Source: Pseudomonadota bacterium
GTDB taxonomy: Bacteria; Desulfobacterota; Desulfobulbia; Desulfobulbales; Desulfocapsaceae
DNA: 64,000 bases
Direction of reading: 5' to 3'
Assembly (NCBI GenBank): GCA_018817385.1
Contig: JAHIUA010000035.1
Coordinates: 124,001 to 188,000, forward strand
Below are positions 1 to 64,000 of the stretch, piece after piece. The notes below the pieces were generated by a model that saw nothing but the letters and a program-made list of their open reading frames with translations, searched no databases and was not told the DNA's origin. The first letter of the stretch is position 1, and every line of letters starts with the position of its first letter. The translations under genes and the position numbers were made by a program.

Positions 1-510
1 ATAGATAATAGCCATGGTCAGCACCACCAGGCCGAGCATCATCCACAGGACAGGGCCGCTCATCCACTCCAGCAGTCCCTCCGCGTTTGCAACCTTGAAC
101 TGACTGAGCTGGGCCATAAAAATGACGATGGCCAGACCGTTGACAAAGCCAAGCATGACCGGATGGGGAATCAGACGGACAAACTTCCCCAGCCGCAGCA
201 CCCCGGCACTGATCTGGATAATACCCATCAGGACCACTGTTGCAAAGAGGTACTCGACCCCATGCTGGGCCACGAGAGTGACCATAACCACTGCCAGGGC
301 ACCGGTGGCCCCAGAGATCATACCCGGACGGCCACCAATGATGGCGGTGATCAATCCGACCAGAAAGGCGGCGTAAAGACCGACCAGGGGATCAACCCCG
401 GCCACGAAGGAAAAGGCTACCGCTTCAGGCACCAGGGCCAGGGCCACGGTCAGGCCCGATAATATATCATCCTTGAAACTTGCAGTTCTTCTCACAAAAA
501 GCTCAAACAT
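1..510 (-). CDS. SulP-family anion transporter, N-terminal part (cut by window edge)
   Basis: The gene runs off the left edge, so only about 170 N-terminal residues are present. Reading the minus strand from the ATG at 510 gives a protein starting [20 protein letters not shown]. It continues into the typical SulP first membrane segments, with a [20 protein letters not shown] stretch and then [11 protein letters not shown]. SulP proteins are inner-membrane transporters of sulfate, bicarbonate or other anions; the substrate cannot be told from this part. A purine-rich aaggat lies about 7 bases before the ATG. The C-terminal membrane segments and any STAS domain are outside the window. Family assignment is firm; specificity is unknown. 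Confidence 0.88.
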
Positions 511-841
511 CGTTATCCTTATGGGTTAAATTCAGGAAAAAGACGGCGAACCTAAACAGGATGGTCTGGAATAGCAAGGAATAACTGGAACCACCCCGAA
601 CCTGACAGCTGGCTAATTAAAGCTCGGGTTTCAATTCCTGATAGCCTGACCGATTCCGGACGCGCGGATGTATCAGCGAGCGGCGACTGCGGCTGGCCCC
701 TTGTCTGGTTGACCTGGGTGGAGGAGCTTTGCGGCTGAAGCCGCTGCTACCTGGAGGGAATTATGGGGACAGGATATATGGGTGAACGCACCTTGCAAGT
801 ACTACCCACGTTAGAGCACATAGGTTTTGCCAAAGAGGTCG
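511..841. other. Intergenic gap with one REP-like palindrome
   Basis: About 330 bases without a convincing gene lie between the SulP start and the end of the CorA-like gene. The only clear structure is a palindrome at 731-744 (GCGGCTGAAGCCGC) with the same core as the inverted pair at 17713-17804. This suggests a dispersed REP-like family in this genome. No long ORF with protein-like composition was seen. Confidence 0.5.
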
Positions 842-1789
842 TTACAGCCACCCTTTTCGTTTAAAATAGATATACGGACTTATTCCTGCCAATATCATAA
901 AGAGTATGGATAAAGGATATCCCCATCTCCATGTCAGTTCAGGCATAAAATGAAAATTCATCCCGTAAATACTTGCAATCACTGTGGGTGGCATAAGAAC
1001 CACTGCAGCTATCGAAAATATTTTAATAATTTTATTTTGTTCAATACTGATAAAACCAAGGGCAGCGTTTAAAAGAAAGTCGATTCTCTCCGAAAGAAAA
1101 GCGTTGTGTGTTAATAGGGTTTTAATATCCTCAAGCATTTCATTTGAGTTGTTACAGTCATCATTCGTTAATCGTCCTCTCCGGAGTAAAAAAATCAAAT
1201 CCCGTTGTCCATCCATTAAACACAAACGAATTTTTCCATTCAAGTCATCTTGCATGGAAAGATCATCTATTGTTTTCTCTAACCCGGCATTTCCCCTTTC
1301 AAATATTTGACGGCTAATTTTCTCGATAGAAAGATAGCCGCCTTCTGACAGATCGGCAAGTTTCTCGATCTTCATTTCAAGCAATGCGATGATAGTGGAT
1401 TTTGGATCACTACTCAATCGAGCACTCAGTTGCCATTGACTTTTCAGCGAATTGATTGAAGGGATTTCATATGAACAGATGCTTACGAGGCAGTTACATT
1501 TGCACAAAAAGGCAACATTTATATTTTTAAATGTATTTTCAATCTTGTTTAGAAATGAACAGTTGACCTGAAAGCCATCAGGATATACTTCATAATGAGA
1601 ACTGGCTTCCAACTCTTCAGTTTCCTGAATCTTTGGCAAAGACATGCCGATGAACATTTCTACAGTTTGTCTTTCTTCTTCAGTCGGATTGACTAAATCG
1701 ATCCACACTGCATCTTCAAGCCAGCCGGAGACGGTTGATGGGGGTATTGGCGACAAGAAATTATTTATCACATTATATGCAGTCAACAT
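842..1789 (-). CDS. CorA-like divalent metal ion transporter
   Basis: A 315-residue protein with the CorA layout: a long soluble N-terminal domain of about 250 residues, then two C-terminal membrane segments. The signature YGMNFHFMPEL lies near residue 275, between the two hydrophobic stretches, and contains the GMN motif that forms the pore mouth in the CorA family. A short basic tail (KRKGWL) ends the protein, as is usual. CorA proteins are homopentameric inner-membrane channels for Mg2+, Co2+ or Ni2+, and some relatives move Zn2+. The ion is not readable from sequence. It stands alone, with gaps on both sides, so context gives no hint. The start is the first ATG, with only a weak agagat in front. 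Confidence 0.88.
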   Translation of the reverse strand: MLTAYNVINNFLSPIPPSTVSGWLEDAVWIDLVNPTEEERQTVEMFIGMSLPKIQETEELEASSHYEVYPDGFQVNCSFLNKIENTFKNINVAFLCKCNCLVSICSYEIPSINSLKSQWQLSARLSSDPKSTIIALLEMKIEKLADLSEGGYLSIEKISRQIFERGNAGLEKTIDDLSMQDDLNGKIRLCLMDGQRDLIFLLRRGRLTNDDCNNSNEMLEDIKTLLTHNAFLSERIDFLLNAALGFISIEQNKIIKIFSIAAVVLMPPTVIASIYGMNFHFMPELTWRWGYPLSILFMILAGISPYIYFKRKGWL

Positions 1790-2009
1790 AAATGATCTCT
1801 TTGCTACAGGGAGAGGTGCTTTTGTCTGTCCTTAGTCATAACGGCACGGCTACTCTGAGGCGTCTTTGAACTTTCAGGACAACGCCACCGAGCTTTCGCG
1901 GCCAGGTTATGCCGATTGTTATCAAGTTGTTATGTTTAATTTTGGCGCCACTGGGACAGTATCTATACGTATTAATTGTCTTTATTAACTTCCCCCCGAA
2001 TTCAAAAAG

Positions 2010-2480
2010 TTATTCTTTGCTCTCCAGTATATGGGATATCAGTTCGTCCCGTTCCCGCTTTGATATATAGGGCTTCATCCTTGCATCAAGGATCTTTGCC
2101 TCACGCTCTTTTTTCCTGGCAGCGGCCTCCTCCGCCTTGGAAAGAAGATCATTCAGTTTACACGGCTTCATCAAATAAGCGAAGGCTCCCAACTTCATCG
2201 CTTCGATGGCGGATTGGATCGTGGCCTGGCCCGTGAGCATGATGACTTCAACGAGAGGATATTTTTCTTTGAGAATCTCAATCACTTTCATGCCATCGGG
2301 ATCAGGCATTCCGATGTCAAGGACAACGACATCCACAGTATCGTTCTTTCCCAGCCAGTTCAGCGCCTCTGTCCCGGAAAAAGCACAAGCCGCCTCAAAG
2401 CCTCTCTGACGCAGGCGCAGGGCGACGGTCTCGACAAACTCTTGTTCATCATCGACAAGAAGAAAACAAAACGAACTCAT
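2010..2480 (-). CDS. Single-domain response regulator with C-terminal helix
   Basis: A 156-residue protein: a receiver domain (about residues 5-120) followed by a charged helical tail of about 35 residues with no recognisable DNA-binding domain. The acidic pair is in LLVDDE, the phosphoryl-accepting Asp is in VVVLDIGMPDPDG, the Thr is in MLTGQ, and the conserved Lys is in LMKPCKL. Such regulators pass phosphate or bind partner proteins. No kinase gene adjoins it. An aggaaag stretch sits about 6 bases before the ATG. The receiver call is firm; the output is unknown. Confidence 0.88.
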   Translation of the reverse strand: MSSFCFLLVDDEQEFVETVALRLRQRGFEAACAFSGTEALNWLGKNDTVDVVVLDIGMPDPDGMKVIEILKEKYPLVEVIMLTGQATIQSAIEAMKLGAFAYLMKPCKLNDLLSKAEEAAARKKEREAKILDARMKPYISKRERDELISHILESKE

Positions 2481-2754
2481 ATGGCTTTCCTGTTGTTACC
2501 TATATATCCTGTTCCGGCTTTTCAGGCCGTCCGCTATTCGTCAGTATTATGGACCAAAAAATACTCCCAACACTGATGCGATGGTACGCTATTTATTGAA
2601 CCTTCTCAACAAATACTGTCTCAGAGTTCGAAAAGTCAAAAAGGTTTCAAAGGGGGAAATAAGAACAAAGAGCGGACTTCCCCCCCTTCCCGGGTTCCTT
2701 TTCCAGGTCACATGCTCCCACAGTTGACTAAGACGAAAACAACACAAATACTCT

Positions 2755-2783
2755 TTGACTTCCAACTCCTTGCTATGTAATAT
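2755..2783 (+). promoter_or_regulatory. Sigma-70 type promoter for prsR
   Basis: TTGACT at 2755-2760 and TAATAT at 2778-2783 are separated by 17 bases, a near-ideal housekeeping promoter. The expected start of transcription is about 2790, some 50 bases before the prsR ATG at 2842. It argues against translation starting at the in-frame TTG at 2755, because that codon is the -35 box. Confidence 0.6.
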
Positions 2784-2841
2784 TAATATATTTTCTTACC
2801 TTCACAGCTGTCTCCAGTCTTCCCGATCACCTTGGAATACG

Positions 2842-4209
2842 ATGCAAAAAAAGCTTCTTATTATAGAGGATGAAAAATCAGTAGCCAAACAACTCCGCTG
2901 GGGACTGAATAAGGAATATGAAATAACCATTGCCGCTGATGCAGAGAAGGCGATACCATTTCTGGCCTCTGGCATTTTCCCGGTAGCTACCCTGGACCTC
3001 GGCCTGCCCCCCTATCCTGATACACCTGAACAGGGTTTCAAATTACTAGAAAAAATCGCTGTTCTTGCCCCCCACACCAAGGTGATTGTCATCACCGGAA
3101 ACGCAGAAGAGAACAATGCCATCAAAGCAATTGGCCTTGGGGCAACAGATTTTTGCGCGAAACCTCTCGATTTAACTGTCTTAAAAATTATTCTTGCCCG
3201 TACCTTCCAAATCCATGCCCTGGAAGAAGCCAACCGCCACCCCATAACCAGTCAATGCGGATCACTGGCAGGGATGCTCGGCATCTCTCCAGCCATAAAA
3301 AAGGTCTTTAAGCGACTGGAACACGCCAGCAAGACAGATTATCCTGTGCTCATCACCGGTAACACGGGTACCGGCAAGGAGTTGGCAGCCCAGGCAGTTC
3401 ATACATTGAGCTCTAGAAATAAAAACAAGCTGGTCACCATTAATTGCGGGGCGATTCCAGAGAATCTTCTGGAAAGCGAACTCTTTGGTCATGAAAAAGG
3501 GGCATTTACCGGCGCCACCTCACGGAAAACAGGCAAATTTGAGCAAGCAGATCAGGGGACAATTTTTCTGGATGAGATAGGCGAACTCCCCCTCCCCCTT
3601 CAGGTAAAACTCCTGCGTGTCCTTCAGGAATCGACCATTGAACGTCTTGGCGGAACGAACACCATTCAACTGGATGTGCGAATCCTGGCTGCCACCAATA
3701 TCAACCTGGAACAGGCTGCAAGAGAGGGTCTCTTTCGGGAAGATCTTTTTTATCGCTTAAATGTTATCCCCTTAACTATCCCTGATCTCAAAGAACGACC
3801 GGAAGACATTCTCCTCCTGGCGCACAACTTTCTCCAGGAAGAATCTCAGAACCTGGGACGAGGCCAACTCTCATTTTCCCCTTCCGCCCTGATGGCGCTT
3901 ACCAGTCATCACTGGCCAGGCAATGTCCGGGAACTGCAGAACCGTATCCGTCGCGCCCTTGGCACCACACTTGATAAAGTTATAACACCGACTGATCTTG
4001 GCTTTGAAGAAAGAGCGTTATCAGCCAGCCAGAGGAATCAAAAACTTTCCACCTTAAAAGAGGCACGAGAAACCGCCGAAGAAAATGTTGTCCGCCAAGC
4101 TCTCACTCTTTGCAACAACAATATCAGTCAGGCAGCGAAACTTCTGGAAACCAGTCGTCCCACCCTGCATGATCTCATAAAAAAACATGCTATCAATATA
4201 AGCCAATGA
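2842..4209 (+). CDS. prsR: PEP-CTERM-associated sigma-54 response regulator PrsR
   Basis: A 455-residue NtrC-type activator. It has an N-terminal receiver domain (Asp in TLDLGLPP, Lys in CAKPLDL), then an AAA+ domain with Walker A GNTGTGKE, the sigma-54 contact loop GAFTGA and Walker B IFLDEIGELPLP, and a C-terminal Fis-type helix-turn-helix (NNISQAAKLLETSRPTLHDL). The receiver lacks the usual short beta3-alpha3 loop and carries the PYPDTPEQGF insertion typical of the PrsR family (TIGR02915 from memory). That family works with the membrane kinase PrsK to switch on PEP-CTERM genes with RpoN. The presence here of prsK, a PEP-CTERM gene and a sigma-54 promoter supports this. The downstream protease gene overlaps its stop by 4 bases. 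I chose the ATG at 2842 because the receiver starts there and the promoter lies upstream. Confidence 0.9.
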   Translation: MQKKLLIIEDEKSVAKQLRWGLNKEYEITIAADAEKAIPFLASGIFPVATLDLGLPPYPDTPEQGFKLLEKIAVLAPHTKVIVITGNAEENNAIKAIGLGATDFCAKPLDLTVLKIILARTFQIHALEEANRHPITSQCGSLAGMLGISPAIKKVFKRLEHASKTDYPVLITGNTGTGKELAAQAVHTLSSRNKNKLVTINCGAIPENLLESELFGHEKGAFTGATSRKTGKFEQADQGTIFLDEIGELPLPLQVKLLRVLQESTIERLGGTNTIQLDVRILAATNINLEQAAREGLFREDLFYRLNVIPLTIPDLKERPEDILLLAHNFLQEESQNLGRGQLSFSPSALMALTSHHWPGNVRELQNRIRRALGTTLDKVITPTDLGFEERALSASQRNQKLSTLKEARETAEENVVRQALTLCNNNISQAAKLLETSRPTLHDLIKKHAINISQ

Positions 4210-4889
4210 GCCCGCAAAAGAGCCTGCTCAAAAACCTATGGGAAAAAGAGTGGCTCCCCTATGCCTTTCCCTTTGCACTTTTTTTATTATTCACTGAGCC
4301 AAGTCGTTTTCTCCCGGACCTGGCTCCCTATCTCTATATATGCAAAACCATTCTCATCGGTGGACTGCTCTGGTTCTGGCGCAAGCAATATGGTCAGGAC
4401 TTTTCCTCCAGGCTTTCCCTCAGCGAAATACTCACCTCCCTTGCCTGCGGTCTCCTGGTACTGCTTATCTGGATTGTGCCGGATGGTTTTTTGTACCAAC
4501 TGGAGCAAAGCGCTGTCTTTGACCCATACAGTCTTGGTGAATCCCAAGCCGCTTTTTACACACTTATCAGCATACGATTGATGGGTGCAGTACTGGTCGT
4601 ACCGATCATGGAAGAACTCTTCTGGCGTTCCTTTATCATGCGCTATCTTATCAATCCGGATTTTCGCTCTCTGCCCATGGGAACCTTCAGCTGGCTCTCA
4701 TTTCTGGGCGTGGCAGTCCTCTTTGGACTTGAGCACCACCTTATTGGCGCCGGGATTATTGCAGGACTGCTGTATGGTGGCCTGCTTGTCTGGCAAAAGA
4801 ACCTGAAAGGGGTTATTCTCGCCCATGCCGTTACCAATCTCGGTCTAGGGATTTATGTAATTCGTACTGGCAAGTGGATTTTCTGGTAG
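4206..4889 (+). CDS. CPBP/CAAX-type membrane protease of the PEP-CTERM system
   Basis: A 227-residue polytopic membrane protein with about seven hydrophobic segments. The CPBP (Abi) protease motifs are visible: EELFWRSF near residue 137 (EExxxR), GLEHHLIGAG near 175 and HAVTNLGLG near 206. It matches in size and motifs the CAAX-prenyl-protease-related family that accompanies exosortase loci (TIGR03008 from memory). Its ATG overlaps the prsR stop, so the two are translationally coupled. Its substrate is not known. By context it may act on PEP-CTERM proteins or on the sorting machinery, but that is inference. Confidence 0.82.
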   Translation: MSPQKSLLKNLWEKEWLPYAFPFALFLLFTEPSRFLPDLAPYLYICKTILIGGLLWFWRKQYGQDFSSRLSLSEILTSLACGLLVLLIWIVPDGFLYQLEQSAVFDPYSLGESQAAFYTLISIRLMGAVLVVPIMEELFWRSFIMRYLINPDFRSLPMGTFSWLSFLGVAVLFGLEHHLIGAGIIAGLLYGGLLVWQKNLKGVILAHAVTNLGLGIYVIRTGKWIFW

Positions 4890-4942
4890 GAACGAGGAAA
4901 GAAAAAGCCCCCCCAGACTCTTGCCTTGGCATGAGAATCACC

Positions 4943-5026
4943 TACCGCCTACCTCATACCTCCTACCTCAGACCGCATACCTCACACCTCAGACCTCATA
5001 CCGCCTACCGCCTACCGCCTACCGCA
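4943..5026. repeat. Heptamer tandem array, 12 copies
   Basis: Twelve consecutive 7-bp units follow the pattern NACC(G/T)C(A/C), for example TACCGCC, TACCTCA and GACCGCA, filling exactly 84 bases. The array starts 54 bases after the protease stop codon. A second array of the same unit and the same copy number lies at 51243-51326. Confidence 0.85.
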
Positions 5027-5183
5027 AGTGTAAAATTTCCTGACACTCATTATGCTGAATTCTCCCGCCTGATTTGTCCTTTCCCCAGAATAGCAGCCAA
5101 CAGCATGAATAATCACAAGCTGTTCAGGCTATTTTCCTTACCGGAACAGGCGAACACTGCCTGCTAGAGCTGTCGATATTTTT

Positions 5184-5245
5184 GACAACTGTTCCAGGCC
5201 GCCACACAAAAAATAGATTTTTTCAAACATTTACGGTCAGTTGTC
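5184..5245 (+). promoter_or_regulatory. Inverted repeat upstream of the sigma-54 promoter
   Basis: GACAACTG at 5184-5191 is the exact reverse complement of CAGTTGTC at 5238-5245. The pair lies just upstream of the -24 element of the PEP-CTERM gene, where an enhancer protein such as PrsR would bind. A role as a PrsR site is a guess based on position and symmetry. Confidence 0.35.
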
Positions 5246-5249
5246 GCAT

Positions 5250-5265
5250 TGGCATGCAGTTTGCA
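5250..5265 (+). promoter_or_regulatory. Sigma-54 (-24/-12) promoter of the PEP-CTERM gene
   Basis: TGGCATG, 4 bases, TTGCA: one mismatch from the consensus TGGCACG-N4-TTGCW, with the GG and GC dinucleotides 10 bases apart. It lies 51 bases before the ATG at 5316. Together with the sigma-54 regulator PrsR 1 kb away it makes a coherent control circuit. Confidence 0.8.
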
Positions 5266-5315
5266 AATATTGTAACAAATAAACACATTATTATATTAAC
5301 AAACGAGGCCAGACG

Positions 5316-5975
5316 ATGAAAAATATTTTCGCAACAACAGTCGCACTTGGAGTGCTTACATGGGTGGGAAGTGCAATGGCTACCACCTACACATTTGAAG
5401 ATAAAATTGATTCGTGGGTTGTCGACGGCGTGGATTACGATATCGTATTTATTGATCAAGAAGTAATAGGTAGCTCAGCTACATCTGGCGATGCTATTGC
5501 TGTCGAGAGTCCATTTACCTACACACATGACATCAATGATGAAGTCAATATAAGCGGTGGAGATTTAGTAACTGAAGCCTGGTTAGAGCTTAGCTTTAAT
5601 CGTTTGAACTTTGACGATTTTAGTGGTGACAATTACTATCAAGATCCCCTCACTGGTGCTTTTACATATGACAGTAGAGAATTTGTACAGTACACTTATG
5701 ATACTGTTACCTCCGCATGGATAGAAATTTCTGGCCCCAATCACGTTCAAACTGTCCTCTTGGGAATTAATTGGCTCAATAGCGATGGCTTGCTAGACGT
5801 CACTATTGCGCTGTCCAATGGAGCTAATACGGCGGATATAGGTTTAAATAGTTCAAGACTCTACGGAACAGCTGAAACTGCTCCAGTTCCAGAGCCAGGC
5901 ACCATGATTCTCATGGGCACCGGACTCCTTGGCCTGATGGGATACAACCGCAGACGTTTCAACAAAAAAAGCTAG
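5316..5975 (+). CDS. PEP-CTERM sorting-domain protein
   Basis: A 219-residue exported protein. It has a signal peptide (a hydrophobic core ending in SAMA, about residue 23) and an acidic aromatic-rich central region of about 150 residues with no domain I recognise. The C-terminal sorting signal is VPEPGTMILMGTGLLGLMGY followed by the basic cluster NRRRF. PEP-CTERM tails are recognised and cleaved by an inner-membrane exosortase, and the products go to the surface or into extracellular polysaccharide. The exosortase and exopolysaccharide genes are not in the window. A gagg ribosome site precedes the ATG. Expression should depend on RpoN and probably PrsR. The central domain could be an adhesin or matrix protein; the sequence does not say. 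Confidence 0.9.
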   Translation: MKNIFATTVALGVLTWVGSAMATTYTFEDKIDSWVVDGVDYDIVFIDQEVIGSSATSGDAIAVESPFTYTHDINDEVNISGGDLVTEAWLELSFNRLNFDDFSGDNYYQDPLTGAFTYDSREFVQYTYDTVTSAWIEISGPNHVQTVLLGINWLNSDGLLDVTIALSNGANTADIGLNSSRLYGTAETAPVPEPGTMILMGTGLLGLMGYNRRRFNKKS

Positions 5976-6014
5976 CCATGACATACAGCCCCATCCGCTG
6001 ACAAGAATTTATAA

Positions 6015-6052
6015 AATCCCCTGAGTGTCACCCACTCAGGGGATTTTTTTTA
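6015..6052. terminator. Rho-independent terminator, probably bidirectional
   Basis: A perfect 13-bp stem (6015-6027 with 6033-6045; core CCCCTGAGTG/CACTCAGGGG) has a 5-base loop, and a run of T follows on the plus strand. The reverse strand also ends in a T-rich stretch, so it can serve both the PEP-CTERM gene and the convergent prsK. Confidence 0.85.
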
Positions 6053-6156
6053 TCCTAAGGAAAAGCAACGGGGGGACCAACAGGGGGAAAAAAAACACCT
6101 TGCTTCCTGAACAGGCCAACTCAGCGAAGGGAAAAAAACCCACCACCTGCCACAGT

Positions 6157-8256
6157 TCAACCTTCCCTGCCTCCTGCCAAGGGCAGCCTGATCACAAACC
6201 TGGCGCCCCCCTCCAGTCTGTTTGCAGCGACAACACTTCCTTCCAGACTCGCTACAACCTTTTTAACCTGCCACAAGCCGATGCCGCTGCCCGCTTTTCT
6301 GGTTGTCATGAAGGGCTCAAACAATTTATCAGGCAAGAGTTCTTCGGCGATCCCCGGTCCATTATCGCTTATCTCAATAAAGACATTTCTGCCGTCAGCA
6401 TCGAGACCGGTTTGTAAGCGGACAACAGTCTCTTTTTCCAGAGCCTGAGAAGCATTCAATACGATATTTTCCAAAACTGACCTGAGGAGAGCGGGATCAG
6501 TTCGAATTTTCAGTTCACCCTGAGAAGTAACAAGGATCTCCACTGCCGACAATTTGGCCTGCAGGCGACGGCAGCAGGTCTGGACAAAGGTATTCAATTC
6601 CAGATGCTGCCATTCGGGTACAATATCATCTTTTAAGGTTTGCAGACATTTTTCCACCCGGCCCATTCGTTGCAAGGCGTCAGCCACCAATTCCAGCATA
6701 TCCTCTTGAAACTCCGGTTCGTGGATATGTTCCGGAGCATTTTCCTGCATGAGAGAAAGCATGGTGGCAGCGTTCTTGATATCATGGAGGACAAAAGCTG
6801 ACAATCGGCTCCAGGCCTGCTGCTCGCGAACATTGGCCACCTTTTCAGCCATACGCACAGACAGCAGGGCAGATGCCGTCTGCCGTTCCAGGGCAGTAAG
6901 CAGATCAAAATCATCGTAACCATATTCCCCACCAGTAAACTCCGGGCCAAGACCTATAATTCCAATGAGCTGGTTGCCAGTGGAGATTGGCACCAGAAGA
7001 GTGAGATTCAGAGAAGCACAGAAAGGTCTCTTACTCTCTGCCAGTTCCTGCCATTCTCTATCCTGCTCTTTTTCCTGCAGATAAAAATGAGAATGGGTAT
7101 GGAGAAACTGGACCAGAGGATCATGTCCTGACAGAGTATATTCCCTACTCCCGGATTCTCGATAGACCGGCCAGGAAACCAGGGTATAGTCATGAGAGGA
7201 ATCAGCCAGCCAGATAAAAATCTCAGTGGTATACAAACTCTCAACCAGCACTTGATGCAAGGCCTGTATCACATCAGTTTCCGTCTCAACGCCATGCAGG
7301 TGCTCGGAAAGCGCCAGCCATTCATCCCTGTATTCATATTTATTGATATAAAAATGGGTGGAGATAAAAAAGTGCACCCGACGCCGGATTGTCCCTGAAC
7401 AGGCAAAGAGCCCCACCACCACAATCCCGGAGACCAGAAACAGCCACTTGAGAACAAAATCCATCTCCACGCCAAATTCCCGCATGACCAGAGAGACGAC
7501 TCCGAAGCCGAAAAGATAGACGGCAAGGAGCGAGGGAACAACGAATGAGTAGACAACCTTGCGGGAAATGAATATTTTCCGATTCAAGAGGCGATGACGA
7601 ACCACAGCATAAACAACCAACAACCAGCCGAGAAACAAGAGCACAGCCATGAGCTGCAACTGTTGGCCAACGATACGTAAATAGGTCAGCCGGTAAGAAG
7701 CGCTCCATGCCAGGACGGCACAGAGCAGGAGACTGCCCACCACCAGAAATTTATATTCCCAGCGCTGGGCGACATTGAGAACCCGCCAGAATTGTTCTAT
7801 TCTCCAGGAGCCATAAAGCACCGCTATGAGGAGGAAAAGAGCAGAAAAATAGAGCGGACTGTACGCCTGACAGACTATCTCGGCATCTGTCATGTTACAG
7901 TCAGAGTAATTGCGCAGATAATAGCCTGCAGCCCCTGTCACCACAGCGACAAAAACTATTTCGATCAGATGCTGATATTCCGATTCAGCAGCCACTGCTG
8001 TTGTGGCCCTGTTTATGCGCTGTGCCATGGAAAGCCAGATAAGGGCAAAAACTACTTCAGAAAAAAGCACTATCTCAAGAACCTCGGGCAGCAGGTGATA
8101 GGAAAAATAGAGATATTCTCCAATCAACAGCGGCAGGCCCAGAAGAATCTGAATCAAAACAAGGGAAAATTGACGGTCACCACTCTTCAGGCGAAATCCT
8201 ACAAGACCGGTGCAGAGAAGGAAGAGATTCAGAATGTAGAAAGCAGATATCAGCAT
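6157..8256 (-). CDS. prsK: PEP-CTERM system membrane histidine kinase PrsK
   Basis: A kinase of about 699 residues. The N-terminal 280 residues are hydrophobic with about eight membrane segments, followed by a GAF-like domain (about 320-460) and the kinase core. The H-box is FVLHDIKNAATML, an HDIKN form typical of this family. The ATPase part has ENIVLNASQAL, DNGPGIAEE and GSGIGLWQVKKVV. The match to the PrsK family (TIGR02916 from memory) is clear from this architecture and from prsR and a PEP-CTERM gene next to it. PrsK should phosphorylate PrsR. The reading frame is open to a GTG at 8346, but the extra 30 residues are polar and atypical. I prefer the ATG at 8256, directly before the first membrane segment (MLISAFYIL); neither start has a good ribosome site. 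Confidence 0.87.
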   Translation of the reverse strand: MLISAFYILNLFLLCTGLVGFRLKSGDRQFSLVLIQILLGLPLLIGEYLYFSYHLLPEVLEIVLFSEVVFALIWLSMAQRINRATTAVAAESEYQHLIEIVFVAVVTGAAGYYLRNYSDCNMTDAEIVCQAYSPLYFSALFLLIAVLYGSWRIEQFWRVLNVAQRWEYKFLVVGSLLLCAVLAWSASYRLTYLRIVGQQLQLMAVLLFLGWLLVVYAVVRHRLLNRKIFISRKVVYSFVVPSLLAVYLFGFGVVSLVMREFGVEMDFVLKWLFLVSGIVVVGLFACSGTIRRRVHFFISTHFYINKYEYRDEWLALSEHLHGVETETDVIQALHQVLVESLYTTEIFIWLADSSHDYTLVSWPVYRESGSREYTLSGHDPLVQFLHTHSHFYLQEKEQDREWQELAESKRPFCASLNLTLLVPISTGNQLIGIIGLGPEFTGGEYGYDDFDLLTALERQTASALLSVRMAEKVANVREQQAWSRLSAFVLHDIKNAATMLSLMQENAPEHIHEPEFQEDMLELVADALQRMGRVEKCLQTLKDDIVPEWQHLELNTFVQTCCRRLQAKLSAVEILVTSQGELKIRTDPALLRSVLENIVLNASQALEKETVVRLQTGLDADGRNVFIEISDNGPGIAEELLPDKLFEPFMTTRKAGSGIGLWQVKKVVASLEGSVVAANRLEGGARFVIRLPLAGGREG

Positions 8257-8544
8257 ACGGCCAACATACCATTGCAGGCCTCTATTTTTCAATACCTTAG
8301 GCGGGTAGATACTCTTTCGGGACAAACGCTGACCAGCACTCGCCACAATGGATGTTGCTTCTGGTACTTGACCGGTTCAGCGGAGACGAGGAAGGGGAAG
8401 AGCAATAGAGGAAAAACTCCGATACGTCTCTTCTGGCCCCTGTGCAGGCTGGTTGCAGGCTGTCTTTTTTTTTATTCCGTTTTTAGAGGAGCTTGTCTCG
8501 ATAATTCGCTGTTCGAGTCTCAACAACTTTATTATAGTCCGTTT

Positions 8545-10857
8545 ATGAAAAAAAATTCCTTCTTCAAAGTGATCTTCCTTCTCTTGCTCATTCTCTGTCT
8601 CCTGGCCGGGATGGTGTACGTTCTCCAACTGGACAAACAGATCACCAGTCGCTTCGAAGGAAGGCGCTGGGAATTGCCGGCCCGGATCTATGCCCGGTCC
8701 CTGGAGCTGTATGTTGGCCAAACCCTTTCCGTTAAGAATCTGGAAAAAGAACTTCTCCAGTTGCGCTACAGCCGGGTAACAACCCCTGAGAAACCCGGCG
8801 AGTACAGTGTGCGAGGGAAGAGAATCACAATCCACAGTCGCAGTTTTCCTTTTCCTGATCTCCTCCGGCCGGCAACAACTCTTGAGCTGGAGATCCTTGA
8901 GACAACCATTACCCAGCTTACAGATCAGAGCAGGAGAGAAGCACTCACCCTCTTCCGCCTGGAACCGGTACAGTATGCCTCCATATACCCGACCCATAAC
9001 GAAGACCGCCTGTTGATCAAGTCAGCAGATGTGCCGGAATTACTCATCAAGACACTGCTCCTGGTTGAAGACAAGAGTTTTTATAAACACTTGGGTATCC
9101 GGCCAACGGCTATCATCAGGGCCGCCCTTGCCAATCTCAGGGCCGGCAAGACCGTACAGGGCGGCAGTACACTGACCCAGCAACTGGTCAAAAATATTTT
9201 TCTCAGCAGCGAACAAACCCTGCCCCGCAAGGTGAATGAGGCCGTAATGGCCCTCCTCCTTGAGTACCATTACACTAAAGACGAGATCATGGAGGCCTAT
9301 CTCAACGAGGTCTATCTGGGCCAGGATGGCAAACGTGCCATTCATGGTTTTGCCATGGCCAGCCGCTTCTATTTCGGGCGGGATCTTGCCGAGTTGGAAC
9401 CGGCCCAGATTGCCCTCCTGGTCGGAATCGTCAAGGGGGCATCCTACTATAATCCCAGACGACACCCTGAACGGGCCAAAGTGCGACGGAATCAGGTTCT
9501 GAACACCCTGATATCAGCCCAGGTAATCAGCCCCGAGAAAACCGAACAGCTGCTGAACAGCCCCCTCACCGTTAGCCCAAAAATCCCCTCCGGCATCACC
9601 CCCTATCCGGCATTTCTAGAGTTGGTACGCAACCAACTGCAGCGGGACTACAAAGACGAAGACCTTCGCAGTGAAGGACTCTCGATCTACACAACCCTGG
9701 ACCCGATCATCCAACAACGGGCGGAAGCAAGCCTTGCCGAGGAGCTTGCTCGCCTTGAAAAACCGGGAGAGGTCAAGGCCGGAAAAATGCTGCAGGCAGC
9801 TCTGGTCGTGGCCTCGGTGGACCAGGGTGAGGTTGTGGCTGTTGTCGGCAATCGCACTCCCGGACAAGAGGGCTTTAACCGGGCCCTGGACATGAAACGA
9901 CCCATCGGCTCGGTCATCAAACCAGCAGTGTACCTGACTGCCCTGAGCCGACCCGAATCGTACAACCTGCTGACCACCCTCTACGACACCCCACTCAAGG
10001 TGCCTCTGAGTGGCAAAGACTGGCAGCCGGAAAACTATGATCATCAATTCCACGGGCCCTTACCCCTGATCGAGGCCCTGGCCCATTCCTCTAATGTGGC
10101 CACCGTGCAGCTGGGGATGGATCTGGGCCTCGACGCCGTGATCACAACTCTGCAAGGGCTCGGCATAGAGGGAGATATTGCCAGATATCCGTCACTGCTC
10201 CTGGGAGCCATTGAACTCTCCCCCGTTGATGTCCTCCAGATGTACCAGACCATTGCTGCCGGGGGCTACAAGACCCCGCTGCGGGCCATCCTTGCGGTGA
10301 CAGACCAGGAAAACACCACCCTCCAACGCTATCCCTTGACCGTGGAGCAGGCTGCAGATCCAAGGGCCGTATTCTGCCTGACAACGGCCCTCCAGGCTGC
10401 AACGACCAGGGGTACAGCCAAGTCCTTGCAGCACCTCCTGCCAAAAGGGCTGACCGTGGCCGGAAAAACCGGGACCACGGACGGCCTGCGCGATTCCTGG
10501 TTTGCCGGTTTCAGCGGTCAACACGTGGCCGTGGCCTGGGTGGGACGCGACGATAATACGTCCACCGGCCTCACCGGATCAACCGGTGCCCTCAAGGTAT
10601 GGGCAGCAACCATGTCCGGAATCGGCACCAGTCCCCTGCAAGCACAACGTCCTGATAATATTGACTGGTATTATACGGATCTGTCTGCCGGCAAGATACT
10701 CAGTCAAAAATGCGGTAACGACGAGGGATCGCTGCTGCCCTTTATTCATGGGGGGCTACTGCCCGAGGCCAGCTCCTGCAACAAGCAGCAAGAGGAAGAT
10801 GGGTTCGGGCAAAAGCTGCAAAGAGGCCTCCACAACTTCCTTGATTTCCTGGACTGA
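8545..10857 (+). CDS. mrcB: Penicillin-binding protein 1B (bifunctional transglycosylase/transpeptidase)
   Basis: A 770-residue class A PBP that polymerises and cross-links peptidoglycan in the periplasm. One N-terminal membrane anchor (residues about 5-30) is followed by a UB2H-like region and then the GT51 glycosyltransferase, with EDKSFYKHLG (catalytic Glu), GGSTLTQQLVKN and EAYLNEVYLG. The transpeptidase has SVIK (active-site Ser), SSN and KTGTTD. The UB2H-like region and the RRWELPARIYARSLEL start are typical of the PBP1B subfamily. The frame is open much further upstream, but the ATG at 8545 directly precedes the membrane anchor. A TPR lipoprotein gene follows about 100 bases later. Confidence 0.93.
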   Translation: MKKNSFFKVIFLLLLILCLLAGMVYVLQLDKQITSRFEGRRWELPARIYARSLELYVGQTLSVKNLEKELLQLRYSRVTTPEKPGEYSVRGKRITIHSRSFPFPDLLRPATTLELEILETTITQLTDQSRREALTLFRLEPVQYASIYPTHNEDRLLIKSADVPELLIKTLLLVEDKSFYKHLGIRPTAIIRAALANLRAGKTVQGGSTLTQQLVKNIFLSSEQTLPRKVNEAVMALLLEYHYTKDEIMEAYLNEVYLGQDGKRAIHGFAMASRFYFGRDLAELEPAQIALLVGIVKGASYYNPRRHPERAKVRRNQVLNTLISAQVISPEKTEQLLNSPLTVSPKIPSGITPYPAFLELVRNQLQRDYKDEDLRSEGLSIYTTLDPIIQQRAEASLAEELARLEKPGEVKAGKMLQAALVVASVDQGEVVAVVGNRTPGQEGFNRALDMKRPIGSVIKPAVYLTALSRPESYNLLTTLYDTPLKVPLSGKDWQPENYDHQFHGPLPLIEALAHSSNVATVQLGMDLGLDAVITTLQGLGIEGDIARYPSLLLGAIELSPVDVLQMYQTIAAGGYKTPLRAILAVTDQENTTLQRYPLTVEQAADPRAVFCLTTALQAATTRGTAKSLQHLLPKGLTVAGKTGTTDGLRDSWFAGFSGQHVAVAWVGRDDNTSTGLTGSTGALKVWAATMSGIGTSPLQAQRPDNIDWYYTDLSAGKILSQKCGNDEGSLLPFIHGGLLPEASSCNKQQEEDGFGQKLQRGLHNFLDFLD

Positions 10858-10961
10858 TGGATTTAAAGAAATCTGTATCCGTCCAGAAACGAGGGAGTAC
10901 CAAAGCGGCGCAGACAACGATTGGAAAATTCAGCCACAATCAAGAATATACGGGCAACACC

Positions 10962-11360
10962 ATGAAAACAACTTACAAGCTCTTATTCCTCTTTCTGTTC
11001 AGCATCTTACTCTTCCAGGGCTGTGCCACCTATCCCCCGCCGCCAGTTCATTATCCAGCACCACCCCCTAAACAGACCAACACCATTTCGGCCGACTTCA
11101 GTCGCCAGGCAACAACCCAGGTCAGGCAGGGCAGACTTGATCTTGCTGCCGCAACCCTGGAACGGGGCCTGCGCATAGCCCCTAAAGATGCCATGCTCTG
11201 GTCACAACTGGCAGAGATAAAACTGCAACAACAGCAGTACCTGCAAGCCCGGACACTGGCTGAAAAATCCAACTCTCTGGCCGGCAGATCGCCGGGTATT
11301 ATGGAGATAAACAAGCGAATAATTGAAGAGGCTATGCTCCAGACCGCGACCCAACACTAA
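10962..11360 (+). CDS. TPR lipoprotein downstream of PBP1B, LpoP-like candidate
   Basis: A 132-residue lipoprotein. A short signal peptide ends in a lipobox (LLFQGC, Cys about residue 20), then a proline-rich linker (YPPPPVHYPAPPP), then a TPR-like helical region of about 90 residues (ARQGRLDLAAATLERGLRIA type). In Pseudomonas the PBP1B activator LpoP is also a small outer-membrane TPR lipoprotein encoded next to the PBP1B gene, so that role is plausible here. It is inferred from layout and position, not from a residue match. The frame is open to 10857, overlapping the mrcB stop, but the ATG at 10962 places the lipobox correctly. Confidence 0.72.
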   Translation: MKTTYKLLFLFLFSILLFQGCATYPPPPVHYPAPPPKQTNTISADFSRQATTQVRQGRLDLAAATLERGLRIAPKDAMLWSQLAEIKLQQQQYLQARTLAEKSNSLAGRSPGIMEINKRIIEEAMLQTATQH

Positions 11361-11426
11361 CCTGCCTCTCCTGGTTGCGTGCTCTTTCTCAAAGAGAACC
11401 AGGTCGATTGTTCTGAACCTTGCCCC

Positions 11427-11918
11427 CTACCAGGGAGGCGGACTGGATTTACGCTTTTTGGTCGTTGTCGGGCGAGTGTACTTGGCTAAAAATTTATCCA
11501 GCTGATTGGCAAAGGCCTGGCGGTCATTCTGATTGAGCACCGGCGGCCCTCCGGTCTCCACTCCGTTGGCGCGCAGGCTATCCATAAAATCTCTCATACT
11601 GAGACGAGACTTGATGTTCTCAGTGCTATACAGCTCACCGCGGGGATTAAGGGCATGCCCCTCTTGTTCAATCACCGCTGCCGCCAGAGGAATATCAGCG
11701 GTAATGACGAGATCACCAGTTTCAAGCCGCTTCACAATCTCGTTATCAGCCACATCAGAACCAGCTCCCACCAGTATAAAGTTGATGCAGGACGAGGGCG
11801 GAATACGGATGGGCTGATTTGCGACAAGGGTCATCTCCACCCCGGTACGCTCAGCCGCTTTGAACAAAATCTCTTTAATCACCACCGGACAGGCATCTGC
11901 GTCTACCCATATTTTCAT
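11427..11918 (-). CDS. YaiI/YqxD (DUF188) family PIN-like protein
   Basis: A 163-residue protein that matches the UPF0178/YaiI family along its length. It starts [18 protein letters not shown], the hallmark of the family, has a mid-region [10 protein letters not shown]...[13 protein letters not shown], and ends in a basic tail. The acidic residues near the start and in the ADIPLA block resemble the metal site of PIN/NYN nucleases, but no enzyme activity is established for the family. It is not coupled to any neighbour. Confidence 0.88.
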
Positions 11919-12010
11919 TTCATACCACTCCTGCTCAATGGCGGTCCCAGGCTGACAAGAGGACCCATGGGAATTGCCCGTCCCAGTGAAAATGGTCCGT
12001 ATGCCAGGCC

Positions 12011-12343
12011 TTATTTTTTTGAATATCGATGCGGCTCATTGAAAAACGTTATATCTGCATATCCAGCATAGATCTTACAGGAATGGGTCACCCCTTCAGG
12101 TATATAATACCGATCCCCTTTGCCGAAACAGTATTTTTCACCAGCAATACGCAACTCGATCTTTCCTTCCAAGACGATTCCCATCTGGGCTGCATGGCTG
12201 TGTTCCGGCAGCTCGGTATCTTTGCCAAATTCCATAAACAAGATCTGATGGCTCTCTGCTTGGGACAGATAGGCCGTTATTCCATCCACAGGGATATCTG
12301 CTTGGGGAAGATTCCTGATCGCTTCGGGAAACAGTTCCTTCAT
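12011..12343 (-). CDS. Small cupin-domain protein
   Basis: A 110-residue protein that is a single cupin barrel. The first motif lies in [21 protein letters not shown] (metal-ligand His and Glu positions) and the second in [19 protein letters not shown]. Such small cupins are often binding or sensor proteins; no substrate can be named. Neighbouring genes give no clue. Confidence 0.82.
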
Positions 12344-12429
12344 CTCTCTCCTCTCTTCTTTTTAAAAACGAATAAAATGAAGCAATCCCCTTGATTGCAT
12401 GCCATTGTTTCACGACGAACATTTCTATT

Positions 12430-12899
12430 CCATTGTCTCTTGTTCAGGATCTGCACCGACAATCCTCCGGCCAGCACAATCAGCGACCATAGAGGACCGT
12501 GAGCCCGGCATGTCCCGGTTGATGCTGAGCGAGGAAAAATCCGATCATAGCGCCCGAAGCGTCTTTCCCCAGGGGCAGGGTCTCACCATCAAGGGCCCAG
12601 ACGGTAAACTGACAGCTATGGGCTTTTATCCCCTTGCGGCGGACAGGCCCCTTGCGCATGGCGCGGATGACGGCCAAGGAAACCGGCAAAGAAGGCATTA
12701 CCTGCCTCGATATGGAGGTCAGCCTCTTCACCATGGATAATTTTCCTGCCACTCAAGACCACCATAAAGAGGTATGAGGTCGCCAGGATTCTGTTTTGCC
12801 GCTGTTCCTGGCAGTGCCCGGTACTCGACACAGGAAAAATAATCGATTCCAAGGAGGCCCACCTGCTGCTGTTCATGGAAAAAACGAGGAATAAGCCAT
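12430..12899 (-). other. Unassigned stretch with short minus-strand coding pieces
   Basis: Two short minus-strand frames look partly protein-like: one from an ATG at 12910 to 12728 (MKSEWLIPRFFHEQQQVGLL...) whose start overlaps the acetyltransferase stop, and one from 12752 to 12480 containing KGIKAHSCQFTVWALDGETL. They are in different frames and I recognise neither. This may be two tiny genes or one frameshifted gene. Confidence 0.25.
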
Positions 12900-13397
12900 T
12901 CACTCTTCATGACGTGGAGACACCTCTGTCCCTGACTTTCTCCAGACAAGACAGAGATGTCTTTCCGGTTTTAGAGCCCGCATGCTGGCAGGAAAAAACC
13001 CTGCATGCCCATGGGCAGCGAGTGAGGGGCGATTTGTAGGCAGGATAAAGGAGAAAATTTCCTCGCCCTCTTTAAATTCAGAAACACACTTGCAGGCAAG
13101 CTGGAGAAGACGACTGGCCAGAGAACGATTGCGAAAGCGGGGATGAGTATGAAGACCGCGAATCCTGAAACAGCATCGATTTCTGCGTTCCCGGCAGAGC
13201 TGGAGTAAGGCAACGTTCATGGTGTTGTCCCTGGCCAGGACAAAGTAGAGCCGCTCTGCTCCTGGATTACGAAGAAGCGACTTGAGCCGGAGAAGCTGAT
13301 GCGGTTGTTCCTCTTTCCCATAGACGGAAGCCAGAATTTCTGCCCTGCAGGTCCTGGCGGGGAGAAAGCGAAAGGAGAAATTTCTTGTATTCTTCAT
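12900..13397 (-). CDS. Probable GNAT-family N-acetyltransferase
   Basis: A protein of about 165 residues with the acetyl-CoA binding region of the GNAT fold: IRGLHTHPRFRNRSLASRLL (V/I-x-x-x-R-x-x-x-x-A pattern) near residue 85, then NRPSLAAHGHAGFFPA, which matches the late NxxAxxxYxKxGF-type motif. The substrate is unknown. The start is uncertain. The frame is open to an ATG at 13418, and a separate frame upstream (13267-13500, starting MGVELFINRARR) also looks coding, so the true N terminus may be in another frame because of a frameshift. I used the ATG at 13397. Confidence 0.55.
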   Translation of the reverse strand: MKNTRNFSFRFLPARTCRAEILASVYGKEEQPHQLLRLKSLLRNPGAERLYFVLARDNTMNVALLQLCRERRNRCCFRIRGLHTHPRFRNRSLASRLLQLACKCVSEFKEGEEIFSFILPTNRPSLAAHGHAGFFPASMRALKPERHLCLVWRKSGTEVSPRHEE

Positions 13398-13542
13398 TGG
13401 GGAACACCAGGAGAACACGCTTTAGAGTGACAGGCAGGGGGGAAAGAACAGACAGGCGGAGGTCACGGCGGGCACGGTTTATAAATAACTCCACTCCCAC
13501 AAAAAAAGCAGGGCTCTCTTTCCTTCACGGCCAAGCCAATCG

Positions 13543-14256
13543 TCAAGAAAGACTGGTACTGATATCCTTCTGCATCGCTTCAAGAACCCTGATGGGATCA
13601 TCGGCCCTGGTTATGGGCCGTCCCACCACGACATGGTCGGCACCGGTGGCAATGGCCCGGCCTGCGGTGATGATCCGTTTCTGGTCGTCTGAGCCATCAC
13701 GGACATTGGCACCAGGGCGAATGCCGGGAGTGACGATAAGTAATTTTTCGCCCAGATCTTTGCGCAGCCGCTCTGCTTCCAGACCGGAGGAGACGACTCC
13801 GTCACAGCCCAGTTCCAGGGCACGCCTGGCCCGATAGAGGACCAGATCTTCCACGGACTGGGTCATCCCCATGGCCCGCAGGTCTTCTTCCCCAAAACTG
13901 GTGAGCACGGTTACGGCCAGGAGCTTCAGATCGCCCCGAGCCTCCATGGCAGCCCGGATAATGGCATCATTCCCATGAATGGTGGCAAGGGACACCCCCC
14001 GGTTATTGACCTGCGCCACCGCCAGTTTCACGGTCTCCGGGATATCAAAGAATTTCAGGTCCAGCATCACCTTGTGACCACGATCCAGGATCCAGTCCAC
14101 CACCTCAAAATAACTGGCCATAAAGAGCTGAAGACCAACCTTGAAATAACGGGTATGGGACTCACAGCGCTTGACCATCTCTTTGGCAAGCTCGGGACGG
14201 TCCACATCCAGGGCAACAATAATTCTCTCATTCAGGGCAATCTGTTTGGCAGTCAT
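13543..14256 (-). CDS. pyrF: Orotidine 5'-phosphate decarboxylase
   Basis: A 237-residue TIM-barrel enzyme that converts OMP to UMP in the last step of de novo pyrimidine synthesis. The N terminus has IIVALDVDRPE, and the catalytic D-x-K-x-x-D motif is LDLKFFDIP near residue 64. The phosphate-binding end has VTPGIRP and VVGRPITRADDP. Length and motifs are normal for bacterial PyrF. It is a single gene here, far from other pyrimidine genes except pyrG 5 kb away. Confidence 0.95.
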   Translation of the reverse strand: MTAKQIALNERIIVALDVDRPELAKEMVKRCESHTRYFKVGLQLFMASYFEVVDWILDRGHKVMLDLKFFDIPETVKLAVAQVNNRGVSLATIHGNDAIIRAAMEARGDLKLLAVTVLTSFGEEDLRAMGMTQSVEDLVLYRARRALELGCDGVVSSGLEAERLRKDLGEKLLIVTPGIRPGANVRDGSDDQKRIITAGRAIATGADHVVVGRPITRADDPIRVLEAMQKDISTSLS

Positions 14257-14313
14257 GGTTCACCTGACACTGTTTTTGTAATGATAACTTAAGATTCAAT
14301 GGCAATCAGCTTA

Positions 14314-14437
14314 AGCCTGTCCAAGAATGGTCTTTTTCACAAACGCTTCGTCATTTCAAAAGAACAGGGCTTGCAATACTAACTCGATGACGGCGCTTCT
14401 TTTTCAGAAGCACCTCGATTTTGGACAAAATGCCTAC
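14314..14437. repeat. MITE-like repeat, copy 1
   Basis: This stretch aligns by eye with the reverse complement of 17585-17703. Both share AGC(C/T)TGTCC(A/G)AGAATG at one end, ACAAACGCTTCGT or a close match inside, a GCGCTTCT core and a GGACA-containing other end. It fills the gap between pyrF and fabI. It is more diverged than copy 2. Confidence 0.6.
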
Positions 14438-14555
14438 TCTCGAACTGGCTGCCAGTGAGTCACCCATATTCCTTTTTTTTCCGTTGTACTCTGCTTTGCT
14501 GTTCTCGGCAAGAACCCCATGGACTTTCAAGCACTCCTGAAAGGCCTCTCTGCTA

Positions 14556-15371
14556 TCAGGAAGCGACCACAGCTTTCACAATCTCGGCATCAAAATAGTT
14601 CACCGACATTCCGGCATCCACCACCACACTCTGGGCCGTGATCCCCGAGGAACGGGGAGAGAGAAGATACACGCAAAGGTCTGCTGCCTCCCTGGTCTTC
14701 AGGGCCTTTTTGCGCAGAATCGCCTTTTCCGCATAAAGATAGCTGTCCACATAACCGGGAATCCCAGCTGAAGCCGAGGTCTTGAGCAGGCTGGGTGCCA
14801 CGGCATTGAAACGAACATTGGAAAAAGTGGAAAAGGACTTGGCCAGAAAACAGAGCGAGGAATTGAGGGCGGCCTTGATCGGTGCCATATAGCCGTAATT
14901 TTCCGCTGCCATGCTGGTCGTGGAAATAGAGATAGTGACCACTGAGGCCTCTGGAGTAAAGAGCTCTCGGAAATGGTTGGAGATGGAAATAAAAGAAAAG
15001 CAGGAGATATCCACGGCCTGAAGAAAATCTTTTTTCAGGGTGCCGTGAAATGGCTGCATGCCCTCAGAATAATTGGCAAAGGCAATGGAATGGACAAGGC
15101 CGTCAATACGTCCACCCTCGTCCTCAGCCACCGCATTACCGATCTCCTGGCGTACCCGGATAATATTTGCCTCCTCCTCCACATCACAGAGAAAGACAGG
15201 AGAATCGGGGAAAAGCTTACGGGCCACCTCCGCCCGCACCTCGGAGCGGACCACATGAATGACCCTGGCCCCCTCCTCTATCAAGACCTTGGCCACGGCA
15301 GCTGCCACCGATTTTTTATTGGCCAGGCCGAATACCACAAAACACTTGTTCTCAATCTGTAAAAAACTCAT
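14556..15371 (-). CDS. fabI: Enoyl-ACP reductase (NADH), FabI type
   Basis: A 271-residue short-chain dehydrogenase-like enzyme for the last reduction in each round of fatty-acid elongation. The N terminus carries the altered nucleotide motif of FabI ([18 protein letters not shown]). The catalytic Tyr and Lys are in [13 protein letters not shown], with the Y-x6-K spacing of FabI. It also has the Ala/Pro-rich substrate-loop region ([19 protein letters not shown]) and ends with [14 protein letters not shown]. It could also be a FabI-like enoyl reductase with a side role, but the length and motifs fit FabI well. Confidence 0.88.
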
Positions 15372-15796
15372 GATCCTCTTTTCTCATCTCTTATTGATAC
15401 GCTGCATACCACACTCCAAACAACTAACACCGGTGATGAACGGTAAGCCGGCACTCAGTACAGTCCCCCCCAAGGGGTGAAAGTACCTTCACGAAATTCT
15501 TTTCAAAAAAGCACCAAAATAATTTCTAAGGTACTAACAGTTGGCAGTAATGACAATAAATCCTCGAACCCATCCGCCTCCCTTGAATGATCCCCCCGAC
15601 TTTTCACGGCCCTGCATAACAGAGAATTCTTCGTCTCCTTCCCACCCGCATTCCGCAAGATACACCAGGAAAATCCCGACCACAAGGCACAAAGGATGAT
15701 TGCCGCAATTGCTCCTTTGCTGTATATCTTTCGCTAACAATAGACAATAATGGACAATATTCCACCACATCTTCTTCAACTACGGATTCACAACCC
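15372..15796. other. Divergent intergenic gap with a stem-loop
   Basis: This gap of 425 bases lies between divergent fabI and the hydantoinase gene. An inverted repeat AGTACCTT (15482-15489) / AAGGTACT (15528-15535), extended by GAAATT/AATTTC, could fold in the fabI leader or bind a regulator. I see no gene I would support; short open frames on the minus strand at 15503-15798 have no recognisable content. Confidence 0.4.
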
Positions 15797-17422
15797 ATGT
15801 CACACTATATCATCGGCATCGACACCGGCGGCACCTATACCGACGCAGTACTTCTGGACCCAAAAAACAGAACTGTCCTGGCCACAGCCAAGGAACCCAC
15901 CACCCATCATCGCCTGGCACTGTCCACCGGCCGGGCCCTGGCGAGCCTCTTGAAACAATCCGGGATCAGCAAGAACCACATCTCCCACCTGGCTATCTCA
16001 ACGACCCTGGCCACCAATGCCGTGGTCGAAAAAAAAGGGGCACGGGTGGCAGCCTTTATCATCGGCTACGTCAAACACTTCAGACTTCCCATTGCGGCCA
16101 CGGTCTTTATCAAGGGCGGCCATGACATCATGGGAACAGAGGAAGAACCGCTGGACATTGACAATATCGTCGATACCATCCACGGACTGCGCAACGATGT
16201 GGACGCCTACGCCATCTGCTCAGCCATGTCGATGGTCGACCCCACCCATGAACTGGTGACGGAAAAGGCCATCTCCATGATCGATCCCAAGCCGGTGTTC
16301 TGTTCCCACAAGATCAGCCAGCATGCAGGGATGCGGGAACGTGCAGCCACCGCCGCCCTCCATGCCAAGCTCATGCCCCTGATGGAAGGCTATGTCGCAG
16401 GGGTGCAGGCGGCCATGCTCAAAAACGGCCTCCATTGTCCCGTATTTCTCATTGCCGGCAACGGAGATCAGGTTACCATTCATGATGCCATAGAGCAGGC
16501 AGGTATCACCGTGGCCAGCGGACCAGCCTGTAGTGCAGGTTTTGGAGCTTCCCAGGGAGTAGAGTACGGCCTGGTCGTTGATGTGGGCGGCACCACCACC
16601 GACATTGCCATGATCGAAGATGGGAAGACCGTTCTCTCCCCTGAAGGCTGCCAGGTCGGTGAGTGGCAGACCCATGTGGAAGCTGTGGATATGTTCACCG
16701 GCGGCATTGGCGGCGACAGCCATGTGCTGGTGGATGAAAAAGGGGAAATCCACCTTGGCCCTTCCCGGGTCATCCCCCTGTCCATGGCCCATGACTTTCC
16801 CGAAGTGAGGACGTGGCTGGGCGCGGAGCACAAGGCCAAGTGTATCTCCCTCCTGCCCGGATTTGACGCCTCTAACCAGACCGACGTCATCATCATGGCC
16901 CTGGCTGGAGCTGGGCCGTCAACGGCTGACACCATCCGTGAAAAAACGGGCTTCTCGGGAGTACCACTGGATAAGCAACTGGAACAACTGGCCAGGAGCC
17001 AGATAATCCTGGAGACAGGGTTCACCCCCACCGATGCCCTGCATGTACTGGGAAAAATCGATATCGGTGACAAGGCCAGGGCCAAGGCAGGAGCAGAAGT
17101 GCTGGGCACCCTCCTGGACATGAGTGCCAAGGCATTTTGCAAGAAGATCATCAAGATGACAGAAACGAAGATCGAAGATCTGATCATCGACTATATTATT
17201 CACCATTACTGGGGAAAATCCCTTACCTCCTTTATCTCCACCCGCAGCGACCACCCGGTGCTGGGCGTCGAGTTCAACCTGAAGATCCCCCTCATCGGCA
17301 TCGGTGCCGCCGCCCGTTACCTGCTGCCCAAAGTAGCCAGGCGACTGGGAACCACGGTGGAATTTCCCGAATATTGTGAGGTGGGTAATGCGGTAGGAGC
17401 GGCCTTGCTGGGAAGTAAATAG
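15797..17422 (+). CDS. Hydantoinase/oxoprolinase family protein (HyuA-like), no HyuB partner
   Basis: A 541-residue member of the ATP-using hydantoinase A/5-oxoprolinase family. It has two actin-like phosphate motifs: GIDTGGTYTDAVLLD at the start and VDVGGTTTDIAMI near residue 258. Between them lies ISTTLATNAVVEKKGARVAA, typical of the family. Usual HyuA proteins are about 650-700 residues and are encoded with HyuB; this one is shorter and no HyuB gene adjoins it. Related short forms occur in anaerobes and methanogens with unknown substrates. It probably acts on a cyclic amide or carries out an ATP-dependent acyl-phosphate step, but the reaction cannot be named. Confidence 0.85.
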   Translation: MSHYIIGIDTGGTYTDAVLLDPKNRTVLATAKEPTTHHRLALSTGRALASLLKQSGISKNHISHLAISTTLATNAVVEKKGARVAAFIIGYVKHFRLPIAATVFIKGGHDIMGTEEEPLDIDNIVDTIHGLRNDVDAYAICSAMSMVDPTHELVTEKAISMIDPKPVFCSHKISQHAGMRERAATAALHAKLMPLMEGYVAGVQAAMLKNGLHCPVFLIAGNGDQVTIHDAIEQAGITVASGPACSAGFGASQGVEYGLVVDVGGTTTDIAMIEDGKTVLSPEGCQVGEWQTHVEAVDMFTGGIGGDSHVLVDEKGEIHLGPSRVIPLSMAHDFPEVRTWLGAEHKAKCISLLPGFDASNQTDVIIMALAGAGPSTADTIREKTGFSGVPLDKQLEQLARSQIILETGFTPTDALHVLGKIDIGDKARAKAGAEVLGTLLDMSAKAFCKKIIKMTETKIEDLIIDYIIHHYWGKSLTSFISTRSDHPVLGVEFNLKIPLIGIGAAARYLLPKVARRLGTTVEFPEYCEVGNAVGAALLGSK

Positions 17423-17584
17423 GATGGACAGGAAATCGCTACAGACAGGGTTGAACCTCTGCACCCAGCGTAGAGAGAGCGCGCCGTATCCTGTACCAGA
17501 ATCCCTACTCGGCAGAACCTTTTTCCTCTATCAGCCAGATTGACAGCTGTTTTAACCCCAGCAGGATGATCCGTTCGCTACGGC

Positions 17585-17703
17585 AGGAGCCTGTCCGAGA
17601 AGAGGCATTTCCAAAATAGAAGCGCAGCCATCTGTTTAATAACGCGGGTTTTTTTTGAAACAACGAAGCGTTTGAAGAAAAGGGCATTCTCGGACAAGCT
17701 CCT
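17585..17703. repeat. MITE-like repeat, copy 2, with terminal inverted repeats
   Basis: A 119-bp element whose ends are 17-bp inverted repeats with one mismatch: AGGAGCCTGTCCGAGAA at 17585-17601 and its near reverse complement at 17687-17703. The inside has no open frame. It is related to 14314-14437 in the opposite orientation. Size and terminal repeats suggest a non-autonomous mobile element; no transposase is in the window. Confidence 0.7.
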
Positions 17704-17712
17704 GGAAAAGTA

Positions 17713-17804
17713 GGAGTCGGCTTCAGCCGCGAAGCGCATACCCACCTATCTGCAAAAGAAACTCATCCTCCGCGTCCCCTCCATTCGCGGCTGAAGCCGG
17801 CTCC
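17713..17804. repeat. Inverted pair of REP-like palindromes
   Basis: GGAGTCGGCTTCAGCCGCGAA (split here as GGAGTCGGCTTCAG + CCGCGAA, 17713-17733) faces its reverse complement with one change at 17784-17804. Each copy has the palindromic core GGCTTCAGCC. A single related core lies at 731-744. The layout is that of paired REP elements. Confidence 0.75.
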
Positions 17805-17878
17805 CACAGGCAGCCAAGGGGGGGCTGTAAAGCGAAGGGGGATCCCAACTCCCACAAGAAGAACGTTACGCCCTTTCC

Positions 17879-18943
17879 CTACTCCCCTTCAAAAAGGTCC
17901 CGGTACTCTCCGTATCCCTCTTCTGCCAGCTTATCCTTGGGAATAAAGCGCAACGCCGCGGAATTGATACAGTAACGCAGGCCTGTGGGGGCCGGTCCGT
18001 CGGCAAAGACATGGCCAAGATGGGAATCACCATGGCTGCTGCGGACCTCGGTGCGCGTTGTGAAGAAGCTGCGGTCTTTTTTCTCGACAATATTTGCCGA
18101 TTCCAGCGGTTTGGTATAACTGGGCCAACCCGTACCCGATTTAAATTTGTCCTTTGAACTGAAGAGGGGTTCACCGGAGACGATGTCAACATAGATCCCT
18201 TCGCCCTTGTTGTCCCAATATTCATTACGAAAGGCGGGTTCAGTTCCTTCTTTTTGGGTCACCTTATACTGAAGATCAGTGAGACGGGAACGTAATTCCC
18301 TGTCCGAAGGTTTTCGATAGCTTCCCTGCTGCTGGGCCAGCTTTTGCGGCCACACCTTTTCCACAAAATCTTTTCTCCCAGATCCGGCCTTGTAGGCCGC
18401 ATAATGGGCATAATTTTTCTTATAGTAATCCTGGTGATACTCTTCTGCCGCATAAAAGGGCTGGCCAGGGAGAATTTCCGTCTGGATGGGTCTGGCAAAG
18501 AGACCTGACTGCTGCAAATGTTCCTTAGAGGCCTGTGCCACCTCTTTTTCCTTGTCGTTTTGATAAAAAATAGCCGTTTTATACTGGGAGCCACGGTCGG
18601 CAAACTGGCCGCCGGAATCCGTGGGATCTATCTGATGCCAAAACACTTCCACCAACTCCCCATAGGAAATTTTTGCTGGATCATAGCGCACTTGCACCGC
18701 CTCATAATGGTTGGTACGCCCCGCACTCACCTGCTCATATGTGGCTTCTTCTTTTGTACCACCACTGTATCCGGCCTGGACATCAATCACCCCTGCAAGT
18801 TGTTCAAAAGGTGGCTCCATGCACCAGAAACAGCCTCCACCGAAAACTGCCGTTCGTTCCTCTGCCATAACCAGCCTCCCATTTATTGCAAAACCCAGTA
18901 GCAAGACGGCAACTACTATGATTATCCTGAGTTGTTTTATCAC
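17879..18943 (-). CDS. msrAB: Exported bifunctional methionine sulfoxide reductase MsrA-MsrB
   Basis: A 354-residue fusion that repairs both S and R forms of methionine sulfoxide. A signal peptide (about residues 1-27, hydrophobic [14 protein letters not shown]) indicates action in the periplasm. The MsrA domain carries [12 protein letters not shown] with the catalytic Cys. The MsrB domain has [22 protein letters not shown] and the catalytic RYCINSAAL. The MsrB domain has no CxxC zinc pairs that I can see. Fusions of this order are common. A single-gene unit is likely. In an anaerobe it suggests defence against transient oxygen or hypochlorous stress. Confidence 0.94.
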
Positions 18944-19078
18944 TGTCAGCCTCCTATACTTGAGAATACTTCCTATCTAGAGATTATATGCATTGCCCCC
19001 AAGTAAACAAGAAATAAAACCCATTTTTCCCTTTTCTTTTTTGGTTTCAAAATGAGATCCGAAGCGCTATAGTGGGCT

Positions 19079-20734
19079 ATGAAAAATTCAAACACATCCA
19101 AACGAACCAAATTTATCTTTGTGACAGGCGGTGTCCTTTCATCTCTTGGCAAGGGACTGGCTGCTGCTTCCATTGGCGCCCTTCTTGAATGTCGAGGACT
19201 GACCGTCACTTTCCAGAAACTCGACCCCTACATCAACGTCGATCCTGGAACCATGAATCCCTTCCAACACGGTGAGGTCTTTGTCACCGATGATGGAGCT
19301 GAGACAGATTTAGATATGGGCCATTATGAACGCTACACCAACGCGGTCATGGCTCAAAAAAACAACTACACCTCAGGCCGGATTTACTACTCAGTCATCA
19401 CCAAGGAAAGACGCGGTGAATATCTCGGCGGTACAGTGCAGGTCATCCCGCACATCACCGATGAGATCAAGGCGGCCGTGGTTCAGCTCGAAGGCAGTGT
19501 GGATGTGGCCATCATTGAAATCGGTGGCACCGTCGGTGATATAGAAGGCCTGCCCTTTATCGAAGCCATCCGCCAGTTGCGCGGCGATCTGGGTCGAGAA
19601 AATACCCTCTATATCCACCTCACTCTGATCCCCTACATCCGGGCAGCCGGTGAAGTCAAGACCAAGCCCACCCAGCACTCTGTTCGAGAACTGCGGGCAG
19701 ACGGCATCCAACCGGATATCCTGGTCTGTCGCACCGAAGTCCCCCTGGGCGACGACCTCAAGGCCAAGATCGGACTCTTTTGTGACGTCTCCACCGATGC
19801 AGTCATCACCGCCATTGATGTAGACAGCATCTACGAGCTGCCGCTGAGCCTGCACAAGGAGGGGATCGATAGCAAGATTCTCGAACTCCTGAACATCTGG
19901 ACAGGAAAACCAAATATTGAGCCCTGGGAAGAACTGGTTCACAAGATCAAGAATCCCAAAGATACCATCACCATCGCTATCACCGGAAAATATGTAGACC
20001 TCACCGAATCTTACAAGAGCCTGCACGAATCCCTGATCCATGGTGGGGTAGCCAATGATGTCAAGGTGGAGCTACGCTACATCAGCGCCGAAGACCTGGA
20101 AGATAAAGACCCTGCCGCCCTGCTCGAAGGCTGCCACGGCATTCTGGTTCCCGGCGGTTTCGGTCAACGTGGCGTGGAAGGAAAGATCAAGGCCATTACC
20201 TATGCCCGGAAAAACAAGATTCCCTTCTTCGGCATCTGTCTGGGTATGCAGCTGGCGGTTGTGGAATATGCCCGCAATGTGCTGGGCCTGAAACAAGCCA
20301 ACTCCACTGAACTTGATGAAAAAACGCCGGATCCGGTTATCTTTCTGATCAAGGAGTGGTTTGATTACCGTACCAAGCAGATGCAGGTCCGTGACAAGAC
20401 CTCGGACCTGGGCGGCACCCTCCGCCTTGGCGCCTATCCCTGTATCCTCAGTGAAAATACCTTCGCCAAAAAGGCCTACAAAGAGAACGAAATCTCCGAA
20501 AGGCACCGCCATCGCTTTGAGTTCAACAACGACTACCGGGCTCAGCTGGAAGAAAAAGGCCTGGTCGTCTCCGGGACCTCTCCGGATAACAATCTTGTTG
20601 AAATTGTCGAGATCGCCGAGCACCCCTGGTTCCTCGGCTGCCAGTTTCACCCCGAATTCAAATCCAAGCCAATGAAGCCGCATCCCCTCTTTACCGACTT
20701 CATTGCCGCAGCCATCATTCATAAGGCGCTATAA
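19079..20734 (+). CDS. pyrG: CTP synthase
   Basis: A 551-residue enzyme that makes CTP from UTP, ATP and glutamine. The N-terminal synthase domain starts [20 protein letters not shown] (P-loop) and has the [11 protein letters not shown] block. The C-terminal class I glutaminase has PGGFGQRG, the nucleophile Cys in [10 protein letters not shown], and the His-x-Glu of FHPEFKSKP. Length is standard. Its stop overlaps the kdsA ATG by one base, so pyrG-kdsA-kdsC-lptC form an operon, an arrangement common in Gram-negative bacteria. CTP is also the co-substrate for CMP-KDO. Confidence 0.97.
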
Positions 20735-21576
20735 TGGTTTCTGTTTCACCTGTTCCTGTCGCCACCCCTGATGGAAACGGAATAGAGGTCGGTACAGGTC
20801 AGCCCCTGCTTCTTATTGCCGGCCCCTGTGCCCTGGAATCTGAAGAGCTGGCACGCAGAGTGGCAGGAGAGATGCAGGAGATCTGTGCCCTACTCGGCCT
20901 CTCTTACGTCTTCAAGGCCTCCTTTGACAAGGCCAATCGAACCTCACTTGACTCTTACCGAGGGCCAGGCCTGGAAGAGGGCCTTTCTATCCTCTCCCGG
21001 ATCCGGGAAGAGATGCAGGTTCCGGTCGTCTCTGATATCCATGAATGCAGCCAGGTGGCACCCGCTGCCGAGGTCCTCGATATCCTCCAGATTCCAGCCT
21101 TTCTCTGCAGACAGACCGACCTGTTGGTGGCAGCAGCACGAACCAACAAACCGATCAACCTGAAAAAAGGCCAGTTTGTCTCACCCTGGGATATGGAAAA
21201 TGGAGTCAACAAGATTCGAGGTGCCGGAGGCAATAAGATCATGCTCGTCGAACGGGGCGCAAGCTTTGGCTACAACAACCTGGTGGTGGACATGCGTTCC
21301 CTTCCGGTCATGCGTGGCTTTGACTGTCCTGTAATCTATGATGCTACCCATTCCGTGCAACTGCCTGGCGGGGCAGGAGGTTCCTCCGGCGGCCAGCGGG
21401 AATTTATTGCTCCCCTCTCTCGTGCAGCTGTGGCCGCAGGCATCGACGGATTGTTCATGGAAGTGCATCCAGATCCTGACAAGGCCCTCTGTGACGGCCC
21501 CAACTCCATCGCCCTTGACCGCATCGAGGAACTCCTCCTTCAGCTTGTGCGAATTCGTGAAGCGGTCGCTCCTTAA
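20734..21576 (+). CDS. kdsA: 3-deoxy-8-phosphooctulonate synthase
   Basis: A 280-residue TIM-barrel enzyme that joins phosphoenolpyruvate and arabinose 5-phosphate to make KDO-8-phosphate for lipopolysaccharide inner core. Motifs seen: [11 protein letters not shown] at the start, [31 protein letters not shown] and [18 protein letters not shown]. Whether it is the metal-dependent class cannot be settled with certainty by eye. It starts on the pyrG stop codon. Confidence 0.95.
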
Positions 21577-21599
21577 CTCTTCATCCTTAAGGACCTCTC

Positions 21600-22250
21600 A
21601 TGGATAATAACTCCTGCTCCACCCCATCACAACCCGGTGCCTACCCCTCCGACTGCGAAGTAGTTGAAGGCTACCGCCGCATCGCCCGGGAAAAGGCCAG
21701 CCAGGAAGGACGCAGCCAGGCTTGGCAGACAACACTGGCCAAGGCTAAGCCAATCAAACTCCTCCTTCTTGATGTGGATGGAGTGCTCACTGACGGCAGC
21801 CTTATTTACTCCCATGAAGGCAAAGAATCCAAGGCCTTTAACACCCAGGACGGTTTTGGTCTGCGCATACTCCAGGACGCAGGGGTGGAAGTAGGTATCA
21901 TCACCGCCAGGACTTCTGAAGCACTCAGTCGCCGCAGTGAGGATCTGAAGATCTCTCACCTGTACCAGGGTGCAATGAACAAGCTTGAAGCCTACAAGGA
22001 GATCATCAAAAAAACTGGCCTCAAACCCTTTGAAATTGCCTACATGGGAGATGACTGGCTGGACATGGTACTCCTCACCCGAGTTGGTCTCGCAGCTGCT
22101 CCGGCCAATGCCGTGAGGGAAGTCAAGGAAATGGCGCACTACACCTGCCAACAGTCAGGTGGCCATGGCGCCGTGCGTGAACTCTGCGACCTGATCCTTG
22201 AGGCCCAGGACAGATACAAGGAATTTTTTCAACTCTACATGAATCGATGA
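21600..22250 (+). CDS. kdsC: KDO-8-phosphate phosphatase (HAD family) with N-terminal extension
   Basis: A 216-residue HAD phosphatase that removes phosphate from KDO-8-P. The catalytic motif LLLLDVDGVLTDG begins near residue 56, so there is an extra N-terminal region of about 50 polar residues not found in the usual 170-190 residue KdsC. Later motifs are GIITARTSEAL and YMGDDWLDM. The start has an aagga ribosome site 6 bases upstream, so the extension is probably translated. It lies between kdsA and lptC, overlapping lptC by 4 bases. Confidence 0.93.
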   Translation: MDNNSCSTPSQPGAYPSDCEVVEGYRRIAREKASQEGRSQAWQTTLAKAKPIKLLLLDVDGVLTDGSLIYSHEGKESKAFNTQDGFGLRILQDAGVEVGIITARTSEALSRRSEDLKISHLYQGAMNKLEAYKEIIKKTGLKPFEIAYMGDDWLDMVLLTRVGLAAAPANAVREVKEMAHYTCQQSGGHGAVRELCDLILEAQDRYKEFFQLYMNR

Positions 22251-22825
22251 CCTCATCAAGACGTTTGGTCTGGCTCATCCCTCTGATCCTTTTTCTCACC
22301 TTCCCCCTGTGGCGTTTTCCAGTGGCCGGCTTCCTTTCGCCCCGTGGAGGATACGACCCCTCCCTTGCCGAACGTCCCCTGGACGAACACAACTTCAACA
22401 TGGGTACTGTCCATATCACCCAGAGTGAAGAGGGCAAAACCACCCTTGAGATCGTGGCGGACAAGGCCTTTACCGGCGCCAGTGTCAACGAGGTGCGCAT
22501 GGACAATGTGGACGCCGTCATTACCGGTAAAGACAATGAACAGACCTTTATTACTGCCCGGCGCGGGATCCTGGACAAGCAAGCCGCCGTCCTTACCATG
22601 ATAGACGAAGTGGTGGTCATCAAACCAAAAGACAAGCTGGAGCTCTACAGCGATCTCCTGATCTACAACGATAACACCAAGATGGTCCACTCACCTGGAA
22701 AGACTCGGCTGGTCGGCAATCAAATAAAGATCCGAGGAATCAATCTCCTCGTCAACACTCAGACTCAAGCCTATGATCTGGGTGGCCGTGTCCACTGCAG
22801 GCTCACCGGCTTTGCCAACCCATAG
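22247..22825 (+). CDS. lptC: LPS export protein LptC
   Basis: A 192-residue bitopic protein. One N-terminal membrane segment (about residues 7-23) is followed by a periplasmic beta-jellyroll with the LptC pattern of short strands (TTLEIVADKAF, DNVDAVI, VVIKPKDKLELYSDLLIYND). LptC links the LptBFG transporter to LptA in lipopolysaccharide export. It overlaps kdsC by 4 bases. lptA and lptB, often next, are absent because the operon ends here against the convergent hydrogenase genes. Confidence 0.85.
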   Translation: MTSSRRLVWLIPLILFLTFPLWRFPVAGFLSPRGGYDPSLAERPLDEHNFNMGTVHITQSEEGKTTLEIVADKAFTGASVNEVRMDNVDAVITGKDNEQTFITARRGILDKQAAVLTMIDEVVVIKPKDKLELYSDLLIYNDNTKMVHSPGKTRLVGNQIKIRGINLLVNTQTQAYDLGGRVHCRLTGFANP

Positions 22826-22861
22826 GCCGCATTTTTCATCGAAATTTACTGCGAAACAGCA

Positions 22862-24136
22862 CTAATGCACCGAGCAGGAGATGCAGGGGTCATATGCACG
22901 AACCAGCATCTCTGCCAGGCGCCGAATTTCCTGATCGCCTTTTCCCTGGTCTGCCATTGCGGCCGCCAGTTCATGGAGGTCATAGTGGATATTGGCGTTG
23001 TTCTGACTGGTGGGAATAACACAGTCGGCCTTTGTTATGTGCCCCCTGGAATCAAAGCTATAAGAGTGATAAAGGATTCCCCGGGGCACCTCCACCGCCC
23101 CCACGCCGCAGCCTTCCCTCGGGGTCACGACCTGTCTCACCTCCTGCCAGGGGCTTCCCAGAAGCTCCTCGATGAGGCGAATAGAATCCTCAACCACGTG
23201 CACGCTCTCCACCAGCTGAGCAATATTATTCATATAGGGGTTATGATTGACAGCAGTCAAGCCCAGAGAAGCAGCTATCTCCCTGGCCAGAGGATGGAGG
23301 AAGGAGAAATTGTTGTTGGTCCGGGCCAGAGCCCCCACGGCCATACTTTCCCGGGAAAGCCTGCTCCACTTGGAGGTGGAGTGGTTTACCATGTATTCGT
23401 TGGTCATGGCCAGGTATTCATCTTCCCCTTTCACCACCCCATCGCTGGAAATGATCTGACCACCGATAAAGGGATAACTCCCCTCTCCCTGCAATGAGAC
23501 CCATTCCGTTTCCCGAATGAACTCGGGAAGAGTGAAGGAAGCAAAAAGTTTTGCTGCCTGTTTGAGATCGGGAATAATCGCCTGCAGCCGTCGCCCAAGG
23601 GCCGCCAGGGCGGAACGATCCGGCAACATCGTAAAGCCACCGACCACCGTACGAGTGGGATGGAGTCGCCTCCCTCCGATGAGATCAGCCCCGTCGTTGG
23701 CCAGGAGCTTGATTCTCGCTGCCCGCTGGACCTCGTCCGGATGGGGCGCAAGGAGTTCCAGGACGCTGCTCGCATTGAGGAAATCGGGCGCGGCCAGGAA
23801 ATAGAGATGGAGGATGTGACTCTGCAGGGTCTCCATATGTTTGAGGAGGAGACGCAGTTTCTCCGTCTGCGGAGAGGGTGTCAAAGCAAAGGCCCTCTCC
23901 ACCGCCCTGATACTGGCCAGGGTATGGCCGATGGAACAGATGCCGCAGATACGACCACAGATATAGGGCGCATTTTCATACCTCTTGCCCACCAGCATGG
24001 CCTCGAAAAAACGGGGTGTTTCCACCACATCCCAACTGGCCTTTTCTACCTGACCATCCTTGATGCGAATCTCGATATTGCCGTGACCCTCCACCCTGGT
24101 CAGGTGCTTGACACTGATATCACATGTAAGTTTCAT
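22862..24136 (-). CDS. hydA: [NiFe]-hydrogenase large (alpha) subunit, group 3b type
   Basis: A 424-residue catalytic subunit holding the NiFe(CN)2CO centre. The two Cys pairs are RICGICSIGH (N-terminal) and DPCISCSVH (C-terminal). The protein ends directly at the His of the second motif, with no cleavable extension after it, so processing by an endopeptidase may not be needed. Its order after hydB, hydG and hydD matches the Pyrococcus soluble hydrogenase (sulfhydrogenase), which couples H2 to NADP(H). Its ATG overlaps the hydD stop. Nickel needed for it may come from the Nik system at 27.5 and 36.8 kb. Confidence 0.93.
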   Translation of the reverse strand: MKLTCDISVKHLTRVEGHGNIEIRIKDGQVEKASWDVVETPRFFEAMLVGKRYENAPYICGRICGICSIGHTLASIRAVERAFALTPSPQTEKLRLLLKHMETLQSHILHLYFLAAPDFLNASSVLELLAPHPDEVQRAARIKLLANDGADLIGGRRLHPTRTVVGGFTMLPDRSALAALGRRLQAIIPDLKQAAKLFASFTLPEFIRETEWVSLQGEGSYPFIGGQIISSDGVVKGEDEYLAMTNEYMVNHSTSKWSRLSRESMAVGALARTNNNFSFLHPLAREIAASLGLTAVNHNPYMNNIAQLVESVHVVEDSIRLIEELLGSPWQEVRQVVTPREGCGVGAVEVPRGILYHSYSFDSRGHITKADCVIPTSQNNANIHYDLHELAAAMADQGKGDQEIRRLAEMLVRAYDPCISCSVH

Positions 24137-24942
24137 TGCCCCTGCCCTTTTTCTTGTTCACCTTTCATCTCCGCAAGAATACGGTGAAAACCGCCAAAAC
24201 ATTCCATACGATCGAGCATGACCTCCTCCGAGATGTTGTGCCTGCGGATGACCTGCCGAAACTGAGAAATATTGGCTTCATCGGCAGGCCCCCTGCACCC
24301 CCAGCAGCCCATGCGGTTATCGGGACACCAGGAATCACAGCCCGCTCTGGTAATGGGACCGAGACAGGGCTCCCCTAACTCAAAGAGACAGGTATTGCCC
24401 TTGGCTGTACATTCCATACAGACCGGATACCTGGGATGTTCCACAGATTTGCCCAGAACCAGATTGGTAACGATCTCCTCCACCTCTTCCTTTTTGACCG
24501 GGCAGCCGTATATCGAGAGATCAACATCCACGTAGGCGGACAGAGGCTGGGTTTCTCTAGTCTCAACCGGATGGTCGCCGTAGACCTCCCTTTTCACCCA
24601 TTCCAGGTCGTGAAAACGGTTCTTGAGCTGATTGACCCCACCAAAACAGGCACAAGAGCCCAGGGCCACCAGCACTCTCGCCTGTTTGCGGATCTTCCGC
24701 AAATGCTCCTCCTCATCGGCCCGGGTAACGCTCCCCTCCACAAAGGCAATCTCATAGTCATCACTCCTGGTACTCATGGCCTCGCGAAAGTTGACAATCT
24801 CCACCAGAGAGAGAAAGCTAAAGAGGCTGGCCTCGTTATTCAGGATCTGCAACTGGCAGCCCTCGCAGGAGGAAAGCTCGAAGAAAGCTACCCGAGGCCG
24901 TTTAATCTCCACGCCCAGATAACTGCGTCCATTCTTCTTCAT
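24133..24942 (-). CDS. hydD: [NiFe]-hydrogenase small (delta) subunit, group 3b type
   Basis: A 269-residue electron-transfer subunit with three Fe-S clusters. The proximal-cluster Cys residues are in SSCEGCQ and CACFGG. Further Cys sets are CMECTAKGNTC, GEPCLGP, CDSWCPDNRMGCWGC. There is no twin-arginine signal, so the enzyme is cytoplasmic, as expected for group 3. The frame is open to 25104, but the ATG at 24942 has a good agggga site and starts just before the conserved region. A hairpin-rich gap of 158 bases separates it from hydG. Confidence 0.93.
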   Translation of the reverse strand: MKKNGRSYLGVEIKRPRVAFFELSSCEGCQLQILNNEASLFSFLSLVEIVNFREAMSTRSDDYEIAFVEGSVTRADEEEHLRKIRKQARVLVALGSCACFGGVNQLKNRFHDLEWVKREVYGDHPVETRETQPLSAYVDVDLSIYGCPVKKEEVEEIVTNLVLGKSVEHPRYPVCMECTAKGNTCLFELGEPCLGPITRAGCDSWCPDNRMGCWGCRGPADEANISQFRQVIRRHNISEEVMLDRMECFGGFHRILAEMKGEQEKGQGQ

Positions 24943-24992
24943 AATGATCCCCTCTTCCTTCGTCTCAATTGTAACGTGATCCCCATATCTTC

Positions 24993-25099
24993 GGAGGCCT
25001 TTCCAGGTGCCGAAGATTTTCGCGATCAGAACGTTCAGCAATACACCCGTATGCTGAACGTTCTGATCGCAGAAAGATTCAGTGCCTGGGAAGGCCACC
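24993..25099. repeat. Large hairpin between hydG and hydD
   Basis: The inner arms are 18 bases, perfect: GCGATCAGAACGTTCAGC at 25022-25039 and its reverse complement at 25053-25070. An added ATAC/GTAT pair closes a 4-base loop. The outer flanks also pair (GGCCTTTCCAGG near 24996 with CCTGGGAAGGCC near 25085), giving one structure of about 107 bp. It is the only sizeable gap inside an otherwise overlapping operon. Confidence 0.85.
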
Positions 25100-25100
25100 C

Positions 25101-26003
25101 TCAAATAGCTTCTTTCATGTTCATTACTTCCCAGTAATCAAAAACCGGCCCGCTGAGACAGGTGTACGTTGCACCGATATTACAGCGGCAGCATTTCCCT
25201 CGCCCACAGTGCATACGCCTTTCCAGAGAGACAAAAATTTTCTGCATGGGCAGGCCAGCGGCGATCAGCATATTGCAGACAAAGGTAAACATCACCGGTG
25301 GTCCGCAGACAATGGCAAAGGTATTTTGGGACAGGTTTCCTGAAGACTGTTCTATGCGCTGTTCAAGAATATCAGTGATCCGCCCCACAGGGCCGGTCCA
25401 ATCAGGGTCGCCTTCATCGACGATGATCTCGAGATTGATATCAAACTGGCGCCACATCTGGTGCTGATAGGTAAAGAGAAGCTCCGAGGGTTTGCGGGCT
25501 CCGTAGATAATATCAACCCGTTTATAACGACTGCGATTTTCCAAGACAGAGAAGAGGGGAGCTCTGAGCGGGGCAATACCAAGTCCACCGGCGATAAGGA
25601 GGATATCACTCCCCTCCATTTTTTCCATCGGGAAGCCAGTGCCGAAAGGCCCGCTGATTCCGACCACCGTCCCACAAAGAACCCGGTCCAGAAAATGGGT
25701 CAAGTTCCCCACTGCCCTGATGCAGAGTTCAATATCTCCATGCCGGGTGGGTGAAGAAGATATGGAAAAAGGACCTTCCCCGATACCCGGCAGCTCAAGC
25801 ATCACAAACTGACCCGGTTGAAAACTGAAACGCTTCCGTAACTGCGGATCCACAATCCTGAGCTGGTAGAGTTTCTCGGTTGCCGTCAAGGGGTAGATAC
25901 CGGTAATTTCGGCCTGGTAACTGTATTCAAAACTCGTCAGGTCAGTCTTTCGTGACACTCTGCCCTGGCGCGGCATGATATCGACAAACTCCAGTTTACT
26001 CAT
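25101..26003 (-). CDS. hydG: Hydrogenase gamma subunit, FAD/NAD(P)-binding with [2Fe-2S]
   Basis: A 300-residue flavoprotein of the ferredoxin-NADP reductase family. The FAD part has FQPGQFVMLELPGIGEGPFS, the NAD(P) part has LIAGGLGIAPLRAPL and CGPPVMF, and the C-terminal Cys cluster CGRGKCCRC...YTC binds [2Fe-2S]. It passes electrons between NAD(P)H and the hydrogenase core. The frame is open to 26309, but the conserved part begins at the ATG at 26003 (MSKLEFVDIMPRQGR). That start overlaps the end of hydB by 8 bases. Confidence 0.92.
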   Translation of the reverse strand: MSKLEFVDIMPRQGRVSRKTDLTSFEYSYQAEITGIYPLTATEKLYQLRIVDPQLRKRFSFQPGQFVMLELPGIGEGPFSISSSPTRHGDIELCIRAVGNLTHFLDRVLCGTVVGISGPFGTGFPMEKMEGSDILLIAGGLGIAPLRAPLFSVLENRSRYKRVDIIYGARKPSELLFTYQHQMWRQFDINLEIIVDEGDPDWTGPVGRITDILEQRIEQSSGNLSQNTFAIVCGPPVMFTFVCNMLIAAGLPMQKIFVSLERRMHCGRGKCCRCNIGATYTCLSGPVFDYWEVMNMKEAI

Positions 26004-27045
26004 CCTCTTCCTCCTGACCGCGGACACTGGCAATGACCTCCGGGACGGTAATTCCTGCCAGACATGCCTGGCCACACCGACCGCAGCCGACACACAGGGG
26101 CTCTTCATAGACCTCCTGAAAGCCGCGGTGTTTATGATAGTAGCGATACTTGAGACGGGAAGAACTGTCCGGCCGAAAATTATGATTCCCTGCGACCTCA
26201 GCAAAATCGATGAGATTACAGGAATAAAGCTGGCGAATCTTGGAGGCACCCTGCAGATCAGGATCCACATGCTCGCGTACCCCGTAACAGTAACAGGTCG
26301 GACAGACATTGGCGCAGGTGCCGCAGGAAAGACACCGTCTTCCCCACTCCTCCCAGACCGGTGACTGAAATTCCAGATCCAGGATCTTGGTGAGGTCCGA
26401 GGTGTCTACCTGACAACTGAAGGCCTGATTTCTGGCCTCGACCGTCTCCACAAAGCGGCGATGATCCTCTTCGTCAGGTTCCTCGGTCGGGATCTGCTGG
26501 AGGATGTCCCAGGCCCGAGCCGACTGGATCTCGACAAAATAGCGGTCACCAAGGTCGGTGAGCAGCATGTCAAAGCCGTGCAGTACGGTGTCGGTGCCCA
26601 TGGAACGGCAGAAACAAAAGGGTTGGGGATGACAGTCTATACCGATGATGAACATATTCCGTCGTTTGGCGGTATAAAAGGGATCGGGATAAATCTGTTC
26701 GCTGAGGACCTTGTCCAACTTATTCAAGGCATTGATATCACAGGCATGAACACCAAAAAAGACGTGCTGTTTATAGATATTAAGATCGACGTATTTCTCC
26801 CAGCTGTCGTCTTCGACCTTAAAAGAACTGAGGGTCTCCTGAAAGGGAAGCACAAATGGCTTCAGGGAGTGGGTGGTGGTGGTAAAATCGAGACGGAGAT
26901 CCTGAAAATCATAGAGGTAGTCAAAGGCAAAGAGCTCTCTGCCCTTCTTTGACTTCCCCCGGCTCACCGGCCCCACCACATGGTTTACGGCAAGAATTTC
27001 ATACAACGTTTCCAGTTCGTTCCTGGCAAAGACCCTGAACAGCAT
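25996..27045 (-). CDS. hydB: Hydrogenase beta subunit, 4Fe-4S protein
   Basis: A 349-residue electron-transfer subunit with two C-terminal ferredoxin-type clusters: CLSCGTCANVCPTCYC and CVGCGRCGQACLAGI. The mid-region GIDCHPQPFCFCRSMGT is typical of the sulfhydrogenase beta family. The frame is open to a GTG at 27114, but the ATG at 27045 is preceded by ggaggg at ideal spacing and starts MLFRVFARNELETLY, so I prefer it. First gene of hydBGDA. Its promoter should lie in 27046-27469, shared with divergent nikK. Confidence 0.92.
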   Translation of the reverse strand: MLFRVFARNELETLYEILAVNHVVGPVSRGKSKKGRELFAFDYLYDFQDLRLDFTTTTHSLKPFVLPFQETLSSFKVEDDSWEKYVDLNIYKQHVFFGVHACDINALNKLDKVLSEQIYPDPFYTAKRRNMFIIGIDCHPQPFCFCRSMGTDTVLHGFDMLLTDLGDRYFVEIQSARAWDILQQIPTEEPDEEDHRRFVETVEARNQAFSCQVDTSDLTKILDLEFQSPVWEEWGRRCLSCGTCANVCPTCYCYGVREHVDPDLQGASKIRQLYSCNLIDFAEVAGNHNFRPDSSSRLKYRYYHKHRGFQEVYEEPLCVGCGRCGQACLAGITVPEVIASVRGQEEEDE

Positions 27046-27307
27046 ACTCTTCCCTCCATAATAGGGACCCAGTCTCTCTTCGCTGAATCCAGCTGTGAGA
27101 GCTTTCATTTTCACAAACTGTGTATTTGCAATCTATCAAACAATTGGCCCTTTGGATATATAATTTTTTTCCCTACCGTTCTTTCACCGAGCCACATACA
27201 AAAAATCAGGAGCACATACCGCATCTTCGCGAAAAAAATGACAAAAAGGAAGAGACCAGACTTGACATTCGGATCGTCCGCCGCTACTATCATACAAATT
27301 TAGAATT

Positions 27308-27370
27308 CGTGTTACCTGCTGATTTCGGCACCGGGAGGTTTCCTCCTTTTTTTGCCCCGCCAGTAACACG
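27308..27370 (+). promoter_or_regulatory. Nested inverted repeat upstream of nikK with GTGTTAC/GTAACAC arms
   Basis: CGTGTTAC (27308-27315) and GTAACACG (27363-27370) are exact inverted arms 47 bases apart. Between them is a small hairpin, GGAGG (27334-27338) and CCTCC (27342-27346), followed by seven T. The arms contain the same 7-mers as the palindromic site before nikR. It could be NikR half-sites, an attenuator, or both. Confidence 0.45.
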
Positions 27371-27469
27371 ATTATTTTTTTTATCACACCCACTGCTGCT
27401 GGATTTTCGTTCCCATATGGTACCAATCGAAACCGATTCAACGGCATCACTACCCACAAGGAGGACCTG

Positions 27470-28240
27470 ATGAAACCACTTTCTACAACCCTTATCACCA
27501 CAAGCCTGCTCCTGGCCACGGTCAGCCCGGGGACGGCCCATTTCGGCATGGTCATTCCCGCGCAACCCATTGTTACTGCCGAAAAGAGAACTGTCCAACT
27601 TGACCTCTCATTCTCCCACCCCTTTGAAGGGATAGGTATGGACCTGGTCAAACCAGCAAAGTTCTCTGTGATCAAGGATGGCAAAAAGACCGATCTCCTG
27701 CCCGGTCTCCAGGAAAGCAGGGTCATGGACCACCTTGCCTGGAAGGCTGATTTCCAGGTCAAACGGCCCGGAGTCTATCACTTTGTCATGGAACCGGCTC
27801 CCTACTGGGAACCCACAGAAGACCTCTCCATCATCCACTATACCAAGACGATTGTCCCGGCCTTTGGCTCAGAAGAGGGCTGGGATCAACCCCTGGGCCT
27901 GCCCACAGAGATCGTCCCCCTGCTCCGCCCCTTTGGCAACTATGCGGGCAACAGCTTCATTGGCCAGGTGCTGTTGGACAACAAACCGGTTGCCGGAGCC
28001 GAGGTAGAGGTGGAATTTTACAACAAGGAGCACAAATTCAAGGCCACAAGCGACTACCACATCACCCAAGTAGTCAAGGCAGACGCTGCAGGTATCTTTA
28101 GCTTCACCTGTCCCCAGCCAGGCTGGTGGGGATTTGCCGCCCTGAGCAGTGCTGACTACACCCTGAAAAATCCGCAGGGTGAAGAAAAAGGGGTGGAATT
28201 GGGAGCCGTGCTCTGGGTTCATATGGATCCCTGGCTATAG
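27470..28240 (+). CDS. nikK: DUF4198 (NikK/CbiK-like) nickel-uptake accessory protein
   Basis: A 256-residue exported protein: signal peptide of about 23 residues (ending GTAHF), then a DUF4198 beta-sandwich body containing HFGMVIP near the mature start, PFEGIGMDLVKP and PGWWGFAAL. DUF4198 proteins (COG5266, from memory) are extracytoplasmic parts of ECF-type Ni/Co uptake systems (NikK in NikKMLQO). The rest of such a set is at 36784-39517, and a [NiFe]-hydrogenase operon starts divergently 425 bases away, so nickel is the likely metal. A strong aaggagg site precedes the ATG. The mature N-terminal His after signal cleavage could be a metal ligand. Confidence 0.8.
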   Translation: MKPLSTTLITTSLLLATVSPGTAHFGMVIPAQPIVTAEKRTVQLDLSFSHPFEGIGMDLVKPAKFSVIKDGKKTDLLPGLQESRVMDHLAWKADFQVKRPGVYHFVMEPAPYWEPTEDLSIIHYTKTIVPAFGSEEGWDQPLGLPTEIVPLLRPFGNYAGNSFIGQVLLDNKPVAGAEVEVEFYNKEHKFKATSDYHITQVVKADAAGIFSFTCPQPGWWGFAALSSADYTLKNPQGEEKGVELGAVLWVHMDPWL

Positions 28241-28338
28241 ACAAGCAGAGGGGAGAGCGAGGATGAAAAAACACAAAGGCCTCCAGAGGAATAGGAACAT
28301 CCCCTGAAAGCCCCTGTGCGGAGAGAATCATAAAATTT

Positions 28339-28403
28339 TTCTCTATTCCACACTGTCCCCCGCCAGTCATACAATCAGCGGAGGTCAATTGTGGAATAGA
28401 GAA
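28339..28403. repeat. 14-bp perfect inverted repeat
   Basis: TTCTCTATTCCACA (28339-28352) and TGTGGAATAGAGAA (28390-28403) pair perfectly across a 37-base loop, between the ends of the convergent nikK and the GTGD-repeat gene. No T-run follows, so it is not a classic terminator. Confidence 0.6.
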
Positions 28404-28450
28404 TAGTACCACTCAATAATACTCAACACCTATACAATCGAAAACTGGTA

Positions 28451-29365
28451 TCAAACCTGGCAAGAACCATCACGGTCTCCAGTACCATCACCAGTACCGT
28501 CACCAGTACCGTCACAATCTCCTCTACTACGACCTTGTCCATTACCCGCCAAAGTGGGGAGGGCCATCTCTACTGCATCAAGACAAGAGCCATCACGATC
28601 TCCAGTGCCATCACCAGTACCACCGTCACCAGTACCGTCACAGTCTCCATCGCTGCCTGCGGAACCTTTCCCATTGTCGGCAAGAAAGGGCGTTACAGAC
28701 GGTAGGGTCATTTCTTCCTGCTGACCGCCTTTGAACTGATCACGAGCCTGATCACGTGTCTGAGTCTGGGTCTGAGTCTGAGCAGCGGAGTCGCTGGCTG
28801 CCAGAATGGGGTTTACAGACTGCATTGTCAGATCTTCCTTACAAGATTCATCACGATCACGAAGCTGGTCCTGGTCACCGGAGCCATTGCCGTTACCCTT
28901 ATCATACTTCACCAATATTGGTCCTGAGGCCTCTCCTGTCAGACCATCTTGGCAGGAACCATCACGGTCTCCAGTACCGTCACCAGTACCGTCACCAGTA
29001 CCGTCACAAGCTCCTTTACTGCGACTTCTTCCATCACCGGCCAGTGTCGGGGTTACAGGCTGCAGGGTCAGAGTTTGACAAGAACCGTCCCTAGCAGGAT
29101 CCTGAGTGCGATCCTGAGTGCGATCCTTAGTCCGATCAAGATCAGCTGCAAGAGCAGGACTTACCGATTGCATTGTCAAAGGGAGTAGTAGACAGTCGTC
29201 ACGATCACGTTCCTGATCACCGGCGCCGCTGCCGTTTTCGTCGCCACTATACACTCCAGCCAGCAACGACCCATCTATTGTTGTATTGGCCATTGCTGGA
29301 ACTGCAAGCAGGCCAAAAATCGCTGTTACACTAAGAAGGGTGGTCATTTTTTTTGAAAGTTTCAT
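28451..29365 (-). CDS. Secreted GTGD-repeat, Cys-bracketed acidic protein
   Basis: I do not recognise this protein. It is 304 residues with a clear signal peptide (hydrophobic core, cleavage after PAMA near residue 26). The mature part is very acidic and polar. Three blocks begin CDGTGDG and end DRDGSC, each holding GTGD repeats and bracketed by two Cys 18-19 residues apart. Five copies of a short hydrophobic unit of the type LTMQSVNPILA lie between. A QTQTQTQT run and D-R-T-Q repeats add to the low complexity. The Asp/Gly repeats could bind calcium; the Cys pairs could form disulfides. An ATG at 29374 is also in frame, but aggag is well spaced only for 29365. It is divergent from an ECF sigma gene and shares its promoter signature. 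Confidence 0.75.
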   Translation of the reverse strand: MKLSKKMTTLLSVTAIFGLLAVPAMANTTIDGSLLAGVYSGDENGSGAGDQERDRDDCLLLPLTMQSVSPALAADLDRTKDRTQDRTQDPARDGSCQTLTLQPVTPTLAGDGRSRSKGACDGTGDGTGDGTGDRDGSCQDGLTGEASGPILVKYDKGNGNGSGDQDQLRDRDESCKEDLTMQSVNPILAASDSAAQTQTQTQTRDQARDQFKGGQQEEMTLPSVTPFLADNGKGSAGSDGDCDGTGDGGTGDGTGDRDGSCLDAVEMALPTLAGNGQGRSRGDCDGTGDGTGDGTGDRDGSCQV

Positions 29366-29471
29366 CGTACTCATCTCCTGATTGAATTGTTCCCACCACG
29401 GGAAAATAATTAAGCGACTAAAGCCGCTCCCTTGTCTATCTCGAAGACCTGTTCAAGATCCATAGAGGGGG

Positions 29472-29498
29472 AAACGATTCAACAGGAAAAAAGTTACT
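29472..29498 (-). promoter_or_regulatory. Putative ECF promoter of the GTGD-repeat gene
   Basis: On the minus strand, AGTAAC (29498-29493) and CGTTT (29476-29472) are separated by 16 bases. The same -35, -10 and spacing occur in the divergent sigma-factor promoter. The predicted transcript would have a leader of about 95 bases. Confidence 0.6.
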
Positions 29499-29532
29499 AA
29501 AATAATTTTTTCAAAAAATTTGGCATTAAATA

Positions 29533-29559
29533 AGTAACCTGTACTCGATAAAAACGTTT
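29533..29559 (+). promoter_or_regulatory. Putative ECF promoter of the sigma-factor gene
   Basis: AGTAAC (29533-29538) and CGTTT (29555-29559) are separated by 16 bases. The -35 AAC and -10 CGT cores are typical of ECF sigma factors and fit autoregulation. The ATG at 29570 is only about 4 bases after the expected transcription start, so the mRNA would be nearly leaderless. Confidence 0.6.
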
Positions 29560-29569
29560 ACTATTTAAG

Positions 29570-30046
29570 ATGAATACTTTTAGAGAATTTTATAACGACA
29601 ATAAAGATCGGTTTTTTGGGTATCTTCTCCGCAGGAGTGGTGATCATTTCCTGGCTGCAGATACTCTGCAGGAGAGCTTTACCAAGTATCTTGAACGATA
29701 CGGCAAGGGGGAATTGAGTGTATCACTGCTCTTTACCATTGGTCGTAATCTGCTCAATGATAATTCCCGCAGACAACGCCCCAGCATCCCGTTCAACGAG
29801 GATGAGCATAGAAGCGAGGGTGATGAAGAATCCGCCTTTCTGGTACGCGAGGAATCACGCCGTGTCCTGGATGCACTGCAGCAACTTGATCCGGATGAAA
29901 TCGAGGTCCTGTCACTTGCCGTCAACAGTGGTCTTTCCTACAAGAAAATTGCTGAACACACCGGCACGAGCGAATCGAATATAAAGGTCAAAATTCACCG
30001 CTCTCGTCTTAAACTTAAAAAAATACTTCTTGCGAGTGAGCTATGA
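29570..30046 (+). CDS. ECF-type RNA polymerase sigma factor
   Basis: A 158-residue sigma-70 family protein with only regions 2 and 4. Region 2 has FGYLLRRSGDHFLAADTLQESFTKYLERYG. Region 4 has LQQLDPDEIEVLSLAVNSGLSYKKIAEHTGTSESNIKVKIHRSR, a normal helix-turn-helix. It should direct transcription from the AGTAAC-N16-CGTTT promoters on both sides of its start. The next gene overlaps its stop by 4 bases and encodes a membrane protein that looks like its anti-sigma factor. There is no in-frame ATG near that would allow a conventional leader. Confidence 0.87.
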   Translation: MNTFREFYNDNKDRFFGYLLRRSGDHFLAADTLQESFTKYLERYGKGELSVSLLFTIGRNLLNDNSRRQRPSIPFNEDEHRSEGDEESAFLVREESRRVLDALQQLDPDEIEVLSLAVNSGLSYKKIAEHTGTSESNIKVKIHRSRLKLKKILLASEL

Positions 30047-30630
30047 AAGAATATCTGATCAGTATGTTCATTGACAATGAGCTGAATCTGGATGAGAAAA
30101 TTGATTTTGTGAAAACGATACATAAAGAGCAACCCTTTAAAGATGAAGCGCTTGCTCTGTTGGAACAGGAAAAACTGATCCATGCCGAGTATCTGCATCA
30201 GGCCCCCCAGATACAGATACCAATGAAGCAAGAGCCTGAAAAAGGTTTTTCCATTCCCTGGTTGTGGCCTGCGGCACTGTTTTCCACCGGTGTCGCTCTT
30301 GGGGCTGCAGTCCTGTTTATGCTGCCGACATCGATTCCGATAGCAATACCTTCCACAACTGTGAGCACAGAAATCCCGCACCGCTTTGTCATCTACCGTC
30401 CACATGCCGAACAGGCAGATATCATTGGCACCTTTACCAACTGGCAACCGCTGGCCATGGAAAAGCTAGGACCCAGCGGCTACTGGAGCCTGACCCTGAA
30501 TCTTCCAGAAGGAGAATATCAGTACAGCTATCTTGTTGAAGATGGGCAACAAATTACAGACCCAACAGTATCGGAACGGGTACAGGATGACTTCGGTGGC
30601 GAAAATTCCATCCTCTCCGTCAAGGTCTAG
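30043..30630 (+). CDS. Membrane anti-sigma candidate with extracytoplasmic CBM48 domain
   Basis: A 195-residue protein. Residues 1-70 are soluble and begin MKEYLISMFIDNELNLDEK, like the short helical domain that starts many anti-sigma factors. One membrane segment follows (about 77-100, WLWPAALFSTGVALGAAVLF). The C-terminal 85 residues are an AMPK/isoamylase-type glycogen-binding (CBM48) domain: FVIYRP, IIGTFTNWQPLAM, GYWSLTLNLPEGEYQYSYLV. The CBM48 domain should face the periplasm. The overlap with the sigma gene supports a sigma/anti-sigma pair. The idea that it senses a glucan or another surface ligand is inference; no Zn-binding HxxxCxxC motif is seen. Confidence 0.75.
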   Translation: MKEYLISMFIDNELNLDEKIDFVKTIHKEQPFKDEALALLEQEKLIHAEYLHQAPQIQIPMKQEPEKGFSIPWLWPAALFSTGVALGAAVLFMLPTSIPIAIPSTTVSTEIPHRFVIYRPHAEQADIIGTFTNWQPLAMEKLGPSGYWSLTLNLPEGEYQYSYLVEDGQQITDPTVSERVQDDFGGENSILSVKV

Positions 30631-30802
30631 CCCTACAGGCGCCGATTTCAAGGAAGTAGCTGTTTAGAGAGTCATCATCGCTCAGAAAAAGCGGTCAGAG
30701 ATCCCTGCCGATGCCCTGCTTGTCATTGCATGTGGCAGTGGAACATGAGCTGTGGCCCAGCTTTTTTTGGACAATCCGACCGTCCCTTCACCACGATCCC
30801 GA

Positions 30803-32554
30803 TTAGAGAAAAATTGGGCACCAATCCCCGGAAGCAAACTCTAACTTTTTTTCCAAGATGAGATGGAGACAGGCATCCACGCTGGGGGCGTGATAGAGGG
30901 TTCCCCTCCCTGAGCGGATTTGATCAAGGGCTTTGGTTATACCCAGTGATGGACGATAGGGACGGTGAGATGACATGGCTTCCACCACGTCAGCCACGGC
31001 AATAATCTTTGCTTCGAGAAGGATATCTTTATCGGTTAAGCCCCGAGGATAACCGGAACCATCGAGATGTTCATGATGCTGGTAGACGATATCCGCCACC
31101 GGCCAGGGAAATTGAATATTTTTTAATATTTCATAGCCCACCTCAGGATGAAATCTGATGATGGCCGTCTCCTCTTTGGAGAGTTTAGTTGGTTTAGAAA
31201 GATACTCGGACGGCAGGGTAATTTTGCCAATATCATGGAGCAAGGCGGCAATATGAAGCCCCTCGATCTGCGAATCTGGGAGCCCCAGTTCCCTTGCAAT
31301 TGCGCACGCCAAGATGTCTACCCGTTGTTGATGACCAGCAGTATAAGGGTCTCGTTTTTCAGCGGTAGAAGCCAGTGTTGCGACCGTTTGTTCCAAGCTG
31401 GCATGGAGATCATCCCGACTTTTCTTCAAATCCTCCAAGGCCAGTTTACGTACCGTAACATCGCGGGCAACACCCCGGTAGCCCAGCAACTTCTCCTGAT
31501 GATCAAAGACCGGCACCGCATTATTTTCAAGCACCACTATCTGACCGTTCTTTCCCAGGCAGGTGTTCTCCAACCCGTTAATAGGTTTTTGAGCATGAAG
31601 TATTTTAGTAAATGACGTACTGAATATTTTAGCCTGCTGCGGAGAGACGATATCCATCAGAGTTTTGCCCAGCATTTCTCCCGGCTCGAAGCCAAGCAGG
31701 TCCCTCACCCTTGGACTTGAATAGGTATATCTGCCGTCCTGATCACATGCCCATATCCAGTCACTGGTGGTTTCAAGCAGGTTACGATATCGCTCCTTGC
31801 TTTTTTCCAGGGACTTCAGCAGACCTTCCCGCTCAAGAAAAATACCTAATCGCTCTCGATCAGATAACATGGTCTGGCGAATGGAGTAAACAGCCAGCAG
31901 AGAAACAATAAATAAAATGGCCATGGAAATAGCGGTGAGTTTTCGGCGAATTTTGGCAATCTCGGCATGAATATCATCAATATACATCCCAGTGCCAATA
32001 ATCCAGCCCCAAGGTTCATAGCCTTTAACATAGGACATTTTGGAAGAAATTTTATCAGGGTTGTCCTTCCACTGCCACATGTAATCAACATACCCTGCTC
32101 CCTGTTTTTCAACCACACGGACAAATTCAAGAAAAAGGAGCTTCCCCCTTATGTCCTTGAAATCAGAGACATTCTTTCCTACCAGATCACTACGATAGGG
32201 GTGCATGATCATCCGCGGCTCCATGTCGTTGATCCAGAAGTAATCTTTTTGCTCCGGGCCATAACGAAGCTTGTTGATTCGCAGGATGGCCCGCTTCTTG
32301 GCCTCATCCTGGGTCAATTCGCCGAGTAGCTCTCGTTCATGGTATGACTCAAGTAAACTCCAGGTCGTTTCCGTCAACTCGCGGATCATTTCCTGCTTTC
32401 TACTGAGGAAGTTTTCCTCAAGCTGGGGCAGGAGAACGAAAAAGATAACGGTAATAAAAAGGAGGAGGGTAATAAAGGACGGCAAGGCTATACGGCGGGA
32501 AGTCTTGTTGGAAAGATCTCTTATTTTTTTTTCAAGAAGCATGGGAACAACCAT
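30803..32554 (-). CDS. Cache-PAS-HD-GYP cyclic-di-GMP phosphodiesterase
   Basis: A 583-residue membrane signalling protein. A first membrane segment (about 22-42) precedes an sCache-like sensor with KDYFWINDMEPRMIMHPYR and GYEPWGWIIGTGMYIDDI, then a second membrane segment (about 205-225), a PAS domain (about 262-375) and an HD-GYP domain. The latter has ALLHDIGKITLP and HHEHLDGSGYPRGL, the residues that degrade c-di-GMP. Its sensor is close to that of the kinase at 48253-51009. Two ATG codons (32554 and 32542) can serve as start. Confidence 0.88.
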   Translation of the reverse strand: MVVPMLLEKKIRDLSNKTSRRIALPSFITLLLFITVIFFVLLPQLEENFLSRKQEMIRELTETTWSLLESYHERELLGELTQDEAKKRAILRINKLRYGPEQKDYFWINDMEPRMIMHPYRSDLVGKNVSDFKDIRGKLLFLEFVRVVEKQGAGYVDYMWQWKDNPDKISSKMSYVKGYEPWGWIIGTGMYIDDIHAEIAKIRRKLTAISMAILFIVSLLAVYSIRQTMLSDRERLGIFLEREGLLKSLEKSKERYRNLLETTSDWIWACDQDGRYTYSSPRVRDLLGFEPGEMLGKTLMDIVSPQQAKIFSTSFTKILHAQKPINGLENTCLGKNGQIVVLENNAVPVFDHQEKLLGYRGVARDVTVRKLALEDLKKSRDDLHASLEQTVATLASTAEKRDPYTAGHQQRVDILACAIARELGLPDSQIEGLHIAALLHDIGKITLPSEYLSKPTKLSKEETAIIRFHPEVGYEILKNIQFPWPVADIVYQHHEHLDGSGYPRGLTDKDILLEAKIIAVADVVEAMSSHRPYRPSLGITKALDQIRSGRGTLYHAPSVDACLHLILEKKLEFASGDWCPIFL

Positions 32555-33078
32555 ATGCAGAAATCAGAGGTATTTGCTTATGAACGCAGCCCCAAGGAGG
32601 AGGGCCTCAATGAACTGATCATATCTGTTCTTACAGCCGTCATCGCCTTCAACGACAGTCCTGGCAGCATACCATGATACCTTAGTCAACGACCACAACA
32701 ATCCTTTGGGATCACCCCCCATAGACTTACACCCTGTTGCAAATAATAACCACTAGAAAACAACAGGTTAGACGTCTACTATCTCCTAATCCCCCCTCCG
32801 ATGGCCGAAATTGTCGCCCTATTGAGGATAGCAGGGACAGATACACAACAGCCTTGCCAGACATGGAAGTGCGCATATGCTCCTTAGTAACAGTCAGTCA
32901 CAGGCAAAAGGAGTCCTTCGAAAACAGGCCGGAGAGAGGACTGCAAAGGGGTTACGGAGAACAGGCCAGGGCCACCTTACTTGAGGAAAGGAGGTTTGCA
33001 AGAGAAAGAGGTCACCCTGCACCAGCGCCGAGAAATAAAAAAGAATCTCTCTTCAACAAGATGGCCTCGTTGCCGATA
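32555..33078. other. Intergenic gap, no gene supported
   Basis: About 520 bases between two minus-strand signalling genes. An open plus-strand frame (32737-33312) runs into the antisense of the kinase gene and has no protein-like content that I can recognise. No repeat or RNA gene was seen. Confidence 0.4.
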
Positions 33079-35340
33079 CTAAGCACACTGCTTCAGGGTT
33101 TTTTTGAGGGAGTTTATACCATAGGGTTTTGCAAGAGACGCCATGAAGCCATATGCTGCAAAATTGGCCATGACAATATCATCTGTGTACCCACTTGCCA
33201 CAATAGCCTTGACCCAAGGATCGATTCTCCGCAACTGCTCCATGGTTTCCCTGCCTCCCATTCCTCCGGAAACTGTAAGATCAAGAATGACGATGTCAAA
33301 AGGAGTGGTTGATTGGAAGAATTTTTTGTAAAGAGCAACTGCCTCTTTGCCATCTCCTACCATTTCAGTTTGATAGCCAAGACGTTTCAACATCACTGCC
33401 ATGACCTGACGTACCTCCTGTTCATCTTCGAGGATAAGAATACGGCCTGCTTTTTTATTCGTTATTTCTTGTTCAGCAACTGTTTTTTCATCATCTGCGG
33501 AAGCCGGGAGGAAGAGGGTAAAAGTCGTTCCTTTTTTGAGTGTGGACTCTACAGTGATCTGACCTTTATGTTTTGTGATTATAGAAAGACAAACTGCGAG
33601 CCCCATACCTGTTCCCTTCTTCGCGCCCTTGGTCTTTGTTGAAAAATATGGGTCAAATATTTTCGTCAAGATATCGGGGGCTATCCCGCTTCCTTCATCT
33701 CTCACAGTGATTTTAACATAATTCCCCCGAGAAAGGGTCCTGCTATCCTCTTCGAATACGGTATTTTCAGCAGCTATAAAGAGACCGCCTCCTGCCGGCA
33801 TAGCCTCTTGAGCATTGGTGAACAGGTTAAGCAAGACCTGCTTCATCTGATTCTGATCAATGGAAACCAGCCACAGGTCAGGGGAAAAATCCAGGCTGAC
33901 TTTGACACGAGAGTTCTGGAAAATACTTTTTGGGATCTTTTCTATTAAATCTCTCAGCGAAGTCGCCTTGATGATTGGATCCCCACCTCTTGAAAAGGTA
34001 AGAAGTTGGGCCGTTAAACTTTTTGCTTTTTCTAAAGACTGTAATGAAGCAGCTAAGAATTTATATTCAGATGTTGAAGAAGGCAAAAACTCTTTTGCCA
34101 TTTCAATATTTCCAAAAACCCCCATAAGCAAGTTATTAAAATCGTGGGCAATACCTCCGGCAAGTGCCCCCAGCGATTCAATATTGTTAATTTTTTGCAG
34201 TTCCTCTTTTATCTCTTTTTGTTCCGTTATATCGACCACAACTCCGTCCAGCCAGAGGGGATTTCCCTTGGCATCATAATATGCCTGCCCCCTTTCACAG
34301 ACCCAGTGGATACTTGTATCCCGATGGAGAATCCGATAATCCATCACATAAGGCCTGTGATTTATCACCCCCTCACTGACCGCCCGGGCAACGACATCAA
34401 GATCTTCGGGATGGATGAGTTGGGCATAAACGATCTTCCCCTCCATGAATTCCTCCGCCCTGTAGCCAGTGAAGGAAAAGATGTTTTCACTCATATGTTC
34501 AACCCGCCAGGGAGAATCTATTTCACAACGATAAATCGCTTCGGGAATATTTTCTATAATTGTACGAAATTGCTCTCTCTTTTCAAAAAGTTCCTTTTCT
34601 ATATTTTTACGTTCTTCTATTTCTTCTTTCAATGCATCATTTGCTGTTGTCAGTTCAACTGTTCGTTCCTGGACTAATCTTTCAAGTTTATTTTGCTGTC
34701 CTCTTAATTGCTCTTCTATGGCTAATCGCTGCGCGATCTCCTTATCTTTTTCAAATTCTAGTTGAATGGATTTGCATGACCTCGAATATATTTTGTATGA
34801 AATAGAGGCGCTGAAAACCAGAAAAATGAGAGCCATCATTCCCATGGCAATGTGTATTTCACCACCATAACAGAAAAAATTAAGAGAGACCGGGAGGAGG
34901 GCCGGCAGGCTGAAACAATAATAGGCGTATTTAATAACAGAAATTGAGGCAATGGCGCCGGCAACCATGCCGGCGAGAAAGAATGCAACAAACATCTGAT
35001 GGGGAACTGAATTAATTAAGAAGATCAAAATTCCGATAATTCCCCAAAGGACACCTGCCGCACTCAACCCTATGAAATAAAGAAAGACCCATTGTCTGAG
35101 GGCAATGTCTTCCTTGGCTGATTTTTGATAAAAATAAAGAGTAGTCAGTCTAAAGAACAGAACAAGAAAGAAAATTGAAGCCCAGATCAACAGAATTTGA
35201 GAACTGATTTTTCCCCAGAGAATATAGAGTAAAATAAGTGAGAGGACAAAAGAGGTGGATAGGGAAGTGGGGAGATAGGAATAGCCCTCCTCCAGTTGTT
35301 TGGCATAGATTTTTTGACTCTCTGCATTTTCCATGATCAC
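33079..35340 (-). CDS. Membrane hybrid histidine kinase (PAS-HisKA-HATPase-REC)
   Basis: A 753-residue sensor kinase. The N-terminal 200 residues carry five or six membrane segments. A coiled coil (LERLVQERTVELTTANDALK), a PAS domain (about 265-375), HisKA with GGIAHDFNNLLMGV, HATPase with LFTNAQEAM, DEGSGIAPD and GTGMGLAVCLSI follow. A C-terminal receiver has the Asp in IVILDLTVSGGMGG and the Lys in LAKPYG. The GTG start at 35340 has aggag 7 bases before it. The ligand is unknown. There is no adjacent regulator gene; the small receiver at 41125-41511 shares the NIPGGMGGKETM-type loop with its receiver. Confidence 0.9.
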   Translation of the reverse strand: MIMENAESQKIYAKQLEEGYSYLPTSLSTSFVLSLILLYILWGKISSQILLIWASIFFLVLFFRLTTLYFYQKSAKEDIALRQWVFLYFIGLSAAGVLWGIIGILIFLINSVPHQMFVAFFLAGMVAGAIASISVIKYAYYCFSLPALLPVSLNFFCYGGEIHIAMGMMALIFLVFSASISYKIYSRSCKSIQLEFEKDKEIAQRLAIEEQLRGQQNKLERLVQERTVELTTANDALKEEIEERKNIEKELFEKREQFRTIIENIPEAIYRCEIDSPWRVEHMSENIFSFTGYRAEEFMEGKIVYAQLIHPEDLDVVARAVSEGVINHRPYVMDYRILHRDTSIHWVCERGQAYYDAKGNPLWLDGVVVDITEQKEIKEELQKINNIESLGALAGGIAHDFNNLLMGVFGNIEMAKEFLPSSTSEYKFLAASLQSLEKAKSLTAQLLTFSRGGDPIIKATSLRDLIEKIPKSIFQNSRVKVSLDFSPDLWLVSIDQNQMKQVLLNLFTNAQEAMPAGGGLFIAAENTVFEEDSRTLSRGNYVKITVRDEGSGIAPDILTKIFDPYFSTKTKGAKKGTGMGLAVCLSIITKHKGQITVESTLKKGTTFTLFLPASADDEKTVAEQEITNKKAGRILILEDEQEVRQVMAVMLKRLGYQTEMVGDGKEAVALYKKFFQSTTPFDIVILDLTVSGGMGGRETMEQLRRIDPWVKAIVASGYTDDIVMANFAAYGFMASLAKPYGINSLKKTLKQCA

Positions 35341-35517
35341 AGGGATACTCCTGAAGAATTCACTAAAAATGAAGCAATTGTGAAACAGAATATTGGACAG
35401 AGGTATTGATTCTTATTTTATCATAGAATAGCCCTAACAAACTGACAAAGTCAAGGAGGTGCGGGAGGATTCTAAGCTGCTTTCCCTTCCGACGCAGAAG
35501 AAAAAGGAGTTGGCCCC

Positions 35518-36258
35518 CTACTCCTTCTCCTCGAGAGAGAGTACCTTAAATCCGCTTTCATCTGCCAGCCAGCGTACATTCACCTTCCAGAGCAGCATCC
35601 CATATTCCCGCTCCTGTTTTCTCTGACTGGCCGGTCGTGGATCCTGTTCCAGGACCTCGTGAATCAGGGTTTTCAGGTCCCTGCCCGTCACTTCTTGGTA
35701 ACGGCGGCAGGAAGCATCGGCCTCTGCACTGAAACGAACGCTTATTTTCTTCTCGGAAAATCGAACAAAGCCTTGAGCAGCGTCTTCCACGCGGTCACTG
35801 TATGGCACATAGGGTTTGATATCGACGATTGGTGTTCCATGTAAAAGATCCAGTTCACCAATATCGACAAAGAGCTTCCCCCCCTCCTTTCTCATCCCCA
35901 GGTGGCGAACCACTGACAGTCCCAGGAAGTTCGGCCTGTGCGGACTGCGGCTGGCAAAGAGTCCCACCCGTTCCTGACCACCGAGCCAGGGCGGTCTCAC
36001 CGTGGGACGCCAGCCGTCAGCCATGGACTCGTGAAAAAGAAACTGCAGCCAGATATGAGAAAAGGTCTCGAGCCCCTTGAACATTTCTTCACGATTGCAG
36101 GGAGGCAGGAGTTCAATGGCCCCCCTGGCACTTTTCACCAACCCGGGCTGCCGGGGAATACCGAATTTTTCGCTGTAGCAGGAATGAATCAGACCTATTG
36201 GTTGTACCGTGTATTCCACAACATCCTCGCTTCTCTGGTGTTCAAGGGGCACAGTCAA
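35518..36258 (-). CDS. trmO: tRNA (N6-threonylcarbamoyladenosine37-N6)-methyltransferase
   Basis: A 246-residue member of the TsaA/TrmO family, which methylates t6A37 in some tRNAs using SAM. Motifs: PIGLIHSCYSEKFGIPRQPG at the start, HIWLQFLFHE, ASRSPHRPNFLGLS and LLHGTPIVDIKPYVPYSD, all characteristic. A C-terminal region of about 90 residues matches the bacterial long form. It is divergent from nikR with only about 90 bases between, but there is no evident functional link. Confidence 0.9.
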   Translation of the reverse strand: MTVPLEHQRSEDVVEYTVQPIGLIHSCYSEKFGIPRQPGLVKSARGAIELLPPCNREEMFKGLETFSHIWLQFLFHESMADGWRPTVRPPWLGGQERVGLFASRSPHRPNFLGLSVVRHLGMRKEGGKLFVDIGELDLLHGTPIVDIKPYVPYSDRVEDAAQGFVRFSEKKISVRFSAEADASCRRYQEVTGRDLKTLIHEVLEQDPRPASQRKQEREYGMLLWKVNVRWLADESGFKVLSLEEKE

Positions 36259-36315
36259 CAGCCCTCCCGTCTTTACAGTGAGATAGCTGTTGACCTTTTG
36301 GCAAACAGCTGCTAC

Positions 36316-36344
36316 TGTAACACAAAATTCAAAAAGGTGTTACA
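36316..36344 (+). promoter_or_regulatory. Palindromic operator before nikR, probable NikR site
   Basis: TGTAACAC (36316-36323), 13 bases, GTGTTACA (36337-36344): a perfect 8-bp inverted repeat whose half-sites are two helical turns apart. It ends 2 bases before the nikR ATG and overlaps the ribosome site. From memory, delta-proteobacterial NikR sites use GTGTTAC/GTAACAC half-sites, so autoregulation by nickel-bound NikR is likely. Confidence 0.7.
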
Positions 36345-36346
36345 AG

Positions 36347-36757
36347 ATGTTAAAACGTTTTACCGTTTCCATGGAAGAAGACCTTCTCGATGACTTTGAC
36401 AGCTTCACCCGGGAACGTCATTATCAGAACCGCTCCGAGGCGCTACGCGATCTCATCCGCAGCCGCATCATTGAAAAAGAATGGCAGGCGGACAAGGACG
36501 TCATGGGCGTCATATCCCTGGTCTACGACCACCACCAGCATGGACTCCAGGAAAAAGTGACGGAACTGCAGCACCACTTCCATCATCATATCGTCTCCAC
36601 AACCCACGTCCATATGGACCATAATAACTGCCTGGAAGTAATCATCGTCCACGGCAAGGCAGGCGATGTGCGGAGACTGGCAGACAGTCTCATTGCCCTG
36701 CGCGGTGTGCGCAACGGCAATCTAGCCATGAGCTCCACCGGCAAAGACCTGCACTGA
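36347..36757 (+). CDS. nikR: Nickel-responsive transcriptional regulator NikR
   Basis: A 136-residue ribbon-helix-helix repressor. The N-terminal DNA-binding part is MLKRFTVSMEEDLLDDFDSF with NRSEALRDLIR. The C-terminal ACT-like metal domain has the nickel ligands in THVHMDHNNC (His-x-His-x5-Cys) plus an upstream His-rich HHHFHHH. With Ni2+ bound it should repress nickel uptake genes. The ATG at 36347 sits at the end of a palindromic operator. nikM follows after 26 bases, so nikR heads the nikRMLQO operon. Confidence 0.93.
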   Translation: MLKRFTVSMEEDLLDDFDSFTRERHYQNRSEALRDLIRSRIIEKEWQADKDVMGVISLVYDHHQHGLQEKVTELQHHFHHHIVSTTHVHMDHNNCLEVIIVHGKAGDVRRLADSLIALRGVRNGNLAMSSTGKDLH

Positions 36758-36783
36758 ATTTCACCCAATACCAACCAATTTCC

Positions 36784-37392
36784 ATGCACATCTCAGAAGG
36801 CGTCCTCACCGCACCGGTATTAATAGGAGGTGCTGTTCTCACCGCTGTGGGGACAACAGTGGGTCTGAAAAAACTGGATTACGATCGCATCATGACCGTT
36901 TCCCTGCTCTCCGCCGCCTTTTTCGTAGCCTCCCTGATCCACGTCCCAGTGGGACCAGGTTCCGTACACCTTCTCCTCGGCGGTCTTCTCGGACTCCTGC
37001 TGGGCTGGGGAGCCTTTCCAGCCATTGTCGTGGCCCTGCTTCTGCAGGCCGTCTTTTTCCAATATGGTGGTATAGTCGTCCTCGGAGTCAACGGTTTCAA
37101 TATTGGTGGGCCCGCAGTCCTCTGTGGCCTGTCCTTACGTCCCTTACTCAAGGGCAGTAAAAAACAAGGGATGACGGCTGGATTTCTTGCCGGATGCTGT
37201 TCCATGTTGCTTTCAGCACTCCTCATGGCAGGGGCCCTCTTCTTCTCGGATCAGGGTTTTCTCCACGCCGCTGTCATTCTCCTGACCAGCCACTTGCCGG
37301 TCATGCTCATCGAAGGGCTGATCACCATGTTCGTTGTCGGATTTCTGGCCCGGGTGCAGCCGGAAATCCTCTCCTTGGACACCCGGAAATAA
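36784..37392 (+). CDS. nikM: ECF nickel transporter S component NikM (CbiM family)
   Basis: A 202-residue membrane protein with about six hydrophobic segments and the invariant N terminus MHISEG. His2 and the following residues are buried metal ligands in CbiM/NikM. Further marks are HVPVGPGSVHLLLGGLLG and FQYGGIVVLGVNGFNIGGPA. The family moves Ni2+ or Co2+. nikR upstream and a [NiFe]-hydrogenase in the window favour nickel. Second gene of the operon. Confidence 0.92.
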   Translation: MHISEGVLTAPVLIGGAVLTAVGTTVGLKKLDYDRIMTVSLLSAAFFVASLIHVPVGPGSVHLLLGGLLGLLLGWGAFPAIVVALLLQAVFFQYGGIVVLGVNGFNIGGPAVLCGLSLRPLLKGSKKQGMTAGFLAGCCSMLLSALLMAGALFFSDQGFLHAAVILLTSHLPVMLIEGLITMFVVGFLARVQPEILSLDTRK

Positions 37393-37396
37393 TCTC

Positions 37397-38026
37397 ATGC
37401 CTCTCCCCTCCATCCTTGCCAATAAAAAGCTTTTTCTTCTCCTTGCCTGTCTCTTTCTCTTCCCCTCTCAAGGGCTGGCCCATAAGATACGGGTCTTTGC
37501 CTGGGTCTCCGGAGATACGGTAACCGTAGAATCGGGTTTTGCCGACAATCGCCCTCTTATAAAGGGAGAAATAACGGTAATAGACAACAAGAAGGGTACA
37601 GTCCTGCTCCAGGGAATCGGAGATGAAAATGGGATCTTCACCTTTGCTGTCCCAGACCAAGCCAGGGCCGAAGCAAGTGACCTGCTGATCATTGTCTCCG
37701 GCGGTGAAGGACACCAGAACCAATGGCTGATCCCGGCCACAGAATATCTTCCTCAGGGTGACGGATCTACTCCTGAAACAATGCCCTCCCTTCCCCCGGC
37801 AGCTTCCCCTGCAAGCTCTGCAGAGGTGGACAATAGCAAACTGAAACAACTCATTGCGGAAGTACTGGAAGAGCAGCTGGCGCCCATCAGACGGAGTCTG
37901 GCCAAGGCCGAAGAGAAGAAACCAACCATCAACGACATCCTCGGCGGAATCGGTTATCTCATCGGCCTTGCCGGACTGGCGGCCTGGCTCAAGAACCGTC
38001 GCCCCAAAGGACAGCAGGACAAATGA
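37397..38026 (+). CDS. nikL: NikL-type accessory component of the ECF nickel transporter
   Basis: A 209-residue protein flanked by membrane segments. The signal-like N terminus (KKLFLLLACLFLFPSQGLAH) leaves HKIRVFAWVSGD at the mature start. Then follow an extracytoplasmic beta domain, a Pro/Ser linker, a short coiled coil (LKQLIAEVLEEQLAPIRRSL) and a C-terminal membrane helix with basic tail. This fits NikL, which replaces NikN in NikKMLQO transporters. The ATG is 4 bases after the nikM stop, and its stop overlaps nikQ by 4 bases. The mature N-terminal His is likely to matter for metal transfer, by analogy with NikN/CbiN. Confidence 0.82.
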   Translation: MPLPSILANKKLFLLLACLFLFPSQGLAHKIRVFAWVSGDTVTVESGFADNRPLIKGEITVIDNKKGTVLLQGIGDENGIFTFAVPDQARAEASDLLIIVSGGEGHQNQWLIPATEYLPQGDGSTPETMPSLPPAASPASSAEVDNSKLKQLIAEVLEEQLAPIRRSLAKAEEKKPTINDILGGIGYLIGLAGLAAWLKNRRPKGQQDK

Positions 38027-38775
38027 TTGAGGAACCCTTTGCCACCGGCACTACTTTGTTTCACAGCCGTGATGCCCGGGTAAAACTCATCCCGGCTGTG
38101 GCCATCACCTTGATCCTGGCCCTGACCTCCTCGTTCCTGGTGGCTGGCACAGGCTGCATCCTGACAGGCCTGCTGCTCATCCTCTCCAGGCCAAGCCCCC
38201 GCCTCATCCTCAGACGTATCTGCAGGGTCAACATCTTCACCCTCTTTCTCTGGCTCACCCTCCCCCTCACCTATGGAGGGGATACGATTCTCCCCTTTCT
38301 TTTTCTTGATCTGAGCCTGGACGGTATCCGGATGGCAACCCTCATTACCCTGAAGACAAACGGGATTCTTTTCTCCTTTCTGGCCCTGCTCGCCACCTCC
38401 ACGCTTGCCAGCCTGGGCCATGGTCTGGAAAAACTCGGTATGCCGCGCAAGCTCACCTTTCTCCTCCTTTTTTCCTATCGCCAGCTCTTTGTCATCCACC
38501 AGGAATATCTTCGCCTGCAGCGGGCGGCAAGGTTACGAGGATTTATCCCTGCCAATTCTCTCCATACCTACCGCACCTACAGCCACCTCTTTGCCATGAC
38601 TCTGGTAAAAAGCTGGAACCGAGCGGAAAGGGTGCACCAGGCCATGGTCCTGCGCGGCTTCAACGGCACACTGATCCCCCTCAATCAGCCGCAACTCAGC
38701 AAGAACGACTATCTCTTTTTGACGACCATACTCCTTATCAGCTTCTTCCTGGCAACAATCCCCTTTTTCTGTTAA
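38023..38775 (+). CDS. nikQ: ECF transporter T component NikQ (CbiQ family)
   Basis: A 250-residue membrane protein with about five hydrophobic segments. It has the two Ala-Arg-Gly type coupling motifs of T components: LQRAARLRGF near residue 165 and VHQAMVLRGFNG near 205, which contact the ATPase. It connects NikM with NikO. It overlaps nikL by 4 bases. Confidence 0.92.
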   Translation: MIEEPFATGTTLFHSRDARVKLIPAVAITLILALTSSFLVAGTGCILTGLLLILSRPSPRLILRRICRVNIFTLFLWLTLPLTYGGDTILPFLFLDLSLDGIRMATLITLKTNGILFSFLALLATSTLASLGHGLEKLGMPRKLTFLLLFSYRQLFVIHQEYLRLQRAARLRGFIPANSLHTYRTYSHLFAMTLVKSWNRAERVHQAMVLRGFNGTLIPLNQPQLSKNDYLFLTTILLISFFLATIPFFC

Positions 38776-38785
38776 CGCTTCCATC

Positions 38786-39517
38786 ATGACAACTCTGCCG
38801 CCACTCATCGAACTTCGCAACATCACCTACTCCTACCCAGGCCGGACGACCCCAATCCTGGAAGAGGTCAACTTCAGTATCTGTGACGAACGGATTGGCC
38901 TCATCGGCCCCAACGGCTGCGGCAAGACCACATTATTCCAGATCATCATGGGCCTGCTCACCCCGGACAGGGGAGAAGTTCTCCTGGAGGGGATGGTCAT
39001 GGCGGGGGAAAAAGATTTCCGTATCCTCCGCCGCAAGCTGGGGTTTCTCTTTCAAAACTCAGATGATCAGCTCTTCTCTCCGACAGTCCTTGAAGACGTG
39101 GCCTTCGGCCCCCTCAACCTCGGTTCCACAGCGGAAGAGGCACGGGAGATATCGGGCCGCACCCTGGAGGGCCTTGGTCTGAAAGGCTTTGAAGATCGCA
39201 TAACCCACCGATTGTCAGGTGGAGAAAAAAAGCTGGTGGCCCTGGCCACTATCCTCTCCATGCAGCCACACCTCCTGCTCCTGGACGAACCGAGCAACAA
39301 CCTGGATCCAGAAACCCGGGAACGCCTCATTGCGATCCTCAGGGGCCTGAACCAGGCCCATATTATCATCTCCCACGATCTGGACTTTCTCGCCTCCACC
39401 TGCTCCCACCTCTATACCATTGACAAGCGACGACTCATTCCCTGTAAAGAAAAACAGATTCACAGCCACGATCACATCCACCCCTATGGCGACCATCCCC
39501 ACCAGCACGGGACATGA
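38786..39517 (+). CDS. nikO: ECF nickel transporter ATPase NikO with His-rich tail
   Basis: A 243-residue ABC ATPase: Walker A GPNGCGKTT, Q-loop FQNSDDQLFSPTV, signature LSGGEKKLVAL, Walker B LLLLDEPSNNL and switch His in IIISHDLDF. The last 20 residues are His-rich (HSHDHIHPYGDHPHQHG), a feature that can bind Ni2+ and is consistent with a nickel transporter. It is the last gene of nikRMLQO. A nikO-specific terminator was not seen. Confidence 0.93.
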   Translation: MTTLPPLIELRNITYSYPGRTTPILEEVNFSICDERIGLIGPNGCGKTTLFQIIMGLLTPDRGEVLLEGMVMAGEKDFRILRRKLGFLFQNSDDQLFSPTVLEDVAFGPLNLGSTAEEAREISGRTLEGLGLKGFEDRITHRLSGGEKKLVALATILSMQPHLLLLDEPSNNLDPETRERLIAILRGLNQAHIIISHDLDFLASTCSHLYTIDKRRLIPCKEKQIHSHDHIHPYGDHPHQHGT

Positions 39518-39748
39518 GCGGATACCACAGAACTGGGAAATGGGTTCGACGATTACGACATGGGAGCGGACGAATATATACCAGTAATGAAACCCGGTTT
39601 TCTGATGTGTTTTTTGAGGAAATAATGGGGAGAGAAAAGACACGCTTAACAATAACTGCTTATTCTCCTTGTTGTTCCAAGTGATTAGAGCTAGGATTAT
39701 GGCAACTTGACGCTAGCCATAATCGAGGACAAGAGGGTACCCCTTGCC

Positions 39749-40852
39749 ATGAAAGAGATCGCCTGCTTTATCACTCCCCACGGCTTCGGCCATGCCACCC
39801 GCATGACTGCCATCCTCGAGGCCTTGCAGAGCAAAATCCCGGACCTCCATCCCCACCTCTTTACCACTGTTCCTGAATCCCTCTTTGCAGAGACCCTGAA
39901 AGACTTCAGCTATCACCCCCTGCAATGCGATATCGGCCTGGTCCAGAAAAACGGACTGGTGGCCGATCTGGAACAAACCATCAGTCGCCTGCAGGAGTTC
40001 CTTCCCTTTCAGGATGCCCTGGTCAGAGAGCTGGTCGGCAAGATAGGAGGATGCCGCCTGGTCCTCTGCGACATCGCGGGCCTCGGCATTGCCGTGGCCA
40101 GGGAGGCGGGAATCGTTTCTGTGCTCATTGAAAACTTTACCTGGGACTGGATCTATCAGGCCTATCTTCCCCAACATCCCGGCCTCCTTGCCGCCATTGA
40201 CTACCTGAAGTCTCAATATCAAGGCGCAGATATCCATATTCAGAGCGAACCTGTCTGTGCTCGCAGCAGCGCTCATCTGCTCTGCAGCCCGATCTTTCGC
40301 CGCATTCGCAGACAGCGATCGGATGTACGGAACGACCTTGGCTGCCAGAACAGACGAGTCATCCTCATCTCCATGGGGGGGGGCGATATCGAACTTCCCT
40401 TTATCAGTCGCCTGTCAACCGTCCCCGACACCTTTTTTATCCTCGCCAGCCAACAACAAAGCACCACTCTCGGTGCCAACGTCCTGCTCCTGTCACGGCA
40501 CAGCAGCTATTACCACCCCGACCTCATCAACGCTGCTGACCTGGTGATCTGCAAGAGTGGTTATTCCACCGTGGCTGAATGCTATCAAGCCGGTGTTCCC
40601 CTGATCACTGTGGGTCGGACCACTTTTCCTGAATCCGCAGTCCTGGAACGATTCACGACCACTGCCATGAATAGCCAATCTTTGAGTCAGGAATATTTTC
40701 TCTCTGCCGGCTGGCTCCCTGTCCTGGACCAACTCTGCTCTGGCCAGCGCTTGTCACCTGCCTCGATAAACGGTGCCGACACAGTGGCCAGTTATCTCTT
40801 CCCCATTCTTTCCGCCAACGAACACCCATCAGGACAAGGCCCAGCCCTGTGA
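39749..40852 (+). CDS. MurG-like (GT-B) glycosyltransferase-type protein
   Basis: A 367-residue protein with the GT-B fold pattern. The N terminus has ITPHGFGHATRMTAILEAL, like the Gly-rich loop of MurG-type enzymes. The C-terminal domain has ILISMGGGDIEL and ADLVICKSGYSTVAECYQAGVPLI, the sugar-nucleotide site of glycosyltransferase family 28. Sugar and acceptor are unknown. It stands alone downstream of nikO in the same direction, after a 230-base gap. The frame is open to 39707; I use the ATG at 39749 because the conserved part begins there. Confidence 0.72.
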   Translation: MKEIACFITPHGFGHATRMTAILEALQSKIPDLHPHLFTTVPESLFAETLKDFSYHPLQCDIGLVQKNGLVADLEQTISRLQEFLPFQDALVRELVGKIGGCRLVLCDIAGLGIAVAREAGIVSVLIENFTWDWIYQAYLPQHPGLLAAIDYLKSQYQGADIHIQSEPVCARSSAHLLCSPIFRRIRRQRSDVRNDLGCQNRRVILISMGGGDIELPFISRLSTVPDTFFILASQQQSTTLGANVLLLSRHSSYYHPDLINAADLVICKSGYSTVAECYQAGVPLITVGRTTFPESAVLERFTTTAMNSQSLSQEYFLSAGWLPVLDQLCSGQRLSPASINGADTVASYLFPILSANEHPSGQGPAL

Positions 40853-41124
40853 ACACAAAAGTACAGATGCCAACAGACGCCATTAGGCCTGGAGAGCCAG
40901 GTATTCGAGATATTGCTGCCTGGAAGGAGGGGCTTTGGGGGGAAAATAACGATGCTGCTCTCCACTGCACTCGGCAATGGAAAGAGTGGCCGGCAAGCCT
41001 GTGCAGAATTTTAATCGTATGGACTCCCAGTCCCTGTTCGAAGCAAGAAACGGGGAAACAACAGCTTCAACGCATCAACAGGTGGAAGTTTTAAAAAGAT
41101 AAATTTGTTGGCTCGCGCAAAAGA

Positions 41125-41511
41125 TTACGCAGAAACGCTTTCAAGGACCTGTTGGAAATCTGCCAGATTGAAGGGCTTGGAAAGTGCTCCGCTGAAACCG
41201 TGGGCACGGTACTCCACAAAAACCGGATCGGTCGAATCACCACTGGTTACCACTCCACGGGCCGAGGGATCAATCTCCAGCAGTTTCCCCATAGTCTCTT
41301 TGCCTCCCATTCCTCCCGGGATATTTAAATCAAGAAAGGCCATGCAAAAAGGAACCCCTTTTGCAAGGGCCCGAGAATAGGCCACCAGAGCGTGTTCACC
41401 ATCAGATGTACATTCCACCCCATAGCCGAAGTTTTTCAAAAACAGAGCGCCTATGGTACAGATTTGTTCATCATCATCCATGAGCAAAACAAATCGCTGC
41501 TCTCCCACCAT
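41125..41511 (-). CDS. Single-domain response regulator
   Basis: A 128-residue receiver domain with no output domain. The acidic pair is in LLMDDDEQ, the phospho-Asp in MAFLDLNIPGGMGGKETM, and the Lys in ALSKPFNL. The NIPGGMGG loop is typical of receivers paired with hybrid kinases such as the one at 33079-35340, whose own receiver has a similar TVSGGMGG. Function by itself is unknown. Confidence 0.87.
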   Translation of the reverse strand: MVGEQRFVLLMDDDEQICTIGALFLKNFGYGVECTSDGEHALVAYSRALAKGVPFCMAFLDLNIPGGMGGKETMGKLLEIDPSARGVVTSGDSTDPVFVEYRAHGFSGALSKPFNLADFQQVLESVSA

Positions 41512-41632
41512 CCCTTCTCCTGATCTAAAAATAGAAACTCATTTAAAAATACAATAGTACACGTTATTGTATAATTTCCATCCAGGCAATACAAGGGCGA
41601 AAATTACCTCCCTCCAATAAGTCGCGACCCTG

Positions 41633-42040
41633 TTACACCTGATACTTTTCAATGATCTCATCAGGAATACGTGTAGGCCTGCCGTTCTGCACCGAGATCA
41701 TGGTGTAGCCAACCTCACCCTGAGCTGCGATCTTTTCCCTCTCATCCTTGACAATCCAGAAACTGATTACGACTTGAGCCCCATGGAAATTTTTGACCTG
41801 AGTCCGGACCACGATGCTGTCCTGAAGAAGGATGGGCCGTTTGTATTGGATATTGACCTCAGAAGCCACCCAGGAATATCCCCGTTTCACAAACTCTTCC
41901 ATGGAAACCTTATAATCCTTTTTCATCTGATCATAACGGGCCATAAGAAGATAATCCAGATATCTGGAATAGTGGACATGATTGTTCATATCAATGTCAT
42001 CTGGCCGGACAGTAACCTTTGTTTCAAAGATGGAATACAT
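41633..42040 (-). CDS. Acyl-CoA thioesterase of the 4HBT hot-dog family
   Basis: A 135-residue single hot-dog domain. The family motif with catalytic Asp lies at DIDMNNHVHYSRYLDYL, near residue 18, and the long helix follows. It is similar to YbgC/FadM-type thioesterases that hydrolyse acyl-CoA. The substrate chain cannot be told. Monocistronic. Confidence 0.85.
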   Translation of the reverse strand: MYSIFETKVTVRPDDIDMNNHVHYSRYLDYLLMARYDQMKKDYKVSMEEFVKRGYSWVASEVNIQYKRPILLQDSIVVRTQVKNFHGAQVVISFWIVKDEREKIAAQGEVGYTMISVQNGRPTRIPDEIIEKYQV

Positions 42041-42389
42041 ATTTTAACTCCTGTAACCTTTTATGCGCTTTGCTGCACAGCTCCATTCCCCGATTTTTTA
42101 TCACTTTTATACTCGCAGTTGCATAATTCGCAAAATTTTAAATTGCCTTCCGGGAGAGAAACCCCTATATGTCTTTCTGGGAGCCTGTTCTAGAAGTCGG
42201 CTGCTAACGCTTCAGCTGTTCTGCTAAAAGAACGAAAGAAAAGAAACCATACTTGCGGTGAAAGAGCTGCCGATTATGATCCTGGCAGGTTCAGCTGGGC
42301 ATCAATTGCATGGTGCCCCCTTCAGTCTTTGAACCTAGAAAACAATACCACTTTGTTATTACTGTCATTAAACGGTGAGAAAAAAAATC
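42041..42389. other. Intergenic gap with a possible diverged repeat
   Basis: About 350 bases between divergent genes. AGCCTGTTCTAGAA (from about 42183) followed by ACGCTTCAG resembles the end and inside of the MITE-like family seen at 14314 and 17585, but the match is short. Nothing else stands out. Confidence 0.3.
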
Positions 42390-42959
42390 ATGTCTGATAC
42401 CAGGGAAGAGTTAAGAAAACTCATTGCCGAAAGAGTCGTTATGAAAGATGGCCATTTTCGCACCCCATCCAAAATAGTCACAAATTACTTCGATTTCTTC
42501 CAGATCTCTCTCAAACACCAGGGAATCAAACTGACGGGCGAGCTTATCTATGAAGAAATCAAAGACCTGAACATCTGTGCCCTGGGCGGACCGGGCCACC
42601 CCATCCTCTCCGTCATCTGCCGGGCAGCCTTTCTCAAAGAGATCGGGGTGTTTTACATCCGCGACTCCATGCGCAAGGAAGGGAATATCCAGGATCCCAA
42701 GTGGCTGGAGTCCAGGATCAAGGCAGGAGACCGGGTGGCCCTGGTGGGCGACGTGGTTTCCTCGGGCAGTGAGCTCATCCGAGCCCTGGAAGAGGTGATC
42801 CAGTTCGGTGCTTTTATCGTTAAAATCATCATCGTCATCGACAGCCTCGACGGCAATGGGGTAGAAAATATTCTCAAATTTGTGGCCCTGAACCAGATGG
42901 ACAACTGCCCGGTCAAGGTGATCTTCACTCGTGATGAAATCCTGGAAACAACTCCATGA
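42390..42959 (+). CDS. Orotate phosphoribosyltransferase-like PRTase
   Basis: A 189-residue type I phosphoribosyltransferase related to PyrE. The PRPP loop is VALVGDVVSSGSELIRAL, near residue 120. The N-terminal hood region and YEEIKDLNICALGGPGHPIL fit orotate PRTases, but the usual DDVxTTG is changed to GDVVSSG, so the base may not be orotate. ggtgag 10 bases upstream supports the ATG at 42390 over the in-frame GTG at 42375. It overlaps the next gene (a RapZ C-terminal domain) by 4 bases, which suggests a linked function. Confidence 0.75.
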   Translation: MSDTREELRKLIAERVVMKDGHFRTPSKIVTNYFDFFQISLKHQGIKLTGELIYEEIKDLNICALGGPGHPILSVICRAAFLKEIGVFYIRDSMRKEGNIQDPKWLESRIKAGDRVALVGDVVSSGSELIRALEEVIQFGAFIVKIIIVIDSLDGNGVENILKFVALNQMDNCPVKVIFTRDEILETTP

Positions 42960-43354
42960 CCTCTGCGCACAACTCTTTTCCCATTACCATCTTCTCCTTT
43001 GGTTACAAATATGATCCACCCCAGGATGTAAATCTGCTCTTTGACGTGCGCTTTCTTGCCAACCCTTACCACGTGGAAACCCTCCGTTCCTTCACCGGCC
43101 TGGAGTCATCCATTGCTGAGTATGTTTTACAAAATGAAGCAGGGAAAGAATGTCTCCAGCATCTGCAGAGGGTTATTCACTTTTTTGCCGAACAGTACCA
43201 GCTGAGCGGCAAAAAAGAATTACGAGTCGGTATCGGCTGCACCGGCGGTCATCACCGCTCTGTGGCCATAACTGAAGCCCTTGCCCTCCTCCTCCGCAAA
43301 GACTTTGATGCCTTGCAACACTTCCATCGGGATATAAAGAAAGAAAGCCACTGA
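42956..43354 (+). CDS. Free-standing RapZ C-terminal-domain protein
   Basis: A 132-residue protein that matches only the C-terminal half of RapZ: FSFGYKYDPP, DVRFLANPYHVETLRSFTG and VGIGCTGGHHRSVAI. In enteric bacteria this domain binds RNA (GlmZ) and glucosamine-6-phosphate and resembles a sugar-phosphate-binding fold; the N-terminal P-loop kinase-like part is absent here. Its start overlaps the PRTase stop. A role in sensing a phosphosugar or nucleotide for the neighbouring PRTase is possible but unproven. Confidence 0.85.
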   Translation: MTSAHNSFPITIFSFGYKYDPPQDVNLLFDVRFLANPYHVETLRSFTGLESSIAEYVLQNEAGKECLQHLQRVIHFFAEQYQLSGKKELRVGIGCTGGHHRSVAITEALALLLRKDFDALQHFHRDIKKESH

Positions 43355-43385
43355 CCTCATTTGTGTTGGCATCGTCAGGAAGCCA

Positions 43386-44783
43386 TCAATTCTTCTCTAT
43401 TACCAGCATCTCCTCCCATCTCCCTTTCCCATAGCGCCAGGATACCAAAAAGCAAAGGGTGGCCACAAAACCGACAATGCAGGACCAGGCCGCATAGATG
43501 CCCATTCCCATATAATGAATGCCAACAAAGAGGGGAACAATCATACACCCCAGCGAAGCCCCGGAAATTGCCCAGAGAAGAAACCGGGTATCACCGGCAC
43601 CTTTGAGCACTGCCGAAAAGATCATGTAAAAGGCGTCCAAGAGGATGTAAGCGGCCACCAGCCTTAATAATTTCGAGGCCATATGTGAAATCTCCTCGTA
43701 TTGACCACTGTCACTGCTATGGACGAAAACAGAAACAATCCATTCCGGACTGACGATAAAAAAGATATCCAGGAGCAGGGTGTAGGCCAGGAGGATATGG
43801 ATTCCGCTCCAGGCGGCTGCCCGTGCCTCATCCGGCCTCTTCCTGCCCAGGGCATATCCTGCCATGCTGCAGATTCCGTAAGAAAAGCCAAGGGCAGGCA
43901 TAAATGCCAGGGAGCTGATGGAGATCACAATATTGGAAGCAGCAAGGGGGACTGTGCCCATCCGTCCAACCATGAGGATAAAGAAAGTGAAAGCAAAGAT
44001 ATCCAGACTGAACTGGAGGGCCCCTGGGACACCATACCTGAGGAGGCCGACAAAAATTTCTCGGTCCAGGACCATGGTCTCAAGCAGTCTGAATTCTTTT
44101 CTCAAGGGCCGGGAAAAGGCTGCCAGGACGAGGAATAGGAGTGTCACCCCCCAGGAAACGACGGTCGCCAGGCCAGCACCGCGAATTCCCAGCTCCGGGA
44201 ATCCCCATACTCCATTAATAAGTCCATAATCCAGAGGAATATTGACAGCCATTCCCAGGACAGTGGCCAGCATCACCGGCCTTGTCTTTCCCCTGCCGGT
44301 AAAGAATCCGGACAGGGCCTGGATGGCCACATGGAGGACACCGCCATGACAGAGAATCCGAAAATAGAGTTCTTCCTGAATACGAACTGTTGGGCTGTGC
44401 CCGACCAGGGTAAACAGCGGCGTGGTGGCGAAGGTGGCGAACAAAAAGAGAAAAATACCGGAGAGGAAGGTGATGAAGAGCCCCTGCCAGAGAACAAGCC
44501 CTATTTTCTCAGGCCTGCCTGATCCGTAATACTGAGCAATAAAAACAGAGACATAGCCTGAAACCCCACCCAGAAAGCAGAGAAGGAGAAAGGCAGTGAC
44601 TCCGGCCGGAACCACTGCGGAGATAGCATCCACACTGTAATGGGAGAGAAAAATGCGATCCGTAAACTCCATGACCGTGGTGGCGGCCATGCCTGTGACC
44701 AAGGGTATACAGACCCTGGAAACTTCAGCATACCGGCTCCTGCGACGCCAATCACTCCAGGCCTTTAACAAAGCTGCCTTCAC
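43386..44783 (-). CDS. MATE-family multidrug/metabolite exporter
   Basis: A 465-residue membrane protein with 12 expected helices in two related halves. The N-terminal region has IPLVTGMAATTVMEFTDRIFLSHYS, typical of MATE proteins, and there is GLATVVSWGVT in the first half. MATE proteins export cationic drugs or metabolites using Na+ or H+. The upstream cupin gene overlaps its start by 4 bases, so they are co-expressed. Substrate unknown. Confidence 0.88.
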   Translation of the reverse strand: MKAALLKAWSDWRRRSRYAEVSRVCIPLVTGMAATTVMEFTDRIFLSHYSVDAISAVVPAGVTAFLLLCFLGGVSGYVSVFIAQYYGSGRPEKIGLVLWQGLFITFLSGIFLFLFATFATTPLFTLVGHSPTVRIQEELYFRILCHGGVLHVAIQALSGFFTGRGKTRPVMLATVLGMAVNIPLDYGLINGVWGFPELGIRGAGLATVVSWGVTLLFLVLAAFSRPLRKEFRLLETMVLDREIFVGLLRYGVPGALQFSLDIFAFTFFILMVGRMGTVPLAASNIVISISSLAFMPALGFSYGICSMAGYALGRKRPDEARAAAWSGIHILLAYTLLLDIFFIVSPEWIVSVFVHSSDSGQYEEISHMASKLLRLVAAYILLDAFYMIFSAVLKGAGDTRFLLWAISGASLGCMIVPLFVGIHYMGMGIYAAWSCIVGFVATLCFLVSWRYGKGRWEEMLVIEKN

Positions 44784-45145
44784 GGGGAAGCCAGGAGAAC
44801 AGTATCTTCATGACTGTAGGGAGGAGAGCAGCAACAGAGCAGGCAAAGCTCCTCCGATCCTATGTTAATCAGGCGATGAGAGGTTCCGGAAAGGATACGA
44901 ACACTGTCTCCCGGCGCCAGGAGATACTCTCCACTCTCAAGAATCATACGGGCGTGACCAGCAGTAATATGATAAATCTCTTCCGATTTTTCATGCCGAT
45001 GCAAAAGGGTTGAACAGCCAGGGGCGACCCTGGCCTCAGCCAGGCTCTGATTCCCCGCTCCATGCTGGTTTGGATGAATCAACTCTCTAATGGTGGAACC
45101 ATCTCGAGTGATATAGGATGAGACGTCCGGGTAATAACTGACCAT
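44780..45145 (-). CDS. Cupin-domain protein coupled to the MATE exporter
   Basis: A 121-residue cupin. The motifs are PGCSTLLHRHEKSEEIYHITAG (metal ligands His, His, Glu) and LAPGDSVRILSGTSHRLINIG. The start MVSYYPDVSSYITRDGSTIREL is typical of small single-domain cupins. Its stop overlaps the MATE start. It may act on or sense the exported compound. There is no match to a known enzyme. Confidence 0.85.
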   Translation of the reverse strand: MVSYYPDVSSYITRDGSTIRELIHPNQHGAGNQSLAEARVAPGCSTLLHRHEKSEEIYHITAGHARMILESGEYLLAPGDSVRILSGTSHRLINIGSEELCLLCCCSPPYSHEDTVLLASP

Positions 45146-45294
45146 GTATGTCCTTTTTCTCTATCTCTTCTTTTCTGCCACCGAAAAAGGTGTGGCAGTT
45201 GCTTTCTCTTGACAGCCAGCTATACTATTCCATAAAGTTCAAAGCCTCAACACATACACAGTCAGCCCCAAAACATTTAGCCCTGGAGGTAACT

Positions 45295-45957
45295 ATGGAT
45301 ACTCTGGAATGCATTAAGACCCGGAGAAGCATCAGAAAATTTACATCAAAATCAGTCCCCAGAACAGATCTGGAAGCGCTGATCAACATTGCCCGCTGGA
45401 GTCCATCCTACAAAAATTCCCAGCCCTGGGAAGTGATCATCCTTTCCGGTAACAAGAAGAAAAGACTCTCAAAAATGCTGATCGGTCTCCTGGAGGATGG
45501 GAAAGAAAACACCCCGGATATCGCAGCGCCTGTTGCCTGGCCCGAGGCCGAGGCAAGCCGTATTGAGTATCTCTTTGCCAAACGAAAAGAACTTACCGGT
45601 ATCGATCTGGCCGCACCGGAAACCATCATTAAGGCCAAAAAGGCCAACTTCAACTTTTATTATGCCCCCCACGCCATCTATCTCTATCAAGACGCTTCCC
45701 TCAGTCAATGGTCTCTCTTTGATCTCGGACTCTTTACCCAGAGCCTTATGCTGGCAGCCCATGCCACAGGACTGGCCACGGTTCCCCAGGCCTTTGCTAC
45801 CGATTATGGCAAAGAGGTCAAAGAATTTCTTGGAATCCCGGCCTCCAAGCGCTTGATTCTCGGCCTGTCTGTCGGATACCCTGATATGGACTCTCCCGTG
45901 AACGCCTACTGTCCTGAACGCGCAGCAATAAATGAGTTTTGTAGCTGGCAGGAATAA
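45295..45957 (+). CDS. Nitroreductase-family flavoprotein
   Basis: A 220-residue FMN enzyme. The N terminus MDTLECIKTRRSIRKFTSKS has the Arg pair that binds FMN phosphate, then ARWSPSYKNSQPWEVIIL; the C-terminal half has LGLFTQSLMLAAHATGLATV and GIPASKRLILGLSVGYPD. It reduces nitro groups, quinones or other acceptors with NAD(P)H; the true substrate is unknown. ctggaggt 6 bases before the ATG at 45295 sets the start, although the frame is open to 45148. Confidence 0.9.
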   Translation: MDTLECIKTRRSIRKFTSKSVPRTDLEALINIARWSPSYKNSQPWEVIILSGNKKKRLSKMLIGLLEDGKENTPDIAAPVAWPEAEASRIEYLFAKRKELTGIDLAAPETIIKAKKANFNFYYAPHAIYLYQDASLSQWSLFDLGLFTQSLMLAAHATGLATVPQAFATDYGKEVKEFLGIPASKRLILGLSVGYPDMDSPVNAYCPERAAINEFCSWQE

Positions 45958-46481
45958 AGAAATTCTTTAGGTCCGTGCCCGGATTGACACGCCTGCGGCA
46001 GGGGAGCGACAAACACTCTGTGGCGCCCCCTGCCCAGATGCCAAAATTATCCTTATCCCTTTTCTTTCCCCACGTTTCCCGATAGTTGGCAGAGCCTATC
46101 CGCTTCAGTCATTTTTTCTTTTCCCGGCAAACATTATCAAGTGCCTCATCAACCGCTCCCTGACCATAACCGGCTCTTTATCCCATACTGTCGCTGTCTC
46201 AGCGCACCTCGTTGTATACAACATCGCATTATTCCAGGATGATCCACATGCCTGCCTAACTCTTTGCACCTTCTTTTTTCGCTAAACTCGCTATAGCTTG
46301 TCAGACAATGTCGTACATGCTATAATAATCATTATCGGATATTTCATCTGTGTTCGACAACTCGCTGCCCCGGAAAGAGTCAACAGATACCTCTGCCAAA
46401 GGCCCCTGCTGCTCTCAAAGATGTTGGTCTAAAAAAGCGAGTAGAACTGAAAGCAAAAACTTCCTGAAGATAGGGCCCACC
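45958..46481. other. Intergenic gap with two inverted repeats
   Basis: A GC-rich stem (GGCAGGGG 45997-46004 with CCCCTGCC ending 46034, one bulge) follows the nitroreductase and may act as a terminator without a T-run. Further on, TAGCTTGT (46294-46301) and ACATGCTA (46315-46322) form an imperfect palindrome that could be a regulator site for the next gene. Confidence 0.35.
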
Positions 46482-47867
46482 ATGTTTGAAATTCTGCACT
46501 GTAGTCCCATTGCCCAATTTGCCCTTGATCTTGATCACCGCATAACCTGCTGGAACAAGGCCTGTGAAAAACTGACCGGCTATACAGAGCAGGAGATGAT
46601 AGGGACTCACAAGCACTGGCAGCCTTTTTATCCAAAAGAACAATATATTCTTGCTGATTTGATGTTGCAGGAAGACTTCGAGCAATTTCTTCGTCTCTAC
46701 GAAAAATGTACCCCTGCCCTTTCCTCTCAGGTCATATCAGCCTGGGAAGCCACCGCTTTTTTTGAACATTTGGGAGGCCAATCCCGCTATCTCAACTTTC
46801 TCGCCGCACCTGTTATCAATTCCCAGGGCAAAAAAGTGGGTGTTGTTGAAACATTGTACGATATAACCCACCTGAAGATGCATGAGCTGGCTCTCAAGCA
46901 AAAAACTTTACCGTTCCAACAAGAGAATGAATCCCGGCAAATTTCCCCAACAAATCGCCACAAACTCTCTGCTATTATTGGAAGAAGCAATACCATGCAG
47001 CGTATTTACAAGTTAATCGTCAAGGCTAGCAAATCAGATGACAATGTCATTTTGTATGGAGAATCCGGTACAGGTAAAGAATTAGTGGCCCGCTCCATCC
47101 ACAATTTGAGTAAACGGGCCGCCAAGGAGCTTGTCATTGTTAACTGTGGAGCGATACCGGAAACATTACTGGAAAGTGAGTTTTTCGGGGTTCGCAGAGG
47201 GGCCTATACCGGAGCCACTTGTAACAGAAAAGGCTACTTGGACATTGCGAATGGAGGCACCCTCTTTCTGGATGAGGTCGGTGATCTCAGTCTTGCCATG
47301 CAGGGTAAGCTGTTGCAAGTTATAGAAAATGGGGAATACACTCCACTTGGCAGCACCAGGGTCCATAAAACTGATATCCGTCTTATTACGGCCACCAATA
47401 AGCCTCTCCAGAGTCAAGACAATGATCGCGGCATGCGGGAGGATTTTTTTTACCGCATTCATGTTATTCCCCTTCACCTCCCTCCTCTGCGGGAACGAAA
47501 AGAAGACCTGCCACTGCTTATCGATACCTTTCTCCAACAAGACAAAGGAAATCTTACCCTGGCCGATATCTCAGGCTCTGTTCTCAAGATGTTGCACCAT
47601 TATCACTGGCCAGGCAATATCAGAGAATTGAAAAATGTTCTGACTCGCTTTATTGCCCTGGGTAAAGTCGAGTTTTCCGAACATGACAATGAATATCAAT
47701 TTGACCCAGAAAAAAAAGATTTCAGTTTCCAGCTGGAACACTGTGAAAAAGATGTCATTATCAAAGCCCTGCAATACACCCACTGGAGTAGACAAGACGC
47801 TGCTGTCGAATTAGGCATTTCCCGCAAAACCCTTTTCCGTAAAATGAAAAAACTCGGCATATTATAA
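46482..47867 (+). CDS. PAS-domain sigma-54-dependent activator
   Basis: A 461-residue transcription activator. An N-terminal PAS domain (about 1-125, FEILHCSPIAQFALDLDHRI) replaces a receiver. The AAA+ domain has Walker A GESGTGKE, the sigma-54 loop as GAYTGA, and Walker B LFLDEVGDLSLA. A Fis-type helix-turn-helix (SRQDAAVELGISRKTLFRKM) ends the protein. It should activate RpoN-dependent promoters in response to a ligand or redox cue sensed by PAS. The frame is open to a GTG at 46350, but PAS homology begins at the ATG at 46482. Targets are unknown; the large kinase downstream is one candidate partner. Confidence 0.87.
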   Translation: MFEILHCSPIAQFALDLDHRITCWNKACEKLTGYTEQEMIGTHKHWQPFYPKEQYILADLMLQEDFEQFLRLYEKCTPALSSQVISAWEATAFFEHLGGQSRYLNFLAAPVINSQGKKVGVVETLYDITHLKMHELALKQKTLPFQQENESRQISPTNRHKLSAIIGRSNTMQRIYKLIVKASKSDDNVILYGESGTGKELVARSIHNLSKRAAKELVIVNCGAIPETLLESEFFGVRRGAYTGATCNRKGYLDIANGGTLFLDEVGDLSLAMQGKLLQVIENGEYTPLGSTRVHKTDIRLITATNKPLQSQDNDRGMREDFFYRIHVIPLHLPPLRERKEDLPLLIDTFLQQDKGNLTLADISGSVLKMLHHYHWPGNIRELKNVLTRFIALGKVEFSEHDNEYQFDPEKKDFSFQLEHCEKDVIIKALQYTHWSRQDAAVELGISRKTLFRKMKKLGIL

Positions 47868-47891
47868 AAAGTCCCATTATGGGTCTTTTTT
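47867..47891 (+). terminator. Short terminator after the sigma-54 activator
   Basis: The hairpin AAAGTCCCAT / ATGGGTCTTT (with central T) follows the stop codon directly and is followed by a run of T. The stem contains one mismatch. Confidence 0.55.
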
Positions 47892-48104
47892 GCCCCCCCC
47901 GATTGCACCCACCTTATATGATTTTTTGAGTCCTTTTCAATCCCTGGCGGGACAAAATTGTCCCTTTTTTTGATAGAAAAATCCGCCAAAAAGATTCAGA
48001 ACTCCATGTACCTCCCTAACCATTCGGAACAATGGCATTGTTCCATGATGGATCGATTCTTGTAGATACAATATTCTCATAGATATCTTAGTGTTACTAA
48101 TTTT

Positions 48105-48134
48105 TACTAAGTATTACTTAGTATTACTTAGTAA
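48105..48134. repeat. AT-rich palindrome with direct repeat
   Basis: TTACTAAG (48105-48112) pairs with CTTAGTAA (48127-48134). Inside is a 10-base direct repeat GTATTACTTA, twice (48111-48130). A run of T follows. It lies about 120 bases upstream of the kinase gene and could be an operator or a leader structure. Confidence 0.5.
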
Positions 48135-48252
48135 TTTTTTGTAAATTCATTTCCAATCAGTCGGGACTTGCCATATAACTAATTATGAAAGAGGTAAAAT
48201 CCGCCAACAAAGAAAAATCTGCTTACTCTGATCTACAGAGGGGAAGAACGAG

Positions 48253-51009
48253 TTGCGAATGATACAAAGATTTCTAGAAAAAGAGGTTATCAAGGTCTTG
48301 TTACCATCCCTCATGGCAATTGCCCTCTTTATAGTGACCCTGTCCCAGATTATTCTCCCTTCCTTTCGTGAAAATCTTTTTGCAGATAGGAAACAATCTA
48401 TCGAGCACATCACAAGTATTGTTTCTGATATCCTCATTTTCTACCAAGAACAGGAAAGCACTGGCCTCATGACAAAGAAGCAGGCTCAGGACCTTGCCAG
48501 CCAGCAGATCAACATGCTTCGATACGGCAATGAAAAAAAAGATTATTTCTGGATCAACGACATGGAACCAAACATGATCATGCACCCCTATCGAGTTGAT
48601 CTAAATGGAAAAGACCTCTCCGGATTTGCTGATCCAAACGGCAAAAAGGTGTTCATCGAATTCGTCAAAACCGTCCAGGCCAGTGACTGTGGCTATGTTG
48701 ATTACATGTGGCAGTGGCAGGATGATCCGAGTCAAATTGTACCGAAACTTTCCTATGTCAAATCCTTTACCCCATGGAACTGGATTATCGGCACAGGGGT
48801 GTATGTGGAGGATGTGGAAAAGGAGATCAGCAATCTGACCGCAAAGATGGTTACCTACTCCACTTACATCCTTGGCCTGGTCTGCCTGCTCTCCTTTTAT
48901 ATTATCCGCCAGGGACTCACTGCCGCTGAACGACGTAAAAAAGCAGATGCGCAGTTACGACAGCACAATGACCACCTTGAAGAAATGGTGCTGGAACGAA
49001 CAAACGGACTGGTGGAATTAAATGAAGATCTGCGTCAAGAGAATCACTTTCGTAAGACTGCGGAGAACAAAACCCGTGAGCAACATGCCTTTCTCACTTC
49101 TGTACTTGAATCCCTGCCCTATCCTTTCTGTGTCATCGATGCAACTGATTACGCCATTCTCCATGCCAATAAAGCAGCACGGGCATTTGGCAAAAAAACA
49201 ACTGATAAATGTTACGCCATGCTGCGTAACCAGGAAAAACCCTGCCGAAATGATAGGCTGATCTGTCCCATGGACGAGGTCAAGGAGAAAAAACTATCTG
49301 TAGTTATCGAACAACTCTTTTATGATACAAATGACACCCCCATCCTGCTGGAACTGCACTGCCATCCCATCTTTGATGAAAAAGGCAAGGTCGTTCAGCT
49401 CATTGAATCGTCCATTGATATTACCGAGCGCCGGAGAGTGGAAAAACATCTGCAAAGATCAGAACAAAATTTTCGGACCCTGATCGATACCGCCAATGAT
49501 GCCATTTTTATCTCAGATTTGTTTACTGAGGAAATCCTCCAGGTTAATAAAAGTGCGGAAAAGTTGCTGGGCCTTGAGGCCAGTAAGATTATCGGTCAAC
49601 ACCAGAGTAAATTGCTCTTCCCGCCGGAAATTTATACAGAGCACAGAAAACTATTTCTCAATCACTGCCTGGAAGGCCAGGGTATTTTGTCGGGAATATC
49701 TATAGGCAATACAGATGGCAGCATTATTCCTGTGGAAATCAGTCTCAGTGTCTCAGGTTGGCAGGAGCGGCAGGTGGTTCTGGCCATCTTCAGGGATATT
49801 ACCGAGCGCAAAAGGATGGAGCAAAATCTCTGCCAGTCCCATAAAATGGAGGCGGTGGGAACCCTGGCAGGCGGCATTGCCCATGACTTCAACAATATTC
49901 TGACCGCCATTCTCGGATTTTCTGAACTCTCCCTGTTAACGGTGCCCACCGACAGCAAGAGCTGGTACAACATGAAAAAAGTGACCCAGGCAGCCTGCCG
50001 TGCTCGAGATCTGGTCTCACAGATTCTCACCTTTAGTCGATGTTCCATGGTTGATGAAACTCAGAAAAACATCTTTCTCCAGAGAGTCATCAACGATTCT
50101 CTTAACCTTTTAAGCTCCACCCTGCCATCCACAATTGATATCCAGCTCCAGATTCAAAAAGATTGCCGGCCAGTGCATGCTGATTACACCAAGATACAAC
50201 AAATTATCATGAATCTCTGCACCAATGCCTATCATGCCATGCGGGATAAAGGCGGTGTGCTGATTATTTCCCTTCACGAACTGAGGATAGAGAAGAGAAA
50301 TAAGTTGGATTTCCCAGAGCTTCCCCCAGGGTTCTATGCCGTTTTTTCAGTGCAGGACAACGGAACCGGCATGGAGCAAAAGACTGTATCCCGAATATTT
50401 GACCCGTATTTCACCACCAAATCTCAGAGTGAGGGCACGGGGCTTGGCCTTGCGACAGTGCAGGGTATCGTCCAATCATACCATGGAACCATCCGGGTCA
50501 GCAGCCGCATCGGCCAAGGAAGCACTTTTACCATATTCCTCCCCATTGCATCCGACACAACCAGCCTGCAAACCATAGAAGAAATCAGTTCCCAGACCGG
50601 TGAACTGCCTCAACTGACCAAAAATGTGCTGTTCGTCGATGATGAACTCATGATAGTGCAGCTGGGAAAAATATATCTCGAACTGCTTGGTTGCCAGGTA
50701 ACACCATGTAACAGCAGTGTTACGGCATATGAGAAATTTTTAGCTGATCCAGCAGCGTTCGATGTGGTGGTCACCGATCAGACCATGCCGGCACTGACCG
50801 GGATGGAGCTTGCCGCCAAGATACTTGCCGTCCGGCCCGACATGCCGATTATTATTATTACCGGCTACAGTGAACTGGTGGATGAAAAGAGGGCCACCCA
50901 AATCGGCATCAAGGGATTTCTGATGAAGCCTTTTACGATAGACAGTCTCCTGCAGGCCTTACAAAAGATTGTCCTCCCAGGAAAAGATGAGGGGACATGT
51001 GGGAGTTGA
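48253..51009 (+). CDS. Cache-PAS-PAS hybrid histidine kinase
   Basis: A 918-residue sensor. A membrane segment (about 15-35), an sCache-like periplasmic sensor with KDYFWINDMEPNMIMHPYR and FTPWNWIIGTGVYVEDV, a second membrane segment (about 200-220), a coiled coil and two PAS domains follow. Then come HisKA with GGIAHDFNNILTAI, HATPase (NLCTNAYHAM, DNGTGMEQK, GTGLGLATVQGI) and a receiver with VVTDQTMPALTG and LMKPFT. The sensor is very close to that of the HD-GYP protein at 30803-32554, so the two may detect the same kind of ligand. The TTG at 48253 has a gagggga site about 8 bases before it; the ATG at 48259 is the alternative. Confidence 0.9.
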   Translation: MRMIQRFLEKEVIKVLLPSLMAIALFIVTLSQIILPSFRENLFADRKQSIEHITSIVSDILIFYQEQESTGLMTKKQAQDLASQQINMLRYGNEKKDYFWINDMEPNMIMHPYRVDLNGKDLSGFADPNGKKVFIEFVKTVQASDCGYVDYMWQWQDDPSQIVPKLSYVKSFTPWNWIIGTGVYVEDVEKEISNLTAKMVTYSTYILGLVCLLSFYIIRQGLTAAERRKKADAQLRQHNDHLEEMVLERTNGLVELNEDLRQENHFRKTAENKTREQHAFLTSVLESLPYPFCVIDATDYAILHANKAARAFGKKTTDKCYAMLRNQEKPCRNDRLICPMDEVKEKKLSVVIEQLFYDTNDTPILLELHCHPIFDEKGKVVQLIESSIDITERRRVEKHLQRSEQNFRTLIDTANDAIFISDLFTEEILQVNKSAEKLLGLEASKIIGQHQSKLLFPPEIYTEHRKLFLNHCLEGQGILSGISIGNTDGSIIPVEISLSVSGWQERQVVLAIFRDITERKRMEQNLCQSHKMEAVGTLAGGIAHDFNNILTAILGFSELSLLTVPTDSKSWYNMKKVTQAACRARDLVSQILTFSRCSMVDETQKNIFLQRVINDSLNLLSSTLPSTIDIQLQIQKDCRPVHADYTKIQQIIMNLCTNAYHAMRDKGGVLIISLHELRIEKRNKLDFPELPPGFYAVFSVQDNGTGMEQKTVSRIFDPYFTTKSQSEGTGLGLATVQGIVQSYHGTIRVSSRIGQGSTFTIFLPIASDTTSLQTIEEISSQTGELPQLTKNVLFVDDELMIVQLGKIYLELLGCQVTPCNSSVTAYEKFLADPAAFDVVVTDQTMPALTGMELAAKILAVRPDMPIIIITGYSELVDEKRATQIGIKGFLMKPFTIDSLLQALQKIVLPGKDEGTCGS

Positions 51010-51242
51010 TGCCACCCTGAGAGAACTCCGGGATCAAGGTGGAAAACTCTTCATTTTGCATTCTCTTCTCCCTTCCCTTTTTCAAAGGGAGGGAAGGGGA
51101 AGAGAGAAAACTTTTGAAACGATAAAATCTGCCATACCAGAACTTTTAGGTTCTTTACTTCGTCCTCAAGTCCGAGCTAACTAACAGGCGATAGCGAGAA
51201 GTACGCTTAATCCGGAAGAACCAAAAAGCAGCGTCACCTGCA
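51010..51242. other. Intergenic stretch with two hairpins
   Basis: The first is a pyrimidine/purine-rich hairpin (51061-51107; CCCTTCCCTTT pairing with AAAGGGAGGG), a possible terminator for the kinase. The second is an inverted pair around GGTTCTT (about 51149) and AAGAACC (about 51216). No gene is supported. Confidence 0.4.
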
Positions 51243-51326
51243 CACCTCAAACCTCATACCTCATACCTCATACCGCAAACCGCATACCGCATACCGCATA
51301 CCTCAAACCGCACACCGCACACCGCA
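51243..51326. repeat. Heptamer tandem array, 12 copies
   Basis: Twelve consecutive units of NACC(G/T)CA, such as TACCTCA, TACCGCA, AACCGCA and CACCGCA, occupy 84 bases. It starts 3 bases after the helicase stop codon. Same unit, same copy number and same length as the array at 4943-5026. Read on the minus strand it would give a false repetitive peptide. Confidence 0.88.
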
Positions 51327-51329
51327 ACC

Positions 51330-52778
51330 CTATTTTTTCTTCGGTACGGCCCGCAGCAGTGATTCGGCAGGCTGGACGCAAGGCATTGGCTGTCCGATAT
51401 ATGCTTCAATATCCATGAGATAAAATGAGCTTTCTTCATCGGCAAAACTGATGGAGATCCCGTCTGCCCCAGCCCGGCCCGTACGCCCGATACGGTGGAC
51501 ATAATCTTCCGGCTCATAGGGCAGGGTGTAATTGACCACGTGGCTGACACCATCGATATGAATCCCCCTCCCTGCCACGTCTGTGGCAATGAGGACCTGG
51601 ACACGTCCACTCCTGAAATTCTCAAGACGGGTCGTTCTCTTCTGCTGGGGGATATCACCGGAGAGGAGAGTACAATTAATACCGTCCCTGAGGAGCCGAT
51701 CATGTAGCCTTTTCGCATCCCTCTTCATATTGGCAAAGACGATAATCCGCTCATGACTCTCACTGGTGATAATATTATAGAGCACCAGATACTTTTGCTC
51801 TTTGGTGGTCATATAGACAATCTGCTGCACCGTCTCCACAGCCACCTGTTCGCTCTCGGTCTCCACAGAAACAGGATCTACACACCACTGAGCTGCCAAG
51901 CGTTTGACATCGTCGGTGAGAGTAGCGGAAAAGAGCATGGTCTGCCGCTGTTCCTTGGCCCGTGTCTTAAAAATGATGGAACGCACATCCGGGATAAATC
52001 CCATATCCAGCATCCTATCCGCCTCGTCAATCACCATGATACCCGCCTGTTTGAGCTGTACCACACGCTTCCGTGAGAAATCGAGGAGACGACCGGGAGT
52101 AGCCACCAGGATGTCCACCGGCCTCTCACTGATGTTTCGCATCTGCCGTTCATAATCAGTCCCTCCGTAAGCCTCTGCCACGCGCAAGGGGAGGTACTTG
52201 CCGATCGCCCTGGCATCCTTGGCAATCTGGATAACCAGCTCTCTGGTGGGGGCAATAATCAAGGCCCGCGGCCATCCCTTACGCCGCTCCGTATGCTCCT
52301 CGCGAAGCAGTCTCGCAAAAATACCGATGAGAAAGACGGCGCTTTTGCCGGTTCCAGTGCTGGCTTTACCGATAAGATCCTTGCCATTGAGGACGTCAGG
52401 GAGAGACTTTTCCTGGATGGGGGTGCAGTATTGGAAATCGAGATCTGCTATGCCGTGCATGAGAGCCAGAGGAAGATCAAAATCATGAAAACGGCATTTG
52501 TCAACCACCGGGTCCACAGCAAAATCGGCCACACTCCAAGTTTCATTTCTCTTTTTGGAACGCCCGGAGCTTCGCCGACCCTTTTTTTCACTCTTTACAG
52601 GAGGCGGCTCGACAGGGGCTTGAACCTGCACCTCTTGTCCAGCTGCCTGCTCAGGTTTTCTGACGCTGTAAGCAGTCGAGACAACGACATTTCCCTTGAG
52701 AAAGCGCTGTTTCTTTCTGCGAGCTCCTGCAAAGATTCTATTTTTTCTCGCCAGTCGCCTGACCTGTTTTTTCTTCAT
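51330..52778 (-). CDS. DEAD-box ATP-dependent RNA helicase (RhlE/RhlB-like)
   Basis: A 482-residue helicase. A basic N-terminal region of about 100 residues (MKKKQVRRLARKNRIFAG, then KSEKKGRRSSGRSKK) is likely to bind RNA. The core has Q-motif YCTPIQEKSL, motif I ASTGTGKS, motif II DEAD, SAT and motif VI HRIGRTGRAG. It unwinds RNA in ribosome assembly or decay. The gene has a long hairpin-containing leader, as is seen for cold-induced helicases. The exact subfamily cannot be told. Confidence 0.92.
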   Translation of the reverse strand: MKKKQVRRLARKNRIFAGARRKKQRFLKGNVVVSTAYSVRKPEQAAGQEVQVQAPVEPPPVKSEKKGRRSSGRSKKRNETWSVADFAVDPVVDKCRFHDFDLPLALMHGIADLDFQYCTPIQEKSLPDVLNGKDLIGKASTGTGKSAVFLIGIFARLLREEHTERRKGWPRALIIAPTRELVIQIAKDARAIGKYLPLRVAEAYGGTDYERQMRNISERPVDILVATPGRLLDFSRKRVVQLKQAGIMVIDEADRMLDMGFIPDVRSIIFKTRAKEQRQTMLFSATLTDDVKRLAAQWCVDPVSVETESEQVAVETVQQIVYMTTKEQKYLVLYNIITSESHERIIVFANMKRDAKRLHDRLLRDGINCTLLSGDIPQQKRTTRLENFRSGRVQVLIATDVAGRGIHIDGVSHVVNYTLPYEPEDYVHRIGRTGRAGADGISISFADEESSFYLMDIEAYIGQPMPCVQPAESLLRAVPKKK

Positions 52779-52839
52779 TCAATTTATCTCTAGTGTCTCG
52801 TCACTAATGTAATGACGTACTCTTGGGCCATAATTTTTT

Positions 52840-52907
52840 GTACCTGCTTTGTGGCGACCTGGGTCACAGAGTCGTCTATGCGACTTACGTCGCAACAAAA
52901 CCGGTAC
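52840..52907 (-). promoter_or_regulatory. Hairpin in the helicase leader
   Basis: An imperfect 19-bp inverted repeat (GTACCTGCTTTGTGGCGAC at 52840-52858 with 52889-52907) encloses a smaller hairpin, AGTCG/CGACT. It lies 62 bases before the helicase start, in the 215-base gap from the Nudix gene. It may be an mRNA control element or a repeat. Confidence 0.4.
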
Positions 52908-52992
52908 GTAAAAGGACAAGCAAGGTGCGACAGCCAAACGTTGAGGCGACACTCGCTGCCCCGGACCAGGGGAAACAGACTCCTTGGAACCT

Positions 52993-53493
52993 TTACCCCT
53001 GCGCAACTTTACGCAGAATCTCAATACCATCTGGGGTAAATGGCTCTTTTTTACTGAGTTCAAAAATGGCGGATACATCCATAAAGGTTCCGTAGGCTAC
53101 CTCTTCCTCCTGCAATCGAAAAGGGCCATTATGGGTACAGGAAAAAATCCGGCCCCAGACCCGATTGTCCTCCTCTTCAAAATACTGATCAAAAAGAGGG
53201 CAACAGGTCGTTCCGCTGATGCCCAACTCCTCTGCCAGTTCTCTCTCCGCGGATTCCTCATAGGATTCACCCGCCAGAACCACACCTCCGGCAGCCACAT
53301 CCCAGCAGGATGGATACAGATCCTTAGTGGCTGTCCGTTTCTGGAGAAAGAGTTCCTTCTCCTCGTTGAAGACAAGAATATATGCGGCACGATGAATAAG
53401 GTTCTGCTGACGCATGATACGCCGGGGCAAGGCATCCAGTTCCCGGTTCTCACGATCGACAATCTGAACGATCTCTTCTCCTGGATTATACAT
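52993..53493 (-). CDS. Nudix hydrolase (YfcD-like)
   Basis: A 166-residue protein. The Nudix box GGVVLAGESYEESAERELAEELGI (split: GGVVLAGESYEES, AERELAEELGI) matches the GX5EX7REUXEEXGU pattern. The N terminus EEIVQIVDRENRELDALPRRIMR and the LFLQKRTATKDLYPSCWD stretch recall the YfcD/IPP-isomerase-like group. The substrate is unknown. Confidence 0.88.
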   Translation of the reverse strand: MYNPGEEIVQIVDRENRELDALPRRIMRQQNLIHRAAYILVFNEEKELFLQKRTATKDLYPSCWDVAAGGVVLAGESYEESAERELAEELGISGTTCCPLFDQYFEEEDNRVWGRIFSCTHNGPFRLQEEEVAYGTFMDVSAIFELSKKEPFTPDGIEILRKVAQG

Positions 53494-53521
53494 GAGTTTG
53501 CTGAGTTATAAAAATTTTGTT

Positions 53522-54157
53522 TTACTCCCTGCTCCGCTCACAGTGCGGGGTGGGAATGGTGGGAGGGCCTTTGACCAGCATCTGAGCAATGGTCAGTTTA
53601 ACCCTGGGATAGAGGTGGAGCATTTCTCCCATCAATTCCCGTTCCACAGCGACCAGGCGCTGGAGAAGAGGAGTCCGCTCCATGTGCGGGGCCTCTGAAT
53701 CGTGGACAAATTTTTCCTTTACGATCTCCTGGCAACGAAAACAACCGGGAAAGCGCAGCTGCTGTCCATCCGGACGCCGCATGGAGGCAGGCACTCCGTG
53801 TGTCCTGCAGACCATGAGACGATGGAGATAGAGGCTGCAACGCCCATCCTCGTTCAGGGGACACATGACCTGGGGCCGCTCTCCCCTGGCTTCAGCCTTT
53901 TCACAATCCAGGATATATGCCCTTGCCCGCTCCATGATTTCTTTCTGTTTTGCTTCTGAAGTCAGACGAATCCCCTGCCAGAGATAGCTCCACTCCGTAT
54001 AGGTGTGATGGAGGAAATAGGAGTCGCAGCAGTTATCCGGACAACCGTCACAGCTGAACTTCAGGGCCTTGGCAACCGCATCATATCCATTTTCCATCTC
54101 TTCGTAAATCTGACGAATCTGTTCGCTCAAATATTCACTGAGCACTACCTCTTTCAT
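53522..54157 (-). CDS. YkgJ-type cysteine-cluster protein
   Basis: A 211-residue protein with spaced Cys residues that probably bind a metal or Fe-S cluster: FSCDGCPDNCCDSYFLHH near residue 33, CPLNEDGRCSLY near 102 and RTHGVPASM, then FPGCFRC. The family (CxxCxxxCC) is widespread but uncharacterised. The frame is open to 54208; the ATG at 54157 has an aggaaa site and begins the conserved part. It lies between Nudix and AMMECR1 genes in the same direction. Confidence 0.78.
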   Translation of the reverse strand: MKEVVLSEYLSEQIRQIYEEMENGYDAVAKALKFSCDGCPDNCCDSYFLHHTYTEWSYLWQGIRLTSEAKQKEIMERARAYILDCEKAEARGERPQVMCPLNEDGRCSLYLHRLMVCRTHGVPASMRRPDGQQLRFPGCFRCQEIVKEKFVHDSEAPHMERTPLLQRLVAVERELMGEMLHLYPRVKLTIAQMLVKGPPTIPTPHCERSRE

Positions 54158-54282
54158 GATTTTTCCTCGTAACAGTGTTCCACAGACACTCACAACCTGG
54201 TTAAGCAACCCCAGGGAAAGCGCTTACCAGTAGCAGAGACTCTCCCCCAAAGACAAAGACTCCTGGAGGGACTGACAGCCTT

Positions 54283-54864
54283 TCACTTTTCTTCTTCAAA
54301 ACATTGCACCTGATATATCTCGATCACCGGATGGGAATCACGCCAGGCCGTTGCTGGAAGCCCGGCCTTTTGGCAAAGATGACCGAGAAAGCGCCGTGGA
54401 TCCGGCAGCTGTTCCCAGACCTGAGGCAAAAAGGTGGCTCCGTCCATACCCAGACGCAAGATCACCCCATCCTTGCCCGGCTGCAGTTTGGCGACAAGAT
54501 CCTCTCCATCGCTGTAATCCAAGGGATGGGGTGGACTGAGGATAGAGATATCAATATGGACCTCTGCCAACTCTTCTTGAGTAAGGGGAGAAAAGCGGGA
54601 ATCATGAAAAGCCGCATTCAGGGCGTTTCGTTTTATTCCCTCAGCAACAGAGCCAGCTGCCAGAAGGTTGCCGATACACCCACGCAGGGCCCCACCAATC
54701 TTCAGGGTGACAAAGGTTCCACATTCAACAGCAAGCCGCGGATCGAGGAGAGGGGGGTCCGCCCTTTCAATCCCTAGTTTTTCCTCAATGGCCTGCCTGG
54801 CAAGACGCAGCAAGCCCTTTCCCTGCTCCTCAGTCAGTACAGCTTTCATGGTTTCCTCATTCAC
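54283..54864 (-). CDS. amrA: AMMECR1-domain protein (AmmeMemoRadiSam system protein A)
   Basis: A 193-residue protein of the AMMECR1 family, with the family hallmark GGALRGCIGNLL and LSPPHPLDYSDGEDLV, FLPQVWEQLPDPRRFLGHLC. In many anaerobes it belongs to a three-part set with a Memo-family protein and a radical SAM enzyme; neither is in the window. Recent reports link this set to enzymatic chemistry, but the role is not settled. It is followed after 13 bases upstream by the FabH-like gene in the same direction, so the two may be co-transcribed. Confidence 0.9.
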   Translation of the reverse strand: MNEETMKAVLTEEQGKGLLRLARQAIEEKLGIERADPPLLDPRLAVECGTFVTLKIGGALRGCIGNLLAAGSVAEGIKRNALNAAFHDSRFSPLTQEELAEVHIDISILSPPHPLDYSDGEDLVAKLQPGKDGVILRLGMDGATFLPQVWEQLPDPRRFLGHLCQKAGLPATAWRDSHPVIEIYQVQCFEEEK

Positions 54865-54877
54865 GTTTTGTTAGTTG

Positions 54878-55912
54878 CTACCATTCGATGCCTAGCATTA
54901 AGCAATTAATACCACTGCCAATACCAAGGAGGGCTGCCTTTTCACCATGATGAAAACAACCCTGCTCCATGGCCATGGCCATGGTAATCGGCGCTGAAAC
55001 AGAGCCCACATTCCCCAGGACCCGGAGAGTCTCAAAATTCTTTTCCGAATCCAGTCCCAAGGTGTCAAAGAGCAGGCGGGCATGGGCCGTACCCACCTGA
55101 TGGCAGAAAAATCGGTCAATGGTCGCAGCGTTCCAACCCGCTCGGGAAGAAAACTCCTGCCAGGTGAGATGGGCTGTCTCCACCCCCCTGCGCAACAGTT
55201 CCTCAGAGTTGGTATTCATCAGGGTGATATCCGTACCGTCCTGTGCTCCCTGGCAAAGATCGGAATGTCTGGTATTGGCCTTCCAGGCCCCGTTGACAAG
55301 GCGCGGTCTATCCATTGTCGGCTGCAGGCTGCACATATACAAGGCAACGGCTCCGGAACCGATGGTGAGGGAGGCAAAGGCAGGTTTGATCGTCTTTCTG
55401 GTCAGCCCGTTATCTCCAAGCAGGGCCTGAATAGTGGATTCAACCAGCTCCTCAGCGGTCTCTCCGGCAACAATCAGCCCGTTTCGCACCTGTCCCAGTT
55501 CAATCATATTGGCCAGCATGACCATCCCGTCGAGAAATCCGAGACAGGCATTGGAAAGATCAAAGAGAAGACAATCTTCTGACAGTCCAAGACGGTTGTG
55601 GACAAAGGAGGCGGTTGCCGGTTCCATCATATCCCTGGAAACCGAGGTAAAGATGAGACATTCAATGGACTCCGGATCCAGATCACTCTGTGTTAGAACC
55701 TTCTCGGCGGCCAGGGATGCCCCCTGACTGGGCAGAGTTCCCGGCTCCCACAGCCGTCTCTCGCGAATACCGCTCATCAGCTCCAGGCGTCCGAGCGGGA
55801 GTTTCAAGCGCTGATACAGGGGAGCCAGTCGCTCTTCTATGGCATCGGAGGTCAGGACCTGCGGCGGCAGGACATAAGCAAATGTATGGAGGCAAACTTT
55901 GGAGTAATGCAT
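54878..55912 (-). CDS. FabH/OleA-like 3-oxoacyl-ACP synthase III family protein
   Basis: A 344-residue thiolase-fold condensing enzyme. The nucleophile Cys lies in LSNACLGFLDGMVML, the catalytic His in FFCHQVGTAHARLL and the Asn in LGNVGSVSAPI. Unlike typical FabH (about 320 residues) it has RLELMSGIRERRLWEPG near the start and an insertion SLQPTMDRPRLVNGAW. It could be a specialised FabH or an OleA-like head-to-head synthase; the other olefin genes are not here. It lies directly before the AMMECR1 gene. Confidence 0.82.
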   Translation of the reverse strand: MHYSKVCLHTFAYVLPPQVLTSDAIEERLAPLYQRLKLPLGRLELMSGIRERRLWEPGTLPSQGASLAAEKVLTQSDLDPESIECLIFTSVSRDMMEPATASFVHNRLGLSEDCLLFDLSNACLGFLDGMVMLANMIELGQVRNGLIVAGETAEELVESTIQALLGDNGLTRKTIKPAFASLTIGSGAVALYMCSLQPTMDRPRLVNGAWKANTRHSDLCQGAQDGTDITLMNTNSEELLRRGVETAHLTWQEFSSRAGWNAATIDRFFCHQVGTAHARLLFDTLGLDSEKNFETLRVLGNVGSVSAPITMAMAMEQGCFHHGEKAALLGIGSGINCLMLGIEW

Positions 55913-55967
55913 AATCGTCTCTTGTCTGTCTTCACTGGCTGTTTTTCAACAAAGTCTCTCGTATCCC

Positions 55968-56594
55968 TTATTGGTCAGACATCGCTAATTTGGCCCCAAG
56001 CGTGGCAAAAATGGCGGCAAAAGTTCGTTGCAGCCAAAGAATACTCTTGGGCGAAGTTACGACATGCGTTCGCACGCTATGTGCCGATACACCATACAGT
56101 ATAAAGACACAGAGAGTCATAGTCATAAAGACAGCACTTAAGAAAAGCAGGTGCAGCACTGGTGATGAAGCATCCGCTGAAATAAATAAGGGGAGAAATG
56201 CCAAAAAGAAAATGGACAGTTTGGGGTTGAGGATATTAATCAGGAAACCTTTCATCGCTATCTGCAACATGCTGTTTTTTTGATTCTGTTGGTCAAATTT
56301 CAGTGCTCCGGTTACTCGCCACATTGACCAGGCAAGATAAAGAAGGTAGGCAGTGCCTGCATATTTAAGCACCTGAAAAGCAAGGGCACTCATATGAAGA
56401 AGAGCTGACAATCCCAATATACTGGCCAGTAAATGGGGAACTATGCCCAGCGTACAGCCACACGCCGCGGCAATACTTGCTCGAAACCCCATAAAAAGCC
56501 CAGCGGAGATTGTGTAAATCACCCCGGTGCCGGGCATGAGAACAACCACCAATGAGGTAATCAGAAATTCCGGGCTCAACACAATTGACTCCAA
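55968..56594 (-). CDS. LysE/RhtB-family amino-acid exporter
   Basis: A 208-residue membrane protein with six expected helices. The N terminus FLITSLVVVLMPGTGVIYTI and SAGLFMGFRASIAAACGCTLGI are typical of the LysE/RhtB superfamily (PGP region changed to MPGTG). It probably exports an amino acid such as threonine, lysine or leucine. It is separate from the amino-acid ABC genes that follow on the same strand. Confidence 0.88.
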   Translation of the reverse strand: MESIVLSPEFLITSLVVVLMPGTGVIYTISAGLFMGFRASIAAACGCTLGIVPHLLASILGLSALLHMSALAFQVLKYAGTAYLLYLAWSMWRVTGALKFDQQNQKNSMLQIAMKGFLINILNPKLSIFFLAFLPLFISADASSPVLHLLFLSAVFMTMTLCVFILYGVSAHSVRTHVVTSPKSILWLQRTFAAIFATLGAKLAMSDQ

Positions 56595-56783
56595 GATGGC
56601 CTCCTGTCACTGTTCCTGCCACTATCGCTTCCTTTTCCCTGTATTGGAAAATACAGCAGGAGAGCCATGGCTATCGGCAAGGAACAGGTCAAAATACTCT
56701 AAGCATTCTTCAGAGCCGAATGTAGCAGGTATGGCCAAGGAAAACAAGCCAAGGAATCAACGGATAGACGATCCTCTCTTCAA

Positions 56784-57677
56784 TCAAACACCGCTCTCGG
56801 CCATGGAATTTTCCAGACGACGGGCCAGGAGCGATACAGAAAAGCAGAGCAGCAGGTACATAAAGGAGATAGTCAGCCACACCTCTATGGTCCGCTGAGT
56901 GGAGGCCATTATCTGCATTCCCTGGAAAGTGAGTTCCTGAATAGAGATGATAGAGACGATGGAGGAATACTTGATGGTATTAATCAACTCATTGGCCAGG
57001 GGCGGCAGCACCCGTCTGCCGGCCTGAGGAAGGATGATGAAACGCATCTGCTGCAGCCAGGACATTCCCAGGGCTGCCGAGGCCTCCCATTGTCCCTTTT
57101 CTATGGACTGAATACCGGCCCGCACGATCTCGGTAATATAGGCCCCTTGAAAAAGGGCCACGGTGAAAACACCGGCAACAAAGGCGGTGAAGCGCTCGGG
57201 TGGAGCAACAAGAATGGCCAGCCACCGGCTGGCCAGGTCTGTTCTGCTGCGAATAAACTCTTCCACCCCAAACAGAAGCATGAGCTGATCGGAAACAAAA
57301 AAGTAAAAGATAAATATCAGGACCAGGGGCGGAATATTTCTGATCAGCTCTACATAACTGCGACCCAGGAGACGAAAGAAAAGACGCCTCCGGGTCCGGA
57401 CTATCCCCATCACCAGCCCAATTCCGCTGGCAAGAAGAATGGACCAGATACTGAGACGGATAGTGGTAAGAAAACCGTCGAGGAGGATGTTTGAGACCCA
57501 ACGCCCCTTCTCCTCGTCCCAGCGCAGCAAATAGTTCGGGATCACTCCCCAATCCCAGCGGTAATGAAGTCCAACACTCACCCGGTAGGTAACAAAGGTC
57601 AGAAACAGAAGCAGGGCAACAGTCACGGAAATATCGAGGAGGGTGCTCTTTTTTTTGACAAGGTAGACACCAGTCAT
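56784..57677 (-). CDS. Amino-acid ABC transporter permease (His/Glu/Gln/Arg type)
   Basis: A 297-residue inner-membrane permease with about five or six helices. The ABC-contact EAA loop is EKGQWEASAALGMSWLQQM, followed by ILPQAGRRVLPPLANELINT. The ELIRNIPPLVLIFIFYFF segment is typical of polar amino-acid permeases (HisM/GlnP). It pairs with the permease at 58693-59514 and the binding protein between them. No ATPase gene is in this cluster. Confidence 0.92.
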   Translation of the reverse strand: MTGVYLVKKKSTLLDISVTVALLLFLTFVTYRVSVGLHYRWDWGVIPNYLLRWDEEKGRWVSNILLDGFLTTIRLSIWSILLASGIGLVMGIVRTRRRLFFRLLGRSYVELIRNIPPLVLIFIFYFFVSDQLMLLFGVEEFIRSRTDLASRWLAILVAPPERFTAFVAGVFTVALFQGAYITEIVRAGIQSIEKGQWEASAALGMSWLQQMRFIILPQAGRRVLPPLANELINTIKYSSIVSIISIQELTFQGMQIMASTQRTIEVWLTISFMYLLLCFSVSLLARRLENSMAESGV

Positions 57678-57767
57678 ACTTTCTCAACTTCCTGAGTATG
57701 TACCCAATATGAATTGTTCCGCATAGACTGCCGCACCCGCTTGCCTGGATCCTTGGCGAACACTTCG

Positions 57768-58598
57768 TTATTCAACCAGATGGGCCCACTCCTTACTGCC
57801 AAACCAATACTGATGACGTTCTTCCAACCAACCTTCATGACTGACGATGGTGATCCAGTTATTGAAAAAAGTGAGGGTATCGGGATCTCCCTTACGTACG
57901 GCAAAGCCGATGGGCTCTTTCGTGAAATTCGATTTCAGGGGCAAAAACATGGTCTCAGGATATTTTATGGCCTCATAGGCAGGTCTCGGGGCATTTCCAA
58001 CCACGGCCAGCACATTGCCGTTACGCAATTCCTGATAGGCCTGGGCCTCGTCATCAAAGAGCCTTAATTTGGCATTGGGAATATACTTTTTGGCCGCTGT
58101 GACTGCAGTGGTCCCCAGTTTACAGGCAATCTCCACCTCGGGTTTATTGAAATCCTCCAGACTGTCAAAGCCCGCGGCCTTTTCCTTATGGGCAACAATG
58201 TCCATCCCGGAGTAATCGTAGGGAATGGAAAAATTGACCTTGAGGGCGCGCTTGGTCTGGATGCCCATACCACCGATGATCACGTCAAACTTGCCGGTGA
58301 GGAGCGCAGGAATAATACCTGCCCACTTGGTGGGGACAAACTCCACCTTGACGCCCATATCCTCGGCCAGCCTCCGAGCCACGTCGATTTCAAATCCTAC
58401 CAGTTCGCCGCTTTTATCTTTCATGGCCCAGGGGAGAAAGGTATCCATACCCACCCGCAAGACCCCCCGGCGCATGACCTGATCAAGGGTCGATTCGGCG
58501 ACGAGCTGATTCTGTAATTTCCCAGCCATGGCCGGAATGCTGCCTGCCATAAGTGATATCAGGATGAGAGCAAAGACAATTTTGTTCAATGTTTTCAT
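57768..58598 (-). CDS. Periplasmic amino-acid-binding protein of the ABC system
   Basis: A 276-residue solute-binding protein. A signal peptide (MKTLNKIVFALILISLMAGS) is followed by the bacterial SBP family 3 fold: VLRVGMDTFLPWAMKDKSGE, GFEIDVARRLAEDMGVKVEF and FDVIIGGMGIQTKRALKVNF. The ligand is a polar amino acid, unspecified. cctccttg (aggagg on the coding strand) lies before the start. It is the middle gene of permease-SBP-permease. Confidence 0.92.
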   Translation of the reverse strand: MKTLNKIVFALILISLMAGSIPAMAGKLQNQLVAESTLDQVMRRGVLRVGMDTFLPWAMKDKSGELVGFEIDVARRLAEDMGVKVEFVPTKWAGIIPALLTGKFDVIIGGMGIQTKRALKVNFSIPYDYSGMDIVAHKEKAAGFDSLEDFNKPEVEIACKLGTTAVTAAKKYIPNAKLRLFDDEAQAYQELRNGNVLAVVGNAPRPAYEAIKYPETMFLPLKSNFTKEPIGFAVRKGDPDTLTFFNNWITIVSHEGWLEERHQYWFGSKEWAHLVE

Positions 58599-58692
58599 TT
58601 TTCCTCCTTGTGGATAGGTTCAGAGCGTAAGGATATGATACCGATTCAAGAGCATCATATTGTATAGCGATCAAAAAAACAAATTTTCCCAT

Positions 58693-59514
58693 TCAAACAA
58701 CAGCCGTCCGTTTCTCCAGATACGAGACGAGAAAGGAGAGGGAGACCGTGATCAGAAGATACATGAAGGCCACGGTAAACCAGAGTTCAAAGGTGAGAAA
58801 GGTTTCAGAAATAAGGGCCTGAGCCTCCATGGTCAGATCATAGACAGCTATGGTGCTGACCAGGGCCGAATCTTTGATCAGGGAAATGGCTTGACTGGCA
58901 AGAGGCGGCAAGATACGGCGCACGGCCTGAGGCAAGACCACAAAACGGTAGGCATGCCTGAAACTCAAGCCCAGACTGTGTGACGCCTCCCACTGTCCTT
59001 TCTCCACCGAAACGATTCCTGAACGAAAAATCTCGGAGGCATAGGCGCCCTCAAAAAGACTGAGGGACAAAACCGCGGCCCAGAAGCGATCCAAATTAAA
59101 GATAGGCCCCATGACAAAATAAATGAAAAAAAGCTGGATCAAAAGGGGGGTGTTGCGGCTCACCTCGAGATAGACCCTGGCCAGTACCCGCCCAGGCATG
59201 GAATTAGAGAGACGGAGAAGGGCAGTGACCATGCCGATGGTAAAGGCCAGAAACAGACTGATAGCCGATATTTTCAGGGTCACGCCCAGGCCGTGCAAAA
59301 GTGGCCCGGCCCTGAAACCCGACTCATCCCAGACATACAGATAACGGGGGACCTGATACCATTGCCAGTGATATCCCAGTTCCTCCACGGAACGGTTAAA
59401 AAACCAGACTATCAGGACAATGAGGAGGAGGAACTGACCAATATCAAAAAGGGGCGAGCGATAGAAACGTTGCCAGGCTCCTTTCTTTTTTTTAGATAAC
59501 AGCACGTGCATCAA
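58693..59514 (-). CDS. Amino-acid ABC transporter permease, first gene of the cluster
   Basis: A 273-residue membrane protein with the same layout as the permease at 56784. The EAA loop is EKGQWEASHSLGLSFRHAY, then VLPQAVRRILPPLASQ. EVSRNTPLLIQLFFIYFV marks the polar amino-acid family. The two permeases probably form a heterodimer. The upstream gap to the divergent amidohydrolase holds a 94-bp palindromic repeat. Confidence 0.92.
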   Translation of the reverse strand: MMHVLLSKKKKGAWQRFYRSPLFDIGQFLLLIVLIVWFFNRSVEELGYHWQWYQVPRYLYVWDESGFRAGPLLHGLGVTLKISAISLFLAFTIGMVTALLRLSNSMPGRVLARVYLEVSRNTPLLIQLFFIYFVMGPIFNLDRFWAAVLSLSLFEGAYASEIFRSGIVSVEKGQWEASHSLGLSFRHAYRFVVLPQAVRRILPPLASQAISLIKDSALVSTIAVYDLTMEAQALISETFLTFELWFTVAFMYLLITVSLSFLVSYLEKRTAVV

Positions 59515-59592
59515 CCATATTTTTCAATACATAAAAATTGAGCAACTATTCGGGTAAGACCCAATAATTGGAAAACAACCGCTCTGTAACTG

Positions 59593-59686
59593 TTCAGCAA
59601 TTCTTTCTATTCGTCCATTGAGGACTTCGAATCATACCCGTGCTATTCGGGAAGACCGCAATGGACGAAGATGGAGTGCTGCTGAA
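59593..59686. repeat. 94-bp palindromic repeat, copy A
   Basis: Long imperfect inverted arms: TTCAGCA...TTCGTCCATTG (59593 on) pairs with CAATGGACGAA...TGCTGAA (to 59686). The central part has GGACTTCGAATCATACC. It is about 85% identical by eye to 60996-61089, in the same orientation. The element has no open frame. Confidence 0.85.
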
Positions 59687-59779
59687 TAATTACAAAATTA
59701 AATTGCAAAAAAGAAGACTCCAGGTATAGATACAGGCCATGATACTCAGGAGCAGTCCTTCTTTTCAGCAAAAAATACA

Positions 59780-60592
59780 ATGATCATCGATTTCCATACC
59801 CACGCCTTCCCAGACAAGGTGGCTGCCAAGGCCATTCCGGCACTGGAGAAAGAAGGTGGCATAGAGGCCAGAACTTCCGGAACCATCAGCGCCCTTCTGG
59901 CTTCCATGGATCGGGCCGGGGTTGATCGCAGTCTTATCTGCTCCATTGCCACCCGCCCCGAACAATTTAACTCCATTCTTGACTGGTCAAGCCAGATTCG
60001 CTGTGAACGACTGATCCCCCTGCCGTCTATCCACCCTGATGACCCTGACTGTGTGGAAAAAGTCTACACCGTACAGCGGGCGGGCTTTGTCGGGATCAAG
60101 ATGCACCCCTACTACCAGAATTTTTTCCTGAACGAGCAAAGGCTGGCCCCTTTCTACGAGGCCCTGAGCGAGACCGGCCTCCTGCTTGTGGTCCATTGCG
60201 GCTACGACATTGCCTACCCCCCTGTCCGCTATGCCGACCCGGCCCAGATCCTTGCCCTCCAGCAAGGGTTTCCCAGCCTGCGCCTGATCAGCACCCACTT
60301 TGGAGGATGGCAGCTGTGGGACGAGGTCGAGGAGATGCTCATCGGTAAAAAAATATACATGGAAATATCCTTTGCCCTCCAGTATCTTCAAGAAGAACAG
60401 GCTATACGCATGCTGACCAGCCATCCACCAGAGTACCTTCTCTTTGGAAGTGACTCGCCCTGGGATGATCAGACAGATTGCCTTGCCCGCCTCAAGGCAT
60501 TAAAGCTCGAGCCAAAACTTGTTGCCGCCATCCTGGGTGAAAACGCCAGAAAACTCATCACTCCCGAGAGTGCGAGCAAAAGATCAAAATAA
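59780..60592 (+). CDS. Amidohydrolase-family (TIM-barrel) metalloenzyme
   Basis: A 270-residue enzyme of the amidohydrolase_2 type. The metal-binding HxH is in IIDFHTHAFPDK at the start, with other ligands in VVHCGYD, STHFGGW and the Asp in FGSDSPWDD. The family includes decarboxylases (ACMSD, resorcylate) and hydrolases. The substrate is unknown. It is followed 19 bases later by a zinc-ribbon gene, and both are bracketed by copies of a 94-bp repeat. Confidence 0.88.
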   Translation: MIIDFHTHAFPDKVAAKAIPALEKEGGIEARTSGTISALLASMDRAGVDRSLICSIATRPEQFNSILDWSSQIRCERLIPLPSIHPDDPDCVEKVYTVQRAGFVGIKMHPYYQNFFLNEQRLAPFYEALSETGLLLVVHCGYDIAYPPVRYADPAQILALQQGFPSLRLISTHFGGWQLWDEVEEMLIGKKIYMEISFALQYLQEEQAIRMLTSHPPEYLLFGSDSPWDDQTDCLARLKALKLEPKLVAAILGENARKLITPESASKRSK

Positions 60593-60611
60593 CTTGGAAT
60601 GTAAGTACAAC

Positions 60612-60977
60612 ATGACAGATATCCCCAACATCAGTAAACGACACTGCGATTCCTGCGGTGTCCCCCTCCCTGACGGTGAACTCTTTTATCACTGCCGCAC
60701 AGAAATCATTGCCGGCAAAGATGAGACCATCCCCGACTTGAAGCATCCGGATAAACTCATTGCCCAGGCCATGTCCGAAATCAGTGGCAAAGACGAGGTG
60801 GAACTCCTGGCCGAGATCTACCAGGAAACCATCCTCCAACTCTGCCCCACATGCAGATTGACCTTTGTCAAACTGCTTCAGTCCATGCTGAGCAGAGGCT
60901 GTGGCAGTTGCGCAAAGTGTGGCCCGCCGCCAACGAAAAAAGCAGGAAAACTCCTCCAGTTCCCAAGCAAAAAATAA
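60612..60977 (+). CDS. Small zinc-ribbon protein
   Basis: A 121-residue protein I do not recognise by name. Cys pairs suggest a zinc-binding core: HCDSCGVPLP (12-15), FYHCR (28), LCPTCR (near 78) and RGCGSCAKCG (near 97). The middle is an acidic helical region. The Cys count would fit two zinc sites. The frame is open to 60519 inside the amidohydrolase gene, but the ATG at 60612 starts the conserved part. The pair may be one operon. Confidence 0.65.
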   Translation: MTDIPNISKRHCDSCGVPLPDGELFYHCRTEIIAGKDETIPDLKHPDKLIAQAMSEISGKDEVELLAEIYQETILQLCPTCRLTFVKLLQSMLSRGCGSCAKCGPPPTKKAGKLLQFPSKK

Positions 60978-60995
60978 GGTACAGTTAGAGAGCGG

Positions 60996-61089
60996 TTGAG
61001 CAGTGCTTTCTATTCGTTCCGTCAGGACTTCGAAGCATACTCGTGCTATTCGAGAAGACCTCAATGGACGAAGAGAGAGTGCTGCAGAA
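60996..61089. repeat. 94-bp palindromic repeat, copy B
   Basis: Second copy of the element at 59593-59686, same length and orientation, with arms TTGAGCAGTGCTTTCTATTCG and the pair near CAATGGACGAAG (arms less symmetrical than copy A). It fills the gap between the zinc-ribbon gene and the end of rlmKL. Confidence 0.85.
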
Positions 61090-61095
61090 TATTAC

Positions 61096-63249
61096 CTACT
61101 TTTTTCGTATTTCCCAACACTGATGAATTCTACTGTTGCGGGCAAAATCGAGAGGGATGCTATCCCGACTGATATTGCGCATGGCAAAACGTTCGGTCAA
61201 TGACTCATCCATTTGGAACCGTCTGAAATTGGTGGAAAAAATCAGCAGACCGTCGTCAGCCAGGTGTGCCATGGCCTTTTCCAGGAGCACCTTGTGGTCC
61301 CGCTGCACATCAAAAACCAGCCTCTGCTTTTTGGTATTGGAAAAAGTTGGCGGATCGACAAAGATCAGATCATATTCGCCCCTGTCCTCCTGCAACCACT
61401 GGAGGCAATCTGCAGTCACGGTTTCATGGGCCAGGCCACCAAAGCCGTTGAGACTCAGGTTCGCCCTGGCCCAGCTCAGGTAGTTGGCTGAAAGGTCCAC
61501 CGTGGTGGTCGTCTCTGCCCCTCCCACAGCGGCATGGACCGTTGCCGAACCGGTATATCCATAAAGGTTGAGAAAACGCTTCCCGGCCGCCTCTTTCCCC
61601 ACCCTGACCCGGATGCTGCGATGATCGAGGAAGAGTCCGGTATCAAGGTAGTCGGTGAAGTTGACCAGGAGAAAACAGTCTCCCTCCCGTACCACATGCA
61701 TCTTCTTGCGCTGCCCCTGTTTCTGATACTGGGCCTTGCCCTTCTGTTTTCTCCTGGTCTTGAGAAAGACCCGGTCCCGGCGCACTCCGAAGAGATGCCG
61801 GATCTGGGCCAGGCTCTGTTGAAACCGCTCGGCGGCTACCTTCTCATCAACCGTATCGGGTGCTGCGTATTCCTGGACCAGGATCCATTTTTCGTAGATA
61901 TCCACGGACACATTGTAATGGGGAAGGTCCCGGTCATAGAGGCGAAAACAGTGAACACCTTCACGATTGGCCCACTTGAGTATTTTTTTGCCATTTTTCC
62001 GCAGCCGGTTGGCAAACTCCTCAGCCTCCGGCGGTCCCGGTTCGCTGCTCATCTGCCAGACAAACTCCTGCTCTTCCTCGGCCTGTACCCGGCCACAGAA
62101 GAGGCGACAGCTGATGGGGCCATTAAACAGACGATGGGTCTCCTCCCATTTGATCCCCATGCGATCGCCGAAATCGGGGTTGGCGGTAAAGACCCCGAGC
62201 TGCCAGCCATCCAACTCCCGCTTGCAGATCCGCCCCAGGGCCCGGTGCAACTGTTCCGCCTCATCTTTTTCGGCCAACCGCTCGCCATAGGGCGGATTGA
62301 CCACCAGAACCCCTTTTGCCGCCGGGCGACGGAGATGGGCCAGCTGCCCCTGCTTGATGACAATCCTCTCCTCAAGGCCTGCATTGGCGATATTCTTTCT
62401 GGCCACAGCCACGGCCCGCGGATCGGCATCATAGCCAAGGATAAGAGGCCATTCTTTGTCAAGCCCCGCTTCCTCACGTTGCACAGCCTCTTCCACCAGC
62501 CGTGACCAGAGTGCAGCATTATGCTCCTTCCAGCCATTGAAGCCAAAATAGCTGCGGGAGAGACCAGGGGCGGCATCGCCATAAATCAGGGCACCTTCAA
62601 TGAGCAGGGTTCCGGAACCACACATGGGATCCAGAAGGATGGTGTCCGCTGCCGTCTCGGGCGTCCATCCGGAGAGGGTGACAATGGCCGCGGCCAGACT
62701 CTCCTTCAGAGGGGCAATGCTCCCACCATCACTGCGATAGCCGCGCCGGTGCAGACTCTCACCGGAAAGGTCCAGGGAAAGCGTGGCCTGATCCTGATGG
62801 ATATAGAGACGAATCCTCAGGTCAGGTCGCTCCACTGAGACATTGGGACGCTCTCCGCATTGCTCCCGAAACTGGTCCACCAGGGCGTCCTTGACCCGCA
62901 GCGCGGCAAAACGGCTGTGGGTGATGGCCGACTGACTGATACTGCAATCCACCGAGAAACTGTCGCCCACCCGCATCTGTTGCGCCCAGTCCACTGTCAG
63001 GGCCCCCTGGTAGAGTGCATCCTCATCCAGGGCCGGAAACTCGGCAAGTTTCAAAAAGATGCGCGACGCATAGCGCGACCAGAGACAGGTGCGATAGGCA
63101 GATTCCAGATCCCCCTGCCAGGTCACCAGGCCCCTGGCCTGTTCAATCTCGCTACCGCCAAAGGTTACCACTTCCTGAGCCACCAGGGTCTCCAGACCGG
63201 CCGCACAACTGGCCGTGAGACTGTATATTTTGTTATTTTTCTCTATCAT
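61096..63249 (-). CDS. rlmKL: Bifunctional 23S rRNA methyltransferase RlmKL
   Basis: A 717-residue fusion that makes m2G2445 (RlmL half) and m7G2069 (RlmK half) in 23S rRNA. The N-terminal THUMP domain (about 50-160) is followed by the RlmL catalytic motifs DPMCGSGTLLIEGAL and VVNPPYGERL. The RlmK half has FLNLYGYTGSATVHAAV and FVDPPTFSNTKK. Length and order match the E. coli enzyme. It is a single gene bounded by a repeat on its 3' side. Confidence 0.95.
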   Translation of the reverse strand: MIEKNNKIYSLTASCAAGLETLVAQEVVTFGGSEIEQARGLVTWQGDLESAYRTCLWSRYASRIFLKLAEFPALDEDALYQGALTVDWAQQMRVGDSFSVDCSISQSAITHSRFAALRVKDALVDQFREQCGERPNVSVERPDLRIRLYIHQDQATLSLDLSGESLHRRGYRSDGGSIAPLKESLAAAIVTLSGWTPETAADTILLDPMCGSGTLLIEGALIYGDAAPGLSRSYFGFNGWKEHNAALWSRLVEEAVQREEAGLDKEWPLILGYDADPRAVAVARKNIANAGLEERIVIKQGQLAHLRRPAAKGVLVVNPPYGERLAEKDEAEQLHRALGRICKRELDGWQLGVFTANPDFGDRMGIKWEETHRLFNGPISCRLFCGRVQAEEEQEFVWQMSSEPGPPEAEEFANRLRKNGKKILKWANREGVHCFRLYDRDLPHYNVSVDIYEKWILVQEYAAPDTVDEKVAAERFQQSLAQIRHLFGVRRDRVFLKTRRKQKGKAQYQKQGQRKKMHVVREGDCFLLVNFTDYLDTGLFLDHRSIRVRVGKEAAGKRFLNLYGYTGSATVHAAVGGAETTTTVDLSANYLSWARANLSLNGFGGLAHETVTADCLQWLQEDRGEYDLIFVDPPTFSNTKKQRLVFDVQRDHKVLLEKAMAHLADDGLLIFSTNFRRFQMDESLTERFAMRNISRDSIPLDFARNSRIHQCWEIRKK

Positions 63250-63776
63250 CGTGATGAGAATACCCCTAAAAGTTTATTTTTTGTACCCTTTTGAGGGGAA
63301 TACAACACTTGCTGGTTAATATAGTAAGTTACAATTTCAGATACTGACAGCCTGGGGTGCCTCCTGCTGGAAAGCAGTCGTTACATCAGCGGCCAAGGGC
63401 ACCTGGCAGTCATTGCCTATAAATAATGGCGCCCAGAAGCCTGTCGGACTTAGACATAAATCTGACAGACTCTGGAGGAGTGTATACTCCTGTGACCAAT
63501 AAGCGCCGTGTGCTGACTGAGCTGTTGTCAGAAAAGAACATGGCCAGAACAATGCTCGGAACAACATAAGGATCCATAACGAAGTGGATGAAAATGGCCA
63601 GGTTATTTTGTAACGGTTCCTAAGAAGATAAGCAGGAATTGGAATGATGTAAGAGTATTATGTCAGAAAGCAACCTACCTGGCTGAAATTACCTTGTCAA
63701 CAGGTTAGACTCGGCAGCGATTTCAACACCCACGATACGCATCTGGTATATTTTAAAAACAAGCTTACGGGGTGTC
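63250..63776. other. Intergenic region, no gene supported
   Basis: More than 500 bases upstream of rlmKL without a convincing gene. A 76-residue minus-strand frame (63337-63567, starting MLFRALFWPCSFLTTAQSAH) has a hydrophobic start, but I cannot support it further. An rlmKL promoter is expected here, but no strong box is seen. Confidence 0.35.
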
Positions 63777-64000
63777 ATGGATTCACAACAGGAGACCGCC
63801 TGTCGTGGTATATATTGGCCAGATTCTATTGGCTGCTAAAACACATATGGTATCTATGCCCGGCAAGGCAAAAATGAGCTTGATGCCGGTGAATTCATCA
63901 AACACGCAGCAATCGACACTCCATTTGGGGCAACTTTCCATAACTTCACAGAAGGTATGGAAGTACTCCATGCAATACACCCTGTCGAGTCCAAGGCGGT
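63777..64000 (+). pseudogene. Possible broken gene at the right edge
   Basis: From the ATG at 63777 one frame reads 20 codons to a TAA at 63837, then continues in the same frame to the window end with protein-like sequence (ARQGKNELDAGEFIKHAAID and FHNFTEGMEVLHAIHPVESK). The second part has no early start codon of its own. This looks like a gene interrupted by a stop, or a gene fragment; I do not recognise the family. Confidence 0.25.

Follow-up and report, generated by a model that had tools for sequence, protein, structure and literature searches.

A candidate envelope regulon with an ECF sigma factor and a putative anti-sigma factor carrying a CBM48-type domain

Do a sigma gene, the membrane-protein gene that overlaps it and a divergent gene for a secreted repeat protein form one regulatory system, and what would the membrane protein sense? 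The three genes lie together in the window (the whole stretch of DNA analysed, 64,000 nucleotides from a member of the Desulfocapsaceae). Functional insight is lacking for most published ECF sigma factor groups (102 of 157, available part of PMC8103513).

Locus layout and sigma factor

The features of the locus, in window positions, are as follows.

28451..29374, minus strand: secreted Asp/Gly-rich repeat protein, 307 aa, signal-peptide-like N terminus, 9 Cys
28952..29008, minus strand: repeat block 1, CDGTGDGTGDGTGDRDGSC
28583..28642, minus strand: repeat block 2, CDGTGDGGTGDGTGDRDGSC
28460..28516, minus strand: repeat block 3, CDGTGDGTGDGTGDRDGSC
29472..29498, minus strand: AGTAAC-N16-CGTTT promoter-like site, upstream of the repeat protein
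29533..29559, plus strand: AGTAAC-N16-CGTTT promoter-like site, upstream of the sigma gene
29570..30046, plus strand: ECF-type sigma factor, 158 aa
30043..30630, plus strand: putative anti-sigma factor, 195 aa, with an extracytoplasmic CBM48/AMPK-beta-type domain
30043..30192, plus strand: N-terminal part of the anti-sigma factor, three helices in the AlphaFold2 model
30265..30321, plus strand: predicted transmembrane helix of the anti-sigma factor, residues 75-93 (model helix; hydrophobic sequence)
30373..30627, plus strand: CBM48/AMPK-beta-type domain, residues 111-195 (Pfam matches, model and fold comparison)

This layout agrees with the original prediction, which had described a 4-base overlap between the sigma gene and a gene for a one-helix membrane protein (ORFs 29570-30046 and 30043-30630), three CDGTGDG...DRDGSC blocks in a divergent secreted Asp/Gly repeat protein (exactly three were located), and AGTAAC-N16-CGTTT before both transcription units (both sites present, N16 in each). 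The sigma protein matched Sigma70_r4_2 (Pfam, E=6.5e-13, above cut-off) and the sigma70-ECF superfamily (69.5 bits, cut-off 42.9, residues 4-153 of 158); its Sigma70_r2 score of 18.3 was below the Pfam cut-off of 24. It is assigned, from its sequence, to the ECF sigma factors with regions 2 and 4 only. The repeat protein (43 Asp, 50 Gly and 9 Cys in 307 aa, with Cys and Asp regularly spaced) matched nothing in Pfam or NCBIfam at E ≤ 1.

Recurrence of the gene set and its promoter

The sigma/CBM48 anti-sigma pair was adjacent in 42/42 loci, window included (41 under another filter), the anti-sigma gene lying directly 3′ of the sigma gene. Rows L013, L014, L015, L028, L029 and L157 were dropped before counting, being the same contigs as L064, L062, L069, L063, L065 and L020, respectively; L017, L018 and L019 were kept though close (anti-sigma proteins 95-96% alike). 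Pairs from three genomes are included (window/L073, L062/L063, L064/L065), and contig ends cut L022, L034 and L150.

Comparison of the loci establishes a larger gene set of sigma factor, anti-sigma factor, a second CBM48-type protein that is a lipoprotein (34/42) and a secreted protein that is alpha-helical and has a Gly/Ser tail (35/42). The window locus has neither of the last two, and a paralogue in the same genome has both. The co-occurrence predicted for related genomes was borne out, the pair and its association with secreted proteins recurring across the 42 loci; the trio as the whole system was incomplete, since relatives add the CBM48-type lipoprotein and the helical Gly-tailed protein. 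Among 395 Desulfobacterota genomes, 38 had an anti-sigma match, 36 a helical-protein match and 31 both (about 3.5 expected). Matches were also found in 24/50 genomes of a second phylum, which we take to be Deferribacterota, with all four core genes in 8/8 loci read; one of these, L173 in the second-phylum set, is locus L026 of the 42-locus set. The phyla that carry the system hold mostly anaerobic bacteria. A plasmid search returned partial CBM48 matches only (6 records, Vibrio or Pseudoalteromonas).

No Foldseek match at E ≤ 0.001 was obtained for the helical protein; in a second fold comparison its best rows were designed helical repeats (Z up to 10.6), a likeness that is evidence of neither kinship nor a new fold. 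Pfam gave scattered weak matches (best E 0.0053, at most 3/15 members, first 25 of 47 families), and neither the helical Gly-tailed families nor the window repeat protein had a convincing one. Judged from signal peptides and composition only, the secreted proteins may have a surface or matrix role.

AGTAAC-N15-17-CGTTT occurred at 2 sites in the window against 0.03 expected (0/100 shuffles had two), and the sigma start codon lies 11 nt downstream of CGTT in the 29533..29559 site. GTAAC-N16-CGTT stood upstream of 30/41 sigma genes and 20/35 helical-protein genes, and in 0/42 control stretches. The exact site was missing from the 230 bp upstream of 11/41 sigma genes (L073, L063, L065, L068, L071, L026, L030, L031, L033, L034 and L035) and from the stretch tested for 15/35 helical-protein genes. 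In total, 78 sites were found in 741,496 bp when both strands were counted, where base counts predict about 3. By our own assignment, 76/78 precede genes named in the analysis, 16/78 being followed by secreted Gly/Asp-rich genes. Comparison establishes which sites there are and which genes follow them; in relatives, counterparts of the window repeat protein lie behind the same promoter. Judged from sequence, the sigma promoter appears to be autoregulated and of the AAC...CGT type; AAC in the −35 and CGTT in the −10 element are also given for EcfG-type factors (PMC8103513, available part). Because the trio recurs and relatives share the promoter before both kinds of gene, we strongly infer, as originally proposed, that the sigma factor drives its own gene and the repeat protein.

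At whole-genome scale, the pattern count was 52 against 43 for the backward control in 26 genomes with the system, and 14 against 40 in 25 relative genomes, which are smaller on average; 35 of the 52 sites lay within 3 kb of an anti-sigma gene. The whole-genome promoter signal is this contrast with the 25 relatives plus position, not the raw count. In the window's own genome, AGTAAC-N16-CGTTT had 8 sites (the window pair, which the analysis covered, and six others, loci L004-L009) against 30 for the backward control, and because the control is higher, the string alone detects no regulon. The pattern GTAACNWTT-N12-CGTT (4 sites, one of them 29472..29498; control 1) was used for this genome, although it misses the window sigma promoter. 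The genes behind sites in this genome encode a PAS-like protein, two small unnamed proteins and a cytochrome c peroxidase, relatives of which lie near the sigma gene elsewhere.

The CBM48-type domain and the proposed switch

Comparison places the outer domain in the CBM48 fold, as the original prediction had it. Residues 117-194 of the anti-sigma factor matched AMPK1_CBM (E=1.8e-9) and residues 114-169 matched CBM_48 (E=1.5e-6), both above Pfam cut-offs, and both models were matched by 27/27 anti-sigma members (E ≤ 0.1). The AlphaFold2 model has N-terminal helices, a single helix at 75-93 and an outer beta domain at 111-193 resembling AMPK beta glycogen-binding domains (1z0n_B, TM 0.87 on target; Foldseek E 2e-9). 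Helix 75-93 has blocks of low to middling pLDDT, and its placement in the membrane is proposed because its sequence is hydrophobic. Weak Pfam matches to zf-HC2 occurred in 3/27 members (best E 0.0065), and the N-terminal part aligned unconvincingly with the zf-HC2 type (hhalign probability 4%); in locus L097, the same CBM48 domain is fused to an anti-sigma domain of zf-HC2 type that scores above the Pfam cut-off. Membership of the RsgI family was rejected: Pfam found no RsgI domain in the window protein, and neither the RsgI N-terminal domain nor the autocleaving periplasmic domain was among the 10 Pfam families matched by any of the 27 members.

Our best reading, with a probability of about 0.7, is a conserved envelope-signalling unit in which an ECF/anti-sigma switch drives secreted low-complexity proteins. 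The N-terminal helices of the membrane-anchored anti-sigma factor would hold the sigma factor, with the CBM48-fold domain exposed outside. An envelope change would be read by this domain, probably shared with the co-encoded CBM48-type lipoprotein where present, and proteolysis, the route known from other one-helix anti-sigma factors, would most likely release sigma. The freed sigma factor would transcribe its own gene and the secreted proteins, i.e., Asp/Gly/Cys repeat proteins and the alpha-helical protein with a Gly/Ser tail, from GTAAC-N16-CGTT promoters; in some species the set probably extends to a di-haem cytochrome c peroxidase, a PAS-like protein and DUF2202 proteins. The product would be a surface or matrix coat that is formed or mended during envelope stress, and the window locus would be a shortened form of the unit, with sigma factor, anti-sigma factor and one target gene.

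It is very improbable that the sigma pair, the repeat protein and the promoter-like sites are unrelated neighbours: low-complexity proteins and short motifs may coincide, but this explanation is rejected because the arrangement recurs, in many genomes of two phyla and with the same promoter. AMPK contacts glycogen through W100, K126, W133, L146 and N150. All 27/27 aligned anti-sigma members keep the equivalents of W100 and N150, those of K126 and W133 are missing from 27/27, and that of L146 is Phe. With two of the five contacts kept in 27/27 members, the family falls short of the AMPK contact set, and the original claim of glucan sensing is not supported as stated. We consider it unlikely that an alpha-glucan or envelope polysaccharide releases sigma by binding to the domain, as in RsgI biomass sensing, even with an AMPK glycogen-binding fold, two invariant contact residues and the precedent of RsgI anti-sigma factors with carbohydrate-binding modules (PMC12203970, available part). 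In most members of the partner lipoprotein, the W100 position is taken by Phe or Tyr (by eye), and no carbohydrate-active gene was recognised among the promoter-site genes read, an unsystematic set.

A slightly better, still tentative, idea is that the co-encoded CBM48-type envelope protein controls the anti-sigma domain, which would act as a protein-protein module; RseB and RseA offer a comparison. The system would then read the state or export of its own surface assembly. In 34/42 loci, the gene that follows the anti-sigma gene codes for a homologous domain. The anti-sigma profile matches 30/35 lipoprotein ORFs at E ≤ 1e-4, and hhalign pairs it with the lipoprotein profile across the CBM48 part (probability 98%, E 1.3e-13). 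In 7/7 loci read in the phylum of L033, a CBM48-type match likewise falls in the gene that comes next (protein of about 410-426 aa), and the lipoproteins carry two invariant Cys beyond the lipobox (19/19). The window locus itself has no lipoprotein, which would therefore be dispensable there or supplied by the paralogous locus. That the unit serves mainly as envelope oxidant defence, with sacrificial or metal-binding secreted proteins, seems doubtful: the promoter does precede di-haem cytochrome c peroxidases (L073, L063 and L065; L108 at 490 nt) and a DUF2202 protein (L141), and the window repeat protein has regularly placed Cys and Asp, but of the 42 loci as fetched, searches with one query each found 4 with a peroxidase relative and 5 with a DUF2202 relative, and the Cys pair of zf-HC2 relatives is missing from the main anti-sigma family. 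Also at low odds is a five-part envelope programme in at least two phyla, in which the sigma/CBM48 anti-sigma pair, under the influence of the second CBM48 envelope protein, would build an extracellular coat or fibre out of the Asp/Gly/Cys repeat proteins and the Gly/Ser-tailed helical protein, and CBM48 would be an inter-protein signalling module, not a glycogen binder.

Relation to known systems

The envelope-signalling unit resembles the RpoE/RseA-type class I pair in its two-region sigma factor, overlapping one-helix membrane protein and apparently autoregulated promoter, but its outer domain is a CBM48 fold and its outputs are low-complexity secreted proteins. As with RseA/RseB of the E. 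coli sigma-E system, an anti-sigma factor is accompanied by a co-encoded envelope protein that could tune it; RseB is not known to be CBM48, whereas here the anti-sigma and lipoprotein domains are homologous. The AMPK beta glycogen-binding domain (CBM48) shares the fold and the GSFxxW, DP and N motifs; here, the domain is probably outside the membrane and fused to a putative anti-sigma domain, with two of the five glycogen contacts kept. SigI/RsgI of Clostridium thermocellum likewise has an anti-sigma factor that crosses the membrane once and can carry a carbohydrate-binding module as its outer domain (PMC12203970, available part), but here no RsgI domain was found by Pfam, the sigma factor is ECF-like, the CBM family is 48 and the targets read included no recognised polysaccharide-degrading enzyme.

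In line with the original prediction, literature searches (at the level of listings) found no described system of such form, and a term search of the available part of PMC7406223 gave no match. The sigma/CBM48 system is best read as a probable undescribed envelope or surface regulon of the ECF/anti-sigma kind. If the model holds, an extracytoplasmic CBM48 domain would have a signalling role, and the helical Gly-tailed and window repeat proteins would be probable surface components of sediment bacteria. The regulon is directly testable because its promoter is sharp, its gene set is defined and the system occurs in named strains, among them Desulfopila sp. IMCC35008 and Desulfogranum marinum DSM 2058.

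The sigma/anti-sigma unit and its spread

The three genes of the original prediction, with their 4-base overlap, three repeat blocks and two promoter-like sites, were all found at these positions:

28451-29374 (-), Asp/Gly repeat-protein gene
29570-30046 (+), ECF-type sigma gene
30043-30630 (+), putative CBM48 anti-sigma gene

The sigma protein was ECF-like, and the membrane protein carried a C-terminal CBM48/AMPK-beta-type domain, by sequence and by predicted structure (pLDDT 85-93 in blocks from residue 111 onward; TM 0.87 on target against the AMPK glycogen-binding domain 1z0n_B). AGTAAC-N16-CGTTT occurred at only two sites in the window, versus 0.03 expected. The repeat gene is flanked on its other side by a DUF4198 protein gene (27470-28240; E 3.4e-59) with a signal-peptide-like start. 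Downstream of the unit lies a convergent sCache-PAS-HD_5 gene (30803-32554), which adjoins the unit in loci L062 and L064 too, judged by N termini.

A second sigma/anti-sigma pair was found on a different contig of the same genome (L002/L073). Downstream of it, in this order, lie genes for a lipoprotein that has a CBM48-like domain and for a secreted protein ("helical protein") that combines an alpha-helical part with a GGSDGAGGSGGSDG tail. Because this paralogue has the lipoprotein and helical genes, the window copy is a shortened form. Querying species genomes with both anti-sigma proteins gave 23 loci; 23 of 56 relatives searched had a match, several limited to the CBM48 part. After further loci were added and duplicates dropped, 42 loci (including the window) were examined. 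The sigma gene adjoins the CBM48 anti-sigma gene in all 42, with a lipoprotein gene in 34 and a helical-protein gene in 35. In three of the seven loci lacking the helical gene, the contig breaks off within the locus (L022, L034, L150); in the other four (window, L062, L064, L033), it was not found in the fetched stretch. The helical protein was predicted as all-alpha (pLDDT >90 in most blocks of residues 51-240). Repeat proteins differ in sequence, with signal-peptide-like starts in common and blocks such as GPGDGTGTGDGPKDGTGNGPGTGDC in many. In one genome (L072), a second lipoprotein gene and a second helical gene lie upstream of the sigma gene, each behind a promoter-like site.

Co-occurrence in related genomes, the check proposed with the original prediction, was borne out. 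Out of 395 Desulfobacterota genomes, 38 had an anti-sigma match (covering almost the full length in 19 and chiefly the CBM48 part in the rest), 36 had a helical-protein match and 31 had both (3.5 expected). In the phylum of L026 (titled Denitrovibrio), which we take to be Deferribacterota, 24/50 genomes had a match; sigma, anti-sigma, lipoprotein and helical genes were present in 8/8 loci read (including L026 itself), with a Gly/Asp-rich secreted gene seen as first gene in five and a GTAAC...CGTT site before the cluster in six. The phylum of L033 (titled Flavobacteriaceae) had matches in 20/395 genomes, 19 of them mainly in the CBM48 part; the seven loci read (L182-L188) encode sigma factor, CBM48 anti-sigma factor and then a different protein (~410-426 amino acids) with a CBM48-type match, and no helical-protein match was found in their fetched stretches. 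Among more distant loci (L092-L102), a helical-protein relative stands beside a CBM48 protein in 11/11, with a sigma gene in 10/11. In L097, the sole zf-HC2-looking distant locus scanned for domains, one protein combines the CBM48 domain with a zf-HC2 anti-sigma domain that scores above the Pfam cut-off, giving independent support for the anti-sigma role. The putative anti-sigma function is deduced from gene order, from the presence of a single membrane helix and from this zf-HC2 relative. L095, L097, L098 and L099 encode, after the sigma factor, CBM48 anti-sigma factor and helical protein, a possible multihaem cytochrome with CxxCH haem-type motifs.

Promoter sites and proposed working

Exact GTAAC-N16-CGTT lay upstream of 30/41 sigma genes and 20/35 helical-protein genes, and in 0/42 control stretches taken immediately 5' of the anti-sigma gene. 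Both strands of 741,496 bases held 78 sites (~3 expected from base counts), which were assigned to downstream genes by manual reading: 30 before a sigma gene, 22 before a helical-protein gene, 16 before a secreted Gly/Asp-rich or DGSC-repeat protein (window, L062, L064, L067, L069, L071, L016, L018, L019, L021, L023, L024, L025, L026, L034 and L148), 3 each before a cytochrome c peroxidase and a PAS-like protein, and 1 each before a lipoprotein and a 114-amino-acid secreted protein. The remaining two could be assigned to no gene; one was in L022, near a contig end just past the lipoprotein gene, and the other in L153. At the 30 sigma genes with a site (window 29555-29570 and 29 others), the start codon fell exactly 11 nt past CGTT in 22 and 9-13 nt past it in 27, taking the start that fits the alignment, picked by hand where several starts were possible; with this spacing, the sigma mRNA may have almost no leader.

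By comparison across loci, the sigma/anti-sigma unit is conserved and probably autoregulated, with secreted low-complexity proteins as its main apparent targets. These targets point to a surface coat, a matrix or a protective layer, and for some species the peroxidase and DUF2202 proteins suggest that stress plays a part.

Possible ligand of the CBM48 domain and described systems

The outer CBM48 domain is likely the sensor. Of the five AMPK glycogen contacts (W100, K126, W133, L146 and N150 in AMPK numbering), the 27 anti-sigma members keep two (the W100 and N150 equivalents); L146 is replaced by Phe, and K126 and W133 equivalents are absent in 27/27. A glycogen-like ligand is therefore not supported. 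Overall, the mechanism originally predicted is half borne out. The domain may possibly recognise another polysaccharide. About equally likely is a relay between the anti-sigma CBM48 domain and the second CBM48-type envelope protein, which the recurrent pairing of the two favours. Profiles of the anti-sigma factor and lipoprotein align over the CBM48 part (probability 98%, E 1.3e-13), so these domains are homologous. Two Cys besides the lipobox are invariant in 19/19 CBM48-type lipoproteins (alignment A4), a pattern that suggests a disulphide.

RpoE/RseA-type ECF pairs are among the nearest described systems. So are SigI/RsgI biomass sensors, whose anti-sigma factors bear outer carbohydrate-binding modules (PMC12203970), but no RsgI domain was found by Pfam in the present proteins, which are not RsgI. 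With AMPK glycogen binders they share the CBM48 fold, glycogen binding being putative at most. No paper describing a sigma/CBM48 anti-sigma system was found in a literature search. What makes the system of interest is its wide spread, its sharp definition and the fact that it can be tested directly. An ECF group number may already exist for the sigma factor; one review gives 102/157 ECF groups as without functional insight and AAC/CGTT promoters for EcfG-type factors (PMC8103513).

Regulon candidates beyond the unit

In the 5.4-Mb own genome, GTAACNWTT-N12-CGTT had four sites, versus one in a backward control. One is the window repeat-protein promoter. Behind the other three come, respectively, a protein whose PAS match is weak and below cut-off, two small proteins with no Pfam family, and a peroxidase of the di-haem cytochrome c type (start 490 nt downstream). 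A tblastn search placed relatives of the PAS-like protein immediately ahead of the sigma gene in L031, L035 and L145, and at a greater distance upstream of it in L068. For each of the two small proteins, a relative was found close to the unit in L031 and another downstream of a promoter site in L139; one of the two also has a relative in L068. Relatives of the peroxidase were found close to the unit in four loci (L063, L065, L068 and L073); in L172, another follows a promoter site and a repeat-type protein.

Across 51 genomes, the pattern had 52 sites in 26 with the system, of which 35 fall no more than 3 kb from the anti-sigma gene, and 14 in 25 relatives recorded as lacking it, versus an even backward control (43 and 40). 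In the genomes with the system, 52 only slightly exceeds the control count of 43, so the regulon is not defined by pattern counts alone. Among the 25 relatives, G026 has, by eye, a sigma gene of the unit's kind at a contig end (L145). In G032, a pattern site lies ahead of a gene for a secreted protein bearing two PGSCK blocks, and in L139, a GTAAC-N16-CGTT site is followed by a gene of the clostripain family (Peptidase_C11; 7301-8665).
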